In this document: positions 1 to 64,000 of the stretch, piece after piece
Layout of the letters: each line of letters starts with the position of its first letter
Numbering within the stretch: position 1 is the first letter of the stretch
From: Gammaproteobacteria bacterium
Lineage (GTDB): Bacteria; Pseudomonadota; Gammaproteobacteria; Pseudomonadales; Porticoccaceae
Assembly (NCBI GenBank): GCA_018069465.1
Contig: JAGPUW010000025.1
Span: 186,001 to 250,000, forward strand
Direction of reading: 5' to 3'
Length of the DNA: 64,000 nucleotides
The notes under the pieces: model-generated
Told to the model about the DNA's origin: nothing
Seen by the model: only the letters and a program-made list of their open reading frames with translations
The model's database searches: none
Translations under genes and position numbers: made by a program

Positions 1-1
1 G

Positions 2-523
2 CCGCCGATTGTTGTCGCCTCTTTTAATCCTGCCTTCACTGGAACCCCGCCGAGTCTTGATGAAGTGGTGGCGATAGGCGCAGGGGTTTTTCCGAAGGCT
101 GAGCTTAAACGCCTTTATTTACCGAGCTATTTACCGAACCATTTACCGAGCCATGCAATGCATGCTTATCGTTTAAGGTACAGACAAGACGCTGAATATT
201 GGTCAAATCATGCGGCGAGTGAGGTATGGATTCATGCTCAGACGGGTAAAGTACTCAGCTCAATCGATATACTCGAAAGCCCGATAGGCAATCAATTGAT
301 GGCTTGGGTTTTTCCATTGCACAATGGCGATGCACTCGGTCTCGCAGGGCGTTGGATGATTTTCTTTTGTGGCTGGGTACCGCTACTGCTGTTTGCTAGC
401 GGTCTCTATATGTACTGCAAGAAAACACCTGCCTTAACTGGGGCACGTGTTATTAACGGGCATTTTTCTAACATAGTCACCCTGTATAGACGTCTAAAAC
501 CCTTGTTTTGCAGTCAACCTTGA
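2..523 (+). CDS. PepSY-associated membrane protein, C-terminal part (5' end outside window)
   Basis: The frame is open from the first bases of the window, so the gene begins upstream and only about 173 C-terminal residues are seen. A PepSY-like segment (VWIHAQTGKVL) is followed by PLHNGDALGLAGRW and a strong membrane helix (FFCGWVPLLLFASGLYMY) with a basic end. This is the usual C-terminal layout of PepSY-associated TM proteins, inner-membrane proteins often found beside siderophore or metal uptake genes and sometimes acting as ferric reductases. The GTG at 65 is internal to the frame and is not taken as the start. A strong hairpin follows the stop. The family call is good; the substrate cannot be told from this fragment. 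Confidence 0.75.
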   Translation, partial: PPIVVASFNPAFTGTPPSLDEVVAIGAGVFPKAELKRLYLPSYLPNHLPSHAMHAYRLRYRQDAEYWSNHAASEVWIHAQTGKVLSSIDILESPIGNQLMAWVFPLHNGDALGLAGRWMIFFCGWVPLLLFASGLYMYCKKTPALTGARVINGHFSNIVTLYRRLKPLFCSQP

Positions 524-535
524 CCTGCCTTGTGT

Positions 536-573
536 CATCGCCAAGTGACGGCAGAGGCAGTCACTTGGCGATG
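536..573. terminator. Perfect 14-bp stem hairpin between convergent genes
   Basis: Arms CATCGCCAAGTGAC and GTCACTTGGCGATG pair perfectly around a 10-nt loop. The hairpin lies between the stop of the PepSY gene (+) and that of the small DUF2986-type gene (-), where a bidirectional terminator is expected. No clear T-run follows on either strand, so termination is inferred from position and stem strength. A second, smaller palindrome (AGCTTGCGCAAGCT) lies at 574-587. Confidence 0.5.
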
Positions 574-647
574 AGCTTGCGCAAGCTAGAGCCCTGCATT
601 ACTCAGGTAAGTCTATTAAAAATGACTCTACACACGCAGTCGGCGCG

Positions 648-827
648 CTAACTGTCGCTATCCTCCGCCTTTATATCCGCCCTTGCACCTGTCGTTGGCG
701 GCGCTGTTTCAAGCTTGGCCCGCTCCGCCTTACTCAGGTATTTAGGCTTGCTCGACGGATTCATTCGGGCCTTGGCTTTTTTCAGCTTTTTATTAAAAAC
801 GGCGTTGATCTTCTTTTTTCTATTCAT
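648..827 (-). CDS. Small basic DUF2986-like protein, 59 aa
   Basis: A 59-codon frame starts at the ATG complementary to 825-827 and ends in TAG. The product begins MNRKKKINAVFNKKLKKAKA and continues with KPKYLSKAERAKL. This N-terminal Lys/Arg-rich block and the KPKYxSKAERAKL segment match, from memory, the short DUF2986 proteins of marine gammaproteobacteria. Their function is unknown. There is no membrane helix or signal peptide, and the C-terminus (about residues 40-59) is polar and acidic. No strong ribosome site is visible. The call rests on the conserved-looking sequence rather than length. Confidence 0.65.
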   Translation of the reverse strand: MNRKKKINAVFNKKLKKAKARMNPSSKPKYLSKAERAKLETAPPTTGARADIKAEDSDS

Positions 828-891
828 ATTATTCAGGCTAACATTTTTATCAGATTAAGGTGTTTTATCAGATGAAAAGGGCCGCTAGATT

Positions 892-2562
892 TTAATTGCC
901 ACCCTTGGGTAAAGTGCTCAACATAAAGTCACCATCGTAGCCACAGACTTCAGCATCGGTCATCGCCTGGCGATAACTCGCCATGCCACCAAAGTAGGCC
1001 AAACCCGTACGAGATTTACCGGGCACGTTATTACCGAGATACCAGCTATCGGTCAGCGGGAACAAGGTTGCAGCGACAGACTCTTCACACAAACCACCCC
1101 AGTTATCTTCCGCCTCGGCGCTTGGCTCAATACAGTTGAGTTCGCGCTCTGCCAGTTGCGTCAGCAAACGGCCAACCCATTGCACCTGCTCCTGACCGAG
1201 AATAATGGGTTGAAACAAGGGCGCGGGGCTACCGGCGGCATTAATAATAAACAGATTGGGGAAGCCCGCACTCATCAAACCCATATGCGTGCGCGCACCG
1301 TCATCCCAGTGCTCGGCGAAGGTGAGGCCATTGCGGCCGCGCACATCCATGGCCTTCAGTGAGCCGGTCATGGCATCAAAGCCGGTGGCAAAAACGAGAC
1401 AATCGAGTTCGTACTCGGTATCACCCACGCGCACACCTTTTGGCGTAATTTCATCAATACCCTGCTCACGCAGGTCAACCAGCTCGACATTGTCCTGTTC
1501 GTAGACTTCGTAGTAGTTAGTCTCGGCAATCAGGCGCTTGGTCAGCACCGGGTAAGTCGGGGTGAGAATTTCCGCCAGTTTTGGATCTTTAATACGCTCG
1601 CGAATTTTTGCCTGCAAATACTTGCCCAGTACGGCATTGGCTTCGAGGTCGGTATAAACATCTGGGTAGACGTTATAAAAACTCAGGCCGCCACTTTTCC
1701 AACGCTCGTCGAAAAGTGCCTGTTGTTCCTCAGGTGTCGCGTCGAGGGCAGAGCCGGTCACCAGCTCGCCAATTTGGTAGTTCAGGGCTACCCAGCCACC
1801 GAAAGAGTTATAGCGCTCTGCCGCCCGCCACTCGCCGTAATTCGCTTTTACGCGCTTTGAGTATTCCTCGGGCATCTTGCAGTTGCGCAAGGGCAAGCAG
1901 TAACCCGGGGTGCGGTGGAAGACGTGCAGGTGTTTCACTTCGCTGGCGATGGTAGAAATAATCTGCACCCCCGAAGAGCCCGTGCCAATCACGCCGACGC
2001 GCTGATCACTCAGATCAACACCTTCTTTAGGCCAGCGCGCACTGTGGTATTGCTTGCCTTCAAAGCTATCGAGGCCTTTAAACTGCGGTTTAATCGGCTG
2101 ATTGAGCATGCCGGTGCACATCATCACAAAACGCGAGCGCAGCTTTTCACCGCTATTACTGGTCAGTGCCCAGATACCACTGTCTTCATCAAACTCAGCG
2201 CTATCAATGCGCGTATCGAGTTGAATATCACGGCGCAGGTCGAGGCGATCGGCAACAAAGTTAGCATAGCGGCACAGCTCCTGAGGGCCGGCGTAACGTT
2301 CGGACCAGCTCCACTCCTGCTCAATCACATAGGAGAATGACAGCGAGTACTCAACACTCTCCACATCAACCTTCAGGCCGGGGTACTGATTCCAGTACCA
2401 GGTGCCACCGACATCCGTACCAGCCTCAAACAGGCGCACGCTAAAGCCCAATTCGCGCATGCGGTGAACGGCGGTTAAGCCCCCAAACCCGGCGCCCACT
2501 ATGATCACATCGTAATCGGTGTTTGCGGTCTTGCTAGAAGATTCTGTCATGTTAAAGCTCAT
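892..2562 (-). CDS. Flavin-containing Baeyer-Villiger monooxygenase (cyclohexanone/phenylacetone monooxygenase-like)
   Basis: The 556-aa product has two Rossmann motifs, GAGFGG at residues 23-28 (FAD) and GTGSSG at 193-198 (NADPH). Between them is the type I Baeyer-Villiger fingerprint FEGKQYHSARWP at 167-178. An ATGFD motif follows in the C-terminal half. These enzymes use NADPH and O2 to turn ketones into esters or lactones and are soluble. Length and motif order are normal for the family. An esterase gene follows on the same strand (132 bp gap), which would suit hydrolysis of the ester product; that pairing is inference. The substrate (cyclic ketone, steroid or aliphatic ketone) is not predictable. 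Confidence 0.9.
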   Translation of the reverse strand: MSFNMTESSSKTANTDYDVIIVGAGFGGLTAVHRMRELGFSVRLFEAGTDVGGTWYWNQYPGLKVDVESVEYSLSFSYVIEQEWSWSERYAGPQELCRYANFVADRLDLRRDIQLDTRIDSAEFDEDSGIWALTSNSGEKLRSRFVMMCTGMLNQPIKPQFKGLDSFEGKQYHSARWPKEGVDLSDQRVGVIGTGSSGVQIISTIASEVKHLHVFHRTPGYCLPLRNCKMPEEYSKRVKANYGEWRAAERYNSFGGWVALNYQIGELVTGSALDATPEEQQALFDERWKSGGLSFYNVYPDVYTDLEANAVLGKYLQAKIRERIKDPKLAEILTPTYPVLTKRLIAETNYYEVYEQDNVELVDLREQGIDEITPKGVRVGDTEYELDCLVFATGFDAMTGSLKAMDVRGRNGLTFAEHWDDGARTHMGLMSAGFPNLFIINAAGSPAPLFQPIILGQEQVQWVGRLLTQLAERELNCIEPSAEAEDNWGGLCEESVAATLFPLTDSWYLGNNVPGKSRTGLAYFGGMASYRQAMTDAEVCGYDGDFMLSTLPKGGN

Positions 2563-2694
2563 ATTGAAGGTAAAAGTGCTGCACTTGATTTTTGCAGACA
2601 GCCGGAGAAGCTCTGCTCAAGCCGTGAAATTGATAAGGGCGGCATTTTAGCGGATATACCCCAAAAAGGGCGACTATCACGGTGTCAGTTAGCG

Positions 2695-3360
2695 CTATGC
2701 CAAGACCCGCTGTAACCACTGGGAAATATCCGCTATTTGCGGCAGGCAAAGCTCGTGCTCCATGTCGTAACTTTTGTATTCGGGCTGATAACCAAGCCTT
2801 GCTAGTTCGGTCAGGGCATCGCGCCCCATACTTTCTGCCACCATGGGGTCACGACTGCCGTGAAAGACATGTATCGGTAGGGACTTATTGGCCGCACTGG
2901 GCACCAGGTTTTCGCTGGTGGGAAAATAGGTCGACATCGTCATCAAGCCCGCCAGTGGCTCGGCATAAGTGAGGGCCAATTGATAGGCGACGGCTCCGCC
3001 CTGTGAGAAGCCGGCAAGCACGATGCGCTCACTGGCAATACCCTGTGCGCGCTGCTCCCCAATCAGTGCCGCTACCGCATCGACACTGGCCATAAGTTGC
3101 TCGACATTCAGTTGCCGCTGCGCGCCAGCCATGGCCAGAATATCGTACCAGGCAGGCATCACCATGCCACCATTGATAGTGACGGCAATGGCCGGGGCGT
3201 GGGGAAAGACAAAGCGAACCGCCATGCTGGCAGGCAAGTGCAGCTCGCCAACGATGGGCACAAAATCGTGGCCGCTAGCGCCCAGACCGTGCAGCCAGAT
3301 CACACAGGCATCAGCCTTATTGCCCTGGGGTTCAATAATTTCAGAGGATAACAAAGTCAT
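2695..3360 (-). CDS. Carboxylesterase / acyl-protein-thioesterase-like alpha/beta hydrolase
   Basis: A 221-aa serine hydrolase of the phospholipase/carboxylesterase (YpfH, EstB) family. It shows the oxyanion segment WLHGLGASG (about 22-30), the nucleophile elbow GFSQGG with Ser119, Asp171 (GSRDPM) and His202 (EHELC). No signal peptide is visible, so it is probably cytoplasmic. Family members cleave short-chain esters or thioesters. It lies downstream of the Baeyer-Villiger monooxygenase in the same direction and could hydrolyse its ester products; this is inferred from position only. Confidence 0.88.
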   Translation of the reverse strand: MTLLSSEIIEPQGNKADACVIWLHGLGASGHDFVPIVGELHLPASMAVRFVFPHAPAIAVTINGGMVMPAWYDILAMAGAQRQLNVEQLMASVDAVAALIGEQRAQGIASERIVLAGFSQGGAVAYQLALTYAEPLAGLMTMSTYFPTSENLVPSAANKSLPIHVFHGSRDPMVAESMGRDALTELARLGYQPEYKSYDMEHELCLPQIADISQWLQRVLA

Positions 3361-3571
3361 AAATAGGCGTCGCAGGCACGTAGGGGCGCACAGTGTAGCG
3401 CCACCTCGGGTAGAGATGAAGTATCTAAAACAGGGCTGGAATTAAGATTAGAATTGAAGATAGCGTTGAGGCCAAGAGCCACTGACAAAACTAGCTGAAA
3501 CCCTCGCTAGCATCGGCGCAAACAGTGGCCACTCTCATTAACGGACAGTCATTAACAAGCAGCCCTTTTTA

Positions 3572-4045
3572 TTACAACTTTTTACCCAGCACACGGCCCG
3601 CACTGGCCGGTTGTGGCAGCTGTATCTGTAAAGCCATGGCCTTATCAATACGGCTCTGGGTCGCTGCGGGAAACGGCTCGCTTTTGCGGCTAGTCATATT
3701 GACGTGAATAGCCAGGCATTCATTCAAGGCAACGGGGGCGCTTTCATCCCCCTGGTACATTTGATGAATATAGCGCAAGCGTTTTTTATCAAGTTCGAGT
3801 AATTGCGTGGTGATACGCAGTTCATCACCCTGAAAAACTTCACGCAAATAATCGACATTAATACCCAGTGTAAACATTGAGCTGTCTTCCTGAGCACGGT
3901 AATCGAGGCCGATGCCGAGTTGATCGTAAAAATTATCGGTGGCTTTATCGAAGGCCAGTACGTAGTAAGCCAAGTTCATGTGGCCATTGTAATCGACCCA
4001 ATCGGGGTCAACCGTGATCACCGTTGTCGTTAACTCTGCAGACAC
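3572..4045 (-). CDS. Hotdog-fold acyl-CoA thioesterase (4HBT family)
   Basis: The sequence DPDWVDYNGHMNLAYY near the N-terminus is the typical start of a 4HBT hotdog thioesterase, with the Asp/Asn-Gly-His-Met region that forms the active site. A second block (NVDYLREVFQGDEL) is the central strand region. Predicted length is 157 aa with a GTG start at 4045, chosen because GGAG lies 8 nt upstream. A TTG at 4060 in the same frame would add five residues. Related proteins act on acyl-CoA thioesters, including betainyl-CoA in some bacteria. The substrate is unknown here. Confidence 0.82.
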   Translation of the reverse strand: MSAELTTTVITVDPDWVDYNGHMNLAYYVLAFDKATDNFYDQLGIGLDYRAQEDSSMFTLGINVDYLREVFQGDELRITTQLLELDKKRLRYIHQMYQGDESAPVALNECLAIHVNMTSRKSEPFPAATQSRIDKAMALQIQLPQPASAGRVLGKKL

Positions 4046-4247
4046 CGACCCTACTCCCAAAAAATAAACAGTAGCGTTATTGTGCCAAAAAAATCATCGA
4101 ACAAATATCACTGAACAAATTTGACTGAACAAGTACCACCAAACAACCGGCAATAGCCGCTGCTACGCCAGCGCTCTAGGGCTATCAATCACGCCAGCGA
4201 CCATAGGGCTCGTAAAAAAGCGTCGAGAGGATCAAGCTAAAGAATAT

Positions 4248-4370
4248 CTAGCCGATCATATTAGAGGCGATAATAGCGATCACCATCACGCCAACAAGGC
4301 TGCCAATTGTAATTGCGATTCGTGTCCACACCTGCTTATCTGTAATCGTTTCTTCCACGTCTTCACCCAC
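4248..4370 (-). CDS. Possible small single-helix membrane protein, 40 aa
   Basis: In the 395-bp space between the thioesterase and the next gene, a GTG-started frame encodes a charged head (GEDVEETITDKQVWTR), then one hydrophobic helix (IAITIGSLVGVMVIAIIASN) and a stop. A charged N-terminus followed by one helix is what a real small membrane protein looks like. No good ribosome site is visible and the start is GTG, so this is tentative. The rest of the interval holds A-rich degenerate repeats (4089-4146) and the hairpin at 4416-4440. Confidence 0.4.
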   Translation of the reverse strand: MGEDVEETITDKQVWTRIAITIGSLVGVMVIAIIASNMIG

Positions 4371-4415
4371 TCTGTATTAATTAGTGACAAAAGAATAAGA
4401 AAAACAAGGCCCGTA

Positions 4416-4440
4416 GGGAATTGACTGAAATCAATTACCC
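4416..4440 (-). terminator. Hairpin after the esterase gene
   Basis: GGGAATTGA and TCAATTACCC form an imperfect stem with a 6-nt loop and one unpaired A. It lies 16 bp beyond the stop of the 4456-5358 gene. On the minus strand it is followed after some bases by a T-run. A weak rho-independent terminator is plausible. Confidence 0.35.
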
Positions 4441-4455
4441 GTACTTTTTAACAGA

Positions 4456-5358
4456 TTACTCAATGGCAATAGACTTTCTGTCGGCCGCAATAATGCTTGA
4501 GAAAAAGCGCACCGGGTCGTGCTCAGGCCCAGGCCAGTGGGCGTGATTACCCTCGGCCTCGCAAAACAGTGTTGTTATACCCTCGGCGCAATCTGTGTAT
4601 TGCACACAGCCTTTAAAGTCAGACGCCACCGTCTGCCCAGAGCACTGGTTACAGTCGGCCCACCACTGGACTACCTCACTGCCATAATCGGGAAAATGGC
4701 CGTCGCCTTTATTGTGCATCAACATCACACTGGTCGGGCTGGGGCACTGATAAGCCGCCATGTCTTTGCCCTGCATACCCATTGCACTGGGGGCCAAAGC
4801 CCTTGGGTGAAAGGCGGATTCGGGCATCACCGAGAGCGCATTAGAGACTGTGCCGCCGTCGGAGTGGCCCGTGTAAAACACCAGTGTGGGGTCAATACAC
4901 CAGCTTTCAATCACCTCAGTCGGTATCACACTCAAAGACGTTAAGGTTTTAAAACCAAGGGGAACACTGCGCGCATGCACCACTACATAGCCGGCTTCTG
5001 TCGCCTGTCGGGTGAGGCCGGTGAAACGTTCTGACAAGCCCTCGCTCATACCCGACGGCGCCCAAACGACCAATAGTGGGTGGGCGTAGTCACGCTGGTA
5101 GTTAGTCGGCGTGGTGACATTAAAGTGCATGCCGAGCTCATCTTTATGCTGAATATGATCGGCCGTCGCACTGTCCTTGCCTGTACAGCTGGGCGCATAT
5201 TTTTCAGGGTAAGTAAAAGTACCGGCAGTGGTATATTCACTGCCAAAAGTATGGGAGTCATATAAATAAAAAACCAATGCGCCAGCGGTAATAATCAGCA
5301 CCATATAAACTTTTGACAGCAGGGAAATACCCCGCTGATAGCGATAGACATTTTGCAT
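4456..5358 (-). CDS. Membrane-anchored PHB-depolymerase-like serine esterase
   Basis: The 300-aa product has an N-terminal membrane helix (about residues 15-33) that could be an uncleaved anchor or signal, with the rest outside the cytoplasm. The alpha/beta-hydrolase nucleophile is Ser166 in GHSDGG; Asp219 and His272 or His274 (NHAHWPGPEH) complete a probable triad. Several Cys residues (154, 205, 236, 239, 251, 257, 266) suggest disulfides, consistent with a periplasmic protein. It resembles the LpqC/polyhydroxybutyrate depolymerase-type esterases (COG3509-like). The true substrate could equally be another polyester or a phenolic ester. Confidence 0.75.
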   Translation of the reverse strand: MQNVYRYQRGISLLSKVYMVLIITAGALVFYLYDSHTFGSEYTTAGTFTYPEKYAPSCTGKDSATADHIQHKDELGMHFNVTTPTNYQRDYAHPLLVVWAPSGMSEGLSERFTGLTRQATEAGYVVVHARSVPLGFKTLTSLSVIPTEVIESWCIDPTLVFYTGHSDGGTVSNALSVMPESAFHPRALAPSAMGMQGKDMAAYQCPSPTSVMLMHNKGDGHFPDYGSEVVQWWADCNQCSGQTVASDFKGCVQYTDCAEGITTLFCEAEGNHAHWPGPEHDPVRFFSSIIAADRKSIAIE

Positions 5359-5404
5359 TATATTTTTAGTACTCTTCTAAAGGGTCAAATTATGAAGGTC
5401 AATT

Positions 5405-5860
5405 TCATTTAATAATTTCAATCGCGTAAACCAGTAAGCAGTAGCGCAAGGCTTTACCGATAAAAATAAAAACCAGGCTCGGCAACCATCGCAACTGCAA
5501 CCAACCCGCCGCAAGGCATAAGCCATCGCCGACAATCGGTAGCCAGCTCAGTAATAGCACGGGATAACCCCAGCGCCTGACGTAATCAATGGTGGCATTG
5601 GATGGCGGCGGGCGATGTCTGAGTCGCTCAAAACCTTTTTCGGCCCAACGGCCCATCCAGTAGGTGAGAAAACCACCCGCCGTATTGGCGACACTGGCAA
5701 TAGCCAGTAAAACCAGCAAACGACTCTCGCCTTGCTCCACCAACCACAGCAACAGTACCTCTGAAGCACCCGGCAGCAGCGTCGATGACACAAAGGCGCT
5801 GATGGCCAGCCCCAGTAAGCTGCCCCCCTCACTTAATAATGGAGAAAAGAATGCTAGCAA
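5405..5860 (-). CDS. yqaA: YqaA-family inner-membrane protein (SNARE-associated/DedA-related)
   Basis: A 151-aa membrane protein with the YqaA pattern SSTLLPGASEV near the N-terminus, then about four hydrophobic segments and the LLSWLPIVGDGLCLAAGWL block, close to LLSWMPVVGDLLCLLAGW of E. coli YqaA. Related DedA/SNARE-associated proteins act in membrane lipid homeostasis. The start is TTG at 5860, which gives a normal length and overlaps the end of the upstream phosphorylase gene by 7 bp, indicating translational coupling in one operon. Confidence 0.85.
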   Translation of the reverse strand: MLAFFSPLLSEGGSLLGLAISAFVSSTLLPGASEVLLLWLVEQGESRLLVLLAIASVANTAGGFLTYWMGRWAEKGFERLRHRPPPSNATIDYVRRWGYPVLLLSWLPIVGDGLCLAAGWLQLRWLPSLVFIFIGKALRYCLLVYAIEIIK

Positions 5861-6630
5861 GTGGCGCGGGGTAAGGCACTGACAAGTGCGCAGGCACGGC
5901 TGATAATGCCACGTACAACGGGGATGCGCTCATCCAGTATCTGTTCGATGTCAGCCATGCTAATGGGGCCACTGGCCTTGCCCGCCGCCGGATTAACCAC
6001 CAGCGAGAGGCTGGCATAGGGCAGGTTTTTTTCTCGCGCCAGAGCGACTTCGGGCATACCCGTCATGCCAACGACGTGGCAACCATCGCGCGCCATTCTG
6101 GTTATTTCAGCGGCGGACTCTAGCCGTGGCCCCTGTGTCGCACCGTAAACGCCCTGGCTGATAATAGTCACCCCGCCACTATCGGCGGCGTCGATAAGCA
6201 CCTGTCGCAAGGCCTCATCGTAGGGTGAGGTGAAATCAATATGTTCAACGCCCCCCTCCCCACCATCGTAGTAGGTGTGTTCGCGCCCCCAGGTGTAGTC
6301 GATAATTTGATCAGCCACCAGCAAGCTGCCCGCAGCACAGTCGGCACCTATGCCACCCACAGCGTTGTAGGCCAGGAGATGACTGGCTCCCATTTGTGCC
6401 AGGGCGGCAATATTGGCGCGGTAATTCACTTTGTGAGGCGGGATGGCGTGGGTATCGCCGTGGCGAGTCATAAACAAGACTTCGACGCCATTCAGGCGCC
6501 CGCGATACACCGGCCCGGAGGGCTCGCCCCAGGGCGTATCGACCGTCACCGCTTCATCAATCAGCAGCTCGGGCATGGTCAATAAACCACTGCCGGCAAT
6601 AATTGCCGGTTTAATATTCGCGTTATTCAT
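5854..6630 (-). CDS. S-methyl-5'-thioinosine phosphorylase (MTAP/PNP family)
   Basis: The 258-aa product has the MTAP-family features: GSGLLTMPE (phosphate loop), TRHGDTHAIPPHKVNYRANI, an AVGGI segment, YGATQGPRLE and MTGMPEVALARE. This family splits methylthio-purine nucleosides or other purine nucleosides with phosphate. In Pseudomonas aeruginosa the homologue beside nagZ (PA3004) is specific for methylthioinosine, formed by deamination of methylthioadenosine. The same neighbourhood here, with nagZ two genes upstream, favours that function. Specificity for adenosine against inosine derivatives cannot be fixed from this reading alone. Confidence 0.87.
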   Translation of the reverse strand: MNNANIKPAIIAGSGLLTMPELLIDEAVTVDTPWGEPSGPVYRGRLNGVEVLFMTRHGDTHAIPPHKVNYRANIAALAQMGASHLLAYNAVGGIGADCAAGSLLVADQIIDYTWGREHTYYDGGEGGVEHIDFTSPYDEALRQVLIDAADSGGVTIISQGVYGATQGPRLESAAEITRMARDGCHVVGMTGMPEVALAREKNLPYASLSLVVNPAAGKASGPISMADIEQILDERIPVVRGIISRACALVSALPRATC

Positions 6631-6666
6631 GTGTCTGTACTCAACAACTTTCTTTATAAACGCCGC

Positions 6667-7779
6667 TTATCGCCGCTCGACACGCGGCACCACAAAGCCG
6701 TCCGCCTGGTCGGCGATATGCAGGGTCGATGTAGGGAAGGCGATCTCTGCTTTGTGGCTGGCGATAATGTCGGCAATCTTCAATAGCACGTCCTGTTTAA
6801 CGCCGTGATACTTTTCCCAGTTGGTCGTTTTGGTCATGGTGTAGATAAAGAAATCCACCGAGCTCGCAGCGAAACTGTTGAAGTTAACCATCAGTGTTTG
6901 GGTCGTATCAATTTCAGGGTGATTCTCCAGCATGGTTTTTACATCCGCGACAATGGCGCCCATGCTGTTGATGTCCTCATAGCGCAAGCCAATGGTTTCG
7001 TAGATGCGACGGTTGAGCATACGCGAGGGGTTTTCGACCGAGATACTGGCAAAAATACCGTTGGGGATATACAGCGGGCGCTTGTCGAAGGTGCGAATGC
7101 GCGTCAAACGCCAACCGATATCTTCCACGGTGCCTTCAATTTCTTGATCGGGGGAGCGAATCCAGTCACCCACGGAGAAGGGGCGGTCGAGATAAATCAT
7201 CAAACCACCAAAAAAGTTTGACAGTAAATCCTTGGCCGCAAAACCGACCGCCAAACCGCCGATACCACCAAAGGCTAAGACACCGGAAATACTGAACCCC
7301 AACATTTGCATGGCGATCAGTACGGCGGAGATAATGATGGAGGCCCGCAGCAATTTAGCCATGGCCCTGACGGTGGTGGTGTCGAGGGGTTCTTCTAAAT
7401 AATCCGGGTTTACCAGATTACTTTCCGCCCGCTTGACGAAATTTAATAAAAACATCGCCAGCAGCAGAATAACCGCCGCGCGATTAACCGGCTCAATAAA
7501 TTGCGACCAGCCAGAGCCGACAGCCCGGGTGGCGATACCGGCGGCAATATTAATACCCAGCACCCAAACCAACCACACGAAGGGCTTGCGCGCCGCCTCA
7601 ACCAGGGCGTCATCCCACAGGCTTTTGGTGGCAGCGGCATGAGTAGAAATACGATTAAAAATTCGGCTGGCCATATAGCCCAGTAACAGCGCTGTAAAAA
7701 CCACCAAAAAAACATGGAACCACCAGATTGATTCAGTACCCGTTACCTCTACCAACCAGCTTTCAACGTTTTCAAACAT
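6667..7779 (-). CDS. MscS-family mechanosensitive ion channel
   Basis: The 370-aa product has about four membrane helices in the first 175 residues. The last carries the MscS pore-helix signature (VLAFGGIGGLAVGFAAKDLL), followed by the beta domain (FGGLMIYLDRPFSVGDWI) and an alpha/beta C-terminal domain. Such channels open under membrane tension and release solutes after hypo-osmotic shock. A strong ribosome site (GAGGAGGAAA) precedes the ATG. It sits between nagZ and the phosphorylase gene in the same direction, interrupting the pair seen in Pseudomonas. Confidence 0.92.
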   Translation of the reverse strand: MFENVESWLVEVTGTESIWWFHVFLVVFTALLLGYMASRIFNRISTHAAATKSLWDDALVEAARKPFVWLVWVLGINIAAGIATRAVGSGWSQFIEPVNRAAVILLLAMFLLNFVKRAESNLVNPDYLEEPLDTTTVRAMAKLLRASIIISAVLIAMQMLGFSISGVLAFGGIGGLAVGFAAKDLLSNFFGGLMIYLDRPFSVGDWIRSPDQEIEGTVEDIGWRLTRIRTFDKRPLYIPNGIFASISVENPSRMLNRRIYETIGLRYEDINSMGAIVADVKTMLENHPEIDTTQTLMVNFNSFAASSVDFFIYTMTKTTNWEKYHGVKQDVLLKIADIIASHKAEIAFPTSTLHIADQADGFVVPRVERR

Positions 7780-7854
7780 CTATTTCCTCCTCAATTTTAC
7801 TTGCCATAAAGCCCACACACTGGCAGCAACGCCGAACAAATTATTGCGCCACAA

Positions 7855-8877
7855 TCAACTCAGTGCCGCCAGGGCCTCTCGTGTCGCCAGCCAGCGCTCG
7901 GCCTTCACCAGCTCAGCCCATTGCCACTGCTGTTGCGCCTTCATGACTGCCAGACGCGGTCGCGAATAGGGCTCAGCTGAGGCCTGGAGAAAGTCCAGCA
8001 CCTCCAGCGCGCCCTGGCGATTATTGCACACCAGCACCATATCGCAGCCAGCGCTCAGTGCCGCCTCGGCTTTCTCGGCATAACTACCCAACTGGTCGGC
8101 GCCCTTCATCGACAAGTCATCACTAAAAATGACGCCATTAAAGGCCAGCTCCTCGCGCAAGATGTGCTGTAGCCAATAGCTCGAGAAACCCACAGCCTTG
8201 GCATCCACCTCGGGAAAGACGATATGGGCGGGCATAATCCCCTGTAACTTTGGACTCAGCGCCTTGAAGGGCAGCAAGTCTCTGCTTTGCAGTTGTGCGA
8301 GGCTGCGCGAGTCGTAGGGGATCTCCAAATGACTATCTGCCTTCACCCCACCGTGACCGGGAAAATGCTTGCCCGTAGCCGCCATCCCCGCCTCCGCCAT
8401 ACCGTCGATAAAATAGCCTGCCGCAGCGCTGGCAATAGCGGGGTCGAGGGAAAAAGAGCGATCGGCAATCACCTCACAATGATTGCTATCGAGATCGAGC
8501 ACGGGGGCAAAACTGAAATCGAGGCCGCTGGCTATCATCTCAACGGCCAGTAACCAGCCTGTATTGCGCAGTAGCTGCGCCCCGCGCTCGCTGTCCTGCG
8601 CAAACAAACTGCCCAGCTTTTGCATCGGCGGCAGGATGGTGTAGCCCTCGCGCAAGCGCTGCACGCGGCCACCCTCCTGATCTATCGCCAGTAACAATTC
8701 TGGCCGCAGGGCAGAGACTTGCGCTGTCAACGCCAGAAACTGTTGTTGGGAGCTGATATTGCGAGCGAAAAAAATCACCCCACCAACGGGCTTTTGCAGC
8801 AGTAACTCGCACTCCTCATCACTGAGAGAAGTACCTTCTAGATCGAGCATCAAGGGGCCTGCGGCCATTGTCATCAT
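7855..8877 (-). CDS. nagZ: Beta-N-acetylglucosaminidase NagZ (GH3), peptidoglycan recycling
   Basis: The 340-aa protein shows all NagZ hallmarks: AIDQEGGRVQRL (about 64-75), KHFPGHG at 170-176 with Asp181 and His183 of the catalytic His/Asp pair, and FSDDLSMKGA carrying the nucleophile Asp. NagZ is a cytoplasmic enzyme that removes GlcNAc from anhydro-muropeptides, feeding cell-wall recycling and AmpR signalling. Length is standard. The sequence starts Met-Met-Thr-Met, so the exact start could shift by up to three codons. It is probably the first gene of the nagZ-mscS-phosphorylase-yqaA operon. Confidence 0.95.
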   Translation of the reverse strand: MMTMAAGPLMLDLEGTSLSDEECELLLQKPVGGVIFFARNISSQQQFLALTAQVSALRPELLLAIDQEGGRVQRLREGYTILPPMQKLGSLFAQDSERGAQLLRNTGWLLAVEMIASGLDFSFAPVLDLDSNHCEVIADRSFSLDPAIASAAAGYFIDGMAEAGMAATGKHFPGHGGVKADSHLEIPYDSRSLAQLQSRDLLPFKALSPKLQGIMPAHIVFPEVDAKAVGFSSYWLQHILREELAFNGVIFSDDLSMKGADQLGSYAEKAEAALSAGCDMVLVCNNRQGALEVLDFLQASAEPYSRPRLAVMKAQQQWQWAELVKAERWLATREALAALS

Positions 8878-9176
8878 CCGTCACCAATAGTGGGCCGGAC
8901 AATAGAAACGCTGCCTAACATTGTCAATGGTTTTACCGCTCATCGCCCTTGATTAGACAAATTGCGCATTTACAATTTTGCTTATATTCCCGCTAGCAAT
9001 TAACGATGCACTCTTGATTTAAAACATGTTTATACATATCAGCAAGTTACATCCAAAGCATCAACTTGTATATTGAATACACTCTGAAATAGCAGTGTTT
9101 ATGCAAATCTAAATACGAGTGTCATCCCGTTTTGGCAATGTTATCTTGGACTCATCGTCTTCAAAGGAGAGAAAAT

Positions 9177-9494
9177 ATGAGCAGGAAATTACCGGTCATT
9201 GGCGCCTGGTATCAGGATATCGAAGAGAATCAAATTTTCGAAGTCGTGGCCCTGGACGAGGAAGGCGATTGCATCGACATTCAATACGCCGACGGTGAAA
9301 TTGGCGAATTTGACTACGACACCTGGTATCAAATGCTGGTGCTACCGGCCCAACCCCCAGAGGGCTGGAGCGCACCCTATGAGTTGAGCAATGAGGACAG
9401 CGCCGACCCCGACAAAACCTTCACCACGGCACCAACGGATGACCCGCTGCGAGATATAGAGCCGGAATCCGTATTTAGCAGCGACGACTACTAG
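9177..9494 (+). CDS. Small acidic conserved protein, DUF6763-like, 105 aa
   Basis: The start at 9177 is set by a strong AAGGAGAG 7 bp upstream; longer in-frame starts lack a ribosome site. The N-terminal 55 residues (GAWYQDIEENQIFEVVALD, IDIQYADGEIGEFDYDTWYQM) form a compact beta-type domain resembling what I recall as DUF6763 of gammaproteobacteria. The remaining 50 residues are acidic, Pro/Ser/Thr-rich and likely disordered. No membrane helix is seen. Function is unknown. It stands alone, with 299 bp upstream (probable promoter region, no gene seen) and 231 bp downstream that hold only short direct repeats of CTCGTGAACTAC. Confidence 0.75.
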   Translation: MSRKLPVIGAWYQDIEENQIFEVVALDEEGDCIDIQYADGEIGEFDYDTWYQMLVLPAQPPEGWSAPYELSNEDSADPDKTFTTAPTDDPLRDIEPESVFSSDDY

Positions 9495-9725
9495 CGAGAT
9501 TACTTAAAGGCCCTAAAAACAGCGCTGAGCTAGAGGCCCTGAACAATAAATCGCAACTACACCTCGTGAACTACAACTCGTGAACTACTGATTCTAAACT
9601 ACAGACACAACTCACCGGGCTTTCTCTGCCGCTCGGATGGGACTGTTGTTTTATTCGCCCTCAACGACAAATAACAAGATCAAGCTTGTGCAAATACCTC
9701 CCCCAGCAATCCCTAAAAACACGGG

Positions 9726-10184
9726 CTAACGCGGCTCACAAATAAACACCGGAATATCTCGCCCGGTTCTATTTTGATAGAGGTCGTAGTCGGGGTAGTG
9801 CTCGCAGCACACCGGCCATACAGCGGCCTTTTCTTGCGTCTCGGCGCGGCGCGCTCGCAATTTCATTTTCTTCGCTTTGTACTGCACTTCAATATCGGGA
9901 TTGGCCACCAGGTTGTTGAACCAGACGGGGTTTTTCGGCGCACCACCCTGAGAGGCGACAATAATCACCCCGTCTTTATAGGGCACGTGCATCAAGGGAA
10001 TGACCCGTTGCTTGCCGGACTTTGCGCCGGTCATGGTCACCAGGCAAACATCATAGCCATTCAACTTACCGAGAATCCGGCCATTGGTGAGACGGTACAC
10101 TTTCTCGTTCAATGACGAAAAGACTTTCAGATAGGGCAGCAGTTTGCCCATTTGCTCAGAGCTGGCCGTTTTTAAATTTATCAT
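9726..10184 (-). CDS. Deazaflavin-dependent nitroreductase-like protein (DDN/DUF385 family)
   Basis: The 152-aa product has the split-barrel Ddn-family sequence: VCLVTMTGAKSGKQRVIPL, the hydrophobic VIIVASQGGAPKNPVWFNNL and NPDIEVQY. Actinobacterial members bind coenzyme F420 and reduce nitro or enone compounds; members in other phyla may use FMN or another cofactor. It is transcribed divergently from a luciferase-like monooxygenase of an F420-associated group, with 197 bp between them. Whether this organism makes F420 is not visible in this window. Confidence 0.85.
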   Translation of the reverse strand: MINLKTASSEQMGKLLPYLKVFSSLNEKVYRLTNGRILGKLNGYDVCLVTMTGAKSGKQRVIPLMHVPYKDGVIIVASQGGAPKNPVWFNNLVANPDIEVQYKAKKMKLRARRAETQEKAAVWPVCCEHYPDYDLYQNRTGRDIPVFICEPR

Positions 10185-10381
10185 TATGGGACTCTCATCA
10201 GTCGTGACTTTAGTTGCACTAGTCTACTCCACAGCTCCGGGGGAAAGGAACTGTGGCCCTCTACAGCGAGCTGAGCTGCCAACGCGTAAACCGCCTTCAA
10301 TAGCCTGAGCCGTTGAAATCGACAATTGGCAAAGGGTAGACTGGGTGTCAAATAAAAAAGTGACAGAGCAACCGACAAATT

Positions 10382-11266
10382 ATGAAAGCAGCAGATATTG
10401 GCAAACTCGGCGTTTGGGGCTTCCTCGACGCCTGTGACTACAAACAATGCATTGAACTCGCCCAGACTGTCGAACAGCTCGGCTATTCAACACTATGGGT
10501 ACCGGAAGCTTTTGGCCGCGACCCCTTCGTTACCATCACCCTGCTGGCCGGCGAAACCGAGAAGCTGTATCTGGCCACCGGCATCGCCAATATTTACGCC
10601 CGCGACCCCATGGCAATGGCTTCGGCGCGCAACGCGGTTGATGAGCTTAGCGGTGGCCGGCTGATTCTCGGCCTCGGGGTCTCGCACCGAGAGCTGGTCA
10701 GCGCTATCCGCAGCCACGACTACGGCAAGCCCCTCAGCACCATGCGCAATTATCTTGAGGCCATGAACGCGGCAATGTACACCGCGCCACCACCGGCAAA
10801 ACAAGGCATCGTTGTGCTGGCGGCTCTGCGTGAAAAAATGCTCGGCCTGGCGGGCAGTGCCGCCGACGGCGCCCACCCCTACTTTGTGACGCCCGAACAC
10901 ACGGCGCGGGCACGGGAGATTATCGGCCCCGATAAATTCCTCGCCCCCGAACAAAAGGTACTGCTGATTAAAGACCCAAGCGAGGCCCGATCCATCGCCC
11001 GCAAATTTATGGCCATGTACCTTGGCCTCGAAAACTACCGCAATAATTTGCTGACCCTCGGCTTTGGCAACGACGATTTTGAACACGGTGGCAGCGATCG
11101 ACTGGTCGATGCCATTGTCGCCTGGGGGGACGAAGCGACGATTCTAAAACGTCTGGAGGCTCACTGGGACAATGGTGCAGACCATGTCTGTATTCAGGCC
11201 TTGCGAACCGATGGCGAACCCGGCTACGACCCGCGGGCAATTCAAGCCTTTGCGCCGAAATCCTGA
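10382..11266 (+). CDS. LLM-class (luciferase-like) flavin/F420 oxidoreductase
   Basis: The 294-aa TIM-barrel protein has the luciferase-like pattern: LGYSTLWVPEAFGRDPFVTI, LATGIANIYARDPMAMA and the LSGGRLILGLGVSH strand-loop typical of the family. Its layout recalls the F420-dependent LLM subgroups (MSMEG_2256/TIGR03620-like). Such enzymes are oxidoreductases on alcohols, aldehydes or lipid intermediates. The ATG at 10382 gives the expected N-terminus. It is divergent from the Ddn-like gene, so the two may share a promoter region and a cofactor. The cofactor assignment is inference. Confidence 0.85.
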   Translation: MKAADIGKLGVWGFLDACDYKQCIELAQTVEQLGYSTLWVPEAFGRDPFVTITLLAGETEKLYLATGIANIYARDPMAMASARNAVDELSGGRLILGLGVSHRELVSAIRSHDYGKPLSTMRNYLEAMNAAMYTAPPPAKQGIVVLAALREKMLGLAGSAADGAHPYFVTPEHTARAREIIGPDKFLAPEQKVLLIKDPSEARSIARKFMAMYLGLENYRNNLLTLGFGNDDFEHGGSDRLVDAIVAWGDEATILKRLEAHWDNGADHVCIQALRTDGEPGYDPRAIQAFAPKS

Positions 11267-11433
11267 GCCCTAAGGGGCAGCCACACAGTAGTCCTCAGTA
11301 AAAGCAGCGTGCTATTGTGTGGCTAAAACTTGAATAGCGCAGGTGTCATCCCCGCTTAGGCCGGGCACCACCCTGCGAACTCAAGACAACGAACAAGCCT
11401 ATTTATTCACTCTAATGACTAACGGAAGTACCC

Positions 11434-12084
11434 ATGAAGTTCGCCATCATCCCCGTCACCCCCTTCCAGCAAAACTGCACCCTGATGTGGTGTGAAGAAA
11501 CCATGCGCGGCGCCGTTGTCGACCCCGGCGGCGACCTCGAACGCATAGAACAAGCCATCGCCAGCAACGGCGTGACCCTTGAAAAAGTACTCGTGACTCA
11601 CGCCCACATGGATCATGCCGGTGGTGTTGCCGATATTGCCGAGCAAAAGAACATACCCATCGAAGGCCCCCACAAAGAAGAACAATTCTGGATCGACAAC
11701 CTGCCCGAGCAGGGCAAAATGTTCGGCCTGGGCGACGATCAAACCTACCGCACCTTCACCCCCGACCGCTGGCTCGACGATGGCGATACCGTGAGCGTTG
11801 GCAATCAAACCCTCGACGTTATCCACTGCCCCGGTCACACCCCCGGGCACCTGGTTTTTTTCGACCCCAAAGAGCGTCTTGCCATTGTTGGCGACGTGCT
11901 CTTTCAGGGCTCCATTGGCCGCACCGACTTCCCTAAAGGTGACTTTGACACCCTGATTCGCTCTATTCGCGAGAAGCTCTGGCCCCTCGGTAACGATGTC
12001 GAATTTATTCCCGGCCACGGCCCGATGTCGACTTTTGGTCAGGAGCGCAAGACCAATGGTTTTGTCTCTGATCGCGTGCAATAG
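11434..12084 (+). CDS. MBL-fold metallo-hydrolase, glyoxalase-II/YcbL type
   Basis: The 216-aa product carries the metal motif THAHMDHAGG (about residues 55-64), HCPGHTPGHLVFF, VGDVLFQGSIGRTDFP and the final metal ligand in IPGHGPMST. It is the short YcbL/GloB-like branch, acting on S-acyl-glutathione or related thioesters with two metal ions in the cytoplasm. The start follows AACGGAAG. A 68-bp gap separates it from nudC, so the two may be co-transcribed. Confidence 0.9.
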   Translation: MKFAIIPVTPFQQNCTLMWCEETMRGAVVDPGGDLERIEQAIASNGVTLEKVLVTHAHMDHAGGVADIAEQKNIPIEGPHKEEQFWIDNLPEQGKMFGLGDDQTYRTFTPDRWLDDGDTVSVGNQTLDVIHCPGHTPGHLVFFDPKERLAIVGDVLFQGSIGRTDFPKGDFDTLIRSIREKLWPLGNDVEFIPGHGPMSTFGQERKTNGFVSDRVQ

Positions 12085-12152
12085 ACGCCAGCCCTGCATC
12101 GACGCTGCGCAAGCTAGGCCTATTTTTTATCTTCATAAATTAAGGAAACATC

Positions 12153-13076
12153 ATGTCTGAAGTCCATACCTTTGCCGGCGGCCCCCTCGATAGAGCCAGC
12201 CATTTACGCACCAACAGCGAATGGCTGAGCACACAGCTTGCCGACCCCGCCACGCGCATCGTGCCACTGTGGAAGCTACAACCACTCGTCACGCGCCGCC
12301 GCGATGGCATCGGCTGGCTGTCACCGGTTGACCTCGAAGCCTATTTGTCGAGCGGTGTGCCGACCATTTTCCTCGGTAAAGATGAGGCCGACGTCGCCCA
12401 CTTCGCCATTGATGTCACCGTGTTTGAAGACGCCAACAAAAGTGAACCCTTTACCCAGGTCGGGCGCTTTATGGATTTGCGCTCTATCGCTCTGCAACTA
12501 CCCCTCGGTGATCCATCCACCCTCGGCACCGCCAAAGCCATTCTCGACTGGAATGCCCGCCACGGTTTTTGCGCCGTTTGCGGACAAAAAACGGAGATGC
12601 GCGATGCCGGCTACATGCGCAAGTGCAGCGACGACACCTGCAACACCGAACACTTTCCACGCACCGATCCGGTCGTGATCATGCTCGCCGTGCGCGGTGA
12701 CCAATGTCTGGTTGGCCGTCAGGCCATGTTCCCCCAGCACATGTACTCCTGTCTCGCCGGTTTTGTCGAGCCGGGCGAAAATATCGAAGAGGCGGTGCGC
12801 CGCGAAATTATGGAGGAGGCCGGCATCAAAGTCGGTACCGTCACTTACCACTCCACCCAGCCCTGGCCCTGGCCCTCATCACTAATGATTGGCTGCTTTG
12901 GTGAAGCCGAAAGTGAAGAAATTACTATCGACGGCCTGGAGCTGGAAGAGGCCCGCTGGGTATCGCGCAGCGTACTGCGAGAAGTGCTCAACGGCGCCAC
13001 GGATAAGGGCGTACTGCTGCCCCCACCCATGGCCATCGGTTTCAAACTGATAGAAGCCTTTGCCAATATGGATTAA
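12153..13076 (+). CDS. nudC: NAD(+)/NADH diphosphatase NudC
   Basis: The 307-aa product has a zinc ribbon (CAVCGQ and CSDDTCNTEHFPR, about 140-170), the Nudix box GFVEPGENIEEAVRREIMEEAGI split over about 207-229, and the NudC-specific SQPWPWPSS array after it. NudC cleaves NADH to NMNH and AMP and removes NAD caps from RNA. The start has AAGGAAA upstream. The stop codon is the first element of a short tandem repeat. Confidence 0.95.
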   Translation: MSEVHTFAGGPLDRASHLRTNSEWLSTQLADPATRIVPLWKLQPLVTRRRDGIGWLSPVDLEAYLSSGVPTIFLGKDEADVAHFAIDVTVFEDANKSEPFTQVGRFMDLRSIALQLPLGDPSTLGTAKAILDWNARHGFCAVCGQKTEMRDAGYMRKCSDDTCNTEHFPRTDPVVIMLAVRGDQCLVGRQAMFPQHMYSCLAGFVEPGENIEEAVRREIMEEAGIKVGTVTYHSTQPWPWPSSLMIGCFGEAESEEITIDGLELEEARWVSRSVLREVLNGATDKGVLLPPPMAIGFKLIEAFANMD

Positions 13077-13122
13077 GTGGCCTCTAAATCAAGTGGTCTC
13101 TAAATTAAGTGGCCCCTCATTA
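13075..13122 (+). repeat. Three 16-bp tandem units across the nudC stop
   Basis: AAGTGGCCTCTAAATC, AAGTGGTCTCTAAATT and AAGTGGCCCCTCATTA follow each other, beginning in the TAA of nudC. Further down (13123-13160) GCCAC-containing segments are partly complementary, so the RNA could fold. No gene is seen from here to 13331. Confidence 0.8.
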
Positions 13123-13331
13123 AATTGCCACCTTAACTTGCCACTTTATAGTTGCCACCGGGGCCAGCACGGCCCCTCACTGGCACCAGAAAATGCAAAA
13201 ATAAAACTAAAAAACATATATAAAAAATATTTAAAAAAACAAGTATGCACTCAAGGGCCATCTCCTGGGGCGCTCACCTCGACTCACATAATCTGCAAGC
13301 ACTTAATCAATAATTACAGAGGAATAATAAA

Positions 13332-14153
13332 ATGGAATACCGCGAAATACTCTATCACGTCGATTGCAAGGTCGCCGTCATCGTGCTCAACCGGCCCGAC
13401 AAGCTCAATGCCTGGACCACCCGCATGGCCGAAGAAATTCAGGATGCGATGATGACCGCCGCTGAAGACGACAATGTTAACGTTATTGTCATGACCGGTG
13501 CCGGACGCGGTTTTTCAGCCGGAGCCGATATGAGCGTGCTGCAGGATCTTGGCGCTGGCAACGGCGCCAAGCCTGACAAAGACGATCAGCCCAAAGCCAC
13601 GCCCCAGGATGTGCGCCCGGATTTCAAACAGGCCTACTCCTATTTCCCCGCTGTGCCCAAGCCTATTATCGCCGCCATTAATGGCCCCTGCGCCGGTATC
13701 AGCCTGGTGCTGACCCTGTTTTGCGATATGCGCATTGCCGCTGCCGATGCCAAATTCACCTCCGCCTTTGTTAAGCGCGGCCTCATCACCGAATACGGCG
13801 GCGCCTGGTTATTGCCGCGCATTGCCGGTTTTGGCAACGCCATGGATGTCTGGCTCACCGGCCGGGTTTTTAATGGCACCGAAGCCAAGGAGCTGGGAGT
13901 GGTCAATCGGGTACTGCCCCAGGAAGACTTCCTCGAATCCGCTATGGAAATTGCCCACGATATGGCCAATAACAACTCGCCCCGCTCCATGCGCATCATT
14001 AAGCAACAGTTGTGGGAATCGCTGTTTCAAGATCTCGACTCTGCCTTAGATCTCGCCCACACGGAAATGAAAGCCAGTATCGCCAGCGAAGATTTTAAAG
14101 AAGGGGTCTCTCACTTTTTACAAAAAAGAAAGCCCAACTTCTCCGGCAAGTAG
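13332..14153 (+). CDS. Enoyl-CoA hydratase/isomerase (crotonase) family protein
   Basis: The 273-aa crotonase has the first oxyanion segment GAGRGFSAGADMSVL (about 57-71) and the second, INGPCAGISLVL (about 116-127). FTSAFVKRGLITEYGGAWLLPRIAG carries the second active-site region, with Glu in LITEYGG. These proteins hydrate or isomerise enoyl-CoA esters in beta-oxidation or aromatic and terpenoid breakdown. AGAGGAA lies before the ATG. The SDR gene follows after 75 bp in the same direction, so the two may act on consecutive steps, hydration then dehydrogenation of the 3-hydroxyacyl-CoA. Confidence 0.9.
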   Translation: MEYREILYHVDCKVAVIVLNRPDKLNAWTTRMAEEIQDAMMTAAEDDNVNVIVMTGAGRGFSAGADMSVLQDLGAGNGAKPDKDDQPKATPQDVRPDFKQAYSYFPAVPKPIIAAINGPCAGISLVLTLFCDMRIAAADAKFTSAFVKRGLITEYGGAWLLPRIAGFGNAMDVWLTGRVFNGTEAKELGVVNRVLPQEDFLESAMEIAHDMANNNSPRSMRIIKQQLWESLFQDLDSALDLAHTEMKASIASEDFKEGVSHFLQKRKPNFSGK

Positions 14154-14228
14154 CTCTCTGGAAAAATCTATCGGGCAAATAAATTCAATAATTAATGCAA
14201 CAACAAATTATTAAATAAGGATAAAAAA

Positions 14229-14999
14229 ATGGCACGAGTAGAAGGAAAAGTCGCACTCATTACCGGCGCTGCATCCGGACTGGGCCGCGCCACAGCGCTG
14301 CGCCTGGCCGAGGAAGGCGCCAAAGTGGTGGTCACCGACTGGGAAGACAGGGGCGGCAACGAAACCGTCGAGCTGATTAAACAGGCCGGCGGTGAAGCCA
14401 GCTATATGCATCACGATGTGTCGAGCGACGAAGAGTGGCAAGCCGTTATCGCAGCCACCCTGGAGACCTACGGTCAGCTCGACGTGCTGGTCAATAACGC
14501 CGCCGTTATTATTGCCAAGTCGATAAAAGATACCACCTTGAAAGACTGGCAATGGCAAAACAGCATTGCCCTGGATGGGGTTTTTCTTGGCGTTAAATAC
14601 GGCTCTGCGGCAATGGAGGAGTCCGGCGGCGGCTCTATTATTAACATTTCGTCCATCGCCGGTATTATCGGCCTCGATAAATCCGCCGCCTATTGCGCGG
14701 CCAAGGGTGGTGTTAAATTACTCACCAAAGCGGCGGCGGTTGAGTTCGCCCAACTGAAGAACAAAGTGCGCATTAACTCCGTCCACCCCGGTGTTATCCG
14801 CACCCCCGGTGTCGAGGCCACTATCAAAAAATACGGTGGCTCGGAGAAAATCAAGCAGCGCTTCGAGGCTATGTCGCCCCTCGGCGAGCTGGGTGAACCC
14901 AATGACATCGCCAACGGCGTGCTGTTTTTAGCCTCTGACGAGTCCAAATATATGACCGGCTCCGAACTGGTGATTGATGCCGGCTACTCTGCAGGTTGA
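14229..14999 (+). CDS. Short-chain dehydrogenase/reductase (SDR)
   Basis: This classical 256-aa SDR has TGAASGLG at 12-19 for NAD(P) binding, NNAA at 89-92, and the triad Ser142, Tyr155, Lys159 (SSIAG and YCAAKGG). The C-terminal DEGKY-like block (LASDESKYMTGSELVIDAGY) is present. Asp37 after the second strand favours NAD over NADP. It follows the crotonase gene and probably oxidises a hydroxyacyl-CoA or alcohol. AAGGAT precedes the ATG. Confidence 0.9.
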   Translation: MARVEGKVALITGAASGLGRATALRLAEEGAKVVVTDWEDRGGNETVELIKQAGGEASYMHHDVSSDEEWQAVIAATLETYGQLDVLVNNAAVIIAKSIKDTTLKDWQWQNSIALDGVFLGVKYGSAAMEESGGGSIINISSIAGIIGLDKSAAYCAAKGGVKLLTKAAAVEFAQLKNKVRINSVHPGVIRTPGVEATIKKYGGSEKIKQRFEAMSPLGELGEPNDIANGVLFLASDESKYMTGSELVIDAGYSAG

Positions 15000-15031
15000 G
15001 GACTGCTGGCTAAGCGCTGAAGGCAACAACT

Positions 15032-15060
15032 CCCCGCTGCAGGTAGCACCCGCAGTGGGG
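15032..15060 (+). terminator. Hairpin after the crotonase-SDR pair
   Basis: CCCCGCTGC and GCAGTGGGG pair over 9 bp (one G-T) around an 11-nt loop, 32 bp after the SDR stop. No T-run follows, so termination may need Rho. Confidence 0.45.
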
Positions 15061-15074
15061 GAACCCTCATTATT

Positions 15075-15115
15075 CAAGCCTGGTTTCTAAAGCCTAATTT
15101 CAAGCCTTAATTTTT
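15075..15115 (+). repeat. Three degenerate 12-15 bp units after the SDR gene
   Basis: CAAGCCTGGTTTCT, AAAGCCTAATTT and CAAGCCTTAATTTTT follow each other. Nothing coding is seen between 15000 and 15238. Confidence 0.5.
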
Positions 15116-15238
15116 AAACGCCGCCATCAATACCGAACTCAGTTCTCTTAACTCGCCGCCTTTTATTTATACGAACAAGGCCCTTAGAAGTGGTAAAATT
15201 ATTTTATCTGCAAAGGGTTTGGCCATGGGTTTACTGCA

Positions 15239-15994
15239 ATGAAGCTGCGAATTATCACCTACAATATCCACCGCGCCATTGGCCTCGATCGCCGCTATCA
15301 GCCAGACCGAATCATTAAAATTCTCGCTGACCACGATGCCGATATTGTTCTGTTACAGGAGGTCGATGAGGGCGCGCCACGCTCCAAAGAACACGATATG
15401 GCCCAGGAGATTGCCGGGGAGCTGGGTTACGATTATTACGCCGCCGGGCATAATGTCAGCCTGCGCAAGGGTCGTTATGGTAATGCCACCCTGAGCCGTT
15501 TTCCCATAACCCGCGAACGCAATATCGATTTAACCATTGGTGATCGCAAACGCCGTGGCTGTCAGCACACCGCCATAGCGATACCAACAGCCTCCGGCGG
15601 TTCGACCCAACTCGACGTTTTTAATCTTCACCTCGGCCTTTCACCGCTGGAGCGCCAACGCCAGGCTGGCATGTTGATGCGCTGTAAAGAGTTTACCGAT
15701 ATCGAGAAAAATGCCGCCTGTATTGTCGGCGGTGACTTTAATGACTGGCTGTCGCGTTTGCGAGCGCTATTTGTAGAGGGTATGGCACTGCGCTGTGCCA
15801 CCGATAAAGAAACGCGAATACGCACCCGGCCGATCAAAACCTATCCTTCTTTTGCCCCCCGTGGCGGCCTCGACAGGATTTATTATCGAGGCAATTTACG
15901 CGCTATCTCCGCCATTCCCTGCCGCCATCAAGTTGCCCGGGTGGCCAGTGATCACTTGCCGATTATTGCCGAGTTCGAACTCACAGACGGCTAA
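15239..15994 (+). CDS. Endonuclease/exonuclease/phosphatase-family hydrolase
   Basis: The 251-aa EEP-fold protein has the motifs TYNIHRAIGLDRR, LLQEVDEG (metal-binding Glu), NLHLGLSPLERQRQ, GGDFNDW and the final SDHLPI with the catalytic His. This subgroup hydrolyses phosphodiester or phosphomonoester bonds in DNA, lipids or small phosphates; it is often placed near membrane lipid genes as a phospholipase-D partner, but none is seen here. A 5-codon frame (ATG at 15224) ends over the start codon as CAATGA, which may affect initiation. The ribosome site is weak. Confidence 0.85.
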   Translation: MKLRIITYNIHRAIGLDRRYQPDRIIKILADHDADIVLLQEVDEGAPRSKEHDMAQEIAGELGYDYYAAGHNVSLRKGRYGNATLSRFPITRERNIDLTIGDRKRRGCQHTAIAIPTASGGSTQLDVFNLHLGLSPLERQRQAGMLMRCKEFTDIEKNAACIVGGDFNDWLSRLRALFVEGMALRCATDKETRIRTRPIKTYPSFAPRGGLDRIYYRGNLRAISAIPCRHQVARVASDHLPIIAEFELTDG

Positions 15995-16008
15995 AAATCA
16001 CTGCCCCG

Positions 16009-16620
16009 CTAAACGGCGTATTCCCGCAAAAACATCGACACCGCCTTTTTCACCTCCCGGTTTATTTCCTCGTCCGCCGGCAAGTCCAAACCCAGGGCTG
16101 CACGCATATGAAAATCAGAGCGAATCATGCCGAAATATTGCCGTGCGGCAGCGTTGGCATCGTCAAGTTTCAAATGTCCACTGTGCAGCTGTTGTTCGAG
16201 ATAAGCCGATAATCGTGTCACCGCCGCATTGGGGCCATTGAGGAAAAATGTTTTAGCCAAGGCTGGAAAGCGCACTCCTTCAGACACCACCGTGCGAAAA
16301 ATGGCCATGCTATCTTCACGCAGCAGCACATCCAGATAGGCTTTACCCAGTCTTTCGAGGGTTTCCTGCAGCTTGCTATCACTACCAATAGTCTGCTCGA
16401 GGGGGGATAACATTTGTGCTGCCAGGCTAGCGATAATGGCCGCGAACAATTCTTCTTTATTGCCAAAATATTTGTAAACCGTGCGCTTTGAACCTCCAGC
16501 ACGGCGCACAATCTCATCGACACTGGCACTGACATAACCGTATTCAAGGAAGACCTCAACACCCGCTTTTAAAATCGTATCCCGACGCGCCTGCTCAGTC
16601 GTTTTTTCACTTGTCACCAT
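16009..16620 (-). CDS. TetR/AcrR-family transcriptional regulator
   Basis: The 203-aa protein has a TetR helix-turn-helix at about residues 10-55 (ILKAGVEVFLEYGYVSASVDEIVRRAGGSKRTVYKYFGNKEEL, read in parts) and a ligand-binding C-terminal domain of the TetR_C AcrR-like kind. The start at 16620 was chosen because it leaves the normal short N-terminus; an upstream in-frame start at 16671 would add an unlikely tail. It is divergent from the HlyD/DHA2 export genes and is very probably their local repressor. The 367-bp space between them holds the candidate operator noted below. Confidence 0.9.
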   Translation of the reverse strand: MVTSEKTTEQARRDTILKAGVEVFLEYGYVSASVDEIVRRAGGSKRTVYKYFGNKEELFAAIIASLAAQMLSPLEQTIGSDSKLQETLERLGKAYLDVLLREDSMAIFRTVVSEGVRFPALAKTFFLNGPNAAVTRLSAYLEQQLHSGHLKLDDANAAARQYFGMIRSDFHMRAALGLDLPADEEINREVKKAVSMFLREYAV

Positions 16621-16819
16621 AACTAAAAGAAATCCCCCCAAATGCTGTTCACAGCCATGCAATGCACCCAATACAATAAGGGCCAGGCCGCTTATTTAAA
16701 AGCACGTATTTTATAGCAACACGGCAGTCGATAATGGCCATACAACAAAGTCTAAAATATGCATTACAGATGCCTTAATATTCTGTCAACAGCTTGCGTT
16801 AAATTGAATCAGCTGATAG

Positions 16820-16835
16820 GGTACGACTCAGTACC
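16820..16835. promoter_or_regulatory. Candidate TetR operator in the divergent region
   Basis: GGTAC and GTACC form a perfect 5-bp inverted repeat with a 6-bp spacer (GACTCA), between the tetR start (16620) and the adaptor gene start (16988). Size and position would suit a TetR dimer. The arms are short, so chance is a real possibility. I see no other feature in the 16621-16987 interval. Confidence 0.3.
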
Positions 16836-16987
16836 ACCTTAAATCAAGTGTTATTTCCACTGTCAAAATGTCATCTGCCCGGTTAGTAAAATAATTCACG
16901 GCAAATACAGACCCCATCAAATTCAGCCCCTTAGGCTGCTTAGTGGATAAGAGATTGGTGCAGTAACACTTGCCAAAAACTGATCAG

Positions 16988-18094
16988 ATGGTAATCACAA
17001 TGCGTAAAATTATTCTTCTCGGGATTCTTTCAGTCGGCGTTATTTTTGCGGGCCTGTGGGCAAAAGAGTGGTGGTTTGAAGGACGCTTCTGGCAGTCAAC
17101 CGACAATGCCTACACGCGCAGTGACATTACGATCATTAGCGCCAAAGTTGCCGGCATTGTCGACAAAGTCAACGTCAGTGCCAACGAGCGAGTGAAAGCT
17201 GGCGATATTCTTATTTCCATGTACAAGCCCATTTTTGATGCCCGCGTCGCCCGTGTAGAAGCCGATGTCGTCGAAGCCCAGGCCGGTCTTGCCCGAGTGG
17301 ACACACAAACCAACCTGCAAAAAGCCACCATTGCCGCCAGTCGTGCGCAAGTTAAATCCGCCGAAGCGCAATTAAAACGCGCCAATCTTGACCTCGTGCG
17401 ATCCAAAACCTTGAAGGATAAGGGCTATGCTGAAAAACAGCGCTATGACCACGACCTCACCGATGTCAGTAGCGCCGAGGCAGAACTGGCTCGCACCCGT
17501 GCCAATGTAAAAGCAGCGGTTGCACAGCTCGATGTACTGAGCGCTGAAAAAGCAGAAATCCGTGCCGAACAGGCCCATGCTGAAGCTGAGGTCAAGCTCG
17601 CCAAAATCGCTTTATACCTGTCCGACATTCGCGCCCCCCGCGAAGGTATTATCGGCGCCAAGCACGTGGAGCGCGGTGAATACATTCATGTGGGTGCACG
17701 CAAAATGGCCATTGTCTCCCTCGACCATGTCTGGGTTAGCGCCAATTTTAAAGAGACTCAATTGACGGGGATGCTGCCCGGGCAGAGGGCGCTGATCGAA
17801 ATCGACGCCTTTCCAGGCGAGCTTATTGAAGGCGTGATCGAGAGTCTGGCCCCTGCCAGCGGTGCCGAGTTCAGCCTACTGCCAGCGGACAATGCCACCG
17901 GTAACTTCACCAAAATTGTGCAGCGAGTGCCGGTGAAAATCCTCCTCGATCAGACTAACCCCACCGTTAAATTACTGCGCCCCGGCATGTCTGTGCTCGC
18001 TAAAATCGATACTCGAGCCAGTGCCAATGAAAAAGTGATGGCCGGTAAAACATCTTCTGTAAAAAGTTCATCCAGCGTTGCACTGTCAGAATAA
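16988..18094 (+). CDS. HlyD/EmrA-type membrane-fusion (periplasmic adaptor) protein
   Basis: About 368 aa. An N-terminal membrane anchor (IILLGILSVGVIFAGLWA) is followed by the EmrA-like WQSTDNAYTRSDITIIS segment, a split biotinyl-lipoyl domain, a long alpha-helical hairpin rich in Ala, Glu, Lys and Arg (about 85-195) and the second lipoyl half (DIRAPREGIIGAKHVERGEY). It links an inner-membrane DHA2 pump to an outer-membrane TolC-type channel. No TolC gene is present here. The start is uncertain among ATG 16988, ATG 17000 and TTG 16970. Confidence 0.9.
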   Translation: MVITMRKIILLGILSVGVIFAGLWAKEWWFEGRFWQSTDNAYTRSDITIISAKVAGIVDKVNVSANERVKAGDILISMYKPIFDARVARVEADVVEAQAGLARVDTQTNLQKATIAASRAQVKSAEAQLKRANLDLVRSKTLKDKGYAEKQRYDHDLTDVSSAEAELARTRANVKAAVAQLDVLSAEKAEIRAEQAHAEAEVKLAKIALYLSDIRAPREGIIGAKHVERGEYIHVGARKMAIVSLDHVWVSANFKETQLTGMLPGQRALIEIDAFPGELIEGVIESLAPASGAEFSLLPADNATGNFTKIVQRVPVKILLDQTNPTVKLLRPGMSVLAKIDTRASANEKVMAGKTSSVKSSSSVALSE

Positions 18095-18160
18095 AAACCG
18101 CTAATCAACCAGCAGTAATAGTTTACCTGCTGCCGGGCGGGGCGAATACGGAAGACCATC

Positions 18161-19744
18161 ATGAGTAAGTCTGCAAGCCCCGCTATTGAAGATGCCCCTC
18201 CCGCCAACCCTCCTACAACGGAGGAAGAAACCGTTTCCATCGGCACCTGGTTCACGGTGTTTGGCGGTGTGCTCGGTGCCTTTATTGCCGTCCTCAACAT
18301 ACACATCACCAATGCCTCGCTGAAAGACATTCAGGGCGCACTCTCGGCAACACTTGAGGAGGGTTCGTTTATTTCCACCGCCTACCTCACCGCCGAGGTG
18401 GTGGTCATACCCGTGACCGGCTGGCTGGCCATGGTTTTTGGCCTGCGCCCCTACATGCTTTTCAATACCCTTATATTTGCTGTCACTACCCTGCTGTGCG
18501 CCTCTGCGTGGAACCTGGAGTCTATGCTGGTTTTCAGGACCCTGGCCGGTCTCGCCGGCGGCACGCTGATCCCTCTTTCGTTCACCTTAATTCTGACCCT
18601 GCTGCCACCCAGTAAACAAGCCATTGGCATGGGTATGTTTGCCCTCACGGCCACTCAGGCACCGTCAATTGGCCCTACCCTTGGCGGCTATTTGACCGAA
18701 GCCTTTGGCTGGCAGTCGGTGTTTTATCTACAAATTGTGCCCACCGGCATTATGTTTTTAATCCTTTATCAGGGCCTGAAAAAGACCACACCACAGTTGA
18801 AGCTGCTCAAAAATGGCGACTGGTTTGGCATCCTCTCGATGGCCGTTGGCCTCGGTGCGATGATTATTGTGCTCGAAGAAGGCAATCGCAAAGACTGGCT
18901 AGAATCAAACTTTATTTTGAACGGCACCCTTCTCGCCACGACCTGCCTGCTCACTTTCGTTGTCATTGAACTGAAACGCAAAGACCCCTTTATTAACCTG
19001 CGCCTATTGGCCCGCCGCAATTTTTTGCTAGCAAATCTGGTGGGCATCATCCTCGGGCTCGGCCTTTACGGTTCAGTGTTTATCCTGCCCATGTTCCTCG
19101 CCCAGGTGCACGGCTTTAATGCCATGCAGATCGGCCTGGTGATGATGTGGGTGGGTCTGCCCCAGCTCATTGTCGTGCCCATTGTGCTGCGGCTAATGGC
19201 CTTTATCGATATGCGCGTACTGCTGGCCTTCGGGGCATTTATTTTCGGCCTGAGCTGTCTGCTTAATATTCATATGACAGCCGATTACGGCCACGATCAC
19301 CTGGTTTGGCCGAATATTGTGCGCGGCCTGGGCATGCCTTTTATTATGGTGCCGCTCAACGTGATCGCCACTGCCGGCATTGAGAAGGAACAAGTTGGCT
19401 CGGCCTCGGGCCTGTTCAATGTACTGCGCAATTTAGGGGGCGCCGTCGGCATCGCCACGCTGGCGACCTTTTTGTCACTGCGCCAACAATATCACTCCAG
19501 CCACATTGTCGAAAATATCAGCGCCTACAAGCCCTTCACCATGGAGCGGCTGCAAGGTTTTGCCGATTATTTTGGCGGACTGGGTGCCGACCCCGTGCTA
19601 GCGCAGGAACAGGCCATAAGAGCTGTTGACGCCATCGCCCGGCGCGAGAGTTTCATCATGGCCTATAACGACTGTTTTTATTTTATGGGCGCGGCCTTTA
19701 TCGTCAGCCTGGGTTTTATTGCGTTGATGAAAAAACCCGCATAA
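18161..19744 (+). CDS. DHA2-family MFS multidrug exporter (EmrB-like), copy 1
   Basis: The 527-aa protein has about 14 membrane helices. The opening block WFTVFGGVLGAFIAVLNIHI with LKDIQGALSATLEEGSF and ISTAYLTAEVVVIPVTGWL is the DHA2 motif region. It probably exports amphipathic drugs or lipids through the HlyD-type adaptor encoded 66 bp upstream. The next gene is a close paralogue, so the pair arose by tandem duplication. A 45-residue cytoplasmic N-terminal tail precedes the first helix. Confidence 0.92.
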   Translation: MSKSASPAIEDAPPANPPTTEEETVSIGTWFTVFGGVLGAFIAVLNIHITNASLKDIQGALSATLEEGSFISTAYLTAEVVVIPVTGWLAMVFGLRPYMLFNTLIFAVTTLLCASAWNLESMLVFRTLAGLAGGTLIPLSFTLILTLLPPSKQAIGMGMFALTATQAPSIGPTLGGYLTEAFGWQSVFYLQIVPTGIMFLILYQGLKKTTPQLKLLKNGDWFGILSMAVGLGAMIIVLEEGNRKDWLESNFILNGTLLATTCLLTFVVIELKRKDPFINLRLLARRNFLLANLVGIILGLGLYGSVFILPMFLAQVHGFNAMQIGLVMMWVGLPQLIVVPIVLRLMAFIDMRVLLAFGAFIFGLSCLLNIHMTADYGHDHLVWPNIVRGLGMPFIMVPLNVIATAGIEKEQVGSASGLFNVLRNLGGAVGIATLATFLSLRQQYHSSHIVENISAYKPFTMERLQGFADYFGGLGADPVLAQEQAIRAVDAIARRESFIMAYNDCFYFMGAAFIVSLGFIALMKKPA

Positions 19745-19824
19745 GGCCCTTGCTCAATGAAAACGAGAGCCATGAAAAACACAACACTAAAAACGCCCTC
19801 TTCTTGTGAAACTGGTAAGCCTTG

Positions 19825-21414
19825 ATGACTGATGTAACAGCAAGCCAGGAAGAACAAACAAACCCCACCGCACCACCCGTCGATGAAGACTACGTTTCAT
19901 TAAAAACCTGGTTTACCGTGTGGGGCAGTGTTATCGGCGCCTTTATCGCCGTGCTCAATATCATGATCACCAACTCCTCCCTGAAGGATATTCAGGGCGC
20001 ACTCGGGGCAACCTTGCACGAGGGCTCGTTTATATCCACCGCCTACCTGACCGCCGAAGTCGTGGTTATCCCCCTCACCGGCTGGCTGGTGCAGGTCGTC
20101 GGACTGCGCCGCTTTGTACTCAGCGCTTCAAGTATATTTCTCGCGGCTACACTCTGCTGCGCCATGGCCTGGAGTTTGGAATCGATGCTGGTGTTTCGCA
20201 CCATTGCCGGTTTTGCCGGCGGCACTTTCATCCCGCTGTCGTTTACCGTCATCCTCACCCTGCTACCGCCCAGTAAACAGCCCCTGGGCATCGCCATGTT
20301 TTCCCTCACCGCGACTCAGGCGCCCTCTATAGGCCCAACTCTCGGCGGTTTTCTCACCGAAAACTACGGCTGGGAATCGATCTTTTATTTGCAGGTGATC
20401 CCCACCTCGATGATGATTATGATTCTGTCCTGGGGTTTAAGTCAGTCCAACAGTAAATGGGCCATGCTCAAAGAAGCCGACTGGCCCGGTATTTTTACGC
20501 TGTCGGCCGCTCTCGGGGCGATGATTATTATTCTCGAAGAAGGCAACCGACTCGACTGGCTGGAATCACCGTCCGTCGTCAGGGGCAGTCTTTTTGCCGG
20601 CTCCTGCTTTTTAATTTTTCTCTACCGCCAACTCTGGGGGCCAAATCCCTTTATTAATATCCGCCTGTTAGCGCGCTGGAATTTTGGTATGGCCAATGTT
20701 ATTGGCGTCATCCTTGGCCTCGGCTTATACGGCACCATATTTATTACCCCGCTTTATCTAGCGCAAATTCAGGACTACAACGCCCTGCAAATTGGCGTCA
20801 CCATGATGTGGTTCGGCTTCCCCCAGTTGATTGCCGTACCCTTAATCGTGCGCTTAATGAAGAAGGTCGATTTACGCCACCTCGTCGCCTTCGGCTGCCT
20901 CATTTTTGCCTGGAGCTGTTTAATCAACATCCACATGAATGCAGAATCAGGCTATGACCAACTATTACTGGCCAATTTTATTCGCGGTATCGGCCAACCT
21001 TTTCTCTCCATCCCCCTCGCCGTTATGGCCACCGTGGGCATCGAGCAGGCACAGGCTGGCTCTGCCTCGGGACTTTATAATTTAACCCGCAACCTCGGCG
21101 GCGCTGTGGGCATCGCCTTTCTCGCCACTTTTTTATCCATTCGCCAGCAATTCCACTCCAGCTATGTGGTGGAAAACATCTCCCTCTACAACCCGGTAAC
21201 TGTCGAACGTCTAGATGGTATGAAAAATTATTTTGTAAACCTCGGCGCCGATACCGGCCTCGCACAAGAACAAGCTCTGCTCGCCATCGACGCCATTGCC
21301 CGGCGTGAAAGTATGGTCATGGCCTATAACGATGCCTTTTATTTTGTTGGCGCGGCCTTCGTATTCGGGGCCTTTGTGACGTATACCCTGAAGCCTTTTC
21401 GACCGCAGGGTTAA
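19825..21414 (+). CDS. DHA2-family MFS multidrug exporter (EmrB-like), copy 2
   Basis: The 529-aa paralogue of the preceding transporter shares long near-identical stretches such as GSFISTAYLTAEVVVIPLTG, FTVILTLLPPSKQPLG and GSASGLYNLTRNLGGAVGIA. It is also predicted to have 14 helices. The start is taken at ATG 19825; a TTG just before it would add one residue. It lies 80 bp after copy 1 and has no adaptor of its own, so the two pumps may share one. Similarity is highest in the N-terminal half by eye. Confidence 0.9.
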   Translation: MTDVTASQEEQTNPTAPPVDEDYVSLKTWFTVWGSVIGAFIAVLNIMITNSSLKDIQGALGATLHEGSFISTAYLTAEVVVIPLTGWLVQVVGLRRFVLSASSIFLAATLCCAMAWSLESMLVFRTIAGFAGGTFIPLSFTVILTLLPPSKQPLGIAMFSLTATQAPSIGPTLGGFLTENYGWESIFYLQVIPTSMMIMILSWGLSQSNSKWAMLKEADWPGIFTLSAALGAMIIILEEGNRLDWLESPSVVRGSLFAGSCFLIFLYRQLWGPNPFINIRLLARWNFGMANVIGVILGLGLYGTIFITPLYLAQIQDYNALQIGVTMMWFGFPQLIAVPLIVRLMKKVDLRHLVAFGCLIFAWSCLINIHMNAESGYDQLLLANFIRGIGQPFLSIPLAVMATVGIEQAQAGSASGLYNLTRNLGGAVGIAFLATFLSIRQQFHSSYVVENISLYNPVTVERLDGMKNYFVNLGADTGLAQEQALLAIDAIARRESMVMAYNDAFYFVGAAFVFGAFVTYTLKPFRPQG

Positions 21415-21520
21415 GCACTTTTTCGTCAACCTGGCATCGCCACCGCTGACGATATCCCGGCTCCAAAATCGGCAGGGCCGCCTAGTCGATTGGCTTACTG
21501 ACCTGCGTCCCGGCACACCT

Positions 21521-21640
21521 CGTTTACTCACCAAGGACAGCGACGCTGTAAAAGCCCCGTTTAGGAAAGCACAAATACGGGCCAGGCTTGAACATCCTTT
21601 CCGTGATATTAAAAGAGTGTTCGCTTACGATAAAACTTGA
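21521..21640 (+). pseudogene. IS5-type transposase, C-terminal remnant
   Basis: In one frame this stretch reads RKAQIRARLEHPFRDIKRVF followed by AYDKT and a stop. The IRA(K/R)xEHPFRxIKRxF pattern is the C-terminal catalytic block, including the last Glu of the DDE triad, of IS5-group transposases. No start, no upstream DDE domain and no terminal inverted repeats are seen, so this is an old fragment. It fills part of the 345-bp space between the exporters and the speD-type gene and marks that junction as a past insertion or rearrangement point. Confidence 0.6.
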
Positions 21641-21759
21641 CCTTCAGCCCCAGCCACCTACCATGGCCGCAGCCATATTCAGTTAAATGACAGCGTTAAG
21701 TGGTCTGTGTCAATAATCCAAAGTCCACTGCCCACATACAGCCTAGACAAGGGAAACTT

Positions 21760-22152
21760 ATGATCATCGGACAGCACTTGCTGATTGAGTGCCGCGGTCG
21801 GCATGCCGATCTCGATGCCGAGCAGCTGTTATTGCTAATGACGGATGCCGCGTTGGCCGGTGGCGCCACTGTGCTGTTCCAACACTTCCACAAATTTGGC
21901 GATCAGGGTGGGGTGACCGGGGTGCTGATACTCGCCGAGTCCCATATCACCGTGCATACCTGGCCCGAGCATCACTACGCCGCCTTCGATGTATTTATGT
22001 GTGGCAAGGCTCGGCCCGAGGCCGCTGCGCAGGTCATTGCCGCGCGCTTTCCCGAGGCCGATGTTTTCATCAAAACGGTGGATAGAGCCTGTCCCACTAG
22101 CACCCCGGCCAATTCTGCCAGCGCAGCAGTCGCCGTCTGCGAACCCCATTAA
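21760..22152 (+). CDS. speD: S-adenosylmethionine decarboxylase proenzyme (SpeD/SpeH type)
   Basis: The 130-aa pyruvoyl proenzyme has its self-cleavage site at Glu60-Ser61 in LAESHITVHTWPE, His66 and Cys81 (FMCG). The Ser-to-His (+5) and Ser-to-Cys (+20) spacings equal those of the short class 1b enzymes of Thermotoga and Bacillus. It produces decarboxylated AdoMet, the aminopropyl donor. The start at 21760 follows AAGGGA; an earlier frame extension lacks a ribosome site. It is the first gene of the ten-gene cluster, and its product would feed the aminopropyltransferase three genes on. The C-terminal tail (about 110-130) is Ala/Ser-rich. Confidence 0.92.
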   Translation: MIIGQHLLIECRGRHADLDAEQLLLLMTDAALAGGATVLFQHFHKFGDQGGVTGVLILAESHITVHTWPEHHYAAFDVFMCGKARPEAAAQVIAARFPEADVFIKTVDRACPTSTPANSASAAVAVCEPH

Positions 22153-22165
22153 TCAGGATGTTTTT

Positions 22166-23140
22166 ATGAGAATAAGCACCGCAAGATGGGCTCTACTGCT
22201 CTGCATCGCGACGCTGCTGGCGGCCTGCTCTTCTGAGCAGGACAAGTGGCTACAGCAACTAAACCAGCAAGCGTCCGTTACCAGCACCAAGCTCGAACGC
22301 TTAAAACAACACATCGATGCCGGGCAGATCGCCAATACCCGAGTACTGAGCCAGTACGCCGCGGTGATCCGTACTGACCGTCCCGAACTCGCTGACTTAA
22401 GCGCTGCCCTGGCCCAGGATGCCAGCCCCGAGGGGCCCATCATTCGCTCGCTCCAATCGCGACTCAGCGATGCGCAAAGTGATATCCCCAATGTTGTGAC
22501 CCTTAGCTCCGAGCAGGTCAACAAGGTCTACCAGGAACTGTCGGCCATTGAGGCCGCGGCCCAGCCCGATACCTACGGCATGATGCTCAGCGACCCCATC
22601 AATGTGCTGGCTGATATGTCGGAGGGCAAACTGGCCCGTGTGGCAGCGATGAGCGCCGAGGCCAGCGCCCGCATTAATGATGCCGAAGATTTTGGCCCCG
22701 GCAGCCAGCTAGTGGGCAACCCCCAGTACGGTAGTTGGCAATCAAACAGTTCCGGCACTTCTTTCTGGCATTGGTATGGACAGTACGCCTTTTTTTCCAG
22801 CATGTTTCGCAGCCCTATTTCCTACGGCAGTTGGGGCCGGGGTCGCGACTACAGCTATTACAACGACTACGGGCGCTCGGCCTATACCTCGCCCAGCCAG
22901 CGCCAAAATCAGCAAACAACAGAGCGCAGCACCCGGAATAAATTCAAAAGCTCGGGCAAGAAATTTTCCAGCCCCTACGCCAGCACCAAGCAAACCACCG
23001 CAAGCGTGGCCAGAAAGTCGAGCAAGTTCCAGCCAAAATCGCTACCCAGCAGCAGATCCATAAAATCCGCTAAAAGTACGACGTCTAACTATCGCAGCTC
23101 AACCTACCAATCATCGCGCAGCTCCTTTGGCGGCAAATAG
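22166..23140 (+). CDS. Lipoprotein with Ser/Arg/Tyr-rich C-terminus, function unknown
   Basis: The 324-aa product has a signal peptide ending in the lipobox LAAC (Cys21), so it should be lipid-anchored. Residues 22-190 look helical and polar. The region from about 215 to the end is low complexity, rich in Ser, Tyr, Arg, Lys and Gln, ending RSSFGGK. I do not recognise a family. The start at 22166 (AGGA upstream) was chosen for the signal peptide; the frame stays open upstream inside speD. The gene lies 13 bp after speD and 15 bp before the DUF350 gene, so it is in the same operon. A role outside the inner membrane in the same process is inferred. E. coli yjfM occupies a comparable place but I cannot claim homology. 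Confidence 0.75.
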   Translation: MRISTARWALLLCIATLLAACSSEQDKWLQQLNQQASVTSTKLERLKQHIDAGQIANTRVLSQYAAVIRTDRPELADLSAALAQDASPEGPIIRSLQSRLSDAQSDIPNVVTLSSEQVNKVYQELSAIEAAAQPDTYGMMLSDPINVLADMSEGKLARVAAMSAEASARINDAEDFGPGSQLVGNPQYGSWQSNSSGTSFWHWYGQYAFFSSMFRSPISYGSWGRGRDYSYYNDYGRSAYTSPSQRQNQQTTERSTRNKFKSSGKKFSSPYASTKQTTASVARKSSKFQPKSLPSSRSIKSAKSTTSNYRSSTYQSSRSSFGGK

Positions 23141-23155
23141 AGCGGAGACTTTTCA

Positions 23156-24043
23156 ATGATTCACGAAATTTCAATCTGGACCTTATCCATTGTCGCCATC
23201 AACCTGGCCATCGCCATCGCCGCGATTTGCCTGTTCCGTGTACTTTTCGGCCTGCTGGCGGGCGTTAACACCACTGCCGAGCTGTCAGAAAAAGACAACT
23301 TCGCCTTTGGTATCACCTTTGCCGGTGGTGCTGGCGCCCTCGGCCTGGTCTTGTCGGCCGCGGTGACCGGTGATGCCGCCGACAATCTACTTAGCGAAGC
23401 GCTGAATGTCACCACTTACGCGCTGGCGGGTATTGCCCTGCTCAAAGTGGGCTCGATGATTAATGACCACGTTATTTTTCACAAGGTATCCCTCAAAAAA
23501 GCGATCGCCGAGCACCAATTGGCGGCGGGCTGTGTACAAGCCGCCAACTTCCTCGCCCTGGGTTTAATTATCAGCTCAACAGTAAACTGGGTGGAGTATG
23601 AGAACTGGCAGGGCCTACCCTCGGTGCTGGTACTGTTCTTTGGTGCGCAATGTGTGCTGTTGCTGGTAACGCGACTGCGTGCGCAAATCTACCGCCGCCG
23701 TCATCAGGGCGAAAGCCTGCAACAGGCGATTGTCGCGGGCAACACGGCGCTGGCGATTCGCTACTCGGGCCACGTTCTCGGCACCGCTCTGGCGATGACG
23801 GCCGGGGCCAGTCTGGTCGACTATCTAGAGGCTGAACCCCTGTTATCCATCCTCAGCTGGCTCGGTGTAGGCACCTGCCTGGCCGTGCTGTTACCGGCTC
23901 TGGCACTGATTGCTCGCAAGGCGATTCTGGCCAATATTAATGTCGCCGAAGAAGTCGACGAGCAGCATAATGTCGGCGTGGCTTTTATTGAGGCGGTCAT
24001 TTATATCGCCATCGCCCTGCTGTTAATTGGGGTGCTGGCATAA
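23156..24043 (+). CDS. DUF350 (YjfL-like) membrane protein, two-repeat form
   Basis: A 295-aa integral membrane protein of about eight helices in two related halves (each like AFGITFAGGAGALGLVLSAA and NTALAIRYSGHVLGTALAMT, followed by LxxYLxxxPLLSxL-like segments). DUF350 proteins such as E. coli YjfL have one repeat; here two appear to be fused. The function of the family is unknown. It often accompanies PspA/IM30 paralogues and polyamine enzymes, as here. The gene sits 15 bp after the lipoprotein gene and is followed by a GTG start 2 bp after its stop, so coupling is tight. GGAGA precedes the ATG. Confidence 0.85.
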   Translation: MIHEISIWTLSIVAINLAIAIAAICLFRVLFGLLAGVNTTAELSEKDNFAFGITFAGGAGALGLVLSAAVTGDAADNLLSEALNVTTYALAGIALLKVGSMINDHVIFHKVSLKKAIAEHQLAAGCVQAANFLALGLIISSTVNWVEYENWQGLPSVLVLFFGAQCVLLLVTRLRAQIYRRRHQGESLQQAIVAGNTALAIRYSGHVLGTALAMTAGASLVDYLEAEPLLSILSWLGVGTCLAVLLPALALIARKAILANINVAEEVDEQHNVGVAFIEAVIYIAIALLLIGVLA

Positions 24044-24045
24044 CA

Positions 24046-25839
24046 GTGGACGCTAGAGCTAAACCGCATACCTCTAAACCGCTAGCATCAAAACCAGACA
24101 GCACCCAGGCGCCGCCCATTAAAAACTCACGTCGAGAGCTGCTGGTTCACGACATTTTTCTGATTACCCTGATGGCCACACTGGCCGGCTGCGGGATCAT
24201 TTACGAGTACTTAATGGCCCACTATGCGGGGCGTGTACTCGGCGCTCTCGAATCAACCATCTACGCGATGATTGGCATTATGATCGTCGCCATGGGCCTC
24301 GGTGCACTGCTGGCGAAATGGCTGCGTTGCCCCTTTAAAAGCTTCGCCTGGCTGGAGTGGACTATCGCCTTCGTCGGGGCCACGGCGCTCATTGTGATCT
24401 CCCTCTGTATCTCCCTGGCCTTTACTTTCCCCACCTATTTGCAGGAAATTTACGGCTTACACCCCAGCATTACGACCAATGGCGACGTGGTGAAAGCTCT
24501 GGCCACCACTGCCAAGGCGACACCTTTTGTGGTCGGTGCCCTGCTGGGTTTGATGATAGGTATGGAAATACCACTGATCGCCCGAATTCGCGAGCAGATC
24601 CACGGCCAGCATCTGGAGCACAACCTGGGCACCATTTATGGCGCCGACTATATTGGCGCTGGTATCGGTGCCGCTATCTGGGTGCTGTTCTGCCTGCAGC
24701 TGCCCATACTGGTCGCCGCCCTGAGTACCGCTCTGGTCAACGCCATCATCGGCATTGCTTTTCTCATCAAATACCAGCGCTACCTGCCACGGCGCAGAGC
24801 ACTATGGCTGGCACATGGGGGCCTGCTCGTGCTGCTCGCGGTTCTCGCCGGCGGTGGCGCAACGTGGATGGAAAACATGCATCGGGCGCTGTTTAAAGAC
24901 CATGTGCTGTACACCAAGGTCACCCCCTTCCAGCACCTGACCATTACCGAGCGCGTACTCGGTGCCGGGCTACCCAAAATCACTAGCCTCTATATCAACG
25001 GGCGCCTGCAGTTTTCGAGCAACGACGAGTTGATTTACCACAGCTATTTGACCCACCCGCCCCTGCTCGCCTCTGCGCGGCAGGAGCAAATACTGGTGAT
25101 TGGCGGCGGCGATGGTCTGGCACTGCGCGACATCCTGCGCTGGCAGCCCGTGGCGGTCACGCTGATAGATCTCGACGGCGCCATGGTCTCCCTGTTTAGC
25201 GGCAGCGACAGCGAGGCCCCCACCGCCATTACCGAACGTTTGCTAGCACTCAACGCCAGTGCCTTTCAGGACCCGAGGGTAGACGTCATTATTGGCGACG
25301 CCTTTGTCGAAGTCGAAAGTTTAGTCAGCGCCGGACGCCACTTCGACACCATTATTGTCGACCTGCCCGACCCCAGCCACCCCGACATCAACAAGGTTTA
25401 CTCGACCTTTTTTTATCTGCGCTTAAAACAACTACTCAGCGGTGATGGCGCCATCGGCATTCAATCGACCTCACCCTTCCACACCAAACAAGCCTTTCTG
25501 TCGATTGGTAAAACCCTCCACGCCGCCGGTTTTACCACCGAGCAATATCACGCCAATGTGCCGACGTTTGGCGAGTGGGGCTGGACCATTGGCACACTGC
25601 GGGGCGAGGGGCCATCGGCGCGAATTGCCGACGCCCCAACGATGGCGATAACGCCACCTGCCTCCTGGTTGTCGACACCGCAAATTCTTGCCGCCTTTGT
25701 TTTTTCCAGCCGCTATTTTGACGAACTTGAGAAAATCAACATCAACACCCTGGGTTCGCACCAGCTCTATCAATACCACCAGCGCGCCTGGAAGCAGCAC
25801 GACGGGGCTTTTTTCCCCGATAAAAACCCCTTTGACTAA
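24046..25839 (+). CDS. Membrane-anchored polyamine aminopropyltransferase (spermidine-synthase-like)
   Basis: 597 aa. Residues about 35-275 form roughly seven membrane helices; about 290-520 form a SpeE-type methyltransferase-fold domain with GGGDG at 353-357, DLD at 375-377 for the donor, and VDLPDPSHPD in place of the usual D(C/S)TDP loop. It transfers an aminopropyl group from decarboxylated AdoMet to an amine. Where typical SpeE has DEFIYHE, this one has DELIYHS, so one acceptor-side acid is changed and the acceptor may differ from putrescine. Start is GTG, 2 bp after the DUF350 stop. The donor is supplied by the SpeD-type enzyme of the same operon. Confidence 0.85.
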   Translation: MDARAKPHTSKPLASKPDSTQAPPIKNSRRELLVHDIFLITLMATLAGCGIIYEYLMAHYAGRVLGALESTIYAMIGIMIVAMGLGALLAKWLRCPFKSFAWLEWTIAFVGATALIVISLCISLAFTFPTYLQEIYGLHPSITTNGDVVKALATTAKATPFVVGALLGLMIGMEIPLIARIREQIHGQHLEHNLGTIYGADYIGAGIGAAIWVLFCLQLPILVAALSTALVNAIIGIAFLIKYQRYLPRRRALWLAHGGLLVLLAVLAGGGATWMENMHRALFKDHVLYTKVTPFQHLTITERVLGAGLPKITSLYINGRLQFSSNDELIYHSYLTHPPLLASARQEQILVIGGGDGLALRDILRWQPVAVTLIDLDGAMVSLFSGSDSEAPTAITERLLALNASAFQDPRVDVIIGDAFVEVESLVSAGRHFDTIIVDLPDPSHPDINKVYSTFFYLRLKQLLSGDGAIGIQSTSPFHTKQAFLSIGKTLHAAGFTTEQYHANVPTFGEWGWTIGTLRGEGPSARIADAPTMAITPPASWLSTPQILAAFVFSSRYFDELEKININTLGSHQLYQYHQRAWKQHDGAFFPDKNPFD

Positions 25840-25885
25840 TGCCATAATATGGCATAAGGTACCTCCACTGCCATAATATGGCATA
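25840..25885. promoter_or_regulatory. Two identical 17-bp palindromic sites (candidate operator pair)
   Basis: TGCCATAATATGGCATA occurs at 25840-25856 and again at 25869-25885, 29 bp from start to start, which is close to three helical turns. Each contains the perfect palindrome TGCCATA-A-TATGGCA. The spacer holds a further small palindrome, AGGTACCT. The sites fill the 68-bp gap between the aminopropyltransferase and the DUF2170 gene, the widest gap in the first half of the cluster. A dimeric regulator acting on the second half of the operon is the simplest reading. I found no other copy by eye in the window. Confidence 0.6.
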
Positions 25886-25907
25886 CAAGAACAGCAAGGA
25901 GCTTTAC

Positions 25908-26309
25908 ATGTCACTCACTGAACTCGCTTTTAAACTCAACGCTCATACCAGCGCTGAAGACACTCGTTTCGATGCCGTGCTATCCGCTAACGGCGTACTC
26001 GAAGTTAGCTGTTCTAACAACGAAGAGTTTCCCATCAACATCGTCAAAACCGACACCCAGCTATTGGCCATTACGCCGCTGTTTAACCTTGCCGAAGTAC
26101 AGGCCGACAAAGTCGACGAGCTGAATAAAGAATTGCTGTTTATCAGCCCTGCCATTCCCCTCAGTTCTGTTGGCCGCCAGGGGGACACCTACATTCTTTT
26201 CGGTGCCATGGCCCTCGATACTATCTTTGAAAACATTGTTCACGAACTGGAAGTACAAGCGGAAAACACCCTGGACGTACTTCAGGCAGTCGAACCACTG
26301 TTGCTTTAA
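25908..26309 (+). CDS. DUF2170 (YjfI-like) protein
   Basis: The 133-aa soluble acidic protein resembles DUF2170/YjfI: the middle reads NNEEFPINIVKTDTQLLAIT and SPAIPLSSVGRQGDTYILFG, followed by a helical Glu-rich end. The function is unknown; the gene is next to a PspA paralogue in E. coli (yjfI-yjfJ) and here. AAGGAG lies 6 bp before ATG 25908; an earlier ATG at 25878 falls inside the second palindrome and lacks a ribosome site. 67 bp separate it from the PspA-like gene. Confidence 0.85.
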   Translation: MSLTELAFKLNAHTSAEDTRFDAVLSANGVLEVSCSNNEEFPINIVKTDTQLLAITPLFNLAEVQADKVDELNKELLFISPAIPLSSVGRQGDTYILFGAMALDTIFENIVHELEVQAENTLDVLQAVEPLLL

Positions 26310-26376
26310 AGCGTTTAGTTTTGCGCCAAACAATCGAAAAATGCTTACCCCAATATTGTAATAACGGAGACGAAAC

Positions 26377-27072
26377 ATGGGAATTTTAAAAAACATACTC
26401 ACTGCCGTGCGCGGTGGTGCCAGTGAAGTTGGCGAAGCCATTGTCGATGTTAACGCCGTGCGTATTCTCGAACAGGAAATTCGCGACGCCGAAAGCGCCA
26501 TTGGCAAAGCCAAACAATCATTGACCAGCCTAAAAGCCAGTGAAATTAAACTCAAACGAGAAATACACGTCGCTCAAAGTGATATTGGCGATTACGAGAG
26601 CAAGGCCGTACAGGCTTTGGACGCGGGTAATGAAGCCCTCGCCGTCGAAGTCGCCGAGCGCATTGCTGAACTCGAAAGCGATACCGCAGAGAAAACAGCA
26701 GAACACAGCTCCCTCAGCGCCCAGGTGAATAAAATTAACAGCATGATTCGCCAGCGTGAAAAAACTATTCAGAAAAATTCCCGCGAACTGGAAAAAATAA
26801 AAACCGTTGAGCAATTGCAAAAAGCGACATCCACCATGTCGACCAATTTTGCCGCCACCAATGCCAGCGACCACCGCGTGTCAAAGGCTCTGGATCGGGT
26901 GAAGAAAAAGCAGGCGAACTGGGAAGATCGCATGGAGGCCGGCGAGTGGATGGCGGAAGAAGAAAACAATGACGACCTCGACAATAAATTAAAGGCCGCC
27001 GGTATTGGTGCCAATTCCAGCGCCGGTGCTAGCAGTGTACTCGAGCGTCTGAAAAAGCAATCTGGCCAGTAA
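26377..27072 (+). CDS. PspA/IM30-family protein (YjfJ-like)
   Basis: The 231-aa protein is almost wholly helical and coiled-coil. It opens with MGILKNILTAVRGGASEVGE, an amphipathic membrane-binding helix, then repeated heptads (about 25-150) and an acidic C-terminal part. PspA/IM30 proteins assemble into ESCRT-III-like oligomers on the inner face of the cytoplasmic membrane and protect it under stress. No PspF/PspBC-type partner is seen, so this is the YjfJ branch rather than canonical phage-shock PspA. CGGAG precedes the start. A strong hairpin follows the gene. Confidence 0.9.
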   Translation: MGILKNILTAVRGGASEVGEAIVDVNAVRILEQEIRDAESAIGKAKQSLTSLKASEIKLKREIHVAQSDIGDYESKAVQALDAGNEALAVEVAERIAELESDTAEKTAEHSSLSAQVNKINSMIRQREKTIQKNSRELEKIKTVEQLQKATSTMSTNFAATNASDHRVSKALDRVKKKQANWEDRMEAGEWMAEEENNDDLDNKLKAAGIGANSSAGASSVLERLKKQSGQ

Positions 27073-27102
27073 TACACCGGCTATCGAGTATACTGTTGCG
27101 AA

Positions 27103-27134
27103 CACCGCAGTGGCACTTCCGTGTCACTGCGGTG
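27103..27134 (+). other. 14-bp hairpin between the PspA-like and DUF2491 genes
   Basis: CACCGCAGTGGCAC and GTGTCACTGCGGTG pair fully (one G-T) around the loop TTCC. It begins 31 bp after the pspA-like stop, in the 99-bp intergenic space. No T-run follows, so it is more likely to protect the upstream mRNA from 3' decay or to weaken read-through than to end the operon. Confidence 0.6.
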
Positions 27135-27171
27135 CAACGTCCACAAGCAAAAACTCGATGATTAAAAAACC

Positions 27172-27804
27172 ATGATTAAAAAGTTTTTTTCGCGAAACAA
27201 GCCCACCGTCGAGCGCCAGCTAAACAGCCCTGAGCAGCTGGTAGTCGGGGATATGATCTCACTCAAATACCGCGAATCCCTGCCCCCCGACTTGCGCGAA
27301 CAAACGCTGGAAGTCAGCAGTGTCGGCGGCTATGAATACGCCTCCGGCACCAGTAAAGAAGTGGTACTGAAAGACCAGCGCAATCACCTCTACTTTATGT
27401 CGGTCGAAAAAACCGATGGCGAAATCCAGCTGTGTTTTGCCAGAAAGATTTCCCGCAGCGAACTGTTCAGCTTTATCGATGAGGACAGTTTCGCCCAATT
27501 GTGGTCTGAACATTGGGCGGAGTTATCTGTAACGCACACCCCTGAGGCATTTAGCGGCTGGCTCTGCCCCGACTATCGACAAACTGTTAAAGAACAAGAA
27601 GCCTATTACTACGACCGCGATTGCCAGGGCGAAAACCTTGCCGCCGCCGAAGATGGTGAAGAACTGCGCTACCACGAATGTGAGGGCAGCGATGATCACT
27701 TTGGTTTAGGCGTTGAAATTAGTGCTGACGGCAGCACCGAGATTTTCTTACAGCTTTACTGCGCGCCCGATGTGATTGATCAAATGTGGCCCCATGGCCA
27801 TTGA
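27172..27804 (+). CDS. DUF2491 (YjfK-like) protein
   Basis: The 210-aa soluble acidic protein starts MIKKFFSRNKPTVERQLNSP, a basic head, followed by a beta-rich body (EVSSVGGYEYASGTSKEVVL, FMSVEKTDGEIQLCFARKI). It matches the DUF2491/YjfK type in size, basic head and neighbour (PspA-like gene upstream). Function unknown. Its last 11 bp overlap the next gene, so translation is coupled. Confidence 0.82.
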   Translation: MIKKFFSRNKPTVERQLNSPEQLVVGDMISLKYRESLPPDLREQTLEVSSVGGYEYASGTSKEVVLKDQRNHLYFMSVEKTDGEIQLCFARKISRSELFSFIDEDSFAQLWSEHWAELSVTHTPEAFSGWLCPDYRQTVKEQEAYYYDRDCQGENLAAAEDGEELRYHECEGSDDHFGLGVEISADGSTEIFLQLYCAPDVIDQMWPHGH

Positions 27805-28150
27805 GCACAACCCAAAATGGGCCGATGAAAAACGCGCCCTGAAAAAAGTGCAAATGCACTTTGTCTTCAAAGAGCAGCTCAACAAGCGTATTCGCCACGA
27901 TGCCGCCGATGAAAACCTCAACCCCAGCGACATTATTCGCAAGGTCGTCGGCCTCTCCTACCAGCGGATTCAGCGACCGAGAATCGGCTTATCTTTTAAT
28001 GGTGATGACCTAAGGTTTCTTGCCCAACGCTATGGTGTCGATGATGAAAAAAACATCCGACGCCGAGTACTCGAAGAAGTCACCTTGTATTACCAGAGTG
28101 ACGATGAGAGTAAAACAAAGATCACCACAGGTAAGACTAAAGGCAAATGA
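27794..28150 (+). CDS. Small basic protein with a ribbon-helix-helix-like segment, possible regulator
   Basis: The 118-aa product is basic. Residues about 16-55 (MHFVFKEQLNKRIRHDAADE then NLNPSDIIRKVVGL) have the shape of a ribbon-helix-helix fold: a short strand, a helix and a second helix starting after a Pro-Ser cap. No family was recognised with certainty. The start at ATG 27794 overlaps DUF2491 by 11 bp; an ATG at 27776 is possible. Its stop overlaps the channel start as ATGA. If it is a DNA-binding protein, the twin palindromes at 25840-25885 are the obvious target; that is a hypothesis. Confidence 0.6.
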   Translation: MAIEHNPKWADEKRALKKVQMHFVFKEQLNKRIRHDAADENLNPSDIIRKVVGLSYQRIQRPRIGLSFNGDDLRFLAQRYGVDDEKNIRRRVLEEVTLYYQSDDESKTKITTGKTKGK

Positions 28151-29244
28151 TCAACCAGCTCATCACCATGCTGCATTGGAAACAGCGAAGTCACCTAAAA
28201 TACGCCTCGGGGCAACGCCAGACATCCTATAAACTCGGCCGTCTGCTTGTGTTGCTGATCGCCCTAATTCTCATCCACTCGCTGGCGATGGTCTATTTTG
28301 AAAACTTGGCCTGGGCAGATGCCCTCTGGCTATCGGTCACCACCGTCACCACCGTTGGCTACGGTGATATGTCACCCGTCACATGGCAGGGCAGGCTCGC
28401 TACCGCCCTGTGTCTGTACCTGTTTGCGATATCACTATTGGCACAACTGGCCGCCCTGTTTTTTGAAGTGCGCCTAAAAACACGGGAAGACAAACTCAAA
28501 GGCAACTGGATTTGGGACGATATGAAAAATCACCTTTTAATCATCAATACCCCCGATGAAAACACCGACACTTATCTGGAACGCCTTGTCGGGCAAATTC
28601 GAGCGACACCAAAATTCGAACACTTGCCACTGCAAATTCTGACCCAAAAATACCCCAATGGTCTGCCTCACGAACTGACTCAACACGGCATTGTTCACTA
28701 CCATGGCGCGGCACAAAGCACGGCTAGCCTGGAGGCCGCCAACCTTGGCGAGGCAAAGTATATTGTCATCCTCGCCAGAGATGCCGGGGACTCACTATCC
28801 GACAGTTTGAGTTTTGACATCCTCAGCCGCATTGAGGAATTGGGCAGCACGGCAATGATTGCCGTAGAGTGCATTGTCGATGAAAATCGCCAGCGCCTGA
28901 TCAAAGCCGGGGCCGATGTAGTGCTACGCCCCATACGCGCCTATCCCGAACTACTGGTGCGCGCCCTCGCCAACCCGGGCACCGAAGCGGTACTGGAAAA
29001 TCTTTTCACCCACGATGAAAGCCATTTACAGCGCATCGACATCCACCTTCAAGACATCCCATGGAAAGACATTATCACTGTTTTTCTAAATAATGACTTT
29101 GGCATTCCCATGGCCTATATCGATGCCAGCGGCGTGCACAGCAACCCGCTAGCCAGCAGCCTCTGTTCAGGTAGCGCCATCATCGCCATGATTCGAGCGG
29201 GGCAGACCGTTTCGCCCGATGATATTCGTCGAGCGCTCAGCTAG
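28147..29244 (+). CDS. Two-helix potassium channel with cytoplasmic C-terminal domain
   Basis: The 365-aa protein has a membrane helix (about 31-50), a pore loop with the K+ selectivity filter TVGYGD at 69-74 (TTVTTVGYGDMSPVTWQGR) and a second helix (about 84-107). A C-terminal regulatory region of about 250 residues includes a nucleotide-binding-like fold (KYIVILARDAGDSLSD, AVECIVDENRQRLIKAGAD) like RCK/TrkA-N domains. It would conduct K+ across the inner membrane. The start ATGA overlap with the preceding stop shows tight coupling. Channels of this kind accompany PspA/YjfL-type clusters. Confidence 0.9.
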   Translation: MINQLITMLHWKQRSHLKYASGQRQTSYKLGRLLVLLIALILIHSLAMVYFENLAWADALWLSVTTVTTVGYGDMSPVTWQGRLATALCLYLFAISLLAQLAALFFEVRLKTREDKLKGNWIWDDMKNHLLIINTPDENTDTYLERLVGQIRATPKFEHLPLQILTQKYPNGLPHELTQHGIVHYHGAAQSTASLEAANLGEAKYIVILARDAGDSLSDSLSFDILSRIEELGSTAMIAVECIVDENRQRLIKAGADVVLRPIRAYPELLVRALANPGTEAVLENLFTHDESHLQRIDIHLQDIPWKDIITVFLNNDFGIPMAYIDASGVHSNPLASSLCSGSAIIAMIRAGQTVSPDDIRRALS

Positions 29245-29282
29245 AGCCAAACAAAACCCTAACAACAGCCGATGCCATAACC

Positions 29283-29852
29283 ATGTTATCTACAGTAAAA
29301 ATCCCAGCGGTGATTTATCTACTCGCTGCTTTATGGGCGGTACATTGCCTGCAGTGGCTAATACCCGGCGACCTTCAACACTACGGCATATTGCCGCGCA
29401 GCCTGCCCGACTTGTGGCATATCGCCCTGGCACCTTTTCTTCACGCCAGCCTGTGGCATCTGATTGGCAATAGCCTGCCTCTGCTGGGCCTGGGGATTCT
29501 GCTACACGTACAGCTCGACAAAGGCACATCCCTTTGGGAGCTGTGCGCCCTCATCGCGCTTTTATCGGGACTCGGCACCTGGTTATTCGGTCGCAATGCC
29601 TACCACATTGGCGCCAGTGGTGTGGTATTGGGCCTATGGGCCTTTATTCTCGGCGAGGCCTATTTTCGCCGCTCGATGAAAGCTCTCGGCATCGCTCTGT
29701 TAACCCTGATATTTTATTCTGGACTGGCCTTTAGTCTGTTAGATTTTCGCGCCCATATTTCCTGGGCAGGTCATATCAGCGGCTTTATCAGCGGTATTCT
29801 CATCGCCTGGCTAAATGTGCGGGGCCAATCCATCAGCGATAACAAAGGCTAA
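29283..29852 (+). CDS. Rhomboid-family intramembrane serine protease
   Basis: The 189-aa membrane protein of about six helices carries the rhomboid dyad Ser112 in GASG and His164 in WAGHISGF, plus the WHLIGN motif (His59, Asn63) that forms the oxyanion site. It would cleave single-pass membrane helices within the bilayer. It follows the K+ channel by 38 bp and closes the cluster; possible substrates include membrane proteins of the cluster, but none is shown. Confidence 0.9.
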   Translation: MLSTVKIPAVIYLLAALWAVHCLQWLIPGDLQHYGILPRSLPDLWHIALAPFLHASLWHLIGNSLPLLGLGILLHVQLDKGTSLWELCALIALLSGLGTWLFGRNAYHIGASGVVLGLWAFILGEAYFRRSMKALGIALLTLIFYSGLAFSLLDFRAHISWAGHISGFISGILIAWLNVRGQSISDNKG

Positions 29853-30262
29853 AGTTACAGCCCTGCAGCCACGTCAAAGGGAGTGGCAAGCAATTCATCA
29901 CCTGACACTCTCCCTTCAGCTTCAGATAGCTACCTTTTGCTTATTGATATATGGCACTTACGCAAATTGGTCTTGTGTGCTGCTGGCGGCTATTTTTGGC
30001 ACCAGTGAAATGACGCCAATAGCCGGCAGCGGTTATTCGGGTTTACCCTGGCAAGAATCTTTAGTCACTCTGGGTCTATTAAGCGTTGGCATCACAGTGC
30101 TTGGTGCTTGGTGCTTGGTGCTTAGTGCTTAGTGCTTGGTGCTTAGTGCTTAGTGCTTGGTGCTTGGTGCTTGGTGCTTAGTGCTTAGTGCTTAGTGCTT
30201 GGTGCTTGGTGCTTGGTGCAAGTCTCATGCTAGCCATTGGCTTTTTTCGGCATCAACAGTAG
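29815..30262 (+). pseudogene. Small membrane-protein frame broken by a heptanucleotide array
   Basis: One frame encodes two hydrophobic segments (ATFCLLIYGTYANWSCVLLA, and LVTLGLLSVGITVLG) up to 30096. The frame then enters a GTGCTT(G/A) array and meets TAG at 30130-30132. After the array, a continuation (ASLMLAIGFFRHQQ, stop 30260-30262) appears in register if a single heptamer is kept, giving ITVLGASLMLAIGFF. The present 17 copies are out of register and carry the in-frame TAG. An expansion inside a small membrane-protein gene is the simplest explanation. No clear ribosome site is seen; the start is unknown and no family was recognised. Confidence 0.35.
30097..30215 (+). repeat. 17 tandem copies of a 7-bp unit GTGCTTG/GTGCTTA
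   Basis: By direct count there are 17 perfect units: 10 end in G and 7 in A, in the order GGGAAGAAGGGAAAGGG, with a partial unit after. Period 7 is not a multiple of 3, so copy changes alter the reading frame. It lies in the 444-bp space after the rhomboid gene and before the convergent pyrD gene. Confidence 0.97.
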
Positions 30263-30296
30263 CCATAAAAAAACGCCTAACGAGCTGGCCAATACT

Positions 30297-31313
30297 CTAG
30301 CCTATCGCAGCCACAGCCTTAGCCGCCTCACGTATCAATGCCGGGCCACGATAAATAAACCCGGTATAAACCTGCACTAAACTCGCCCCGGCTTTAATCT
30401 TGTCGCAGGCATCCTCACCACTGGCAATGCCGCCAACACCGATAATGGGCAGTGCACCATCGAGTTCTTTTGCCAGTTTGCCGACCACTTCGGTCGCTCG
30501 CTCGCGCACCGGCCAACCGCTCAAACCGCCCTGCTCACCCGCCAGTGGTGAGCGCTTTACAAGCTCCCGCGATAAGGTCGTGTTGGTGGCAATCACCCCA
30601 TCAATACCGTGCTTAATCAGTTGGCGGGCCATGTCGACGAGTTGTTCGTCATCCAGGTCTGGTGCGATTTTTAGCGCCAGTGGCACGTAGCGTCCCTGCT
30701 CATCGGCGAGGCGACTTTGGGTTTGCTTGAGTGTTGCCAGCAGTTCGTCGAGCTGATCGGCGTGCTGTAAATCCCGCAGGCCGGGGGTATTGGGCGAGGA
30801 GATATTAACCGCAATATAGTCGGCATGGGCATAGGCTTTTTCCATGCACAGGCGATAATCATCGCTGGCCCTGGCGACGGGCGTGTCAAAATTCTTACCA
30901 ATATTAATGCCCAGTACACCTTTAAATTTGCGCTCTCGCACCTGGGCGACGAGATGATCGATACCAAGATTATTAAAGCCCATGCGATTAATAATGGCCT
31001 GATATTCGGGCAGACGAAACAGGCGTGGCTGCGGGTTGCCGGGCTGGGGTCGAGGGGTAATGGTACCGATTTCAACAAAGCCAAAACCCAGCTCCGACAG
31101 CGCATCGAAGTAGTCGCCATTTTTATCGAGCCCCGCCGCTAAACCAACAGGGTTGGCAAAGGTCAAACCCATTACCTCTACGGGCCGGGCATCAGGTTTG
31201 GGCAAGCGCTTTAACAAACCCAGGCGTGAGGACAGGGCAATCGCGTTTAAAGAGAGGTGGTGAGAGGTCTCGGTGGGTAGTAAAAATAAAGCTCGGCGCG
31301 CTAGCTGATACAT
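30297..31313 (-). CDS. pyrD: Dihydroorotate dehydrogenase (quinone), class 2
   Basis: The 338-aa protein shows the class 2 N-terminal membrane-binding helix and [55 protein letters not shown] (catalytic Ser) and [10 protein letters not shown] with the phosphate loop. It oxidises dihydroorotate to orotate with FMN and passes electrons to quinone at the inner membrane; it belongs to de novo pyrimidine synthesis. Length and motifs are standard. It is divergent from the moxR/bat operon. Confidence 0.97.
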
Positions 31314-31448
31314 ATTGCCCTCAAATATTTACTGGCGACTCGACAAAGACGCAACGGGCGGCAAGGATAAGCTAAGGTCGCGGGCAAGTCATTAACAGCA
31401 CACGGGCAAACCTGCCAATGAACCTATAGCCGTGCATCCTGTCTTAAA

Positions 31449-31475
31449 GAGCCTTATGACTTGTTCATAAGGCTC
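31449..31475. promoter_or_regulatory. Perfect 11-bp inverted repeat in the pyrD/moxR divergent region
   Basis: GAGCCTTATGA and TCATAAGGCTC flank a 5-nt spacer (CTTGT). The element is 136 bp from the pyrD start and 114 bp from the moxR start, inside a divergent promoter region. A terminator is not expected here, so an operator or an attenuator-like hairpin in one leader is more likely. The adjoining bases do not form a T-run. Confidence 0.45.
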
Positions 31476-31588
31476 GCTTTAACTGCTAGCGGGTAGAAAA
31501 CCTTTGCCACAACACTGGTAACTATTACAATCGCCCCCATAACAAGCCTTGCCATTCCACCTTTAAACAGAGCCCGACGAAGTTGCCC

Positions 31589-32548
31589 ATGAGTGTATCC
31601 GCGCAGATCCAGTCTTTACTTTCCTATCTCAATCAAACCATTGTCGGCCAACAGCACCTCGCCCAACGGCTGGTGATGGCGCTGCTTGCCGATGGCCATT
31701 TGCTGGTCGAAGGTGCGCCCGGACTGGCGAAGACCAAAGCCATTAACACCCTGGCCAAAGGCATTCACGCCGACTTTCATCGCATCCAGTTCACCCCTGA
31801 CTTATTGCCTGCCGATGTGACGGGCAGCGATATTTACCGCCCCGAAAACGCCAGCTTCGAATTTCAGGCCGGGCCGATTTTCCACAATCTGGTACTGGCC
31901 GATGAGATCAACCGCGCCCCCGCCAAGGTGCAGTCGGCCCTGCTTGAGGCCATGGCTGAACGCCAGGTGAGTATCGGCAATAAGATTTACCCCCTGCCGG
32001 AGCTGTTTCTGGTGATGGCGACCCAAAACCCCATTGAGCAAGAGGGCACCTATCCCCTGCCCGAGGCTCAGCTCGATCGCTTTTTAATGCATGTCACAGT
32101 GGGCTACCCCGACGCCGATGCGGAGCGAAAAATTCTTGCCCTGGTGAGAGACGAGGCCGCTGGTAGCACTGGCACCCCCGGCCCACAAATCGATCAGGCA
32201 ACCTTATTTGCCGCCCGCAAAGAAGTCCTCGCCGTTCACATGGCCGACAATGTTGAGGAGTACCTGATTCAATTAATTCAGGCCACACGCCAGCCCCTGA
32301 GTTACGGCGAGCAACTCGACAACTGGCTCGACTACGGCGCCAGCCCACGGGCGACGATTGCCCTCGACCGCTGCAGCCGCGCCAATGCCTGGCTCGATGG
32401 CCGCGATTTTGTCACCCCCGATGATATTCGCGCTGTCGCCCACGACATCCTCCGCCACCGCTTGATCCTCAGTTTTGAGGCTGAAGCCAACGGCATTACC
32501 GCCGATAGGGTGATCGATACGCTACTCGCCAACGTTGCCTCCGCCTAG
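31589..32548 (+). CDS. MoxR-family AAA+ ATPase
   Basis: About 319 aa. Walker A is GAPGLAKTK (about 38-46), Walker B LVLADEINRAPAKVQSALLEAMAERQV, then sensor 1 (FLVMATQNPIEQEGTYPLPEAQLDRF) and a helical lid. MoxR ATPases act as chaperones that load VWA-domain partner proteins. It leads the six-gene operon with DUF58, DUF4381 and Bat proteins. The ATG at 31589 is chosen over a TTG 6 bp earlier. Confidence 0.95.
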   Translation: MSVSAQIQSLLSYLNQTIVGQQHLAQRLVMALLADGHLLVEGAPGLAKTKAINTLAKGIHADFHRIQFTPDLLPADVTGSDIYRPENASFEFQAGPIFHNLVLADEINRAPAKVQSALLEAMAERQVSIGNKIYPLPELFLVMATQNPIEQEGTYPLPEAQLDRFLMHVTVGYPDADAERKILALVRDEAAGSTGTPGPQIDQATLFAARKEVLAVHMADNVEEYLIQLIQATRQPLSYGEQLDNWLDYGASPRATIALDRCSRANAWLDGRDFVTPDDIRAVAHDILRHRLILSFEAEANGITADRVIDTLLANVASA

Positions 32549-32550
32549 CT

Positions 32551-32610
32551 TAGCCATTGAAAGCCAGCCCCTTGAAAAGCAGCCCCTTGAAAAGCAGCCC
32601 ATTGAAAAAT
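32551..32610 (+). repeat. Four 15-bp tandem units after the moxR stop
   Basis: TAGCCATTGAAAGCC, AGCCCCTTGAAAAGC (twice) and AGCCCATTGAAAAAT run in tandem from 3 bp after the moxR stop. They fill most of the 90-bp gap to the DUF58 gene. Confidence 0.85.
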
Positions 32611-32638
32611 TCAGTGCCGCTATTGTCTCGCCTTGCCA

Positions 32639-33676
32639 ATGAGTGTCTCGCCTTTGCTTAGTTTTAATCAAAAGCCTAGCGCTCAGCAAGGGCCCAGCCC
32701 CGCTCAACGCGCTGAGCCACCGGCCAATGTCGTCGCCTCCATCGCCGCTATGGCCAAGCTGCGCTTTGCCGCGCGCGAGTTATCGCTCTTCCCCCAGCAC
32801 GCGGTAAAAAGCGCCTTAAACGGCACCCGCAGCTCACGTTTTCGCGGCCGTGGCATGGACTTTGACGAAGTGCGACCCTATCAACCGGGGGACGATATTC
32901 GCTCCATCGACTGGCGGGTGACGGCCCGCACCACCAGCCCCCACACCAAAGTTTTTCGTGAAGAGCGCGAGCGCCCCTTGATGGTGATATGCGATCTGCG
33001 CCAAAACATGTTTTTCGGCGCGCGACGTTTGAAATCAGTCTGCGCCTGCGAGATTGCCAGCTTGCTGGCCTGGGCCGGTCTCAATGCCGGTGAACGCATT
33101 GGCGCACTGGTGTTCGGCCCCGACAAACAGCGCGATATTCGCGCCCGGCGCAGCCAGCACAGCGTATTGCAACTCATTCAAGCCCTGCACGAAACCAGCT
33201 TGGAATTGCTACCACAGGCAAGGCCGCAAGCCGAGCCAGCAGCATCAAGGCCCGCAAAAAACAAGCGCTACAGTCTCAGCGAAATACTCGAAGATACCCG
33301 TCGCGTTGCCCGCCCCGGCAGCAATTTGATCATTATCAGCGATTTTCACGACCTCGACGAAAACGGCGAGCGCCACCTCTTTGAACTGGCCCGCCACTGC
33401 GACCTCACCCTCTGCCACATACATGACAGCCTCGAAAGCCAGCTACCGCCACCCGGACAATATCCGGTTTACAAGGGCGCACAGCGCTTTTTATTAAATT
33501 CTGCCAAAGCCAGCCTGCGCCAGCGCTTTGAACAGCACTATCGCGACCAAGAACAGCATCTGCAGCAGACCGCTCTGCGCCTCAAGCTACCGCTGCTCAG
33601 CTTCTCGACCGACGCGCCCGTGCTCGACACCCTGCGCCTGGCCTTTGCCAAACGGGGGCGACGCAAGCGCTCGTGA
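32639..33676 (+). CDS. DUF58-domain protein of the MoxR/Bat operon
   Basis: The 345-aa product has the DUF58 core: GTRSSRFRGRGMDFDEVR with YQPGDDIRSIDW (about 60-90) and VFREERERPLMVICDLRQNM with the VWA-like strand. Two cytoplasmic Lys/Arg-rich stretches and no clear membrane helix are seen, unlike many DUF58 proteins. It belongs with MoxR and Bat proteins; the usual inference is a chaperone client or adaptor at the membrane. Residues 200-215 (AEPAASRPAKNKRYS) form a loop-like insertion. Confidence 0.9.
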   Translation: MSVSPLLSFNQKPSAQQGPSPAQRAEPPANVVASIAAMAKLRFAARELSLFPQHAVKSALNGTRSSRFRGRGMDFDEVRPYQPGDDIRSIDWRVTARTTSPHTKVFREERERPLMVICDLRQNMFFGARRLKSVCACEIASLLAWAGLNAGERIGALVFGPDKQRDIRARRSQHSVLQLIQALHETSLELLPQARPQAEPAASRPAKNKRYSLSEILEDTRRVARPGSNLIIISDFHDLDENGERHLFELARHCDLTLCHIHDSLESQLPPPGQYPVYKGAQRFLLNSAKASLRQRFEQHYRDQEQHLQQTALRLKLPLLSFSTDAPVLDTLRLAFAKRGRRKRS

Positions 33677-34266
33677 ATAATCCAATGCTCGAACAACTCA
33701 GAGACATTCACCTGCCCCAGGCCGTGCACTGGTGGCCGCCCGCCCCCGGCTGGTGGCTAGTCGGCGTTTTACTGTTGGCCCTGACAATCTGGCTCAGCCG
33801 CTATTTGCAGGCGCGCTATCGTCGCCAGTATTTTCGTGGCGAAACTCAGGCCTTACTCAAACAGCTGTGGCTGGACTATCAACAGCAAGCGGGCAATGCG
33901 CACAATGCCGACCGCGACTTTATCGAAAACACCCTGGCGCTGCTGCGTCGAGCCGGTAAAACAGCGCAGGTTTCTGCAGACACTCACGCTACGGACAGTC
34001 ACGCTACAGACGCCAGCTCCACCAACGACAACAGCGAAGATCATCTGCAGGCAATGCCCAGCCCGGCCTTGTTAAAGGCCCTCGATGCCCATAGCGCTGG
34101 CACACTATCCGCCGCACTCCCCTTGCAAGACATCAGCGAGCGTTTATACCGCGCTGAGAGCACGGCGCTGACCACAGCGCAGGCACAGTGTTTTTACGAT
34201 GTCGCAAAAAACTGGCTCAAGTCGAACGATTTTAAAGCGGGTAAAAACGCCGGGAGCGATAGTTAG
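33673..34266 (+). CDS. DUF4381 protein of the Bat operon
   Basis: The 197-aa product has a single N-terminal membrane helix (about 26-43) in the DUF4381 setting HLPQAVHWWPPAPGWW, then a helical cytoplasmic body with FRGETQALLKQLW. Residues 99-115 are a Thr/Asp/Ser-rich stretch likely to be unstructured. Start GTG overlaps the previous stop (4 bp); the next gene starts with a GTG overlapping this stop. Function unknown beyond the operon. Confidence 0.85.
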   Translation: MNNPMLEQLRDIHLPQAVHWWPPAPGWWLVGVLLLALTIWLSRYLQARYRRQYFRGETQALLKQLWLDYQQQAGNAHNADRDFIENTLALLRRAGKTAQVSADTHATDSHATDASSTNDNSEDHLQAMPSPALLKALDAHSAGTLSAALPLQDISERLYRAESTALTTAQAQCFYDVAKNWLKSNDFKAGKNAGSDS

Positions 34267-35249
34267 TGCTCAGCTTGATTTGGCCCTGGATGCTGGCACT
34301 GGCCCCCCTGCCCTGGCTGTATCGCTGGTGGCGCAAGCCCGCAGATGACACGCAAGCCGCACTGCTGGCCCCGGTTTATGCCCAGTTCGGGGCCGACAGC
34401 CTCAACAGCCCCGCCCTTAGTCGCCGCAATTGGCCGAGCCTTGTCCTGCTGACCTTAATTTGGCTGGCCTGCCTGCTCGCCGCCAGCCGCCCCCAGTGGA
34501 TCGGCGAGCCCATCGCCCTCCCCACCAGTGGCCGCGACCTGCTTTTGGCCGTTGATATTTCCGGCAGCATGGAGGTCGAAGATATGGAGGTGAACGGCGC
34601 ATTAATTGACCGTTTAAGCGTGGTCAAAGCCGTGGTTGGCGATTTTGTCCAGCGCCGCAGCGGCGATAGACTGGGCCTTGTACTGTTTGGCGATCACGCC
34701 TATCTGCAAACCCCGCTAACCTTTGACCGGCTAACGCTCAATACGCTATTGCAGGAGGCACTCATCGGTTTTGCCGGTAAGGGCACGGCGATTGGCGATG
34801 CCATTGGGCTCGGCGTAAAACGCCTCAAAGATAAAGACGAAAACAGCCGGGTGATTATTTTACTCACGGACGGTGCCAATACGGCAGGTGAGGTCGAGCC
34901 CCTGAAAGCGGCTGAACTGGCCGCCGCCTACGGGGTAAAAATTTACACTATCGGTGTCGGTGCCGATGAGATATTGCGCCGCAGTTTATTCGGCGTGCGC
35001 CGCGTCAACCCCTCTGCCGATCTCGACGAAACTACCCTGCGAGCCATTGCCGAGCAGACCGGCGGCCAATATTTTCGTGCGCGCAATCCCCAGGAATTAA
35101 TGCAAATCTACGCCACCCTCGACCAGCTCGAACCCGTTAGCCAGGACGCTGAAACGTTCCGCCCCACCCGCGCCCTGTTTTACTGGCCCCTTGCTGCGGC
35201 TCTCTTATTCAGCGGGCTGTTACTACTTGTGCGGGGGCTAAAGGCATGA
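34266..35249 (+). CDS. VWA-domain membrane protein BatA
   Basis: 327 aa. Membrane helices near residues 1-20, 57-75 and 305-325 enclose a von Willebrand A domain with the MIDAS DISGSMEVED (DxSxS), TLLTDGANTAGEVE-like strand (ILLTDGANT) and Thr site. BatA proteins are inner-membrane metal-dependent binding proteins, presumed MoxR partners, and in Bacteroides affect aerotolerance. Start GTG at 34266 shares its G with the previous stop (TAGTG). The end overlaps the next start as ATGA. Confidence 0.92.
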   Translation: MLSLIWPWMLALAPLPWLYRWWRKPADDTQAALLAPVYAQFGADSLNSPALSRRNWPSLVLLTLIWLACLLAASRPQWIGEPIALPTSGRDLLLAVDISGSMEVEDMEVNGALIDRLSVVKAVVGDFVQRRSGDRLGLVLFGDHAYLQTPLTFDRLTLNTLLQEALIGFAGKGTAIGDAIGLGVKRLKDKDENSRVIILLTDGANTAGEVEPLKAAELAAAYGVKIYTIGVGADEILRRSLFGVRRVNPSADLDETTLRAIAEQTGGQYFRARNPQELMQIYATLDQLEPVSQDAETFRPTRALFYWPLAAALLFSGLLLLVRGLKA

Positions 35250-37165
35250 GCCTATTTACCCCCGAGCTAGCGACAGTTATCGCCCAATTCCATTGGCTGC
35301 GGCCCTGGTGGCTAGCGGCCCTACTACCCGGCATGGCACTGGCTCTGCTGCTGGCGCGGCGCAGTGGCAACAACAGTAACTGGCAGGGGGTTATCGCCCC
35401 CGAGCTGCTACCCTATTTGGTCGAACAGGGGGCCAGTGCAAAACGACAGCGTCTGCATTGGTGGCTGCTCGCGCCCTGGCTCTGCGCCTGTATCGCCCTG
35501 GCGGGGCCGAGCTGGCATAAAATCCCCCTGCCCATTCACAAGCAGCAAACGCCGCTGGTTATTTTGCTCGACCTGTCAGTGTCAATGCTGGCGCAAGATA
35601 TTAAACCCAACCGCCTCACCCGCGCCCGTCTCAAGTTGATTGATCTACTCCACGCCCGAAAAGAAGGCACCACCGCACTGGTCGCCTACGCGGGGGATGC
35701 CCACGTTGTCACCCCGCTTACCGACGACACCGCGACGATTATCGCCCTGCTACCCGCCCTCAATCCGGGGTTGATGCCGGTGGCCGGTAATCAACCCCGG
35801 CAAGCGCTGGAAAAAGGCATCGCATTAATCAATAAAAGCGGCTTTCAAAACGGCCATATACTACTGCTCTCCGATGGCTTGCCCAGTGCTGATTTAGCGC
35901 CAATGAATGCCCAGCTAGAAGAATTCAGCGGTATTAAAGTGTCGGTGTTGACGGTGGGTACAAAGGGTGGCGCGCCTATTCCCTCCCCCTCAGCCGCCGG
36001 TAAGGGTGGCTTTGTCAAAGATAGTCAGGGCAATATTGTGCTTGCCAAATTGCGCGAGGCACCGCTGCGTAGCCTCGCTCAAAATAACGCCGGCATCTAC
36101 CGAAAAATCACCCTCGACGATAGTGACATTACAGCCCTAAGCCGCCTTTTTGACAGTGCCGATAGCGAACAAAGCCAACAGCTACAACGCACCTTTGACA
36201 CCTGGCACGACAGCGGCTTCTGGCTCATTCTGCCCCTGCTGCCTTTTCTGATACTGGCCTTTCGCCACAATGTGCTGGCTCTGTTCATTATCGCGCCACT
36301 GCTTTTTGCCCCGGATAAACTCCACGCCATGGAATGGCAGGACCTGTGGCTGCGCAGTGATCAGCAGGGCCAACAAGCCCTTGCCGCCGGTGACGCTGAA
36401 AGCGCCGAAGCACTCTTTAAAAACCCCAACTGGAAGGGCTCAGCGGCCTATAAAAACGACAATTTTAGCGCCGCCGAAGAGCACTTTAAAAATAGCGAGC
36501 CCACGGCTGACAGCCTTTACAATCTGGCAAACGCCCAGGCTAAAGCCGGGCAACTGGAAGCGGCACTGGCAAGTTATCAGGCCGCTCTCCAGCTAGAGGA
36601 CCAGCATGAAGATGCGGCCTTTAACAAAGACCTGGTGGAAAAAGCGCTGCAGCAACAGAAGCAGCAACAAAAGGAACAGTCCGAGGACGACAAAGACCAG
36701 CAGGAAGGTGAAAAAAGCGACGACAATAAAGACGAGTCAAAAGAGGGGCAGTCGTCGGATTCAAAACAAGATGGCGAAGAAGACGATAAAGATTCTGCTC
36801 AGCCCAAGGAAAACAAAGAACAAGCATCAGACGCTGACAAGCCGCAGGAAGAAAAGAAAGAAGACGCTAATGACGAGTCAGACAGCGACGCCGAACAAAA
36901 AGATGACGCCAGTGCCGGTGAAGATAAAGAACAAAAATCCGACCAGGAAAAAGCGCAGGATGCAGCCGGGGCCGAACCGTCCGCTGCCGACAAAATGCCG
37001 GAAGAACAGCGCCAGGCCCTTGAACAGTGGTTGCGCCGAGTACCCGACGACCCCAGCGGTTTAATGCGCAGAAAGTTTGAATACGAGGCCTGGCAACATA
37101 AGCAGCAGACGCAAGGCCGTGGCGGTTCAAGCCATAGCCCATCGCAGGAGACAGAGCGTTGGTAA
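35246..37165 (+). CDS. BatB-BatC fusion: VWA domain plus TPR and long acidic tail
   Basis: 639 aa. N-terminal membrane helices and a VWA domain (MIDAS LLDLSVSMLAQD; about 105-300) are followed by a further membrane helix (about 325-350). TPR-like repeats follow (AEALFKNPNWKGSAAYKNDNF, SLYNLANAQAKAGQLEAALA; about 370-465), then a Lys/Asp/Glu/Gln-rich tail (about 465-610). In other bacteria BatB and BatC are separate; here they are one protein. The TPR part should lie in the periplasm or cytoplasm depending on helix count. Start ATG overlaps the previous stop by 4 bp. Confidence 0.9.
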   Translation: MSLFTPELATVIAQFHWLRPWWLAALLPGMALALLLARRSGNNSNWQGVIAPELLPYLVEQGASAKRQRLHWWLLAPWLCACIALAGPSWHKIPLPIHKQQTPLVILLDLSVSMLAQDIKPNRLTRARLKLIDLLHARKEGTTALVAYAGDAHVVTPLTDDTATIIALLPALNPGLMPVAGNQPRQALEKGIALINKSGFQNGHILLLSDGLPSADLAPMNAQLEEFSGIKVSVLTVGTKGGAPIPSPSAAGKGGFVKDSQGNIVLAKLREAPLRSLAQNNAGIYRKITLDDSDITALSRLFDSADSEQSQQLQRTFDTWHDSGFWLILPLLPFLILAFRHNVLALFIIAPLLFAPDKLHAMEWQDLWLRSDQQGQQALAAGDAESAEALFKNPNWKGSAAYKNDNFSAAEEHFKNSEPTADSLYNLANAQAKAGQLEAALASYQAALQLEDQHEDAAFNKDLVEKALQQQKQQQKEQSEDDKDQQEGEKSDDNKDESKEGQSSDSKQDGEEDDKDSAQPKENKEQASDADKPQEEKKEDANDESDSDAEQKDDASAGEDKEQKSDQEKAQDAAGAEPSAADKMPEEQRQALEQWLRRVPDDPSGLMRRKFEYEAWQHKQQTQGRGGSSHSPSQETERW

Positions 37166-38931
37166 GTACACATTTAAGTATCCGACCCACCTTAATCAAG
37201 CGCACGTGGCGCTGTGGCAGCTATTTTATCGGCCTGCTTGTATTGCTGGTGAGCGTCAACACTGTCGCCGCCAGACTGATTAGCGAGGTCGATCGCAGTG
37301 CCGTCAATCTTGGTGAGAGCTTCGAACTCAATGTTATTTTTAGCAAACAGACGATGTTCGGCGAACCCGATTTCAGCCCTCTGGAAAAAGACTTTAAGAT
37401 TTTAAGCCGCAACCGACGCAGCCAGTATTCAAATATCAATGGCCAATCTGTCTCGACCACACGCTGGGTTTTAAACCTTTCACCAAAGCGCATCGGCAAC
37501 TTGCTGGTCCCCTCCCTTACCTTCAAAGGTGAAGTGAGCAACGCACTGGAAATAAATGTCCGCAAGGCAAAAGCCAGTACCCAGGTCGCGGGTGCGGCGG
37601 TATTTACCGAAACTTTACTCGACAAAAGCAGTGTCTTTGTACAGGAGCAAGCCCTGCTCACCCTGCGCTTGTACACCTCCGTGCCGATGAGTAATTTTGC
37701 CATTGACGAGCTGGCCGTGCCGCAAGCACAACTCATCAAGGTCGCCGAAAGCCAGTATCAAAAAGACCTTGATGGCCAGCAATACACCGTGGTCGAAACC
37801 CGCTACGCCATTTTTGCCGACAGTAGTTCGACACTGGAAATTCCGGCAATTCAGTACCGCGGTGTGATTGCAGAACGCAGCGCACGTCGCAGTGGCTCAC
37901 TTTTCCAGCAACGCGGTAGACAGGCTTTCTTTAATAGCGAAGCCAAACAATTGCAGGTTAAACCGATGCCCAGCAATCACACCCTGCAACACTGGCTGCC
38001 CGCCAGGGGTCTGGGTCTGGCGGAGCGTTGGAGTAACGCCGGCGCTGATATCACCCTCGGTGAGCCCCTGACACGCACCATCACCCAGACGGGGCAGGGC
38101 TTGCTGGGCAGCCAGCTGCCACCCCTGCAAATGCCTGCCAGCAAGAGCTATAAACTTTATCCCGATCAGCCACAAATGGAGAACAATGTCAGTGAGGCTG
38201 GCGTCATCGGTCAGCGCATTGAGTCCATCGCCATCGTGCCAACGCAGGTCGGCAGCATCACCCTGCCCGATATTAGCGTGGACTGGTGGGACAGCGAGGC
38301 TAACGAAGTGCGCCAGACTGTCCTCAAGGGGCGCACGCTGAATGTGCTGCCCCCCAGTGGCGCGACCGAGCTAGCAGGCGACGAGCCTCTGCCGACAGAA
38401 CTCAGCACCACACCCGGCCCTACAGCCATGCCATTGCCGGGCACAGGCACGCCACTAACAGGGATTTATTTCTGGCTGCTTGGCGCCAGTAATCTGGTCT
38501 GGCTTATTGTCGCCACGAGCTTCGCCGTTTTATGGTGGCGCAATCGCCCCGGCACTGAAATGGCGGTAAGCAACGAGGTGCTGGCGGTGTCTGACAAAGC
38601 GCTGTTTAAAGAGATCCGCATGGCCTGCGCCATCGACAATTACCCAGCGCTGCGCCAGGCCATTATTAATTGGGCGCGTCTGCGCTGGCAGCAAGAGCAC
38701 TTACACAGTCTCGAGCAGGTGGCCGAGCTCGCCAATGACGATGCCTTAAAGGCTGAATTTAAAGCACTGGATGCGCGGCTATACAGCAAGGACGATGCAC
38801 AACAGCCGGTCAGCAGCGACACTATTTTCCGGCAACTGGATAGCCTGAGGAAAAATGGCGAGGCTGATAGCCCGGCCACAAAAAAGGATAGACGCCAACA
38901 TCTGCAAACGCTCTATCCCAAGAACTCTTAG
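37159..38931 (+). CDS. BatD-like protein
   Basis: 590 aa. An N-terminal signal-like helix (FIGLLVLLVSVNTVAARLIS) precedes an Ig-like beta-rich periplasmic region (SEVDRSAVNLGESFELNVIF, ETRYAIFADSSSTLEIPAI), one membrane helix (about 433-457) and a cytoplasmic C-terminal part with LRQAIINWARLRW. This is the layout of BatD/oxygen-tolerance proteins. The start is TTG 37159, supported by AGGAGA 7 bp upstream; it overlaps the previous gene by 7 bp. Confidence 0.88.
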   Translation: MVSTHLSIRPTLIKRTWRCGSYFIGLLVLLVSVNTVAARLISEVDRSAVNLGESFELNVIFSKQTMFGEPDFSPLEKDFKILSRNRRSQYSNINGQSVSTTRWVLNLSPKRIGNLLVPSLTFKGEVSNALEINVRKAKASTQVAGAAVFTETLLDKSSVFVQEQALLTLRLYTSVPMSNFAIDELAVPQAQLIKVAESQYQKDLDGQQYTVVETRYAIFADSSSTLEIPAIQYRGVIAERSARRSGSLFQQRGRQAFFNSEAKQLQVKPMPSNHTLQHWLPARGLGLAERWSNAGADITLGEPLTRTITQTGQGLLGSQLPPLQMPASKSYKLYPDQPQMENNVSEAGVIGQRIESIAIVPTQVGSITLPDISVDWWDSEANEVRQTVLKGRTLNVLPPSGATELAGDEPLPTELSTTPGPTAMPLPGTGTPLTGIYFWLLGASNLVWLIVATSFAVLWWRNRPGTEMAVSNEVLAVSDKALFKEIRMACAIDNYPALRQAIINWARLRWQQEHLHSLEQVAELANDDALKAEFKALDARLYSKDDAQQPVSSDTIFRQLDSLRKNGEADSPATKKDRRQHLQTLYPKNS

Positions 38932-38962
38932 CAACTGTCGCAGTAATAAAGGACAAACAAAT

Positions 38963-39385
38963 ATGCCCATCTGGAAAAAAAACCTGTCACTCGACATCCT
39001 CAACAATGATTTCCCCGACGGGGCTGCGAAAAACTCCGGCATCGAATATACCGACTTTGGCGATGACTATATTACCGCCCGCATGCCCGTCGATGAGCGC
39101 ACCCGCCAGCCCTACGGCATCCTCCACGGCGGCGCCTCCTGCCTGCTGGCCGAAACTGTCGGCAGCCACGCATCGTCACTGTGCATCGATATGGAAAAAC
39201 AGTATTGCGTCGGTCTTGAGATTAATGCCAACCATATTCGCTCGGTATCCGCAGGCTTTGTTTATGGCACCGCAAAACCCCAGCACCTCGGCCGTTCAAC
39301 TCACGTTTGGGAAATAATAATTCGCAATGAAGAGGGTAAAACCGTGTGTATTTCACGCTTGACGATGATGGTGAAAGATCAGTAA
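38963..39385 (+). CDS. PaaI-type hotdog thioesterase
   Basis: 140 aa. The HGGASCLLAETVGSHAS block (about 52-70) is the core of the PaaI/YdiI hotdog thioesterases, with GLEINANHIRSVSAG for the second half. Such enzymes split aryl- or acyl-CoA esters (for example 1,4-dihydroxy-2-naphthoyl-CoA in YdiI). AAAGGA lies before ATG 38963; the frame is open upstream into the batD end but that part has no ribosome site. Confidence 0.9.
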   Translation: MPIWKKNLSLDILNNDFPDGAAKNSGIEYTDFGDDYITARMPVDERTRQPYGILHGGASCLLAETVGSHASSLCIDMEKQYCVGLEINANHIRSVSAGFVYGTAKPQHLGRSTHVWEIIIRNEEGKTVCISRLTMMVKDQ

Positions 39386-39407
39386 CAGCGGACTGACCCA
39401 GCCCCGA

Positions 39408-39446
39408 GTTTAAGCCCTAAATTTAAGCCCTGAATTTTAAGAGCAC
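39408..39446 (+). repeat. Three 13-bp tandem units after the thioesterase
   Basis: GTTTAAGCCCTAA, ATTTAAGCCCTGA and ATTTTAAGAGCAC follow each other in the short space before the convergent aldo-keto reductase gene. Confidence 0.6.
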
Positions 39447-39551
39447 AGTCCCTATTTTTAAAACGCGGCCAGGTGAACTCAACACGGGCGTACCCAGGCA
39501 AAATCCACTCCACACAGCCGCCCCGCTGCCCTACCTTTTACAGCAACGATA

Positions 39552-40598
39552 TTAAGGTGCAGGGTTGCAATAACGCTGGTGTAGAGCCTCTATACCCTGC
39601 TTCACTTCCTTCGACAACACGCAGTCAATGCTGGCAATGTTGGCCTTTAATTGTTCGAGATTGGTGGCGCCAATAATATTGCTGGTGACAAATTCCCGGC
39701 TGTTGACATAGGCCAAAGCCATGGTCGATGGATCCAGACCATGCTCCTGCGCCAGTGTCACATAAGCCTCTGCAGCCGCAACAGCCTGGGGGCTGGAATA
39801 ACGCTGAAAGCGGTCAAACAAGGTTAAACGCGCACCCGCTGGTTTCTGGCCATTCATATATTTACCCGACAACATCGCCATCGCCAGTGGTGAATAGGCC
39901 AGCAAGCCGACATTTTCACGAATCGCCATTTCGGCAAGACCTACCTCAAAACTGCGATTGAGCAGGTTGTAGGGGTTTTGAATACTGACGATGCGCTCAA
40001 GCTCATCCTCGCGGGCGTGACGTAAATACTCCATCAGCCCCCAGGGGGTTTCGTTAGACACGCCAATGTGGCGCACCAGGCCCTCTTTAACCAGTTCCGA
40101 CAGGGCACTCAATGTTTCTTCAATAGAGGCGAGATCGAGCTGTTCTTTGTGGCGATAACCCAATTGCCCGAAGAAGTTAGTGGTGCGCTCCGGCCAGTGA
40201 ACCTGATAAAGGTCGATATAATCCGTCTGCAAACGCTTCAGCGAGTCGCGCACCGCCTGGTGAATATGCGCGCGATTTAAACGTGGCCCACCGCGCAGAT
40301 GTTTCCAGTCGCCGGTGGCTTCAGAGCGACCAGACACCTTCGTCGCCAACACCACCTCACTGCGCTTGCCGCGCCGCGCAAACCACTCCCCAAGGTATTC
40401 CTCTGTACGACCCTGAGTTTCGGGCCGCGGTGGCACCGGGTACATTTCTGCGCTATCGAAAAAATTAACCCCTTCAGCAAGGGCAAAATCCATTTGTTCG
40501 AGAGCTTCGTCTAGGCTGTTTTGCTGACCCCAGGTCATGGTGCCCAGACAAATGGCGCTGACCTTAAGGTCGGTCTGACCGAGTGTGCGATATTCCAT
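39552..40598 (-). CDS. Aldo-keto reductase, Tas-like
   Basis: 348 aa. AKR hallmarks: Asp48 and Tyr52 of FFDSAEMY, Lys in LATKVSGR, and YIDLYQVHWPERTTNFFG with the catalytic His. The insertion MYPVPPRPETQGRTEEYLG is typical of the E. coli Tas group. It would reduce aldehydes or ketones with NADPH in the cytoplasm. The family is clear; the physiological substrate is not. Confidence 0.92.
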   Translation of the reverse strand: MEYRTLGQTDLKVSAICLGTMTWGQQNSLDEALEQMDFALAEGVNFFDSAEMYPVPPRPETQGRTEEYLGEWFARRGKRSEVVLATKVSGRSEATGDWKHLRGGPRLNRAHIHQAVRDSLKRLQTDYIDLYQVHWPERTTNFFGQLGYRHKEQLDLASIEETLSALSELVKEGLVRHIGVSNETPWGLMEYLRHAREDELERIVSIQNPYNLLNRSFEVGLAEMAIRENVGLLAYSPLAMAMLSGKYMNGQKPAGARLTLFDRFQRYSSPQAVAAAEAYVTLAQEHGLDPSTMALAYVNSREFVTSNIIGATNLEQLKANIASIDCVLSKEVKQGIEALHQRYCNPAP

Positions 40599-40782
40599 AA
40601 TAATGATTCCCCACTGTTACCAAGGCCTTAACGCTTGCCTCTTGTTATTCGATTATGATTATTAAATTACTCAGCCATTTAAACCTATCGACTGAGATAA
40701 AAACACTATAAAACCAGCACGGGTATCAGGTAGTATCGAAGGGACACATATACACAATAAACATAAATACGGGAGTCGCCAT

Positions 40783-41175
40783 ATGAAAGTCAGCGCCAAA
40801 GAACTTGTCGACAATGCTCTGAAAGAAATTGAAACACTCAGCTTGGACCAGGCCACCAAGCTGCTCGATGATGACGAGGCGGTGTTTGTCGATATTCGCG
40901 ATATACGCGAACTCTACCGTGGCGGTAAAATCCCCGGCGCCCTACATGCACCCCGTGGCATGCTGGAATTTTGGGTTGACCCAGACAGCGAATACCACCG
41001 CGATATTTTTTCATCGGGCAAAAAGTTTGTCCTCTACTGCGCCAAAAGCCACCGCTCTGCCCTCGCCACCTTAACCCTGAAAAATATGGGGCTAAATCCT
41101 GTGTGCCATATTAATGGTGGTTTTGAGGCCTGGCTAGAGAAAGGGCTGGCCACCGAGCCCGTCGAAAAAAAATAA
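40783..41175 (+). CDS. Rhodanese-like sulfurtransferase domain protein
   Basis: The 130-aa single rhodanese domain has Cys86 in LYCAKSHRSA as the active-site cysteine and the VFVDIRDIRELYRGGKIPGA opening block. It moves sulfur from a donor to an acceptor thiol or acts as a redox or signalling module. GGGAG precedes ATG. It stands alone with 184 bp of upstream space, a likely promoter region. Confidence 0.9.
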   Translation: MKVSAKELVDNALKEIETLSLDQATKLLDDDEAVFVDIRDIRELYRGGKIPGALHAPRGMLEFWVDPDSEYHRDIFSSGKKFVLYCAKSHRSALATLTLKNMGLNPVCHINGGFEAWLEKGLATEPVEKK

Positions 41176-41222
41176 GCGGCTATTACTTTGATAATCGCAC
41201 TGTGGCTAATTGCTTTATTTCA

Positions 41223-41250
41223 TTGACATATTAGCCTTGGCCTCTATTAT
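41223..41250 (+). promoter_or_regulatory. Sigma-70-type promoter for the GGDEF-EAL gene
   Basis: TTGACA, a 16-bp spacer and TATTAT stand 42 bp before the ATG at 41293. Both boxes are close to consensus. The -10 box is followed by AT-rich sequence. Confidence 0.6.
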
Positions 41251-41292
41251 TAAATTTAATAATGCTTGGTTATAGATAATCGGTACTCATGG

Positions 41293-43578
41293 ATGAAAGT
41301 ACTTAGTAACTTGTGGCGCATCTACCTATTCGTCATTCTAAGCACAGCTTTTGCACTCGCTGTCCTTGGCGCTTACCAATGGCATATGGTCAAGAAAGAT
41401 GCAGACACCGAGCTGCGTTACCTCAATGATGTCAGCTTTACCTCCACACGAGCAATGCTCGACTACCAAAAAAGTATCTTCGACAGGCTAAGCGAAGACT
41501 TTGTAGTGCCCGATAATAACAACGGCATCGAAAAGTTGAAGTCAACCATTGACCGGGTGGTTAAACATAACCCTGAGATTGCTGCTTTCATGGTCAGAGA
41601 CCCCGAAGGTAAATTGATGGCCGCAAGTAGCCAGATAGCCCCCATTAACAACCTCGGCACACTCATTAACGACCCGCTAACGCAATATAATTTGCAAAGA
41701 ACCCTCAAGCAAAACAAACCTGTTATCGGCAGCAATCGATTTATCCCCCAGCTCAACAAACAAATTATTGCCGTGCACTATGCCGTTCGCAACAACGGTA
41801 AAGTCATCGCTGTGCTAACCAGCGCCATCGAACACAGTATTGACCGCTATGCCTGGAACAACAGTCGATTAACACGCGGCACCATCCTGCAACTGTTTCG
41901 AGACGACTATCATTTCATCTACAGCTCAAGACCCCAGTACCAACAAGACCCAAAGGAGTATTTAGTACCGATTCCCGCAGTCATGGTCGATTACTTTATT
42001 GAGCAAATGCAGGTGCAGGAGGGCGTGTCACCCGACACACTTCGCAGCGGCGGCAAGCTTGTTTCTGTCAACGCATTATTCGCCCCCGGAATGGATGCCC
42101 TGTTCACCATCCGCTACGAGCCCTACTACAATTACTACACACTGACATCGATAGAGAGACACAGCCTTTATGGCGAATTTCTACCGACACTAAGCTGGCA
42201 AATCGCAATGATGATTGCCTTCAATTTCCTGCTTTTTCTGATGTTCAAGTTATTTAATCAAGAGCAAAAAAAATCGCAAAAGCGCCTTGTTTTTCAGGCT
42301 AATCACGACCAGCTAACCGGCTTGCCCAACCGTTACTATCTGGCAAGCCACTTTGACAGCTGGTCGGCATCTTGCCAGGGGAAATTCGCCTTATTTTTTA
42401 TTGACCTCGATAATTTCAAAGTGATTAATGACCACTACGGCCACTCCACCGGAGACAACATTCTTATCGAGGTCGCCCGTCGAATCGAAGTTCAGTTTAA
42501 AGATTTAAATATACGCCATGGCGGCGACGAATTTATTATTTTCATCCCCGAGGTGGACAGAGCCTTCCTGCTACAACTCGCCAACAACTTTATTAACGAC
42601 CTGATGCAGCCCATAACCGCCCATAATACTGAGTTTTCTGTGACCTCCAGTATTGGCATTGTCTGCGCACCCAATAATGGCAGCGAACTCGAAGTGTTGC
42701 TCAGCAAGGCGGATATCGCCATGTACGAAGCCAAAAAACACCGCAACGAAGCCTTTCTTTTTTCCGATGAGTTAGAGCAGCGTAGCGCCTATCACACAGC
42801 GATAGAAAGGGAGCTGCGCAGTGCCATTGAGCGCAACGAGCTGTCCATGGTCTATCAACCCCAGGTCGCCACTAGCACCGGCAAAACCATTGGCGTTGAG
42901 GCCCTGGTGCGCTGGAATAACCGCCAACTGGGTATCGTGCCACCCTGTGACTTCATTCCTATCGCCGAAAGCATTGGCATCATGAATGAACTCGGGCAGT
43001 TTATTACCTTCACTGCCATCACAGAAATCGAAGAGCTGTGCCGTCAGGTGGGGCCTTTGCGTTTGTCCATCAATGTCTCCGTTCAACAACTGCTCACCGA
43101 TGGTTTCTTTGAGTTCTTTCAAGCTGAAATAGAACGGCGACCCAACGACGACCTTTCACTCACTCTCGAAGTCACCGAGAGTATGTTTATCGAAGATCTA
43201 CAGCTGGCCATTTTTGTCCTGCAACGCTTCAGTAATATTGGTGTTGAAATTTCCCTCGACGACTTTGGCACCGGGTTTTCCTCCCTTAGCCTCTTGTCCA
43301 GCCTGCCCATTCATGAGCTGAAAATCGATAAAAGCTTTATTGACGATATTTTGAACGATGAAAAAGCCAAGCGTCTGGTGCACAGTATTATCAGCATCGG
43401 TAAAGATCTTAAGCTGACAACTATCGCCGAGGGGGTTGAAGAAAAAACCCAGCTGGCGATACTCCAGGTTTTCGGTTGCGATTTGATTCAGGGTTATTAC
43501 TATTCAAAGCCGCTGACAAAAGTAAATCTGCTCGCCTTTCTTCTCACTGGCGATACCAAAGCCCTCGCTAACCAATAG
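41293..43578 (+). CDS. Membrane GGDEF-EAL cyclic-di-GMP protein with extracytoplasmic sensor
   Basis: 761 aa. Helix about 10-28 and helix about 300-320 bracket an extracytoplasmic region of about 270 residues, of the dCACHE-like kind. The GGDEF domain carries an intact GGDEF (RHGGDEFIIF) and the EAL domain an intact EAL (VEALVRW), plus DDFGTGFSS, so both synthesis and breakdown of c-di-GMP are possible. The start is ATG 41293; TTG 41266 would extend it. A hairpin terminator lies 61 bp past the stop. Confidence 0.92.
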   Translation: MKVLSNLWRIYLFVILSTAFALAVLGAYQWHMVKKDADTELRYLNDVSFTSTRAMLDYQKSIFDRLSEDFVVPDNNNGIEKLKSTIDRVVKHNPEIAAFMVRDPEGKLMAASSQIAPINNLGTLINDPLTQYNLQRTLKQNKPVIGSNRFIPQLNKQIIAVHYAVRNNGKVIAVLTSAIEHSIDRYAWNNSRLTRGTILQLFRDDYHFIYSSRPQYQQDPKEYLVPIPAVMVDYFIEQMQVQEGVSPDTLRSGGKLVSVNALFAPGMDALFTIRYEPYYNYYTLTSIERHSLYGEFLPTLSWQIAMMIAFNFLLFLMFKLFNQEQKKSQKRLVFQANHDQLTGLPNRYYLASHFDSWSASCQGKFALFFIDLDNFKVINDHYGHSTGDNILIEVARRIEVQFKDLNIRHGGDEFIIFIPEVDRAFLLQLANNFINDLMQPITAHNTEFSVTSSIGIVCAPNNGSELEVLLSKADIAMYEAKKHRNEAFLFSDELEQRSAYHTAIERELRSAIERNELSMVYQPQVATSTGKTIGVEALVRWNNRQLGIVPPCDFIPIAESIGIMNELGQFITFTAITEIEELCRQVGPLRLSINVSVQQLLTDGFFEFFQAEIERRPNDDLSLTLEVTESMFIEDLQLAIFVLQRFSNIGVEISLDDFGTGFSSLSLLSSLPIHELKIDKSFIDDILNDEKAKRLVHSIISIGKDLKLTTIAEGVEEKTQLAILQVFGCDLIQGYYYSKPLTKVNLLAFLLTGDTKALANQ

Positions 43579-43638
43579 CTATTATTTTTAAACCCGGCCT
43601 CTTATCACCCTACTTTTATATCAACTCAAGCCTGCGAT

Positions 43639-43660
43639 ACACGGCGATTTGCCGTGTTTT
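43639..43660 (+). terminator. Rho-independent terminator after the GGDEF-EAL gene
   Basis: ACACGGC and GCCGTGT pair perfectly around GATTT and are followed by TTT and CCC. Position after the gene and the short T-run support a terminator. Confidence 0.6.
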
Positions 43661-43774
43661 CCCATGCTATTCGGGCCCCCTAGCGAGGTTTATTCAGCCC
43701 TCATTTAAAGGCTATAACATTTTTTAAACGCTATAATAAGCCATTATCACCTTGCCCCCTGTGAAACCCCCGCC

Positions 43775-44542
43775 ATGAGCTACGCCGAACGCCAGCAATT
43801 TTTCAAACAATTACTCACTGTCTTCGGGCGTAAAACAGTACTGGAAGCACTGGGGGAAACTGCCATTCCCGCCTACCGTTTACATCTGGCCAGCAGCAAT
43901 CGCAGTGACGCCACCATCACAAAAATCACTGCTCTGGCACAGGCCCGCGATATTGAAATTCAATACCACAGTCGCCAGGAGCTATCGCGAATATCGCGCA
44001 ATCAGCGACAGGATCAGGGTGTGGCTCTGGACCTGCAATGCCCCAACTACGGCGACTACCAAAGCCTGATTGAAAAAGCCCCCAAAAAGCTTTGTTTAAT
44101 CGCTCTCGATCGCATCACCAACCCGCAAAACCTCGGCATGGTGATTCGCTCCATCTGCGCCAGTCCCATCGACGGACTGCTCTTGCCCACTAAGGGCTGT
44201 GCACCCCTGTCACCGCTGGTGATTAAAGCCAGTGCCGGCACCCTCTTCCGCTGTCCTATTTATCGCTGCGATAGCCTGCCAACAGCCCTCAAAGATTTTG
44301 CCGAGCTAGGCACAAGCATTTGCACCTTAAACGCAGCACAAGGCACTGATCTGGCTGAGCACAGGGCTCAGGATCGCAACATTTATGTGCTCGGCAATGA
44401 AACGGATGGGGTCTCAAAAGAGGTCAATCAATTGGCCACGGAGCAGCTGAATATCCCTATGGCTAACGGGGTGGAGTCCCTTAATGTCGCCGTTACGGCT
44501 GCCCTGCTGGCTTTCCGGCAGGTGATCGCCAGAGCTGACTAA
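43775..44542 (+). CDS. TrmH/SpoU-family RNA 2'-O-methyltransferase
   Basis: The 255-aa SPOUT enzyme shows LIALDRITNPQNLGMVIRSI (motif 1), YVLGNETDGVS (motif 2) and LNIPMANGVESLNVAVTAAL (motif 3). It methylates a ribose 2'-OH in rRNA or tRNA with AdoMet; an RlmB-like role is possible but the exact target cannot be set. The first 90 residues form an L30e-like substrate-binding part. Its last 50 bp overlap the convergent MFS gene. Confidence 0.9.
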   Translation: MSYAERQQFFKQLLTVFGRKTVLEALGETAIPAYRLHLASSNRSDATITKITALAQARDIEIQYHSRQELSRISRNQRQDQGVALDLQCPNYGDYQSLIEKAPKKLCLIALDRITNPQNLGMVIRSICASPIDGLLLPTKGCAPLSPLVIKASAGTLFRCPIYRCDSLPTALKDFAELGTSICTLNAAQGTDLAEHRAQDRNIYVLGNETDGVSKEVNQLATEQLNIPMANGVESLNVAVTAALLAFRQVIARAD

Positions 44543-45713
44543 AAACGCCGAGTGAGCCTACCAATAGGGTCAAGGTACCGAGACCGGCAAAGGTTGCGAG
44601 TACGCCATGAGTGCTGATCAATTGCCCGGTCATCCAGGCGCCAATGGGTGCCGTGCCAAAAAAGGCCAGCTGATAAATCGATACCACCCGTGAGCGATAG
44701 GCCTCTGGGGCCTCTGTGTGGGTCATCATGCGGCCCAGGCTAATTGAGATACCGGAGAACATCCCCCACACCAGTACCGCTGGAAATAGCAGCGCAATGG
44801 GCAGATGCGTGGCGATAAGCAACATAATCAAACCCCGGCAAAAAAGGCTGATCACCAGCACTCTGCCGGGCTGGCGAAAACCACCCCGCAAGCGCAAATA
44901 GAGCACGTTGGCTAGCAGTACTCCCGCCGTAAAACTGAGCTGTAGGCCCGCATAGAAAACCGCACTCTGGCCATAAACTTCTCTCGTCATCAGTGGCATC
45001 GCCACCAGATAGACACCAAAACCGAGAAAACCCGTGGCGCCGACCAACAGCATTAGGGCCCGTAGTCGAGCGTGATGCCAGACTGCCTTCAAGCCGGCAA
45101 CAATACTCTGACTCTGGCGCTGCCGGCCCTTACTCTGACCTTCCCCAACGGGGTTACTAGCGCGAAGAAACAGTCCGGCAGCAACAAACATCACCATCTG
45201 GAAGACCAGCAAAATACTCAGACCAATGCTGTCAAACAGGCCCGCCGATAAATAGCCCAGGCTTTGCGCGCCAAATTGCACCAGCGTCGTGCGCACCACC
45301 GAGCCCTGTAAATCTTCACCGCCAACCTGAGACAGCAAACTTTCCCGCGCCGGCTGAATAAAGGCGGTTATCACCCCGTAACTGGCACCAAAAATTATCA
45401 GCAGCTGATAGCTTAAAAGATCATTATTAACCGCGATAAACATAAGCCCGAAGGGCAATAAATACAGTAGATAAAGCCGAAAAAGATGGCTGCCGAGATG
45501 GCGATTATCAGACAGTGCTCCACCCAGTAAAATCAGCAGCAGGTTGGGCAGCATGACGGCCATTTGCGCCAGTCCGACGCGATCCGCCGATTCGTGTAAC
45601 ACCCCGACCACGAGCCAGGGGAAGATCACCACTTGCAAGCCCATGGCCACAGCACTGCTACCGAGCCCGCTCAGATAATATTGAAAACTACTTAGTCGCA
45701 GGCCTGTATGCAT
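44493..45713 (-). CDS. MFS transporter, EntS-like
   Basis: 406 aa with about 12 membrane helices. The QPARESLLSQVGGEDLQGSV segment resembles the loop of EntS/enterobactin-exporter-like MFS proteins. The sequence has no long N-terminal tail. Substrate unknown. Its 3' end overlaps the end of the methyltransferase gene by 50 bp on the opposite strand. Confidence 0.88.
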   Translation of the reverse strand: MHTGLRLSSFQYYLSGLGSSAVAMGLQVVIFPWLVVGVLHESADRVGLAQMAVMLPNLLLILLGGALSDNRHLGSHLFRLYLLYLLPFGLMFIAVNNDLLSYQLLIIFGASYGVITAFIQPARESLLSQVGGEDLQGSVVRTTLVQFGAQSLGYLSAGLFDSIGLSILLVFQMVMFVAAGLFLRASNPVGEGQSKGRQRQSQSIVAGLKAVWHHARLRALMLLVGATGFLGFGVYLVAMPLMTREVYGQSAVFYAGLQLSFTAGVLLANVLYLRLRGGFRQPGRVLVISLFCRGLIMLLIATHLPIALLFPAVLVWGMFSGISISLGRMMTHTEAPEAYRSRVVSIYQLAFFGTAPIGAWMTGQLISTHGVLATFAGLGTLTLLVGSLGVFSQLWRSPAGKPAGQP

Positions 45714-45784
45714 GGCTTCCAGCTAGCCCTCGCGATCGAGAGGTGTTTCAGGCGTAAGATTAAAAACAGGGACACACGCGGCTC

Positions 45785-46207
45785 TCAAATGGCTTCTTTC
45801 ACCCATTCGCAGCGCAGGCGAATATCGTCACTGCCGGGGCTGTGGTATTCCGCTTCAATACTTTCCCAGATAAACGAGTGCACGCCGGACATCTCCGTCT
45901 CGAGGTGTACGTAGGCGCTGACCCAGTACATTTTGCGCAGCAGTGCTTCAAACTGCTCTATCCACATTTGCCACTCGTATTCGATACCCTGATAGGGCGC
46001 GCCAAAGTGAACAATTTCTGTGTGCTGACTAATATCGCCGGCGAGCTGACTGGACGAGCTAAACATTTCACGGCTCAGTAGCGGCCAGCTTTCGGCACTG
46101 GGTAGTGAGGCCATCGCCTCCCGGTTCGCCTTAATACGATCCACGCCATCGGGCCGATACACCGCATCTTTAATACAACCGTAAACCACGGATTCTTCCT
46201 GCATCAT
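45785..46207 (-). CDS. Conserved-looking acidic hypothetical protein, 140 aa
   Basis: The product is acidic and aromatic, rich in Trp, Glu and Tyr (GIEYEWQMWIEQFEALL, SAYVHLETEM), with no signal peptide or membrane segment. I do not recognise a family. The start is ATG 46207 or the next codon. It lies after ligA and before the MFS transporter gene, on the same strand as both. The space to the ligA end is 110 bp. Confidence 0.6.
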   Translation of the reverse strand: MMQEESVVYGCIKDAVYRPDGVDRIKANREAMASLPSAESWPLLSREMFSSSSQLAGDISQHTEIVHFGAPYQGIEYEWQMWIEQFEALLRKMYWVSAYVHLETEMSGVHSFIWESIEAEYHSPGSDDIRLRCEWVKEAI

Positions 46208-46317
46208 CAACCCCAAATAACATTAAGCGCGCAGTGGCCATTATATGGCAAACCGCAAGTTTGAACTGAAAGCCTGTACTACAGGTCTTAACCACACCTT
46301 AACGACACCCATTAACA

Positions 46318-48417
<2,100 letters not shown>

Positions 48418-48462
48418 CTAAATGCGGCTAAACCTTACCGACTAGCCGACTAAACGGGCCAA

Positions 48463-49581
48463 CTAAGCCTTAGCGGCTAAACGTCGATGGTTGAAGTCCA
48501 TAATTCGCTGGCGATAGTGTTCAGCCGTTTGTTGGCTCAAGGCACTGCGCTGTTGATCTTTTAACTCGCCACCGATACTGGTATGAATACCGTGGATACA
48601 CTCAAGCATCAAATCAAAGGTGCCAAGGGGGTCTTCACTGTCTGCCAGCACCATCATAAAGGTCACCCCCGGCGTCAGGAATTCACCCATGGCGTTGAGT
48701 TCAAACGTACCGGGATTGACCGAGTTGGCCATACTAAACAAAATATCGCCGGAGCCGTCCTCTCGCACATGGCGATGAAAAATTTTCAATGAGCCATAGC
48801 GCAAGCCGTTATCGATCAAGGCTTTCAGCAGCTCATCACCTTGAAAAACCGCTCCCTGTGCGGCCATCAAGTGGAGAATAATGACGTCTTCATCAGAGGC
48901 ATTGGGCGCTGGCGCTGTGCTCGACGCTTTTTCCTGCGCAGCCTTATTTTTGCCTGTTTTGGCTTTAGCCGCCCGGCTTTTACGCGGTTTTTTCTTTGCC
49001 GGTTTACTCTCGCCACTATTCTCGCCACTACTGGCATCGCGCACGGCAGTAACAGGGCTTTGTTGGCTTTCACTCTCCGCGTCAAAAGAACTGTCCTGAT
49101 CAACGGCGCTAGCCCGCTCGTTAAACAATGAAATTTGCGACTCGGCCCGCGTCCCAGCCGCGAGCGTATTTTCCGTCTCGACAGCCTGCTGCTCTAGCAC
49201 CTCACGCTCATCTAAGGCGGTACTTTCCTCTGCCGGCTCATCAAGCGTTGAATTATATTCATCGGTATCAGCGAGGGCCGCTTCGGCCTGACGAAACGGC
49301 GACGTTACCCTGCTGGGGTCACATTCGCGATTCGCTTTAATGCTTTGACTGAACTGTTCGGCACTGTCTTCATCGCGAAAAGCGACAACACGCGCGCCAC
49401 CACCGGGTAGTTCACTGCCAAACTCGTCGCAATCATCGCCGTCAAAAATGGGCTGCCTGCGACGTTTAACACGCAGCTTACCCTCACCCGCACGGCGTAC
49501 ACGGCGAAAGCCGTCGAGTAAAATAGCCACTACCAACAAAGCGCCAAGGGCGATGAGGATTTCGCGACCGCCTAATTCCAT
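48463..49581 (-). CDS. zipA: Cell-division protein ZipA
   Basis: 372 aa. One N-terminal membrane helix (about residues 7-24; ILIALGALLVVAILLDGF) and a charged, disordered linker. A basic Ala/Lys stretch (KPAKKKPRKSRAAKAK) lies before the C-terminal FtsZ-binding domain (about 232-365: DVIILHLMAAQGAVFQGDEL, IHTSIGGELKDQQ). ZipA tethers FtsZ to the membrane. The unusual Lys/Ala basic block is a lineage detail. Confidence 0.93.
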   Translation of the reverse strand: MELGGREILIALGALLVVAILLDGFRRVRRAGEGKLRVKRRRQPIFDGDDCDEFGSELPGGGARVVAFRDEDSAEQFSQSIKANRECDPSRVTSPFRQAEAALADTDEYNSTLDEPAEESTALDEREVLEQQAVETENTLAAGTRAESQISLFNERASAVDQDSSFDAESESQQSPVTAVRDASSGENSGESKPAKKKPRKSRAAKAKTGKNKAAQEKASSTAPAPNASDEDVIILHLMAAQGAVFQGDELLKALIDNGLRYGSLKIFHRHVREDGSGDILFSMANSVNPGTFELNAMGEFLTPGVTFMMVLADSEDPLGTFDLMLECIHGIHTSIGGELKDQQRSALSQQTAEHYRQRIMDFNHRRLAAKA

Positions 49582-49683
49582 TGCATGCCAACCTTTCCAA
49601 ATATGCTGATGCCAGAGGCAAAAAGCCTAAAATATATTATTTAATCCACTTCACAAAGCATAGCTAGGTACTTGTTTTCGCTA

Positions 49684-52600
49684 TTATTGTGCCAGCTCGA
49701 CAGCTTTGTCAACATCGACAGAAACGAGGCGCGATACACCCGGCTCGTTCATTGTCACGCCCATCAGCTGATGGGCCATCTCCATGGCAATTTTATTGTG
49801 GGTAATGTAGATAAATTGTACCGTTTCCGACATCTCTTTCACCATGCCCGCATAGCGCCCAACATTGGCATCATCGAGGGGTGCATCCACCTCATCGAGC
49901 ATACAAAAAGGCGCGGGGTTGAGCTTGAAGATGGAAAACACCAGGGCTATCGCCGTGAGCGCTTTTTCACCACCAGACAGTAAGTGAATGGTGGAATTCT
50001 TCTTGCCCGGCGGCTGCGCCATAATAGTGACGCCGGTGTCGAGCAAGTCGTCGCCAGTCAGCGCCAAATAGGCGTGGCCGCCGCCAAACAACTTCGGAAA
50101 CAGGGCCTGTAGAGAGTGATTAACGGCGTCAAACGTTTCCCGAAAACGAGTGCGGGTCTCGCGGTCAATTTTTCGAATGGCACTCTCTAAAGTTTCCAGC
50201 GCTTCATTTAATTCACCGTCTTGGGCATCGAGATAGGTTTTTCGTTCCGACTCGATTTTAAATTCATCCACGGCTGCAAGGTTAATGGCACCAAGACGCT
50301 GCACGCGATTTTCAACCTGCTGTAAACGTCGCTCCCACTCCGGCTCATCGGCACCTTCTGGCAGTTCGGCGATCACCGTATCAAGACTGTAGTCGGCCTC
50401 AGCGATCTGCTCGGCAATGGTTTTAGCCCTTGTTTCAAGCTCCTGTGTGCTGAGCCGCTGCTGCTCCAGGGTGCTGCGTTGTTTTTCCAGCGCGGCTTCG
50501 AGGCGGCTGCGCTCATTTTCGCACTCGCGCATATTGTGCTCAGCCTGCTGAACAATAATACGCACAGCGGATAATTGTTTTTCAACGATCAGGCGCTGCT
50601 CTAACCGCGCTTCCAGTTCGCGCTTGAGATCGTCTCCCGGATCTTGTTCACCCTCGGCACTATTTAACAAGGTCTGCTGACGCTCCTGCAGGCGAGCAAC
50701 CTGCACTTCCAGCCGGGCGATGCCCTCTTTGATGGCGGATAACTGGGTGCTGACTGACTGTTCACGCATAGCCAGTTCGTGAACCTTATCGCGATCGTGG
50801 CGCGCGCGCTGCCTATCCTCGTCCAGTGTTTTACGCAGCTGGTCGCGCTGGGTAGACAGTTGTTCGCGGCGCAGGTTGTCGTCCGTCATCGACTCAATGC
50901 CCAGCTCTAGCACCTGCCGACAGTCACGCAAGCGCTCCTTGTCCTGCTCTAGCTGCATGCGCGCTTCTTCCAACTCTTCGGCGATGCGGGTTTTCTGCTG
51001 GGCCATTTGCCCGATACGCTCTTTGGTGACATTCAGTTTCGACTGTAACTGCGCGCCTTGCTGCTGCAGCACGTCGCGACCGGTATCCAGTGTGGCACGC
51101 TGAGCTTCACAGGCCTTTAGCGCCTGCTGCTTGCTCTCCTGCTGTTCAAGTAATGTCTCTACCGCGTCGCGCAGGGTCGTCAACTGGGCATTGGTTTCGT
51201 CGAGATCACGCTTGCGCAGCAGCACCCCCGCCGAGGCATCGACCTCGCGGGCAACACGCACCCAGTTGGGGCCAAACCATAAACCGTCGCGGCTAATCAC
51301 CGACTGGTGTGGCGCGAGGCTGGCCCGCAGAGCCAGGGCATCCTCCAGGTTTTCAGCCGTCAACACAGCGGCCAGCACTGCTTCGGCGCGGCCATCGGCA
51401 CCACTGACTTTGCCCAGCAAATGATTCGAGTCAGCACTTGTAGGGCAAGTCGCGACCACGGTGGCATCCACCAACAGCACGCTACCGGCACTGATGGCGG
51501 CAATCGACTCGGCGTAAGCCTCTATTTTATCGACGCACACCGCCTGTAAAAAATCGCCCAGCACGGTCTCAACAGCGCTTTCCCAGCCACTTTCGACATT
51601 CAGACCATCGGCCAAACGCGCAGCGCTGCTCAATTGGTTACTCTTCAGCCAGCCGCGCTGACTGTCGTCGTCACCGAGTGCCGCCTGCTGCAAGGCGTCT
51701 AAGGATGCCGCTCGGCCACTCAATGTTTGCACTTGCTCGCGGGCGCTACTCAGGGCATTGGCAACGGCCACCCCTTCATTGCGGTTCTGCTCAATTTGGT
51801 AGCGCACTTCTTCGATCTGGCAGTCGTGGGTAGCCAGCTCTTCGCCGCACTCGGCAATGTTTGCCTCCAGCAGCTCAATATCCTCGCCCTCCCCACTTTG
51901 ATCGAGGTTGGCGCGCTCGCTGTTAAAACGCTGAATGCGCTGCCCCAGCTTGTCGATGGAGGTGTCGAGGTGCTGAATACGCGACTGCTGTACTTCGACT
52001 TCACGCTGGGCAGTGGAGGCCGTCTTGTTAAATTCATCCCATTCAGCCTGCCAGTTTTGCATGCCCTGCTCGGACTGTTTCAGGGCCTCGGCGGAGAGTG
52101 CTTCGGCCTCGCGCATGGCGCTCAACTGCTGGCTTATCTCGGCCAATTCAGCCTGCCAACCACTGGCCTTACTTTGGTCGGATTGCAAATGTTGTTCCGA
52201 CTCGGCAAAGTTGCGCCGGGTTTGTTCGAGATCCTCACGCAGCTCACGGGCTCTATCTTCGGCGTGTTTTATCGACTGTTCGATACGCGCAACTTCAGCG
52301 CCAGCGGCATAGTAGCGGCTCTGAATTTCATTGAACTTATCGTTGTTCTCGCTGTGCTGAAGACGGAACTTCTCCATCTCCGCCCCCTGATGCGCCCTGT
52401 CGACCAGGAAGGCTTCAATTTGCAGGCTTTGCTCGGCAATAATCTCGCGCTTGATTTGTGCCTGCTGATCGAGATCCTGCCAGCGCAGGGCCTGTAACTG
52501 AGCGCGCAACAGGCGCTCTTCTTTCTTCAGGCTGGTGTATTTAGCCGCCGCTTCGGCCTGGCGTTCCAGGCGGGAGAGCTGGCGACCCAGCTCCTCGCGG

Positions 52601-53190
52601 ATGTCGGTGAGGCGTTCGAGGTTTTCTCGGGTGCGGCGGATGCGGCTTTCCGTGTCTTTACGGCGCTCCTTGTACTTTGATATACCGGCGGCTTCTTCGA
52701 TAAAAACCCGCAGTTCTTCCGGTTTGGATTCGATCAGGTTGGAGATCATGCCCTGTTCGATAATCGAATAACTGCGCGGTCCCAGGCCGGTGCCGAGAAA
52801 TACATCGGTGACATCGCGACGGCGACACTTGCTACCGTTCAAGTAGTAATTCGACTGCCCCTCGCGGGAAACCATGCGCCGCACGGACACTTCACTGTAA
52901 CTGGCGTATTCACCACTGAGAGTGCCGTCGCTGTTGTCGAAGATCAGTTCAATCGAGGCCTGACCCACGGGCTTGCGGCCACCGGAGCCATTGAAAATCA
53001 CGTCGGTCATCGACTCGCCACGCAAATGCTTGGCCGAGCTCTCGCCCATCACCCAGCGCACCGCATCGATAATATTCGATTTGCCACAGCCGTTGGGGCC
53101 AACCACAGCGCAAAGTTTACTGGGGAAAGAAACAGTCGTGGGGTCGACGAAGGACTTAAAGCCCGCCAGTTTGATACATTTCAGGTGCAT
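49684..53190 (-). CDS. smc: Chromosome segregation ATPase SMC
   Basis: 1168 aa. Walker A GPNGCGKSN (about 32-40), two long coiled-coil arms flanking a hinge (about 500-650), and the C-terminal LLSGGEKALTAIALVF with MLDEVDAPLDDANV Walker B and D-loop. It is the condensin ATPase. It heads the smc-zipA-ligA operon, on the minus strand. Confidence 0.98.
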   Translation of the reverse strand: MHLKCIKLAGFKSFVDPTTVSFPSKLCAVVGPNGCGKSNIIDAVRWVMGESSAKHLRGESMTDVIFNGSGGRKPVGQASIELIFDNSDGTLSGEYASYSEVSVRRMVSREGQSNYYLNGSKCRRRDVTDVFLGTGLGPRSYSIIEQGMISNLIESKPEELRVFIEEAAGISKYKERRKDTESRIRRTRENLERLTDIREELGRQLSRLERQAEAAAKYTSLKKEERLLRAQLQALRWQDLDQQAQIKREIIAEQSLQIEAFLVDRAHQGAEMEKFRLQHSENNDKFNEIQSRYYAAGAEVARIEQSIKHAEDRARELREDLEQTRRNFAESEQHLQSDQSKASGWQAELAEISQQLSAMREAEALSAEALKQSEQGMQNWQAEWDEFNKTASTAQREVEVQQSRIQHLDTSIDKLGQRIQRFNSERANLDQSGEGEDIELLEANIAECGEELATHDCQIEEVRYQIEQNRNEGVAVANALSSAREQVQTLSGRAASLDALQQAALGDDDSQRGWLKSNQLSSAARLADGLNVESGWESAVETVLGDFLQAVCVDKIEAYAESIAAISAGSVLLVDATVVATCPTSADSNHLLGKVSGADGRAEAVLAAVLTAENLEDALALRASLAPHQSVISRDGLWFGPNWVRVAREVDASAGVLLRKRDLDETNAQLTTLRDAVETLLEQQESKQQALKACEAQRATLDTGRDVLQQQGAQLQSKLNVTKERIGQMAQQKTRIAEELEEARMQLEQDKERLRDCRQVLELGIESMTDDNLRREQLSTQRDQLRKTLDEDRQRARHDRDKVHELAMREQSVSTQLSAIKEGIARLEVQVARLQERQQTLLNSAEGEQDPGDDLKRELEARLEQRLIVEKQLSAVRIIVQQAEHNMRECENERSRLEAALEKQRSTLEQQRLSTQELETRAKTIAEQIAEADYSLDTVIAELPEGADEPEWERRLQQVENRVQRLGAINLAAVDEFKIESERKTYLDAQDGELNEALETLESAIRKIDRETRTRFRETFDAVNHSLQALFPKLFGGGHAYLALTGDDLLDTGVTIMAQPPGKKNSTIHLLSGGEKALTAIALVFSIFKLNPAPFCMLDEVDAPLDDANVGRYAGMVKEMSETVQFIYITHNKIAMEMAHQLMGVTMNEPGVSRLVSVDVDKAVELAQ

Positions 53191-53379
53191 CGATTACTCG
53201 TTAATAGAATTTTGTAAGCACCCCTTGTCAGTCGATATGGCGCACATCAGGAGGGGATTTTACACACAGTCTGGGCAGGTACAAGCGCCGATCTCGTCTC
53301 GGGTAACACGCGCCAACACAGGCCTTGTAATAGCACCAACAATGCAGCGAAAATTGCGTTTTAAACAGGCGGAAAAACC

Positions 53380-53886
53380 ATGCCCAAGATTGTACTTTTT
53401 GAACCGGAAATCCCCCCCAACACCGGTAATATTATCCGCCTCTGTGCCAACACCGGGTTTGAGCTACACCTGATTGAGCCCCTGGGCTTTGCCATGGATG
53501 ACAAAAAGCTGCGCCGCGCCGGTCTCGACTACGGCGAATGGCAGCGGGTAAAAACCCATCAAAGCTGGGCGCAGTTTCTAGAAGATCAAGATCAAGGCCT
53601 GGAAAATCAGGTGCCAAAAGGTAAAGAGCAAAAACCAGCGCGAATTTTTGCGATTAGCACCAAGGGTTCAAACAATCACTGTCAGCCCCGCTTCACCGCT
53701 AACGACATATTGGTCTTCGGACCGGAAACGCGAGGACTGCCAGCTGAATTCCTTAAGGCATTGCCCGAGGAGAATATCTTGCGCATCCCGATGCAAGCCG
53801 ACAGCCGCAGCATGAACTTGTCCAATGCTGCCGCCGTTATCGTCTACGAAGTGTGGCGCCAGCTCGACTTTCAGGGCTGTCGCTAA
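53380..53886 (+). CDS. trmL: tRNA (cytidine/uridine-2'-O-)-methyltransferase TrmL
   Basis: The 168-aa SPOUT protein has [31 protein letters not shown] and [19 protein letters not shown], the three TrmL motifs. It methylates the wobble position 34 ribose of leucine tRNAs. The region between 65 and 85 has a longer Glu/Lys loop than in E. coli. The next gene starts by overlapping its stop. Confidence 0.93.
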
Positions 53887-54452
53887 TGGCTTCAAGTGAT
53901 TCGAACGCGAGCAGCGAGCCCGGCAAAATAGCTTTATTTTACGGCTCATCCACCTGCTATACGGAAATCGCCGCTGAAAAAATCGCCGCCACTCTCGCCA
54001 CCCAGCAGGGCGGCCAGCAACAGGTCGACATTTTCAATATCGCCAACACTGCCATAGCCCGCGCCGAGCATTACCAGCAGATTATTTTCGGTATACCCAC
54101 CTGGGATTATGGCGAGTTACAGGAGGACTGGGAAAACATCTGGGATAGTATCGACACAGTCAACTGGGTCGGAAAAACGGTGGCCATCTATGGCCTCGGC
54201 GATCAGGAGGGCTACCCCGAGTGGTTTCAGGACGCCCTGGGCTATCTCTGGACCAAGCTCGACAGCCTCGGCGCGACCACTATCGGCCAGACCAGCGCAG
54301 CCGGTTATCAGTTCATCGCCTCCAAAGCCCTCAGCCCGGATGGTAGTTTCTTTCTCGGCCTGGCACTGGACGAAGACAGCGAGTTTGAACGCAGTGAACA
54401 ACGTATTGCCGACTGGTGCCGGCAAATAGCTGAAGAATTTAAAACCGCTTAA
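53886..54452 (+). CDS. Long-chain flavodoxin (FldB-like)
   Basis: The 188-aa product has the FMN-phosphate loop FYGSSTCYTE near residue 17, IFGIPTWDYGELQEDWEN and YGLGDQEGYPEWFQDALG, as in FldB-type flavodoxins. The long-chain loop insert is present. The start ATG shares its first base with the trmL stop. The 3' end overlaps the convergent acyl-CoA dehydrogenase end by 4 bp. Confidence 0.92.
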   Translation: MASSDSNASSEPGKIALFYGSSTCYTEIAAEKIAATLATQQGGQQQVDIFNIANTAIARAEHYQQIIFGIPTWDYGELQEDWENIWDSIDTVNWVGKTVAIYGLGDQEGYPEWFQDALGYLWTKLDSLGATTIGQTSAAGYQFIASKALSPDGSFFLGLALDEDSEFERSEQRIADWCRQIAEEFKTA

Positions 54453-56227
54453 AAAGCGTCTATATCCAGGGCCATTGTCGAACTATGTCCATTTTTTAAG
54501 GAGCGTGAATAGGCTTCGGTTCGCGGTAGTACATGCTCAATATAAAACGCTACCGTCGCCAATTTACTTTTATTGAACTGTACTTTATCGCTGCCAGCAT
54601 TGAGGTTTTGCTGGGCGACGATGGCGCTTTTCACCATCATTGCCGCCGCTACGGTGGCACTCAGTAACAGCAGCAAATCGTTGGCAACAGCACCGGCAAA
54701 ATGTGCATCACTAGCGGCTTGTTCTAGCACAAACTGTATCGCCTGCTCAGACAGCTCGAAACTGTTGAATACCGGCTGAGCCAGCGCCTCCAGACCCAGC
54801 TCACTGGCACACTGCAAGTCCTGTTTTAGTTCGGCGAGTAATTCAGCGGCCGCCGCGCCTTTGTCGCGCAACAGTTTACGGCCGATTAAATCCAGAGCCT
54901 GAATGCCGTTAGTGCCTTCATAGATGGGTAAAATACGTGCATCGCGCATATATTGTGCAGCGCCCGTCTCTTCAATAAAGCCCATGCCGCCGTGTACCTG
55001 AACGCCAATGTAGGCGACCTCGTTACCGACCTCTGTACTCAAGGCCTTGACCAGTGGCGTGAGAAAATCGACCCGCCGCTGGTGATAGGCGCGGGTGTCG
55101 GCAGAGGGGCTATGGCTGAAAAAATCCCAGTGGGCAAAGGCCGAGTAACTTAAGACACGGGCCGCTTCGGTTTGCGATCGCATCATCATCAACATACGCC
55201 TGACATCGGCGTGATGAATAATGGCCACCCGCTCGACCTGGTCCGGTGCATTGCCCTGCACGCGGTCGCGGGCATAGCTCACCGCTTGCTGGTAGGCGCG
55301 CTCGGCAACGGACACGCCCTGCAAGCCAACGGCCAGGCGGGCGTGGTTCATCATCGCAAACATATAGCTCAGGCCTTCGTTCTCATTGCCGATCAAATAA
55401 CCCACGGCACCGCCCTTGTCACCGAAGCTGAGGACGCAGGTTGGGCTGGCGTGGATGCCCATTTTATGTTCGACGCTAACCGGGTAAACGTCGTTGCGTT
55501 GAGCCGGCTTGCCATCGGCGTCGAGGATAAATTTGGGCACAATAAAGAGCGAAATACCCTTCACACCCTCGGGCGCATCGGGAGTGCGCGCCAGCACTAA
55601 ATGCACAATATTATCGGTGTAGCTATGATCCCCCCAGGTAATAAATATCTTTTGCCCCGAGATCAGATAGTGGTCATCAACGGGCAGCGCTTTAGCCCGC
55701 ACCGCCGCCAAATCACTACCGGCCTGGGATTCGGTCAAGTTCATGGTGCCGGTCCACTCACCGCTGATCAGCTGGGGCAGGTAAGCGGCCTTTTGCTCGT
55801 CACTGGCAAAGCGCTCAATCGCCGTGATCACACCTTTGGTCAGCAGTGGCAGCAGGGAAAAACTCAAGTTGGCGCTTTGGCACATCTCTTCGACGGCGAC
55901 ACCCGCCAGATGGGGCATGCCCTGACCATCAAATTGGGGGTCACCCGTTAAGGCGGGCCATCCACCTTCGACAAAGCCCTGGTACAAACCGTCAAGACTC
56001 TCGGCACTGACAACAGCCGCATTCTCAACCCGACAGCCTTCACTATCGGCACTTTGATTAGTCGGCGCGATAACCTCGGAAAAATAGCGCCCGGCCTCGC
56101 TATAAATAGCTTCTACCAGTTCTGCGGAGCACTCTTCATAACCCGGCAAGGTGGCTATAGCGGCCATACCCAGGACATCGTTGACGAGAAAGTTCATCTC
56201 ATCGAGAGGGGCGGTGTAATCTGTCAT
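54449..56227 (-). CDS. Acyl-CoA dehydrogenase, DmdC-like large type
   Basis: 592 aa, longer than usual acyl-CoA dehydrogenases because of an N-terminal helical addition (APLDEMNFLVNDVLGMAAIA) and an extra C-terminal domain. It shows NLTESQAGSDLAAVRAKA, YLISGQKIFITWGDHSY, and GGMGFIEETGAAQYMRDARI with the Glu base of this group. DmdC enzymes oxidise 3-methylmercaptopropionyl-CoA, but many members of this length act on other acyl-CoAs. FAD enzyme, cytoplasmic. Substrate uncertain. Confidence 0.9.
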   Translation of the reverse strand: MTDYTAPLDEMNFLVNDVLGMAAIATLPGYEECSAELVEAIYSEAGRYFSEVIAPTNQSADSEGCRVENAAVVSAESLDGLYQGFVEGGWPALTGDPQFDGQGMPHLAGVAVEEMCQSANLSFSLLPLLTKGVITAIERFASDEQKAAYLPQLISGEWTGTMNLTESQAGSDLAAVRAKALPVDDHYLISGQKIFITWGDHSYTDNIVHLVLARTPDAPEGVKGISLFIVPKFILDADGKPAQRNDVYPVSVEHKMGIHASPTCVLSFGDKGGAVGYLIGNENEGLSYMFAMMNHARLAVGLQGVSVAERAYQQAVSYARDRVQGNAPDQVERVAIIHHADVRRMLMMMRSQTEAARVLSYSAFAHWDFFSHSPSADTRAYHQRRVDFLTPLVKALSTEVGNEVAYIGVQVHGGMGFIEETGAAQYMRDARILPIYEGTNGIQALDLIGRKLLRDKGAAAAELLAELKQDLQCASELGLEALAQPVFNSFELSEQAIQFVLEQAASDAHFAGAVANDLLLLLSATVAAAMMVKSAIVAQQNLNAGSDKVQFNKSKLATVAFYIEHVLPRTEAYSRSLKNGHSSTMALDIDAF

Positions 56228-56609
56228 CGTTTTTTCCGTCGAATTACTGTTTTTTTAAGCACGCCAGATAAAATGTCGAAGTCCGGCAATTTTGGCGCAG
56301 AGTCTAGAGGCAGGCGGGGTAATTTACTTGTTATTTTGTGACTTGTGAGTTTTGTTTTTATGCTGGAGGCAGACGTGAAGGCCAGCAAGCGAGCTTGAGT
56401 GGCTCACTAGCAGGCTCTTGAAACGCTACAGGCTCGGCCATCTATTGCCTTAAAACCAGGCCCAAAGCGCTCATTATCTCTTGATTTTGCCTTCTATCTG
56501 GCTGGACTCACTGGCTCGACTCAGCGAAGTTCAACAAGCTGCTAGCGGTGGCAAAATGGTTGAAGGCTGGCGCCAGGTTAATTTAAGCCCCGGTTAATTT
56601 AAACTCAGA
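56228..56609. other. Intergenic space with no gene seen
   Basis: No credible frame or RNA was found in these 382 bases. The last part (56576-56609) belongs to the tandem repeat noted next. Confidence 0.6.
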
Positions 56610-56623
56610 TTAATTTAAGCGAG
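56576..56623 (-). repeat. Three 16-bp tandem units across the stop of the GGDEF/EAL gene
   Basis: GGTTAATTTAAGCCCC, GGTTAATTTAAACTCA and GATTAATTTAAGCGAG lie in tandem. The last unit contains the stop codon (complement of TTA at 56610-56612) and the final codons of the PAS-GGDEF-EAL gene. Confidence 0.8.
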
Positions 56624-58841
56624 ACGGCCGCTCGGCTGCCAACTGATTATAGGCCTTGCCAAAATACTCGGCGCTCATCGGTTTGCCATAGAGGTAGCCC
56701 TGGGCAAAGTGACAACCGATTTCTGCCAGCACCTCCTCTTGGCGAACCCGCTCTACGCCGACCGCAATCACCGTTTTGTCGAGAATATCGCCAATGCCAG
56801 TGAGTGCCTGAATCAAATCAATATGCTGACGTGTGCCATTGACCCGCATTAGCAGGCGGTGGTCGAGCTTAAGCGCCTCGACGGGTAAATCTTTAAGGTA
56901 GTTAGAATTCTTGCCACAGGCGCCAAAACCATCGATACAAAAGCGAATACCCATCTGGCTCAGCGTGCGGACAAACTGCGTGACCCGGGTTAAATTGGCC
57001 AGCACCAGGGCTTCGCTAATTTCAAACATCAAACTTGAGGCATCGAGTTTGTGCTGCGCCAGGGCATCGAGTATTAATTCAGGATAGGCGGGGTCTTCTA
57101 TCTGCGAGATTTCTATATTGATAGAGGCATAGCCAACATCCATGCCCTGCAGCTTCCAACTACGCAATTGGCGGCACACTTCAGTCAGGGTCCAGGCGCC
57201 CAGCTCGGTGGTAATTCCCGCCTCTTCAGAAATAAGCATAAAGTCGCTGGGTTTAATTAAACCGCGAGCGTGGTGGTTCCAGCGCAGTAAACTTTCACAG
57301 CCCACCACACGTCGTGCCTTGATATCAAAGAGCGGCTGATAGACCAGTGACATCTGCTTACGCTTCAATGCCAGGCGCAACTCAGAGGGGTAAAACAAGC
57401 GCCCCGATACGCGGCTATTCTCGCCATCGTGGAGGCTGTAATAACCATTTCTACCCGCCGCCTTGGCTTTGTACATAGCCGCATCGGCCTGCTTCATCAG
57501 GCTTACCAGGTCGGTTCCATCGTTGGGGAAAATCGCCACACCGACACTGGCCGTTGCCTCCAGTTGCTGAGAGTTAAACTCAAAAGGCTTTTCGAAACAG
57601 GAGAGAATTTTTTCCGCTATCGATCTGACTTCAACCAGATCGTTGATGTTTTCGGCAACCACCGTAAACTCATCGCCCGCCAGGCGCGCCACGGTATCGC
57701 TCTGCCTGACAACCTTGAGTAAACGTTGGGCGATTTCCTTGAGCAGGTCATCACCAAAGTGGTGGCCGAGGGAGTCATTGATCAACTTGAAATTATCCAG
57801 ATCGATATAAAATAACGCCAGCTGGCGATGGCTGCGTTTGGCTCGCTGTATACCCTGCTCCAGCCTGTCGAGTAATAAGCGTCGGTTCGGCAGCTCCGTC
57901 AAATTATCGTGGGTTGCCAAATACCGCAGTTCTTCATGGCTGCGTTTCATGTAACTCAGATCGGAAAAGAACACCGCATAATGCGTCAGTGCCCCACCGC
58001 TACCGCGAATAACACTCAGTGAAACATTGGCGGCAAACTGCTCACCCGATAGTCGCCGCAGTGCCACCTCGCCCGTCCAGTGATCTTGCTCACGCAAGAC
58101 CTGTAAAACGCTCTTAAAAAAGGCGATGTCGGGATGGGCAATAAGGCCTGACTCACTGTCGCCTCGAGCGGCAAGCCGCAACAGATCCTGGCGAGAAAAG
58201 CCGGTAATGCGTGTAAAAGCATGGTTCACGCTCAGTAACTGGCGCCTGCGGTTAAAGATAATCACCGCTTCACCGGAGGTGGCGATCAGCTGCTCGGTGA
58301 AGGCCAAACGGTTATAAAGCCGTTGATCTTCGGTAACATCGACGGAGGCACACTGAAAACCGGCCGCCTCCCCCTCCTCATTAGTCAATGCAGAAAAGCT
58401 ATGCTGATAGGACTGCTGGCCGAAGTTGCCGTGGGCAACAAATTCTTCGCCGCCTTGGGCTCGCAGTAGCTGGGCATAAAAATGGGGATAATCATTCTTG
58501 AGCACAGCAATATCACGACCGAGTAAATCCGCCGTATCCACCTCGTGGTTAATACCCTGCCAACCGATAATTTGCGTAAATTTGCCCTTGCTATTCACTT
58601 GCCAGACCACCACTTTGCAGATATCGGCAATTTCCTCCAATGAATCATCGCCCTTGCTCGGCACCGCACTGAGCACTGCCGGGCTGTGTCGCCCCCGCAG
58701 TAACAAGATGCACAACACGCAGCACAGCGCCAATAAAAAATAGAGAGGGATATTCTGCCCGAAGGGCAAGCCGGCAAAAAAATGCAGACAAATAGCCGCT
58801 GACAGAAACGCTAGGCCGGAGAAAAAAGGAGCCAGCCTCAA
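56610..58841 (-). CDS. PAS-GGDEF protein with a degenerate EAL domain
   Basis: 743 aa. Two N-terminal membrane helices (about 1-48) and two PAS-like regions (about 70-170 and 180-300) precede a GGDEF domain with AGDEF (RLAGDEFTVV) and an EAL-type domain. In the latter, EAL reads ESL (GCESLLRW) and the DDFGTG loop reads DGFGACG, losing one of two metal-binding Asp residues, so phosphodiesterase activity is doubtful. The GGDEF site is probably active. TTG start with AGAAGGG upstream. It may be a diguanylate cyclase with the EAL part as a binding module. Confidence 0.9.
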   Translation of the reverse strand: MRLAPFFSGLAFLSAAICLHFFAGLPFGQNIPLYFLLALCCVLCILLLRGRHSPAVLSAVPSKGDDSLEEIADICKVVVWQVNSKGKFTQIIGWQGINHEVDTADLLGRDIAVLKNDYPHFYAQLLRAQGGEEFVAHGNFGQQSYQHSFSALTNEEGEAAGFQCASVDVTEDQRLYNRLAFTEQLIATSGEAVIIFNRRRQLLSVNHAFTRITGFSRQDLLRLAARGDSESGLIAHPDIAFFKSVLQVLREQDHWTGEVALRRLSGEQFAANVSLSVIRGSGGALTHYAVFFSDLSYMKRSHEELRYLATHDNLTELPNRRLLLDRLEQGIQRAKRSHRQLALFYIDLDNFKLINDSLGHHFGDDLLKEIAQRLLKVVRQSDTVARLAGDEFTVVAENINDLVEVRSIAEKILSCFEKPFEFNSQQLEATASVGVAIFPNDGTDLVSLMKQADAAMYKAKAAGRNGYYSLHDGENSRVSGRLFYPSELRLALKRKQMSLVYQPLFDIKARRVVGCESLLRWNHHARGLIKPSDFMLISEEAGITTELGAWTLTEVCRQLRSWKLQGMDVGYASINIEISQIEDPAYPELILDALAQHKLDASSLMFEISEALVLANLTRVTQFVRTLSQMGIRFCIDGFGACGKNSNYLKDLPVEALKLDHRLLMRVNGTRQHIDLIQALTGIGDILDKTVIAVGVERVRQEEVLAEIGCHFAQGYLYGKPMSAEYFGKAYNQLAAERPSRLN

Positions 58842-59224
58842 CTAGTTAACCCTTCTTCGTTGAGTAACAGACAGAGTAATAGAGGACGTAATAAAGAGAG
58901 TATCGCTCGGCGCGCTCAAGGCCCACGGTTCGAGATGCCGACACTCGCTGACAAAAGCCATTGTTTCCCCAAATCGGCAACGCGCCGCAATCCACAGTGG
59001 GCCGAGTATATGAAGAGTTTTCAAGGGCCAATAGGCCTGGGGTGCCCCCGGGGGCTGAAAGGTTAAATAGCTTCTCAAACGGTGACTACTCTGGCTTATG
59101 CCCTGGTTTTACGTCCTCCTTTCGCAAACCAAAAGCGGGTAATGCGACCTTGTCCCCCGGTCGCTGTTAACAGTACCCGTTCTTTCTCTGACTTTTTTAG
59201 CGGCCCATAAACGCCCAAGGGCAG
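58842..59224. other. 383-bp leader/intergenic region between acyl-CoA dehydrogenase and the GGDEF gene
   Basis: No gene is supported here; the short frames lack ribosome sites. On the minus strand at about 59061-59140 a structured stretch includes CGAAAGG and GGACGTAAAACC, then CATAAG and GAAGCTATTTAACC. This vaguely resembles the layout of a class I c-di-GMP riboswitch, upstream of a GGDEF gene; see findings. CCCCCGGGGG at 59046-59055 is a perfect 10-bp palindrome. Confidence 0.3.
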
Positions 59225-60370
59225 TTACAAACTACGGGCGACAACTTCCAGCATGATCTCACTGGTACCCGCATATATTCTCGCAACACGACTGTCGGCA
59301 TACATGCGACAGATCAAATACTCATCCATATAACCGTAGCCACCGTGCAACTGCAGACACTCATCGACAATCTTTTGCTGCAGTTCGGAAATCCACCACT
59401 TGGACATGGAGGCGGTGGCGTTATCGAGTTCACCCGTCACCACTTTTTCAACGCAACTGTCGATAAAAACGCGGGCGGCCCGTGTTAAAGAGGCGACTTC
59501 CGCCAGCTTAAAGCGAGTATTTTGCATTTCCATTAAAGGCTTGCCAAAGACGTGGCGCTCTTTCACGTATTTTAGCGTTTCCTCAATAGCCCCCTCCATT
59601 AAAGCGACACCCTGAATGCCGACAGTGCTGCGCTCGTAGGGCAAATCGCTCATCAACTGGTAAAAGCCCTTGCCCTCTTCACCCCCGAGTAACTGGCTCT
59701 GGTGGACGCGCACGTCTTCAAAAAACAACTCGACGGTGTCCTGGGCTTTCTGACCCATTTTTTTCAGTTTTTTGCCGACCCGATAACCGGGTAAATCTGC
59801 CGTCTCCAGCAGCAATAGCGACACCCCTTTACCACCGGCACTGGCGTCAGTTTTGACGATCAGCACCAGCAGCTCACAAAGGTAGCCATTGGTAATAAAA
59901 ATCTTCGAACCATTGACGATGTAGTGCTCGCCATCTTTCACCGCTTTAGTGGTGATCGCCTGTAAGTCCGAGCCCGTACCCGGCTCGGTCATGGCAATAG
60001 CGCCTATCATCTCACCGCTGGCCATTTTTGGCAGATACTTGAGCTTCTGCTCCTCGGTACCGTGATTGAGAATATAGTGGGCACTAATGCTGTGTACGCC
60101 CTGCCCCATACCGGTTAGGCCGCGACGCCACTGTTCCTCATAGAACACCGCCTCGTAGCGAAAATCGGCATCGCCACCGCCATATTCAGCGGGAATATCA
60201 CTACAGAGAAAACCCTGAGCGCCGGCCTTGCGCCAGAGTTCTTTGTCGATATGACCCTGCTCGCGCCACTTTTCGTCGTAGGGCTGCATTTCATTTTCGA
60301 CAAAACGGCTAACCGAATTACGATAAATATCGAGGCTTTCATCCATCCACGAGGGGCGGTAATCATTCAT
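59225..60370 (-). CDS. Acyl-CoA dehydrogenase
   Basis: The 381-aa FAD enzyme shows AMTEPGTGSDLQAITTKA, HYIVNGSKIFITNGYLCELL and LQLHGGYGYMDEYLICRMYA with RIYAGTSEIM, as in medium/long-chain acyl-CoA dehydrogenases. It introduces a trans-2 double bond into an acyl-CoA. Two hotdog hydratase genes precede it on the same strand, suggesting a small beta-oxidation module: dehydrogenase plus hydratase. Confidence 0.94.
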   Translation of the reverse strand: MNDYRPSWMDESLDIYRNSVSRFVENEMQPYDEKWREQGHIDKELWRKAGAQGFLCSDIPAEYGGGDADFRYEAVFYEEQWRRGLTGMGQGVHSISAHYILNHGTEEQKLKYLPKMASGEMIGAIAMTEPGTGSDLQAITTKAVKDGEHYIVNGSKIFITNGYLCELLVLIVKTDASAGGKGVSLLLLETADLPGYRVGKKLKKMGQKAQDTVELFFEDVRVHQSQLLGGEEGKGFYQLMSDLPYERSTVGIQGVALMEGAIEETLKYVKERHVFGKPLMEMQNTRFKLAEVASLTRAARVFIDSCVEKVVTGELDNATASMSKWWISELQQKIVDECLQLHGGYGYMDEYLICRMYADSRVARIYAGTSEIMLEVVARSL

Positions 60371-60415
60371 TTATACAATCTCCTGTCTACACTCAGCCTG
60401 TTAGGGCAGTGTGAA

Positions 60416-60874
60416 TTATTGATTATTGAGGGTTCGCCCCGCTGACACTCTGGGAGGGCTGACCCTCACCTGTGCTTCACCCGTCAGCTTTGACTCGCCA
60501 TTTTGATCGACCGCCCTGAGCTTGAGTTTGAAGCTATAAACACCGCCTTGCTCTGTTTTATCGACCACCTCGCCGTGGCAGGTAATCGTATCGCCGACGT
60601 AGACAATGGCACCAAATTTAACGCCAAAACTAAGAATTGCCGATTGGGGCACCCAGCCTGTCAACAACTGACCCATATAGGCCATGTCGAGCATGCCGTG
60701 GACGAAAACATCATCGGCACCGGCAGCGCGGGCAAAGTCACTATCAATGTGCACCGGGTTGTGATCATTGGAGGCACCACAAAAATAGGCCAGTGTGGTG
60801 CGGGTAATCGGCGGCTTGGTCAAACTCGGCAGTTGCTCGCCAGTGGCTATTTGATCAAAAAAAACTTCTTTCAT
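60416..60874 (-). CDS. MaoC-type hydratase, subunit with catalytic motif
   Basis: The 152-aa hotdog protein has the (R)-hydratase catalytic segment FCGASNDHNPVHIDSDFA (Asp and His in SNDHNPVH) and VFVHGMLDMAYMGQLL. This is one of two adjacent small hotdog proteins, the other being the N-terminal-type dehydratase; together they resemble two-subunit enoyl-CoA hydratases such as ChsH1/ChsH2 of steroid side-chain degradation. 36 bp separate the two genes. Confidence 0.88.
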   Translation of the reverse strand: MKEVFFDQIATGEQLPSLTKPPITRTTLAYFCGASNDHNPVHIDSDFARAAGADDVFVHGMLDMAYMGQLLTGWVPQSAILSFGVKFGAIVYVGDTITCHGEVVDKTEQGGVYSFKLKLRAVDQNGESKLTGEAQVRVSPPRVSAGRTLNNQ

Positions 60875-60910
60875 ATTTTCCCTGTCTCACTCTCGAACAA
60901 CATCGTGCAA

Positions 60911-61351
60911 TCAGGTCCGTTCAACGACAGTCTGGCGAAAGCGAGTGGTCAACTGACCCAGCTGGTTAGTCGCCACGGTTTCCTCGACCATAAATTTAAA
61001 GGCACCCCGGCGCTTCTCAAAAACATCGGTAATGGTCGCCACCAGAGTAATCTGGTCACCCCCACAAATCGGCTCAAAATATTCAAAGCTTTGGGCGGTA
61101 TGGAGGATTTTAGTCGCATCCAGGCCCACCGCTTTAGCCCGGGCAAAGGGGTCGGGCACCGCACAGCCGAGCGTTACCCCGTAAGTCGGTGGCGCAAGTA
61201 TCGAGCGATAACCCTCCGCCACCGCCGTTTGCTCATCAAAATAGATCGGATTTTCCTCGCCCACCGCCTTGGCAAAAAACTTTAATTGCCATTTGTCGAC
61301 ATCCACCGTTAGCGGCGGAAAACTCTTGCCTATCAAGGTCTTATCTAACAT
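60911..61351 (-). CDS. FAS1-like/MaoC N-terminal dehydratase subunit
   Basis: 146 aa from the ATG at 61351 (a longer frame upstream has no ribosome site). GKSFPPLTVDVDKWQLKFFA and ILAPPTYGVTLGC are features of the MaoC-like N-terminal (FAS1) hotdog domain, which forms the non-catalytic half of a hydratase heterodimer. It is the first gene of a three-gene operon with the catalytic MaoC subunit and the acyl-CoA dehydrogenase. Confidence 0.85.
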   Translation of the reverse strand: MLDKTLIGKSFPPLTVDVDKWQLKFFAKAVGEENPIYFDEQTAVAEGYRSILAPPTYGVTLGCAVPDPFARAKAVGLDATKILHTAQSFEYFEPICGGDQITLVATITDVFEKRRGAFKFMVEETVATNQLGQLTTRFRQTVVERT

Positions 61352-61517
61352 GCCAATACCGTTAATTTTTGCAGCACGCAATGTATCGGGATCGACCGGC
61401 CAATACAAGCGCCAGCCCCTAACAAATAGCCCGGCGCGCAGGTGCGACAAGGTGTCGCATTGGAGAAAACCCGCTAAAAAGGTAGCATAAACTCACTATT
61501 TCTATGTGGATTCAACA

Positions 61518-63629
61518 ATGAACAAAGCCTTCCCTTTATCGCTTATCGCTATCGCCGTTTCACTTAACGCCCAAACCGGCTATAGCGAAGAGCAAAGCCA
61601 GCCTGGCAACACCGCGCCGACAATACCTGCATCAGCCACGACGGCGATAGAAGAGATTATTGTCGAAGGTGAGGCTTTGAGCGCGGTAAAAACACTGCGT
61701 ATAAAACCTGACATTATTAACCAGCCAGACAGCGCCGCCGTATTAAAAGCACTGCCGGGAGCCAACATTAACAGCAATGGCCCGATTACCGGCATCGCTC
61801 AATACCGAGGGCTTTTCGGTGACCGCGTGGCGGTGACCATGGAAAATGAAGCCGTGCTCGGCGGTGGCCCCAACGCCATGGACACACCCCTGTCCTACGC
61901 CCCACCCCTGCTGCTGAAATCTATCGCACTCAGCCCCGGCATCGCCTCGGTTAGCGATAGTCAGGAGTCCATTGGCGGTCTGATACAAGCCGAACTCGAC
62001 CGGGGCAATTTTGCTGAGACCCGTGACGCGACAATCTCCGGTGACCTGGCGACCCGCTATGGCTCAATTGATGACGGCAGCAATAGTGCGGCAAAAGTAA
62101 TCGCCGCCAACAATCAACACAAGCTCGCCATTCTCGCCTCTTTTGACGAGGGCAGTGATGCCGAAACCGGCGACGGTAAAACATTGCGCGACAGCGGCTA
62201 CCAGCGCGAGCGCTACGACCTGAGTTACGGCTGGCAAAATGATGCCAGTGAAGCGGAAGTCAGCCTCGGAAAACTCGAAACCAGCAATACCGGCACCCCC
62301 TCCCTGCCGATGGATATTATCGATATCGATACCGACATGGCCAACTTCAATGGTGCCACGCAACTCAATGGCGCCACCCTTCGCACGCGCATGGGCTATC
62401 GCCACGTCTACCATTTGATGGACAACTTCTCCCTGCGCTCCAACAGCAACAACATGAGTTTCCGCGCAACCGAGGCTATTGGCCAGCAATTTACCTGGGG
62501 CGCGAGCCTTGAATTCCCCATCGGCGACGACTCATTAACACTGGGCATCGACAGTGCTGAAACAATCCACGACGCGGTGATCACCAATCCCAACAACCCT
62601 GCGTTTCGCGTGCAAAACTTTGCCGATGCCGAGCGCGATATTTATGGCTTTTTCAGCCAGTGGCGAGGTATGCGCGGCGACTGGGAATTGGAAGCCGGTG
62701 TGCGCTATAACCACGTTGATATGGACAGCGGCGAAGTATCCGTCACTGGCGGCATGCCGGCTGGGGGCCAGCTAGCCAACGACTTCAACAACGCCAATCG
62801 CGATCAGAATTTTGACAACATCGATATCGTCCTGAAAGCCAGTCGCCCCCTCAACGACAGCACCGATTTCAATATTGGCCTCGGCAGGAAGAACCGCGCG
62901 CCGTCCTATCAGGAGCTCTATCTGTGGCTGCCCATGCAATCCACCGGTGGTCTCGCCGACGGGCGTACCTATATCGGCAACCTCGATCTCGACAGTGAGA
63001 CCAACCATGAAATCACCCTCGGCCTGGATTGGAGCGCCGGTGACTTCTACGCCAACGGGCAGATCTTTTTCCGCAAGGTCGATGACTTTATTCAGGGCAC
63101 GCCTTCCACCAATACAACAGCCAATATGCTGGCGATGATGATGGGCGGTCAGGCACCTCTGCAGTTCAATAATATCGACGCCGAACTCTATGGCCTCGAC
63201 GGTCGCTACGGCATGTTGGTAAACGACAACTGGCGGCTCGACGGTGTACTCAGCTATGTACGCGGTGAGGATACAGACAACAACGACAACCTCTATCGCC
63301 TTGCCCCCCTGAACAATCGACTGACGCTGACCTGGGAACAGGACAAGCTGAGCGCCAATCTGGAGTCCGTGCTCTACGCCAGCCAATCGAAAACCGCATC
63401 CTATAACGATGAACAGAAAAGCGCCGGCTATGGCTTGCTCAACTTCTACAGCCAATACCAGATCTCCTCAGATCTGCGCATCAATGCCGGCATCGAAAAC
63501 CTGCTCGACAAAGATTACGTCGACCACCTCACCGGCTACAACCGCAATGGCGATAGCGACATTGCCGTCGGTGATCGCTTACCGGGTCGTGGCCGCAATT
63601 TCTTTGTCAGTGTTGCCCTGTCTCTGTAA
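61518..63629 (+). CDS. TonB-dependent outer-membrane receptor
   Basis: 703 aa. A signal peptide (AFPLSLIAIAVSLNAQTGYS) and an IEEIIVEGEAL stretch (TonB-box-like) precede a plug domain (about 50-170; QPDSAAVLKALPGANINSNG, IAQYRGLFGDRVAVTMENEA) and a beta barrel to the end (RNFFVSVALSL). It takes up a metal complex or other large substrate across the outer membrane using TonB. The substrate is unknown. The start is ATG 61518; an in-frame GTG lies 12 bp earlier. It is divergent from the hydratase operon. Confidence 0.93.
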   Translation: MNKAFPLSLIAIAVSLNAQTGYSEEQSQPGNTAPTIPASATTAIEEIIVEGEALSAVKTLRIKPDIINQPDSAAVLKALPGANINSNGPITGIAQYRGLFGDRVAVTMENEAVLGGGPNAMDTPLSYAPPLLLKSIALSPGIASVSDSQESIGGLIQAELDRGNFAETRDATISGDLATRYGSIDDGSNSAAKVIAANNQHKLAILASFDEGSDAETGDGKTLRDSGYQRERYDLSYGWQNDASEAEVSLGKLETSNTGTPSLPMDIIDIDTDMANFNGATQLNGATLRTRMGYRHVYHLMDNFSLRSNSNNMSFRATEAIGQQFTWGASLEFPIGDDSLTLGIDSAETIHDAVITNPNNPAFRVQNFADAERDIYGFFSQWRGMRGDWELEAGVRYNHVDMDSGEVSVTGGMPAGGQLANDFNNANRDQNFDNIDIVLKASRPLNDSTDFNIGLGRKNRAPSYQELYLWLPMQSTGGLADGRTYIGNLDLDSETNHEITLGLDWSAGDFYANGQIFFRKVDDFIQGTPSTNTTANMLAMMMGGQAPLQFNNIDAELYGLDGRYGMLVNDNWRLDGVLSYVRGEDTDNNDNLYRLAPLNNRLTLTWEQDKLSANLESVLYASQSKTASYNDEQKSAGYGLLNFYSQYQISSDLRINAGIENLLDKDYVDHLTGYNRNGDSDIAVGDRLPGRGRNFFVSVALSL

Positions 63630-63643
63630 AACTGGCGAACCGA

Positions 63644-63679
63644 TCAGCAGCAGCCCAGCAAGTTCCGGACTGCTGCTGA
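63644..63679 (+). terminator. 10-bp stem hairpin after the TonB-dependent receptor gene
   Basis: TCAGCAGCAG and CTGCTGCTGA pair around a 16-nt loop, 15 bp after the stop. No T-run follows, so it may end transcription with Rho or only protect the mRNA. Confidence 0.4.
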
Positions 63680-63779
63680 CAGCTCACTCAAATAACGAAG
63701 ACTGCGTTTGGCCTCAGCAATTTGTTAGCATGGGTGGATCAACGACTCGCGATACATTTTTGCCTATGAACATCCACCT

Positions 63780-64000
63780 TTGAGCAAGTCCACGGCTAGT
63801 CAATCAACAGCCAGCAAGTCAAGGGGCAACATCTCCGCCGCCCGGCAAAACCTCCGCCGTCTGGCCAATATTCGCTACATCGCTCTCGTCGGCCAAATCC
63901 TTGCGCTCTATTATTTCACCCAGGTCTACCCCCTGGGTTTACCCATGGGCATCATTAGCGCTTTAGTGATCGCCTTTGCCTTCGTCAACGTGCTCACCCA
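63780..64000 (+). CDS. RegB/PrrB-type sensor histidine kinase, N-terminus (3' end outside window)
   Basis: The frame reads, after a Ser/Thr/Lys-rich head, ARQNLRRLANIRYIALVGQI and then two hydrophobic helices (ALYYFTQVYPLGLPMGIISA and onward). The RxNLRRLxxxRxIALxGQ opening is typical of RegB/PrrB/ActS redox-responsive kinases. The start is uncertain; TTG 63780 is the first plausible codon, and no strong ribosome site is visible. The kinase domain lies beyond the window. Confidence 0.6.
   Translation, partial: MSKSTASQSTASKSRGNISAARQNLRRLANIRYIALVGQILALYYFTQVYPLGLPMGIISALVIAFAFVNVLT

Follow-up and report, generated by a model that had tools for sequence, protein, structure and literature searches.

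Paired palindromes preceding a DUF2170-PspA-DUF4178-RHH gene unit as putative operators of the co-encoded RHH protein

Background

Ravi et al. (2024; PMC11237479) describe an operon consisting of CesT/Tir (DUF2170), PspA, spermine synthase, DUF350, and DUF4178 genes, as seen in Shewanella (AAN56744-AAN56747), with a final RHH gene called, in some cases, a transcription factor. The cluster considered here, found within a 64,000-nucleotide stretch of a gammaproteobacterial genome (the whole of which is 'the window'), matches the published account of that operon as to gene set, i.e., DUF2170, PspA, 7TM-spermine synthase, DUF350, lipoprotein, DUF4178, and RHH, but adds AdoMet-decarboxylase-like and rhomboid genes. 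The portions of Ravi et al. which deal with this operon list the RHH gene without its targets and do not give operator, promoter, or regulon. The association of the RHH gene with a palindrome, and with nfeD, htpX, nhaA, AIM24, and pspA, comes from the present analysis, with the putative operator naming a likely binder along with a testable site and promoter. A literature search, one excluding preprints and most subscription journals, found no paper giving this operator, its string in this context, or the regulon.

RHH autorepressors (CopG, Arc, MetJ, NikR, ParG, KacA, and AtaR types) resemble the window's RHH protein in being small, in having a strand-helix-helix fold, and, as predicted for the window's protein, in acting at short palindromic operators over their own promoters. 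The window protein differs in apparently carrying two strand-helix-helix units in one chain, as does AvtR, and its putative operators differ in being separate 13-bp palindromes of variable spacing. The classical Psp system (PspF, sigma54, pspABC) likewise places a PspA-family protein within an inner-membrane stress response, though there under a sigma54 promoter and an activator, PspF, whereas for the window's unit a sigma70 promoter is predicted, with an RHH protein as its likely regulator. The window's cluster, moreover, does not resemble a classical Psp system in that a Pfam scan of ten of its proteins found no PspB, PspC, or PspF.

Also similar are the Pseudomonas aeruginosa bac operon and Escherichia coli yjfIJKLMC, in which, as in the window, DUF2170 is followed by a PspA homologue. 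A P. aeruginosa bacA (DUF2170) mutant accumulates Bac proteins, an effect interpreted in that study as BacA exerting negative control, and a putative sigma54 site has been reported for bac (PMC10948618). The longer, YjfI-type DUF2170 genes of those RHH-less genomes which were examined lack the palindrome, unlike the window.

The palindrome pair and its gene cluster

The window is part of contig 21 of a 3.6-Mb assembly. Upon inspection of its sequence, one 17-mer, TGCCATAATATGGCATA, is found twice (O1 and O2; Table 1), 29 bp apart from start to start and with 12 bp between copies, the two together occupying the interval which separates the stop codon of the speE-like gene from the start codon (ATG) of DUF2170. 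An initial annotation of this DNA had claimed just such an identical pair ahead of DUF2170, which is borne out, and had described each copy as holding a perfect 15-bp palindrome, which is correct save for an unavoidable central base. Each copy, that is, contains TGCCATA-A-TATGGCA, i.e., 7-bp arms about a single base.

Table 1. Coordinates of predicted regulatory elements and genes, counted from the first nucleotide of the window
Feature	Position	Strand	Remarks
speD-like (AdoMet-decarboxylase-like) gene	21760-22152		polyamine half
Lipoprotein gene	22199-23140		opens the polyamine half
DUF350 gene	23156-24043		polyamine half
Membrane spermidine-synthase-like (speE-like) protein	24046-25839	+	closes the upstream, polyamine half
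Predicted -35, TTGACT	25832-25837	+	overlaps speE-like gene end; same position in 8/8 members of the window RHH subclade
O1, predicted operator, TGCCATAATATGGCATA	25840-25856	.	core palindrome GCCATAATATGGC, 25841-25853, perfect in all close homologues and G040
Predicted -10, TAAGGT (weak match)	25855-25860	+	17 bp after -35, directly after O1; TACAGT, TACATT, TAATGT in relatives
O2, predicted operator, same 17-mer as O1	25869-25885	.	core 25870-25882; begins at about +1/+2 of the predicted transcript
Shine-Dalgarno of DUF2170, AAGGAG	25896-25901	+	from sequence; conserved in close relatives
DUF2170 (YjfI/BacA type, CesT/Tir-like)	25908-26309	+	first gene of the putatively controlled unit; Pfam PF09938, E 5e-22
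PspA/IM30 family protein (YjfJ-like)	26377-27072	+	PF04012, E 1.2e-39
DUF4178-like protein	27172-27804	+	PF13785, E 7.6e-4, below cut-off
RHH protein, 118 aa, candidate autorepressor	27794-28150	+	AF2, Foldseek, weak family Pfam matches, co-occurrence with operator
Potassium-channel-like protein	28147-29244	+	unit end in many relatives; PF07885, E 4e-14
Rhomboid-family protein	29283-29852	+	possibly last gene of unit; PF01694, E 2.1e-20; in several relatives, comes after the channel gene or the RHH gene

Of 23 odd palindromes with 6-bp arms in the window, one has an exact duplicate within 60 bp. Among 60 Markov-1 random sequences of the window's size, such palindromes averaged 17.9, with zero exact duplicates within 60 bp. 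The duplicated palindrome accordingly exceeds what chance would supply. The genome-wide search which the initial annotation had proposed finds the exact 15-mer only at O1 and O2, with a looser form, GNCATAWTATGNC, adding a single asymmetric match (C7:42458-42470, GCCATAATATGCC).

The pair had also been credited with a three-turn, near-helical phasing. This is loose in the window, where a helix of 10.5 bp per turn makes 2.76 turns in 29 bp, and is unsupported among homologous pairs, whose spacings are 15, 17, 18, 28, 29, and 31-46 bp (mode, 34) with whole turns not favoured (mean phase about 0.37 turn at 10.5 bp, resultant 0.42). A cooperative, helically phased operator pair was thereby rejected, as whole-turn spacing does not extend across these homologues. 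What recurs instead is the position of the palindromes relative to predicted promoter elements.

DUF2170 is predicted to open its own transcription unit, including in genomes where polyamine genes are not adjacent. Further upstream, ahead of the speD-like gene, is an adjacent pair of paralogous MFS transporter-like genes (18161-19744 and 19822-21414).

Conservation of the palindromes

Conservation was considered from two directions, the first of them led by protein, with 98 relatives searched for the DUF2170 and 118-aa proteins, and 369 genomes of the class searched with an alignment of the latter. This protein-led set is the only one in which identity of the 13-bp core is free of bias from a search pattern. 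The 118-aa RHH protein is present in 21 genomes, the window's included, and at least one perfect copy of G(A/C)CATAWTATG(T/G)C precedes DUF2170 in 17 of these, so that the palindromes are indeed retained in homologous clusters. Two perfect copies of GCCATAWTATGGC precede DUF2170 in four relatives from the same genus (spacing 28) and in G040, from another family (spacing 31). More distant relatives carry GACATAWTATGTC, twice in G052, once each in G095 and G049, and as pair or single in G148, G173 (its second copy imperfect), G235, G274, G292, G335, G401, and G461. RHH-positive G171 and G298 possess paired sites with one arm position changed (CCCATAATATGTC), and RHH-positive G328 and G378 displayed neither palindrome nor DUF2170 in the stretch examined. 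No palindrome is found before five RHH-less DUF2170 genes (those of G083, G043, G042, and G053, and the second copy in G095). It is the base sequence of the palindrome, beyond mere pairing, which is kept among these homologues, at 25-40% protein identity. Separately, a second cluster in G274 (L089, 11593-11640) has three degenerate CATAWTATG sites in 17-bp steps, with that genome's perfect pair found on another contig (L210).

The second direction was led by motif, using the pair pattern CATAWTATGKC-N0..35-GMCATAWTATG. Among 369 Gammaproteobacteria the pair is seen in eight, that is, in 8 of 13 genomes with the RHH gene and in none of 356 without (Fisher p 1.6e-13); for a single GACATAWTATGTC site, with the window's GCC form counted, the corresponding numbers are 9 of 13 and 4 of 356. 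A pair-only scan of 84,980 genomes supplied at least 80 pair loci. Among the 80 listed, 61 lie directly before DUF2170, 53 have the RHH gene within the locus, and 71 are from genomes possessing it, a count which takes L109 to be the RHH-positive G006, with the other 26 divided between 17 having RHH elsewhere in the genome and 9 having none. Those nine, mostly Clostridia, Bacteroidales, and Leptospira, agree with a chance estimate of about seven, one derived from base counts with composition ignored. As the motif-led scan selects for the core, invariance there of the 13 core bases is not independent evidence.

The RHH gene persists in loci lacking speE, DUF4178, or channel genes, and where pairs lie outside of the cluster, as they do in seven genomes of Gammaproteobacteria among the matches listed, an RHH gene is in every case present elsewhere. 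The sites, as shown by these computations, are real, are conserved in sequence as well as place, and track presence of the RHH gene. The initial annotation's operator-like pair is supported to this extent, i.e., as a conserved pair at the start of a DUF2170-PspA-DUF4178-RHH unit. Two loci may be mentioned in their own right. In Aliikangiella marina (L113, 1486-1528) a pair directly precedes a PspA-rhomboid unit with DUF2170 and RHH not adjacent, there being two RHH homologues elsewhere in the genome. A Desulfocapsaceae MAG (L095, 1630-1676) has a DUF2170-PspA-DUF4178-RHH cluster with GCC-type operators despite lying outside of the Gammaproteobacteria, which may be due to transfer or to a mis-binned contig.

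Arms are GAC..GTC in most clusters and GCC..GGC in the window clade, in G040, and in the Desulfocapsaceae MAG, a change that is symmetric, that is, with the arms still matched. In the RHH tree, five sequences with a KK-Q-HF strand form one group (100/100 support) on a long branch, which takes in the RHH proteins accompanying GCC..GGC operators and inside of which L134 is unresolved. L134 has a KKIQMHF strand, as in the GCC clade, yet a GAC operator, and this breaks any simple rule by which strand residues would specify GAC or GCC. The arm change consequently lies within the group, but the KK-Q-HF strand does not by itself determine it.

The RHH protein as candidate binder

AF2 modeling of the 27794-28150 product as a single chain (pLDDT 80, 53-row alignment) gives a strand-like stretch at residues 18-24 with helices at 27-39 and 44-51, then a repeat of this arrangement at 62-69, 70-80, and 85-108, although DSSP assigns no strands to the single chain. 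The protein thus appears, in this model, to consist of two strand-helix-helix units. Foldseek comparison with the PDB returns mainly RHH folds (NikA, prob 0.87, rmsd 1.4; CopG, CdbA, MazE, Arc, and AvtR, the last a tandem RHH protein), all with E of at least 0.2, so that the strand-helix-helix fold is found by model together with individually weak matches. No curated Pfam RHH family gives a significant match to the window's protein. Across 53 family members there were weak matches to NikA-like (5, best 9.7e-5), RHH_1 (4, 0.0059), and FitA-like RHH (3, 0.0081) families. A PDB sequence match to 1r45 (E 0.0044), an ADP-ribosyltransferase, was taken as chance, and sequence searches of the PDB with this protein gave no other useful match. 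The initial annotation's suggestion that this product is a candidate binder gains from the two-way co-occurrence of gene and site, which makes it the best candidate.

Promoter geometry and proposed regulation

In all eight members of the window subclade, O1 sits between a -35 and a weak -10, predicted by consensus, which are exactly 17 bp apart. The -35 takes the forms TTGACT, TTGCCA, and TTGACA (TTGCCA in G040, TTGACA in both L095 and L134), is in a stretch that within the window's genus is also coding, and would place the window's transcript start near 25867. A consensus scan offers as alternative a -35 of ATGGCA (25849-25854) and, after 17 bp, an extended -10 of CATAAT (25872-25877), which would employ the two palindromes themselves as -35 and extended -10. 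Under either assignment, the operators are inferred to overlap RNA polymerase contacts. In the major clade, TT precedes O1 in 61 of 73 loci, with TTGACA as a result becoming part of the palindrome, and -10 matches are best where the spacer is 16 bp. In ten of ten htpX promoters, TTGA and TAWTAT are separated by 16 bp, the -10 there being supplied by the core of the palindrome. Operators, that is, overlap with predicted -35, spacer, -10, or +1. These are characteristics of autogenous operators, i.e., a palindrome found at the promoter of the unit encoding its candidate binder, conserved along with that binder, and overlapping predicted polymerase contact sites.

The palindromes most probably are operators of the co-encoded RHH protein, with the latter an autorepressor which blocks RNA polymerase. 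RHH dimers, or instead pseudo-dimeric chains, the latter proposed because one chain carries two strand-helix-helix units, would bind the TGCCATAATATGGCA duplex, each palindrome via a beta-ribbon. With O1 filling the 17-bp spacer between predicted -35 and -10, and O2 beginning at the transcript start, occupancy would block RNA polymerase and repress DUF2170-PspA-DUF4178-RHH-channel, the regulator's own gene included. Membrane stress, sensed either directly or via a partner such as DUF2170 or PspA, may then relieve that repression.

The protein might bind yet activate, or act both ways depending on site. Some RHH proteins do both activate and repress, and at Shewanella nfeD and lipoprotein promoters a single site is found upstream of a TATAGT-like -10. 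Repressors predominate among autogenous RHH regulators, however, and the overlap with predicted promoter elements at both operon and htpX favours occlusion, i.e., repression, leaving activation unlikely. Somewhat less likely still is that the palindromes bind a transcription factor encoded elsewhere, with the RHH gene merely a target or its product acting elsewhere. The link between site and gene is one of presence, absence, and position, such that another regulator, distributed among genomes in the same way, could give rise to it. Against this, no DNA-binding candidate other than the RHH gene was recognised in the cluster, and that gene is retained where speE, DUF4178, or channel is missing and is found in all seven of the genomes having off-cluster pairs.

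A quite improbable reading is that of an RNA element, with mRNA hairpins, formed by each palindrome alone or by O1-O2 pairing, affecting DUF2170 processing or translation. The 25835-25910 RNA does fold (-23.6 kcal/mol, z -3.9 versus shuffles), but any repeated palindrome should do so, O1, which includes or adjoins the predicted -35, probably is outside of the main transcript, and single copies are found at nfeD, htpX, and nhaA promoters. There also are no Rfam matches in the window. This reading is set aside on the grounds that conservation goes beyond pairing and extends to base sequence and promoter position. Lastly, a functionless tandem duplication arising by chance, or a mobile repeat, can be dismissed nearly outright, for although a recent tandem copy would look like exact duplication, the palindrome is conserved across families and in the Desulfocapsaceae MAG with differing spacing and flanks, no duplicates were seen in the 60 random sequences, and the uniqueness of the exact site to O1 and O2 rules out a mobile or REP repeat.

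Additional sites and a putative regulon

Returning to the RHH protein as autorepressor, its sites may extend well beyond its own unit. In 32 RHH-positive genomes, selected as ones which possess a pair, GACATAWTATGTC was counted 177 times versus 4 for a reversed-pattern control. Extra sites were retrieved from 20 of these genomes, with gene starts picked automatically and downstream genes clustered by blastp. Those genes are NfeD-like in 16 genomes, HtpX in 12, NhaA in 5 (all of the Colwellia group), AIM24 in 4, a YqiJ-like membrane protein in 3, PspA in 2, and an SPFH protein and YbjQ in 1 each. Pfam, applied to one representative per target, names NfeD, M48 (HtpX), NhaA, AIM24, PspA, Band 7, and YbjQ, and has no match for the YqiJ-like representative. 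The same RHH regulator thus probably controls nfeD, htpX, nhaA, AIM24, pspA, and SPFH genes as well in Shewanella, Colwellia, and Motilimonas. As these targets mostly have functions in inner-membrane maintenance, the set is read as a membrane-stress regulon.

A single palindrome also is found upstream of the lipoprotein gene in 16 of the 36 relatives having upstream sequence there, implying that in those relatives both halves of the cluster share a regulator. The polyamine half, judging from such sites, probably is under this common control in Shewanella and Colwellia, with no sign of it in the window, where 21000-30200 contains no second operator even with up to 3 mismatches allowed. The initial annotation had the polyamine and PspA/channel halves under separate control; this holds in that DUF2170 starts its own unit, but not in that the same palindrome precedes the lipoprotein gene in those 16 relatives. 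Nor was a second palindrome-bearing promoter found in the window's lineage.

The balance of this evidence leans toward a new inner-membrane stress regulon of marine Gammaproteobacteria, one in which a double-RHH repressor, expressed from its own PspA operon, would control nfeD/SPFH, HtpX, NhaA, AIM24, canonical pspA, and the polyamine half, with the window's lineage narrowed to its own operon in conjunction with a symmetric arm change and a relocation of O1, out of the -35 box and into the spacer between -35 and -10. So predicted, the regulon, in genera which include laboratory strains (Shewanella), brings together PspA-like proteins, SPFH/NfeD membrane-domain proteins, the HtpX protease, ion antiport, and a set of polyamine enzymes. 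This suggests that, under envelope stress, such genes answer to an RHH repressor instead of to PspF, Cpx, or sigma E.

Motilimonas genomes (L298, L302, L304, and others) possess 8-10 sites, including at targets absent from the Shewanella set, i.e., M16 peptidases, hydrolases, and transport genes, which suggests regulon drift. In two Colwellia MAGs (L162, 1832-1878; L170, 4905-4951), pairs with 34-bp spacing, these outside of the PspA cluster, precede an alpha-type carbonic anhydrase.
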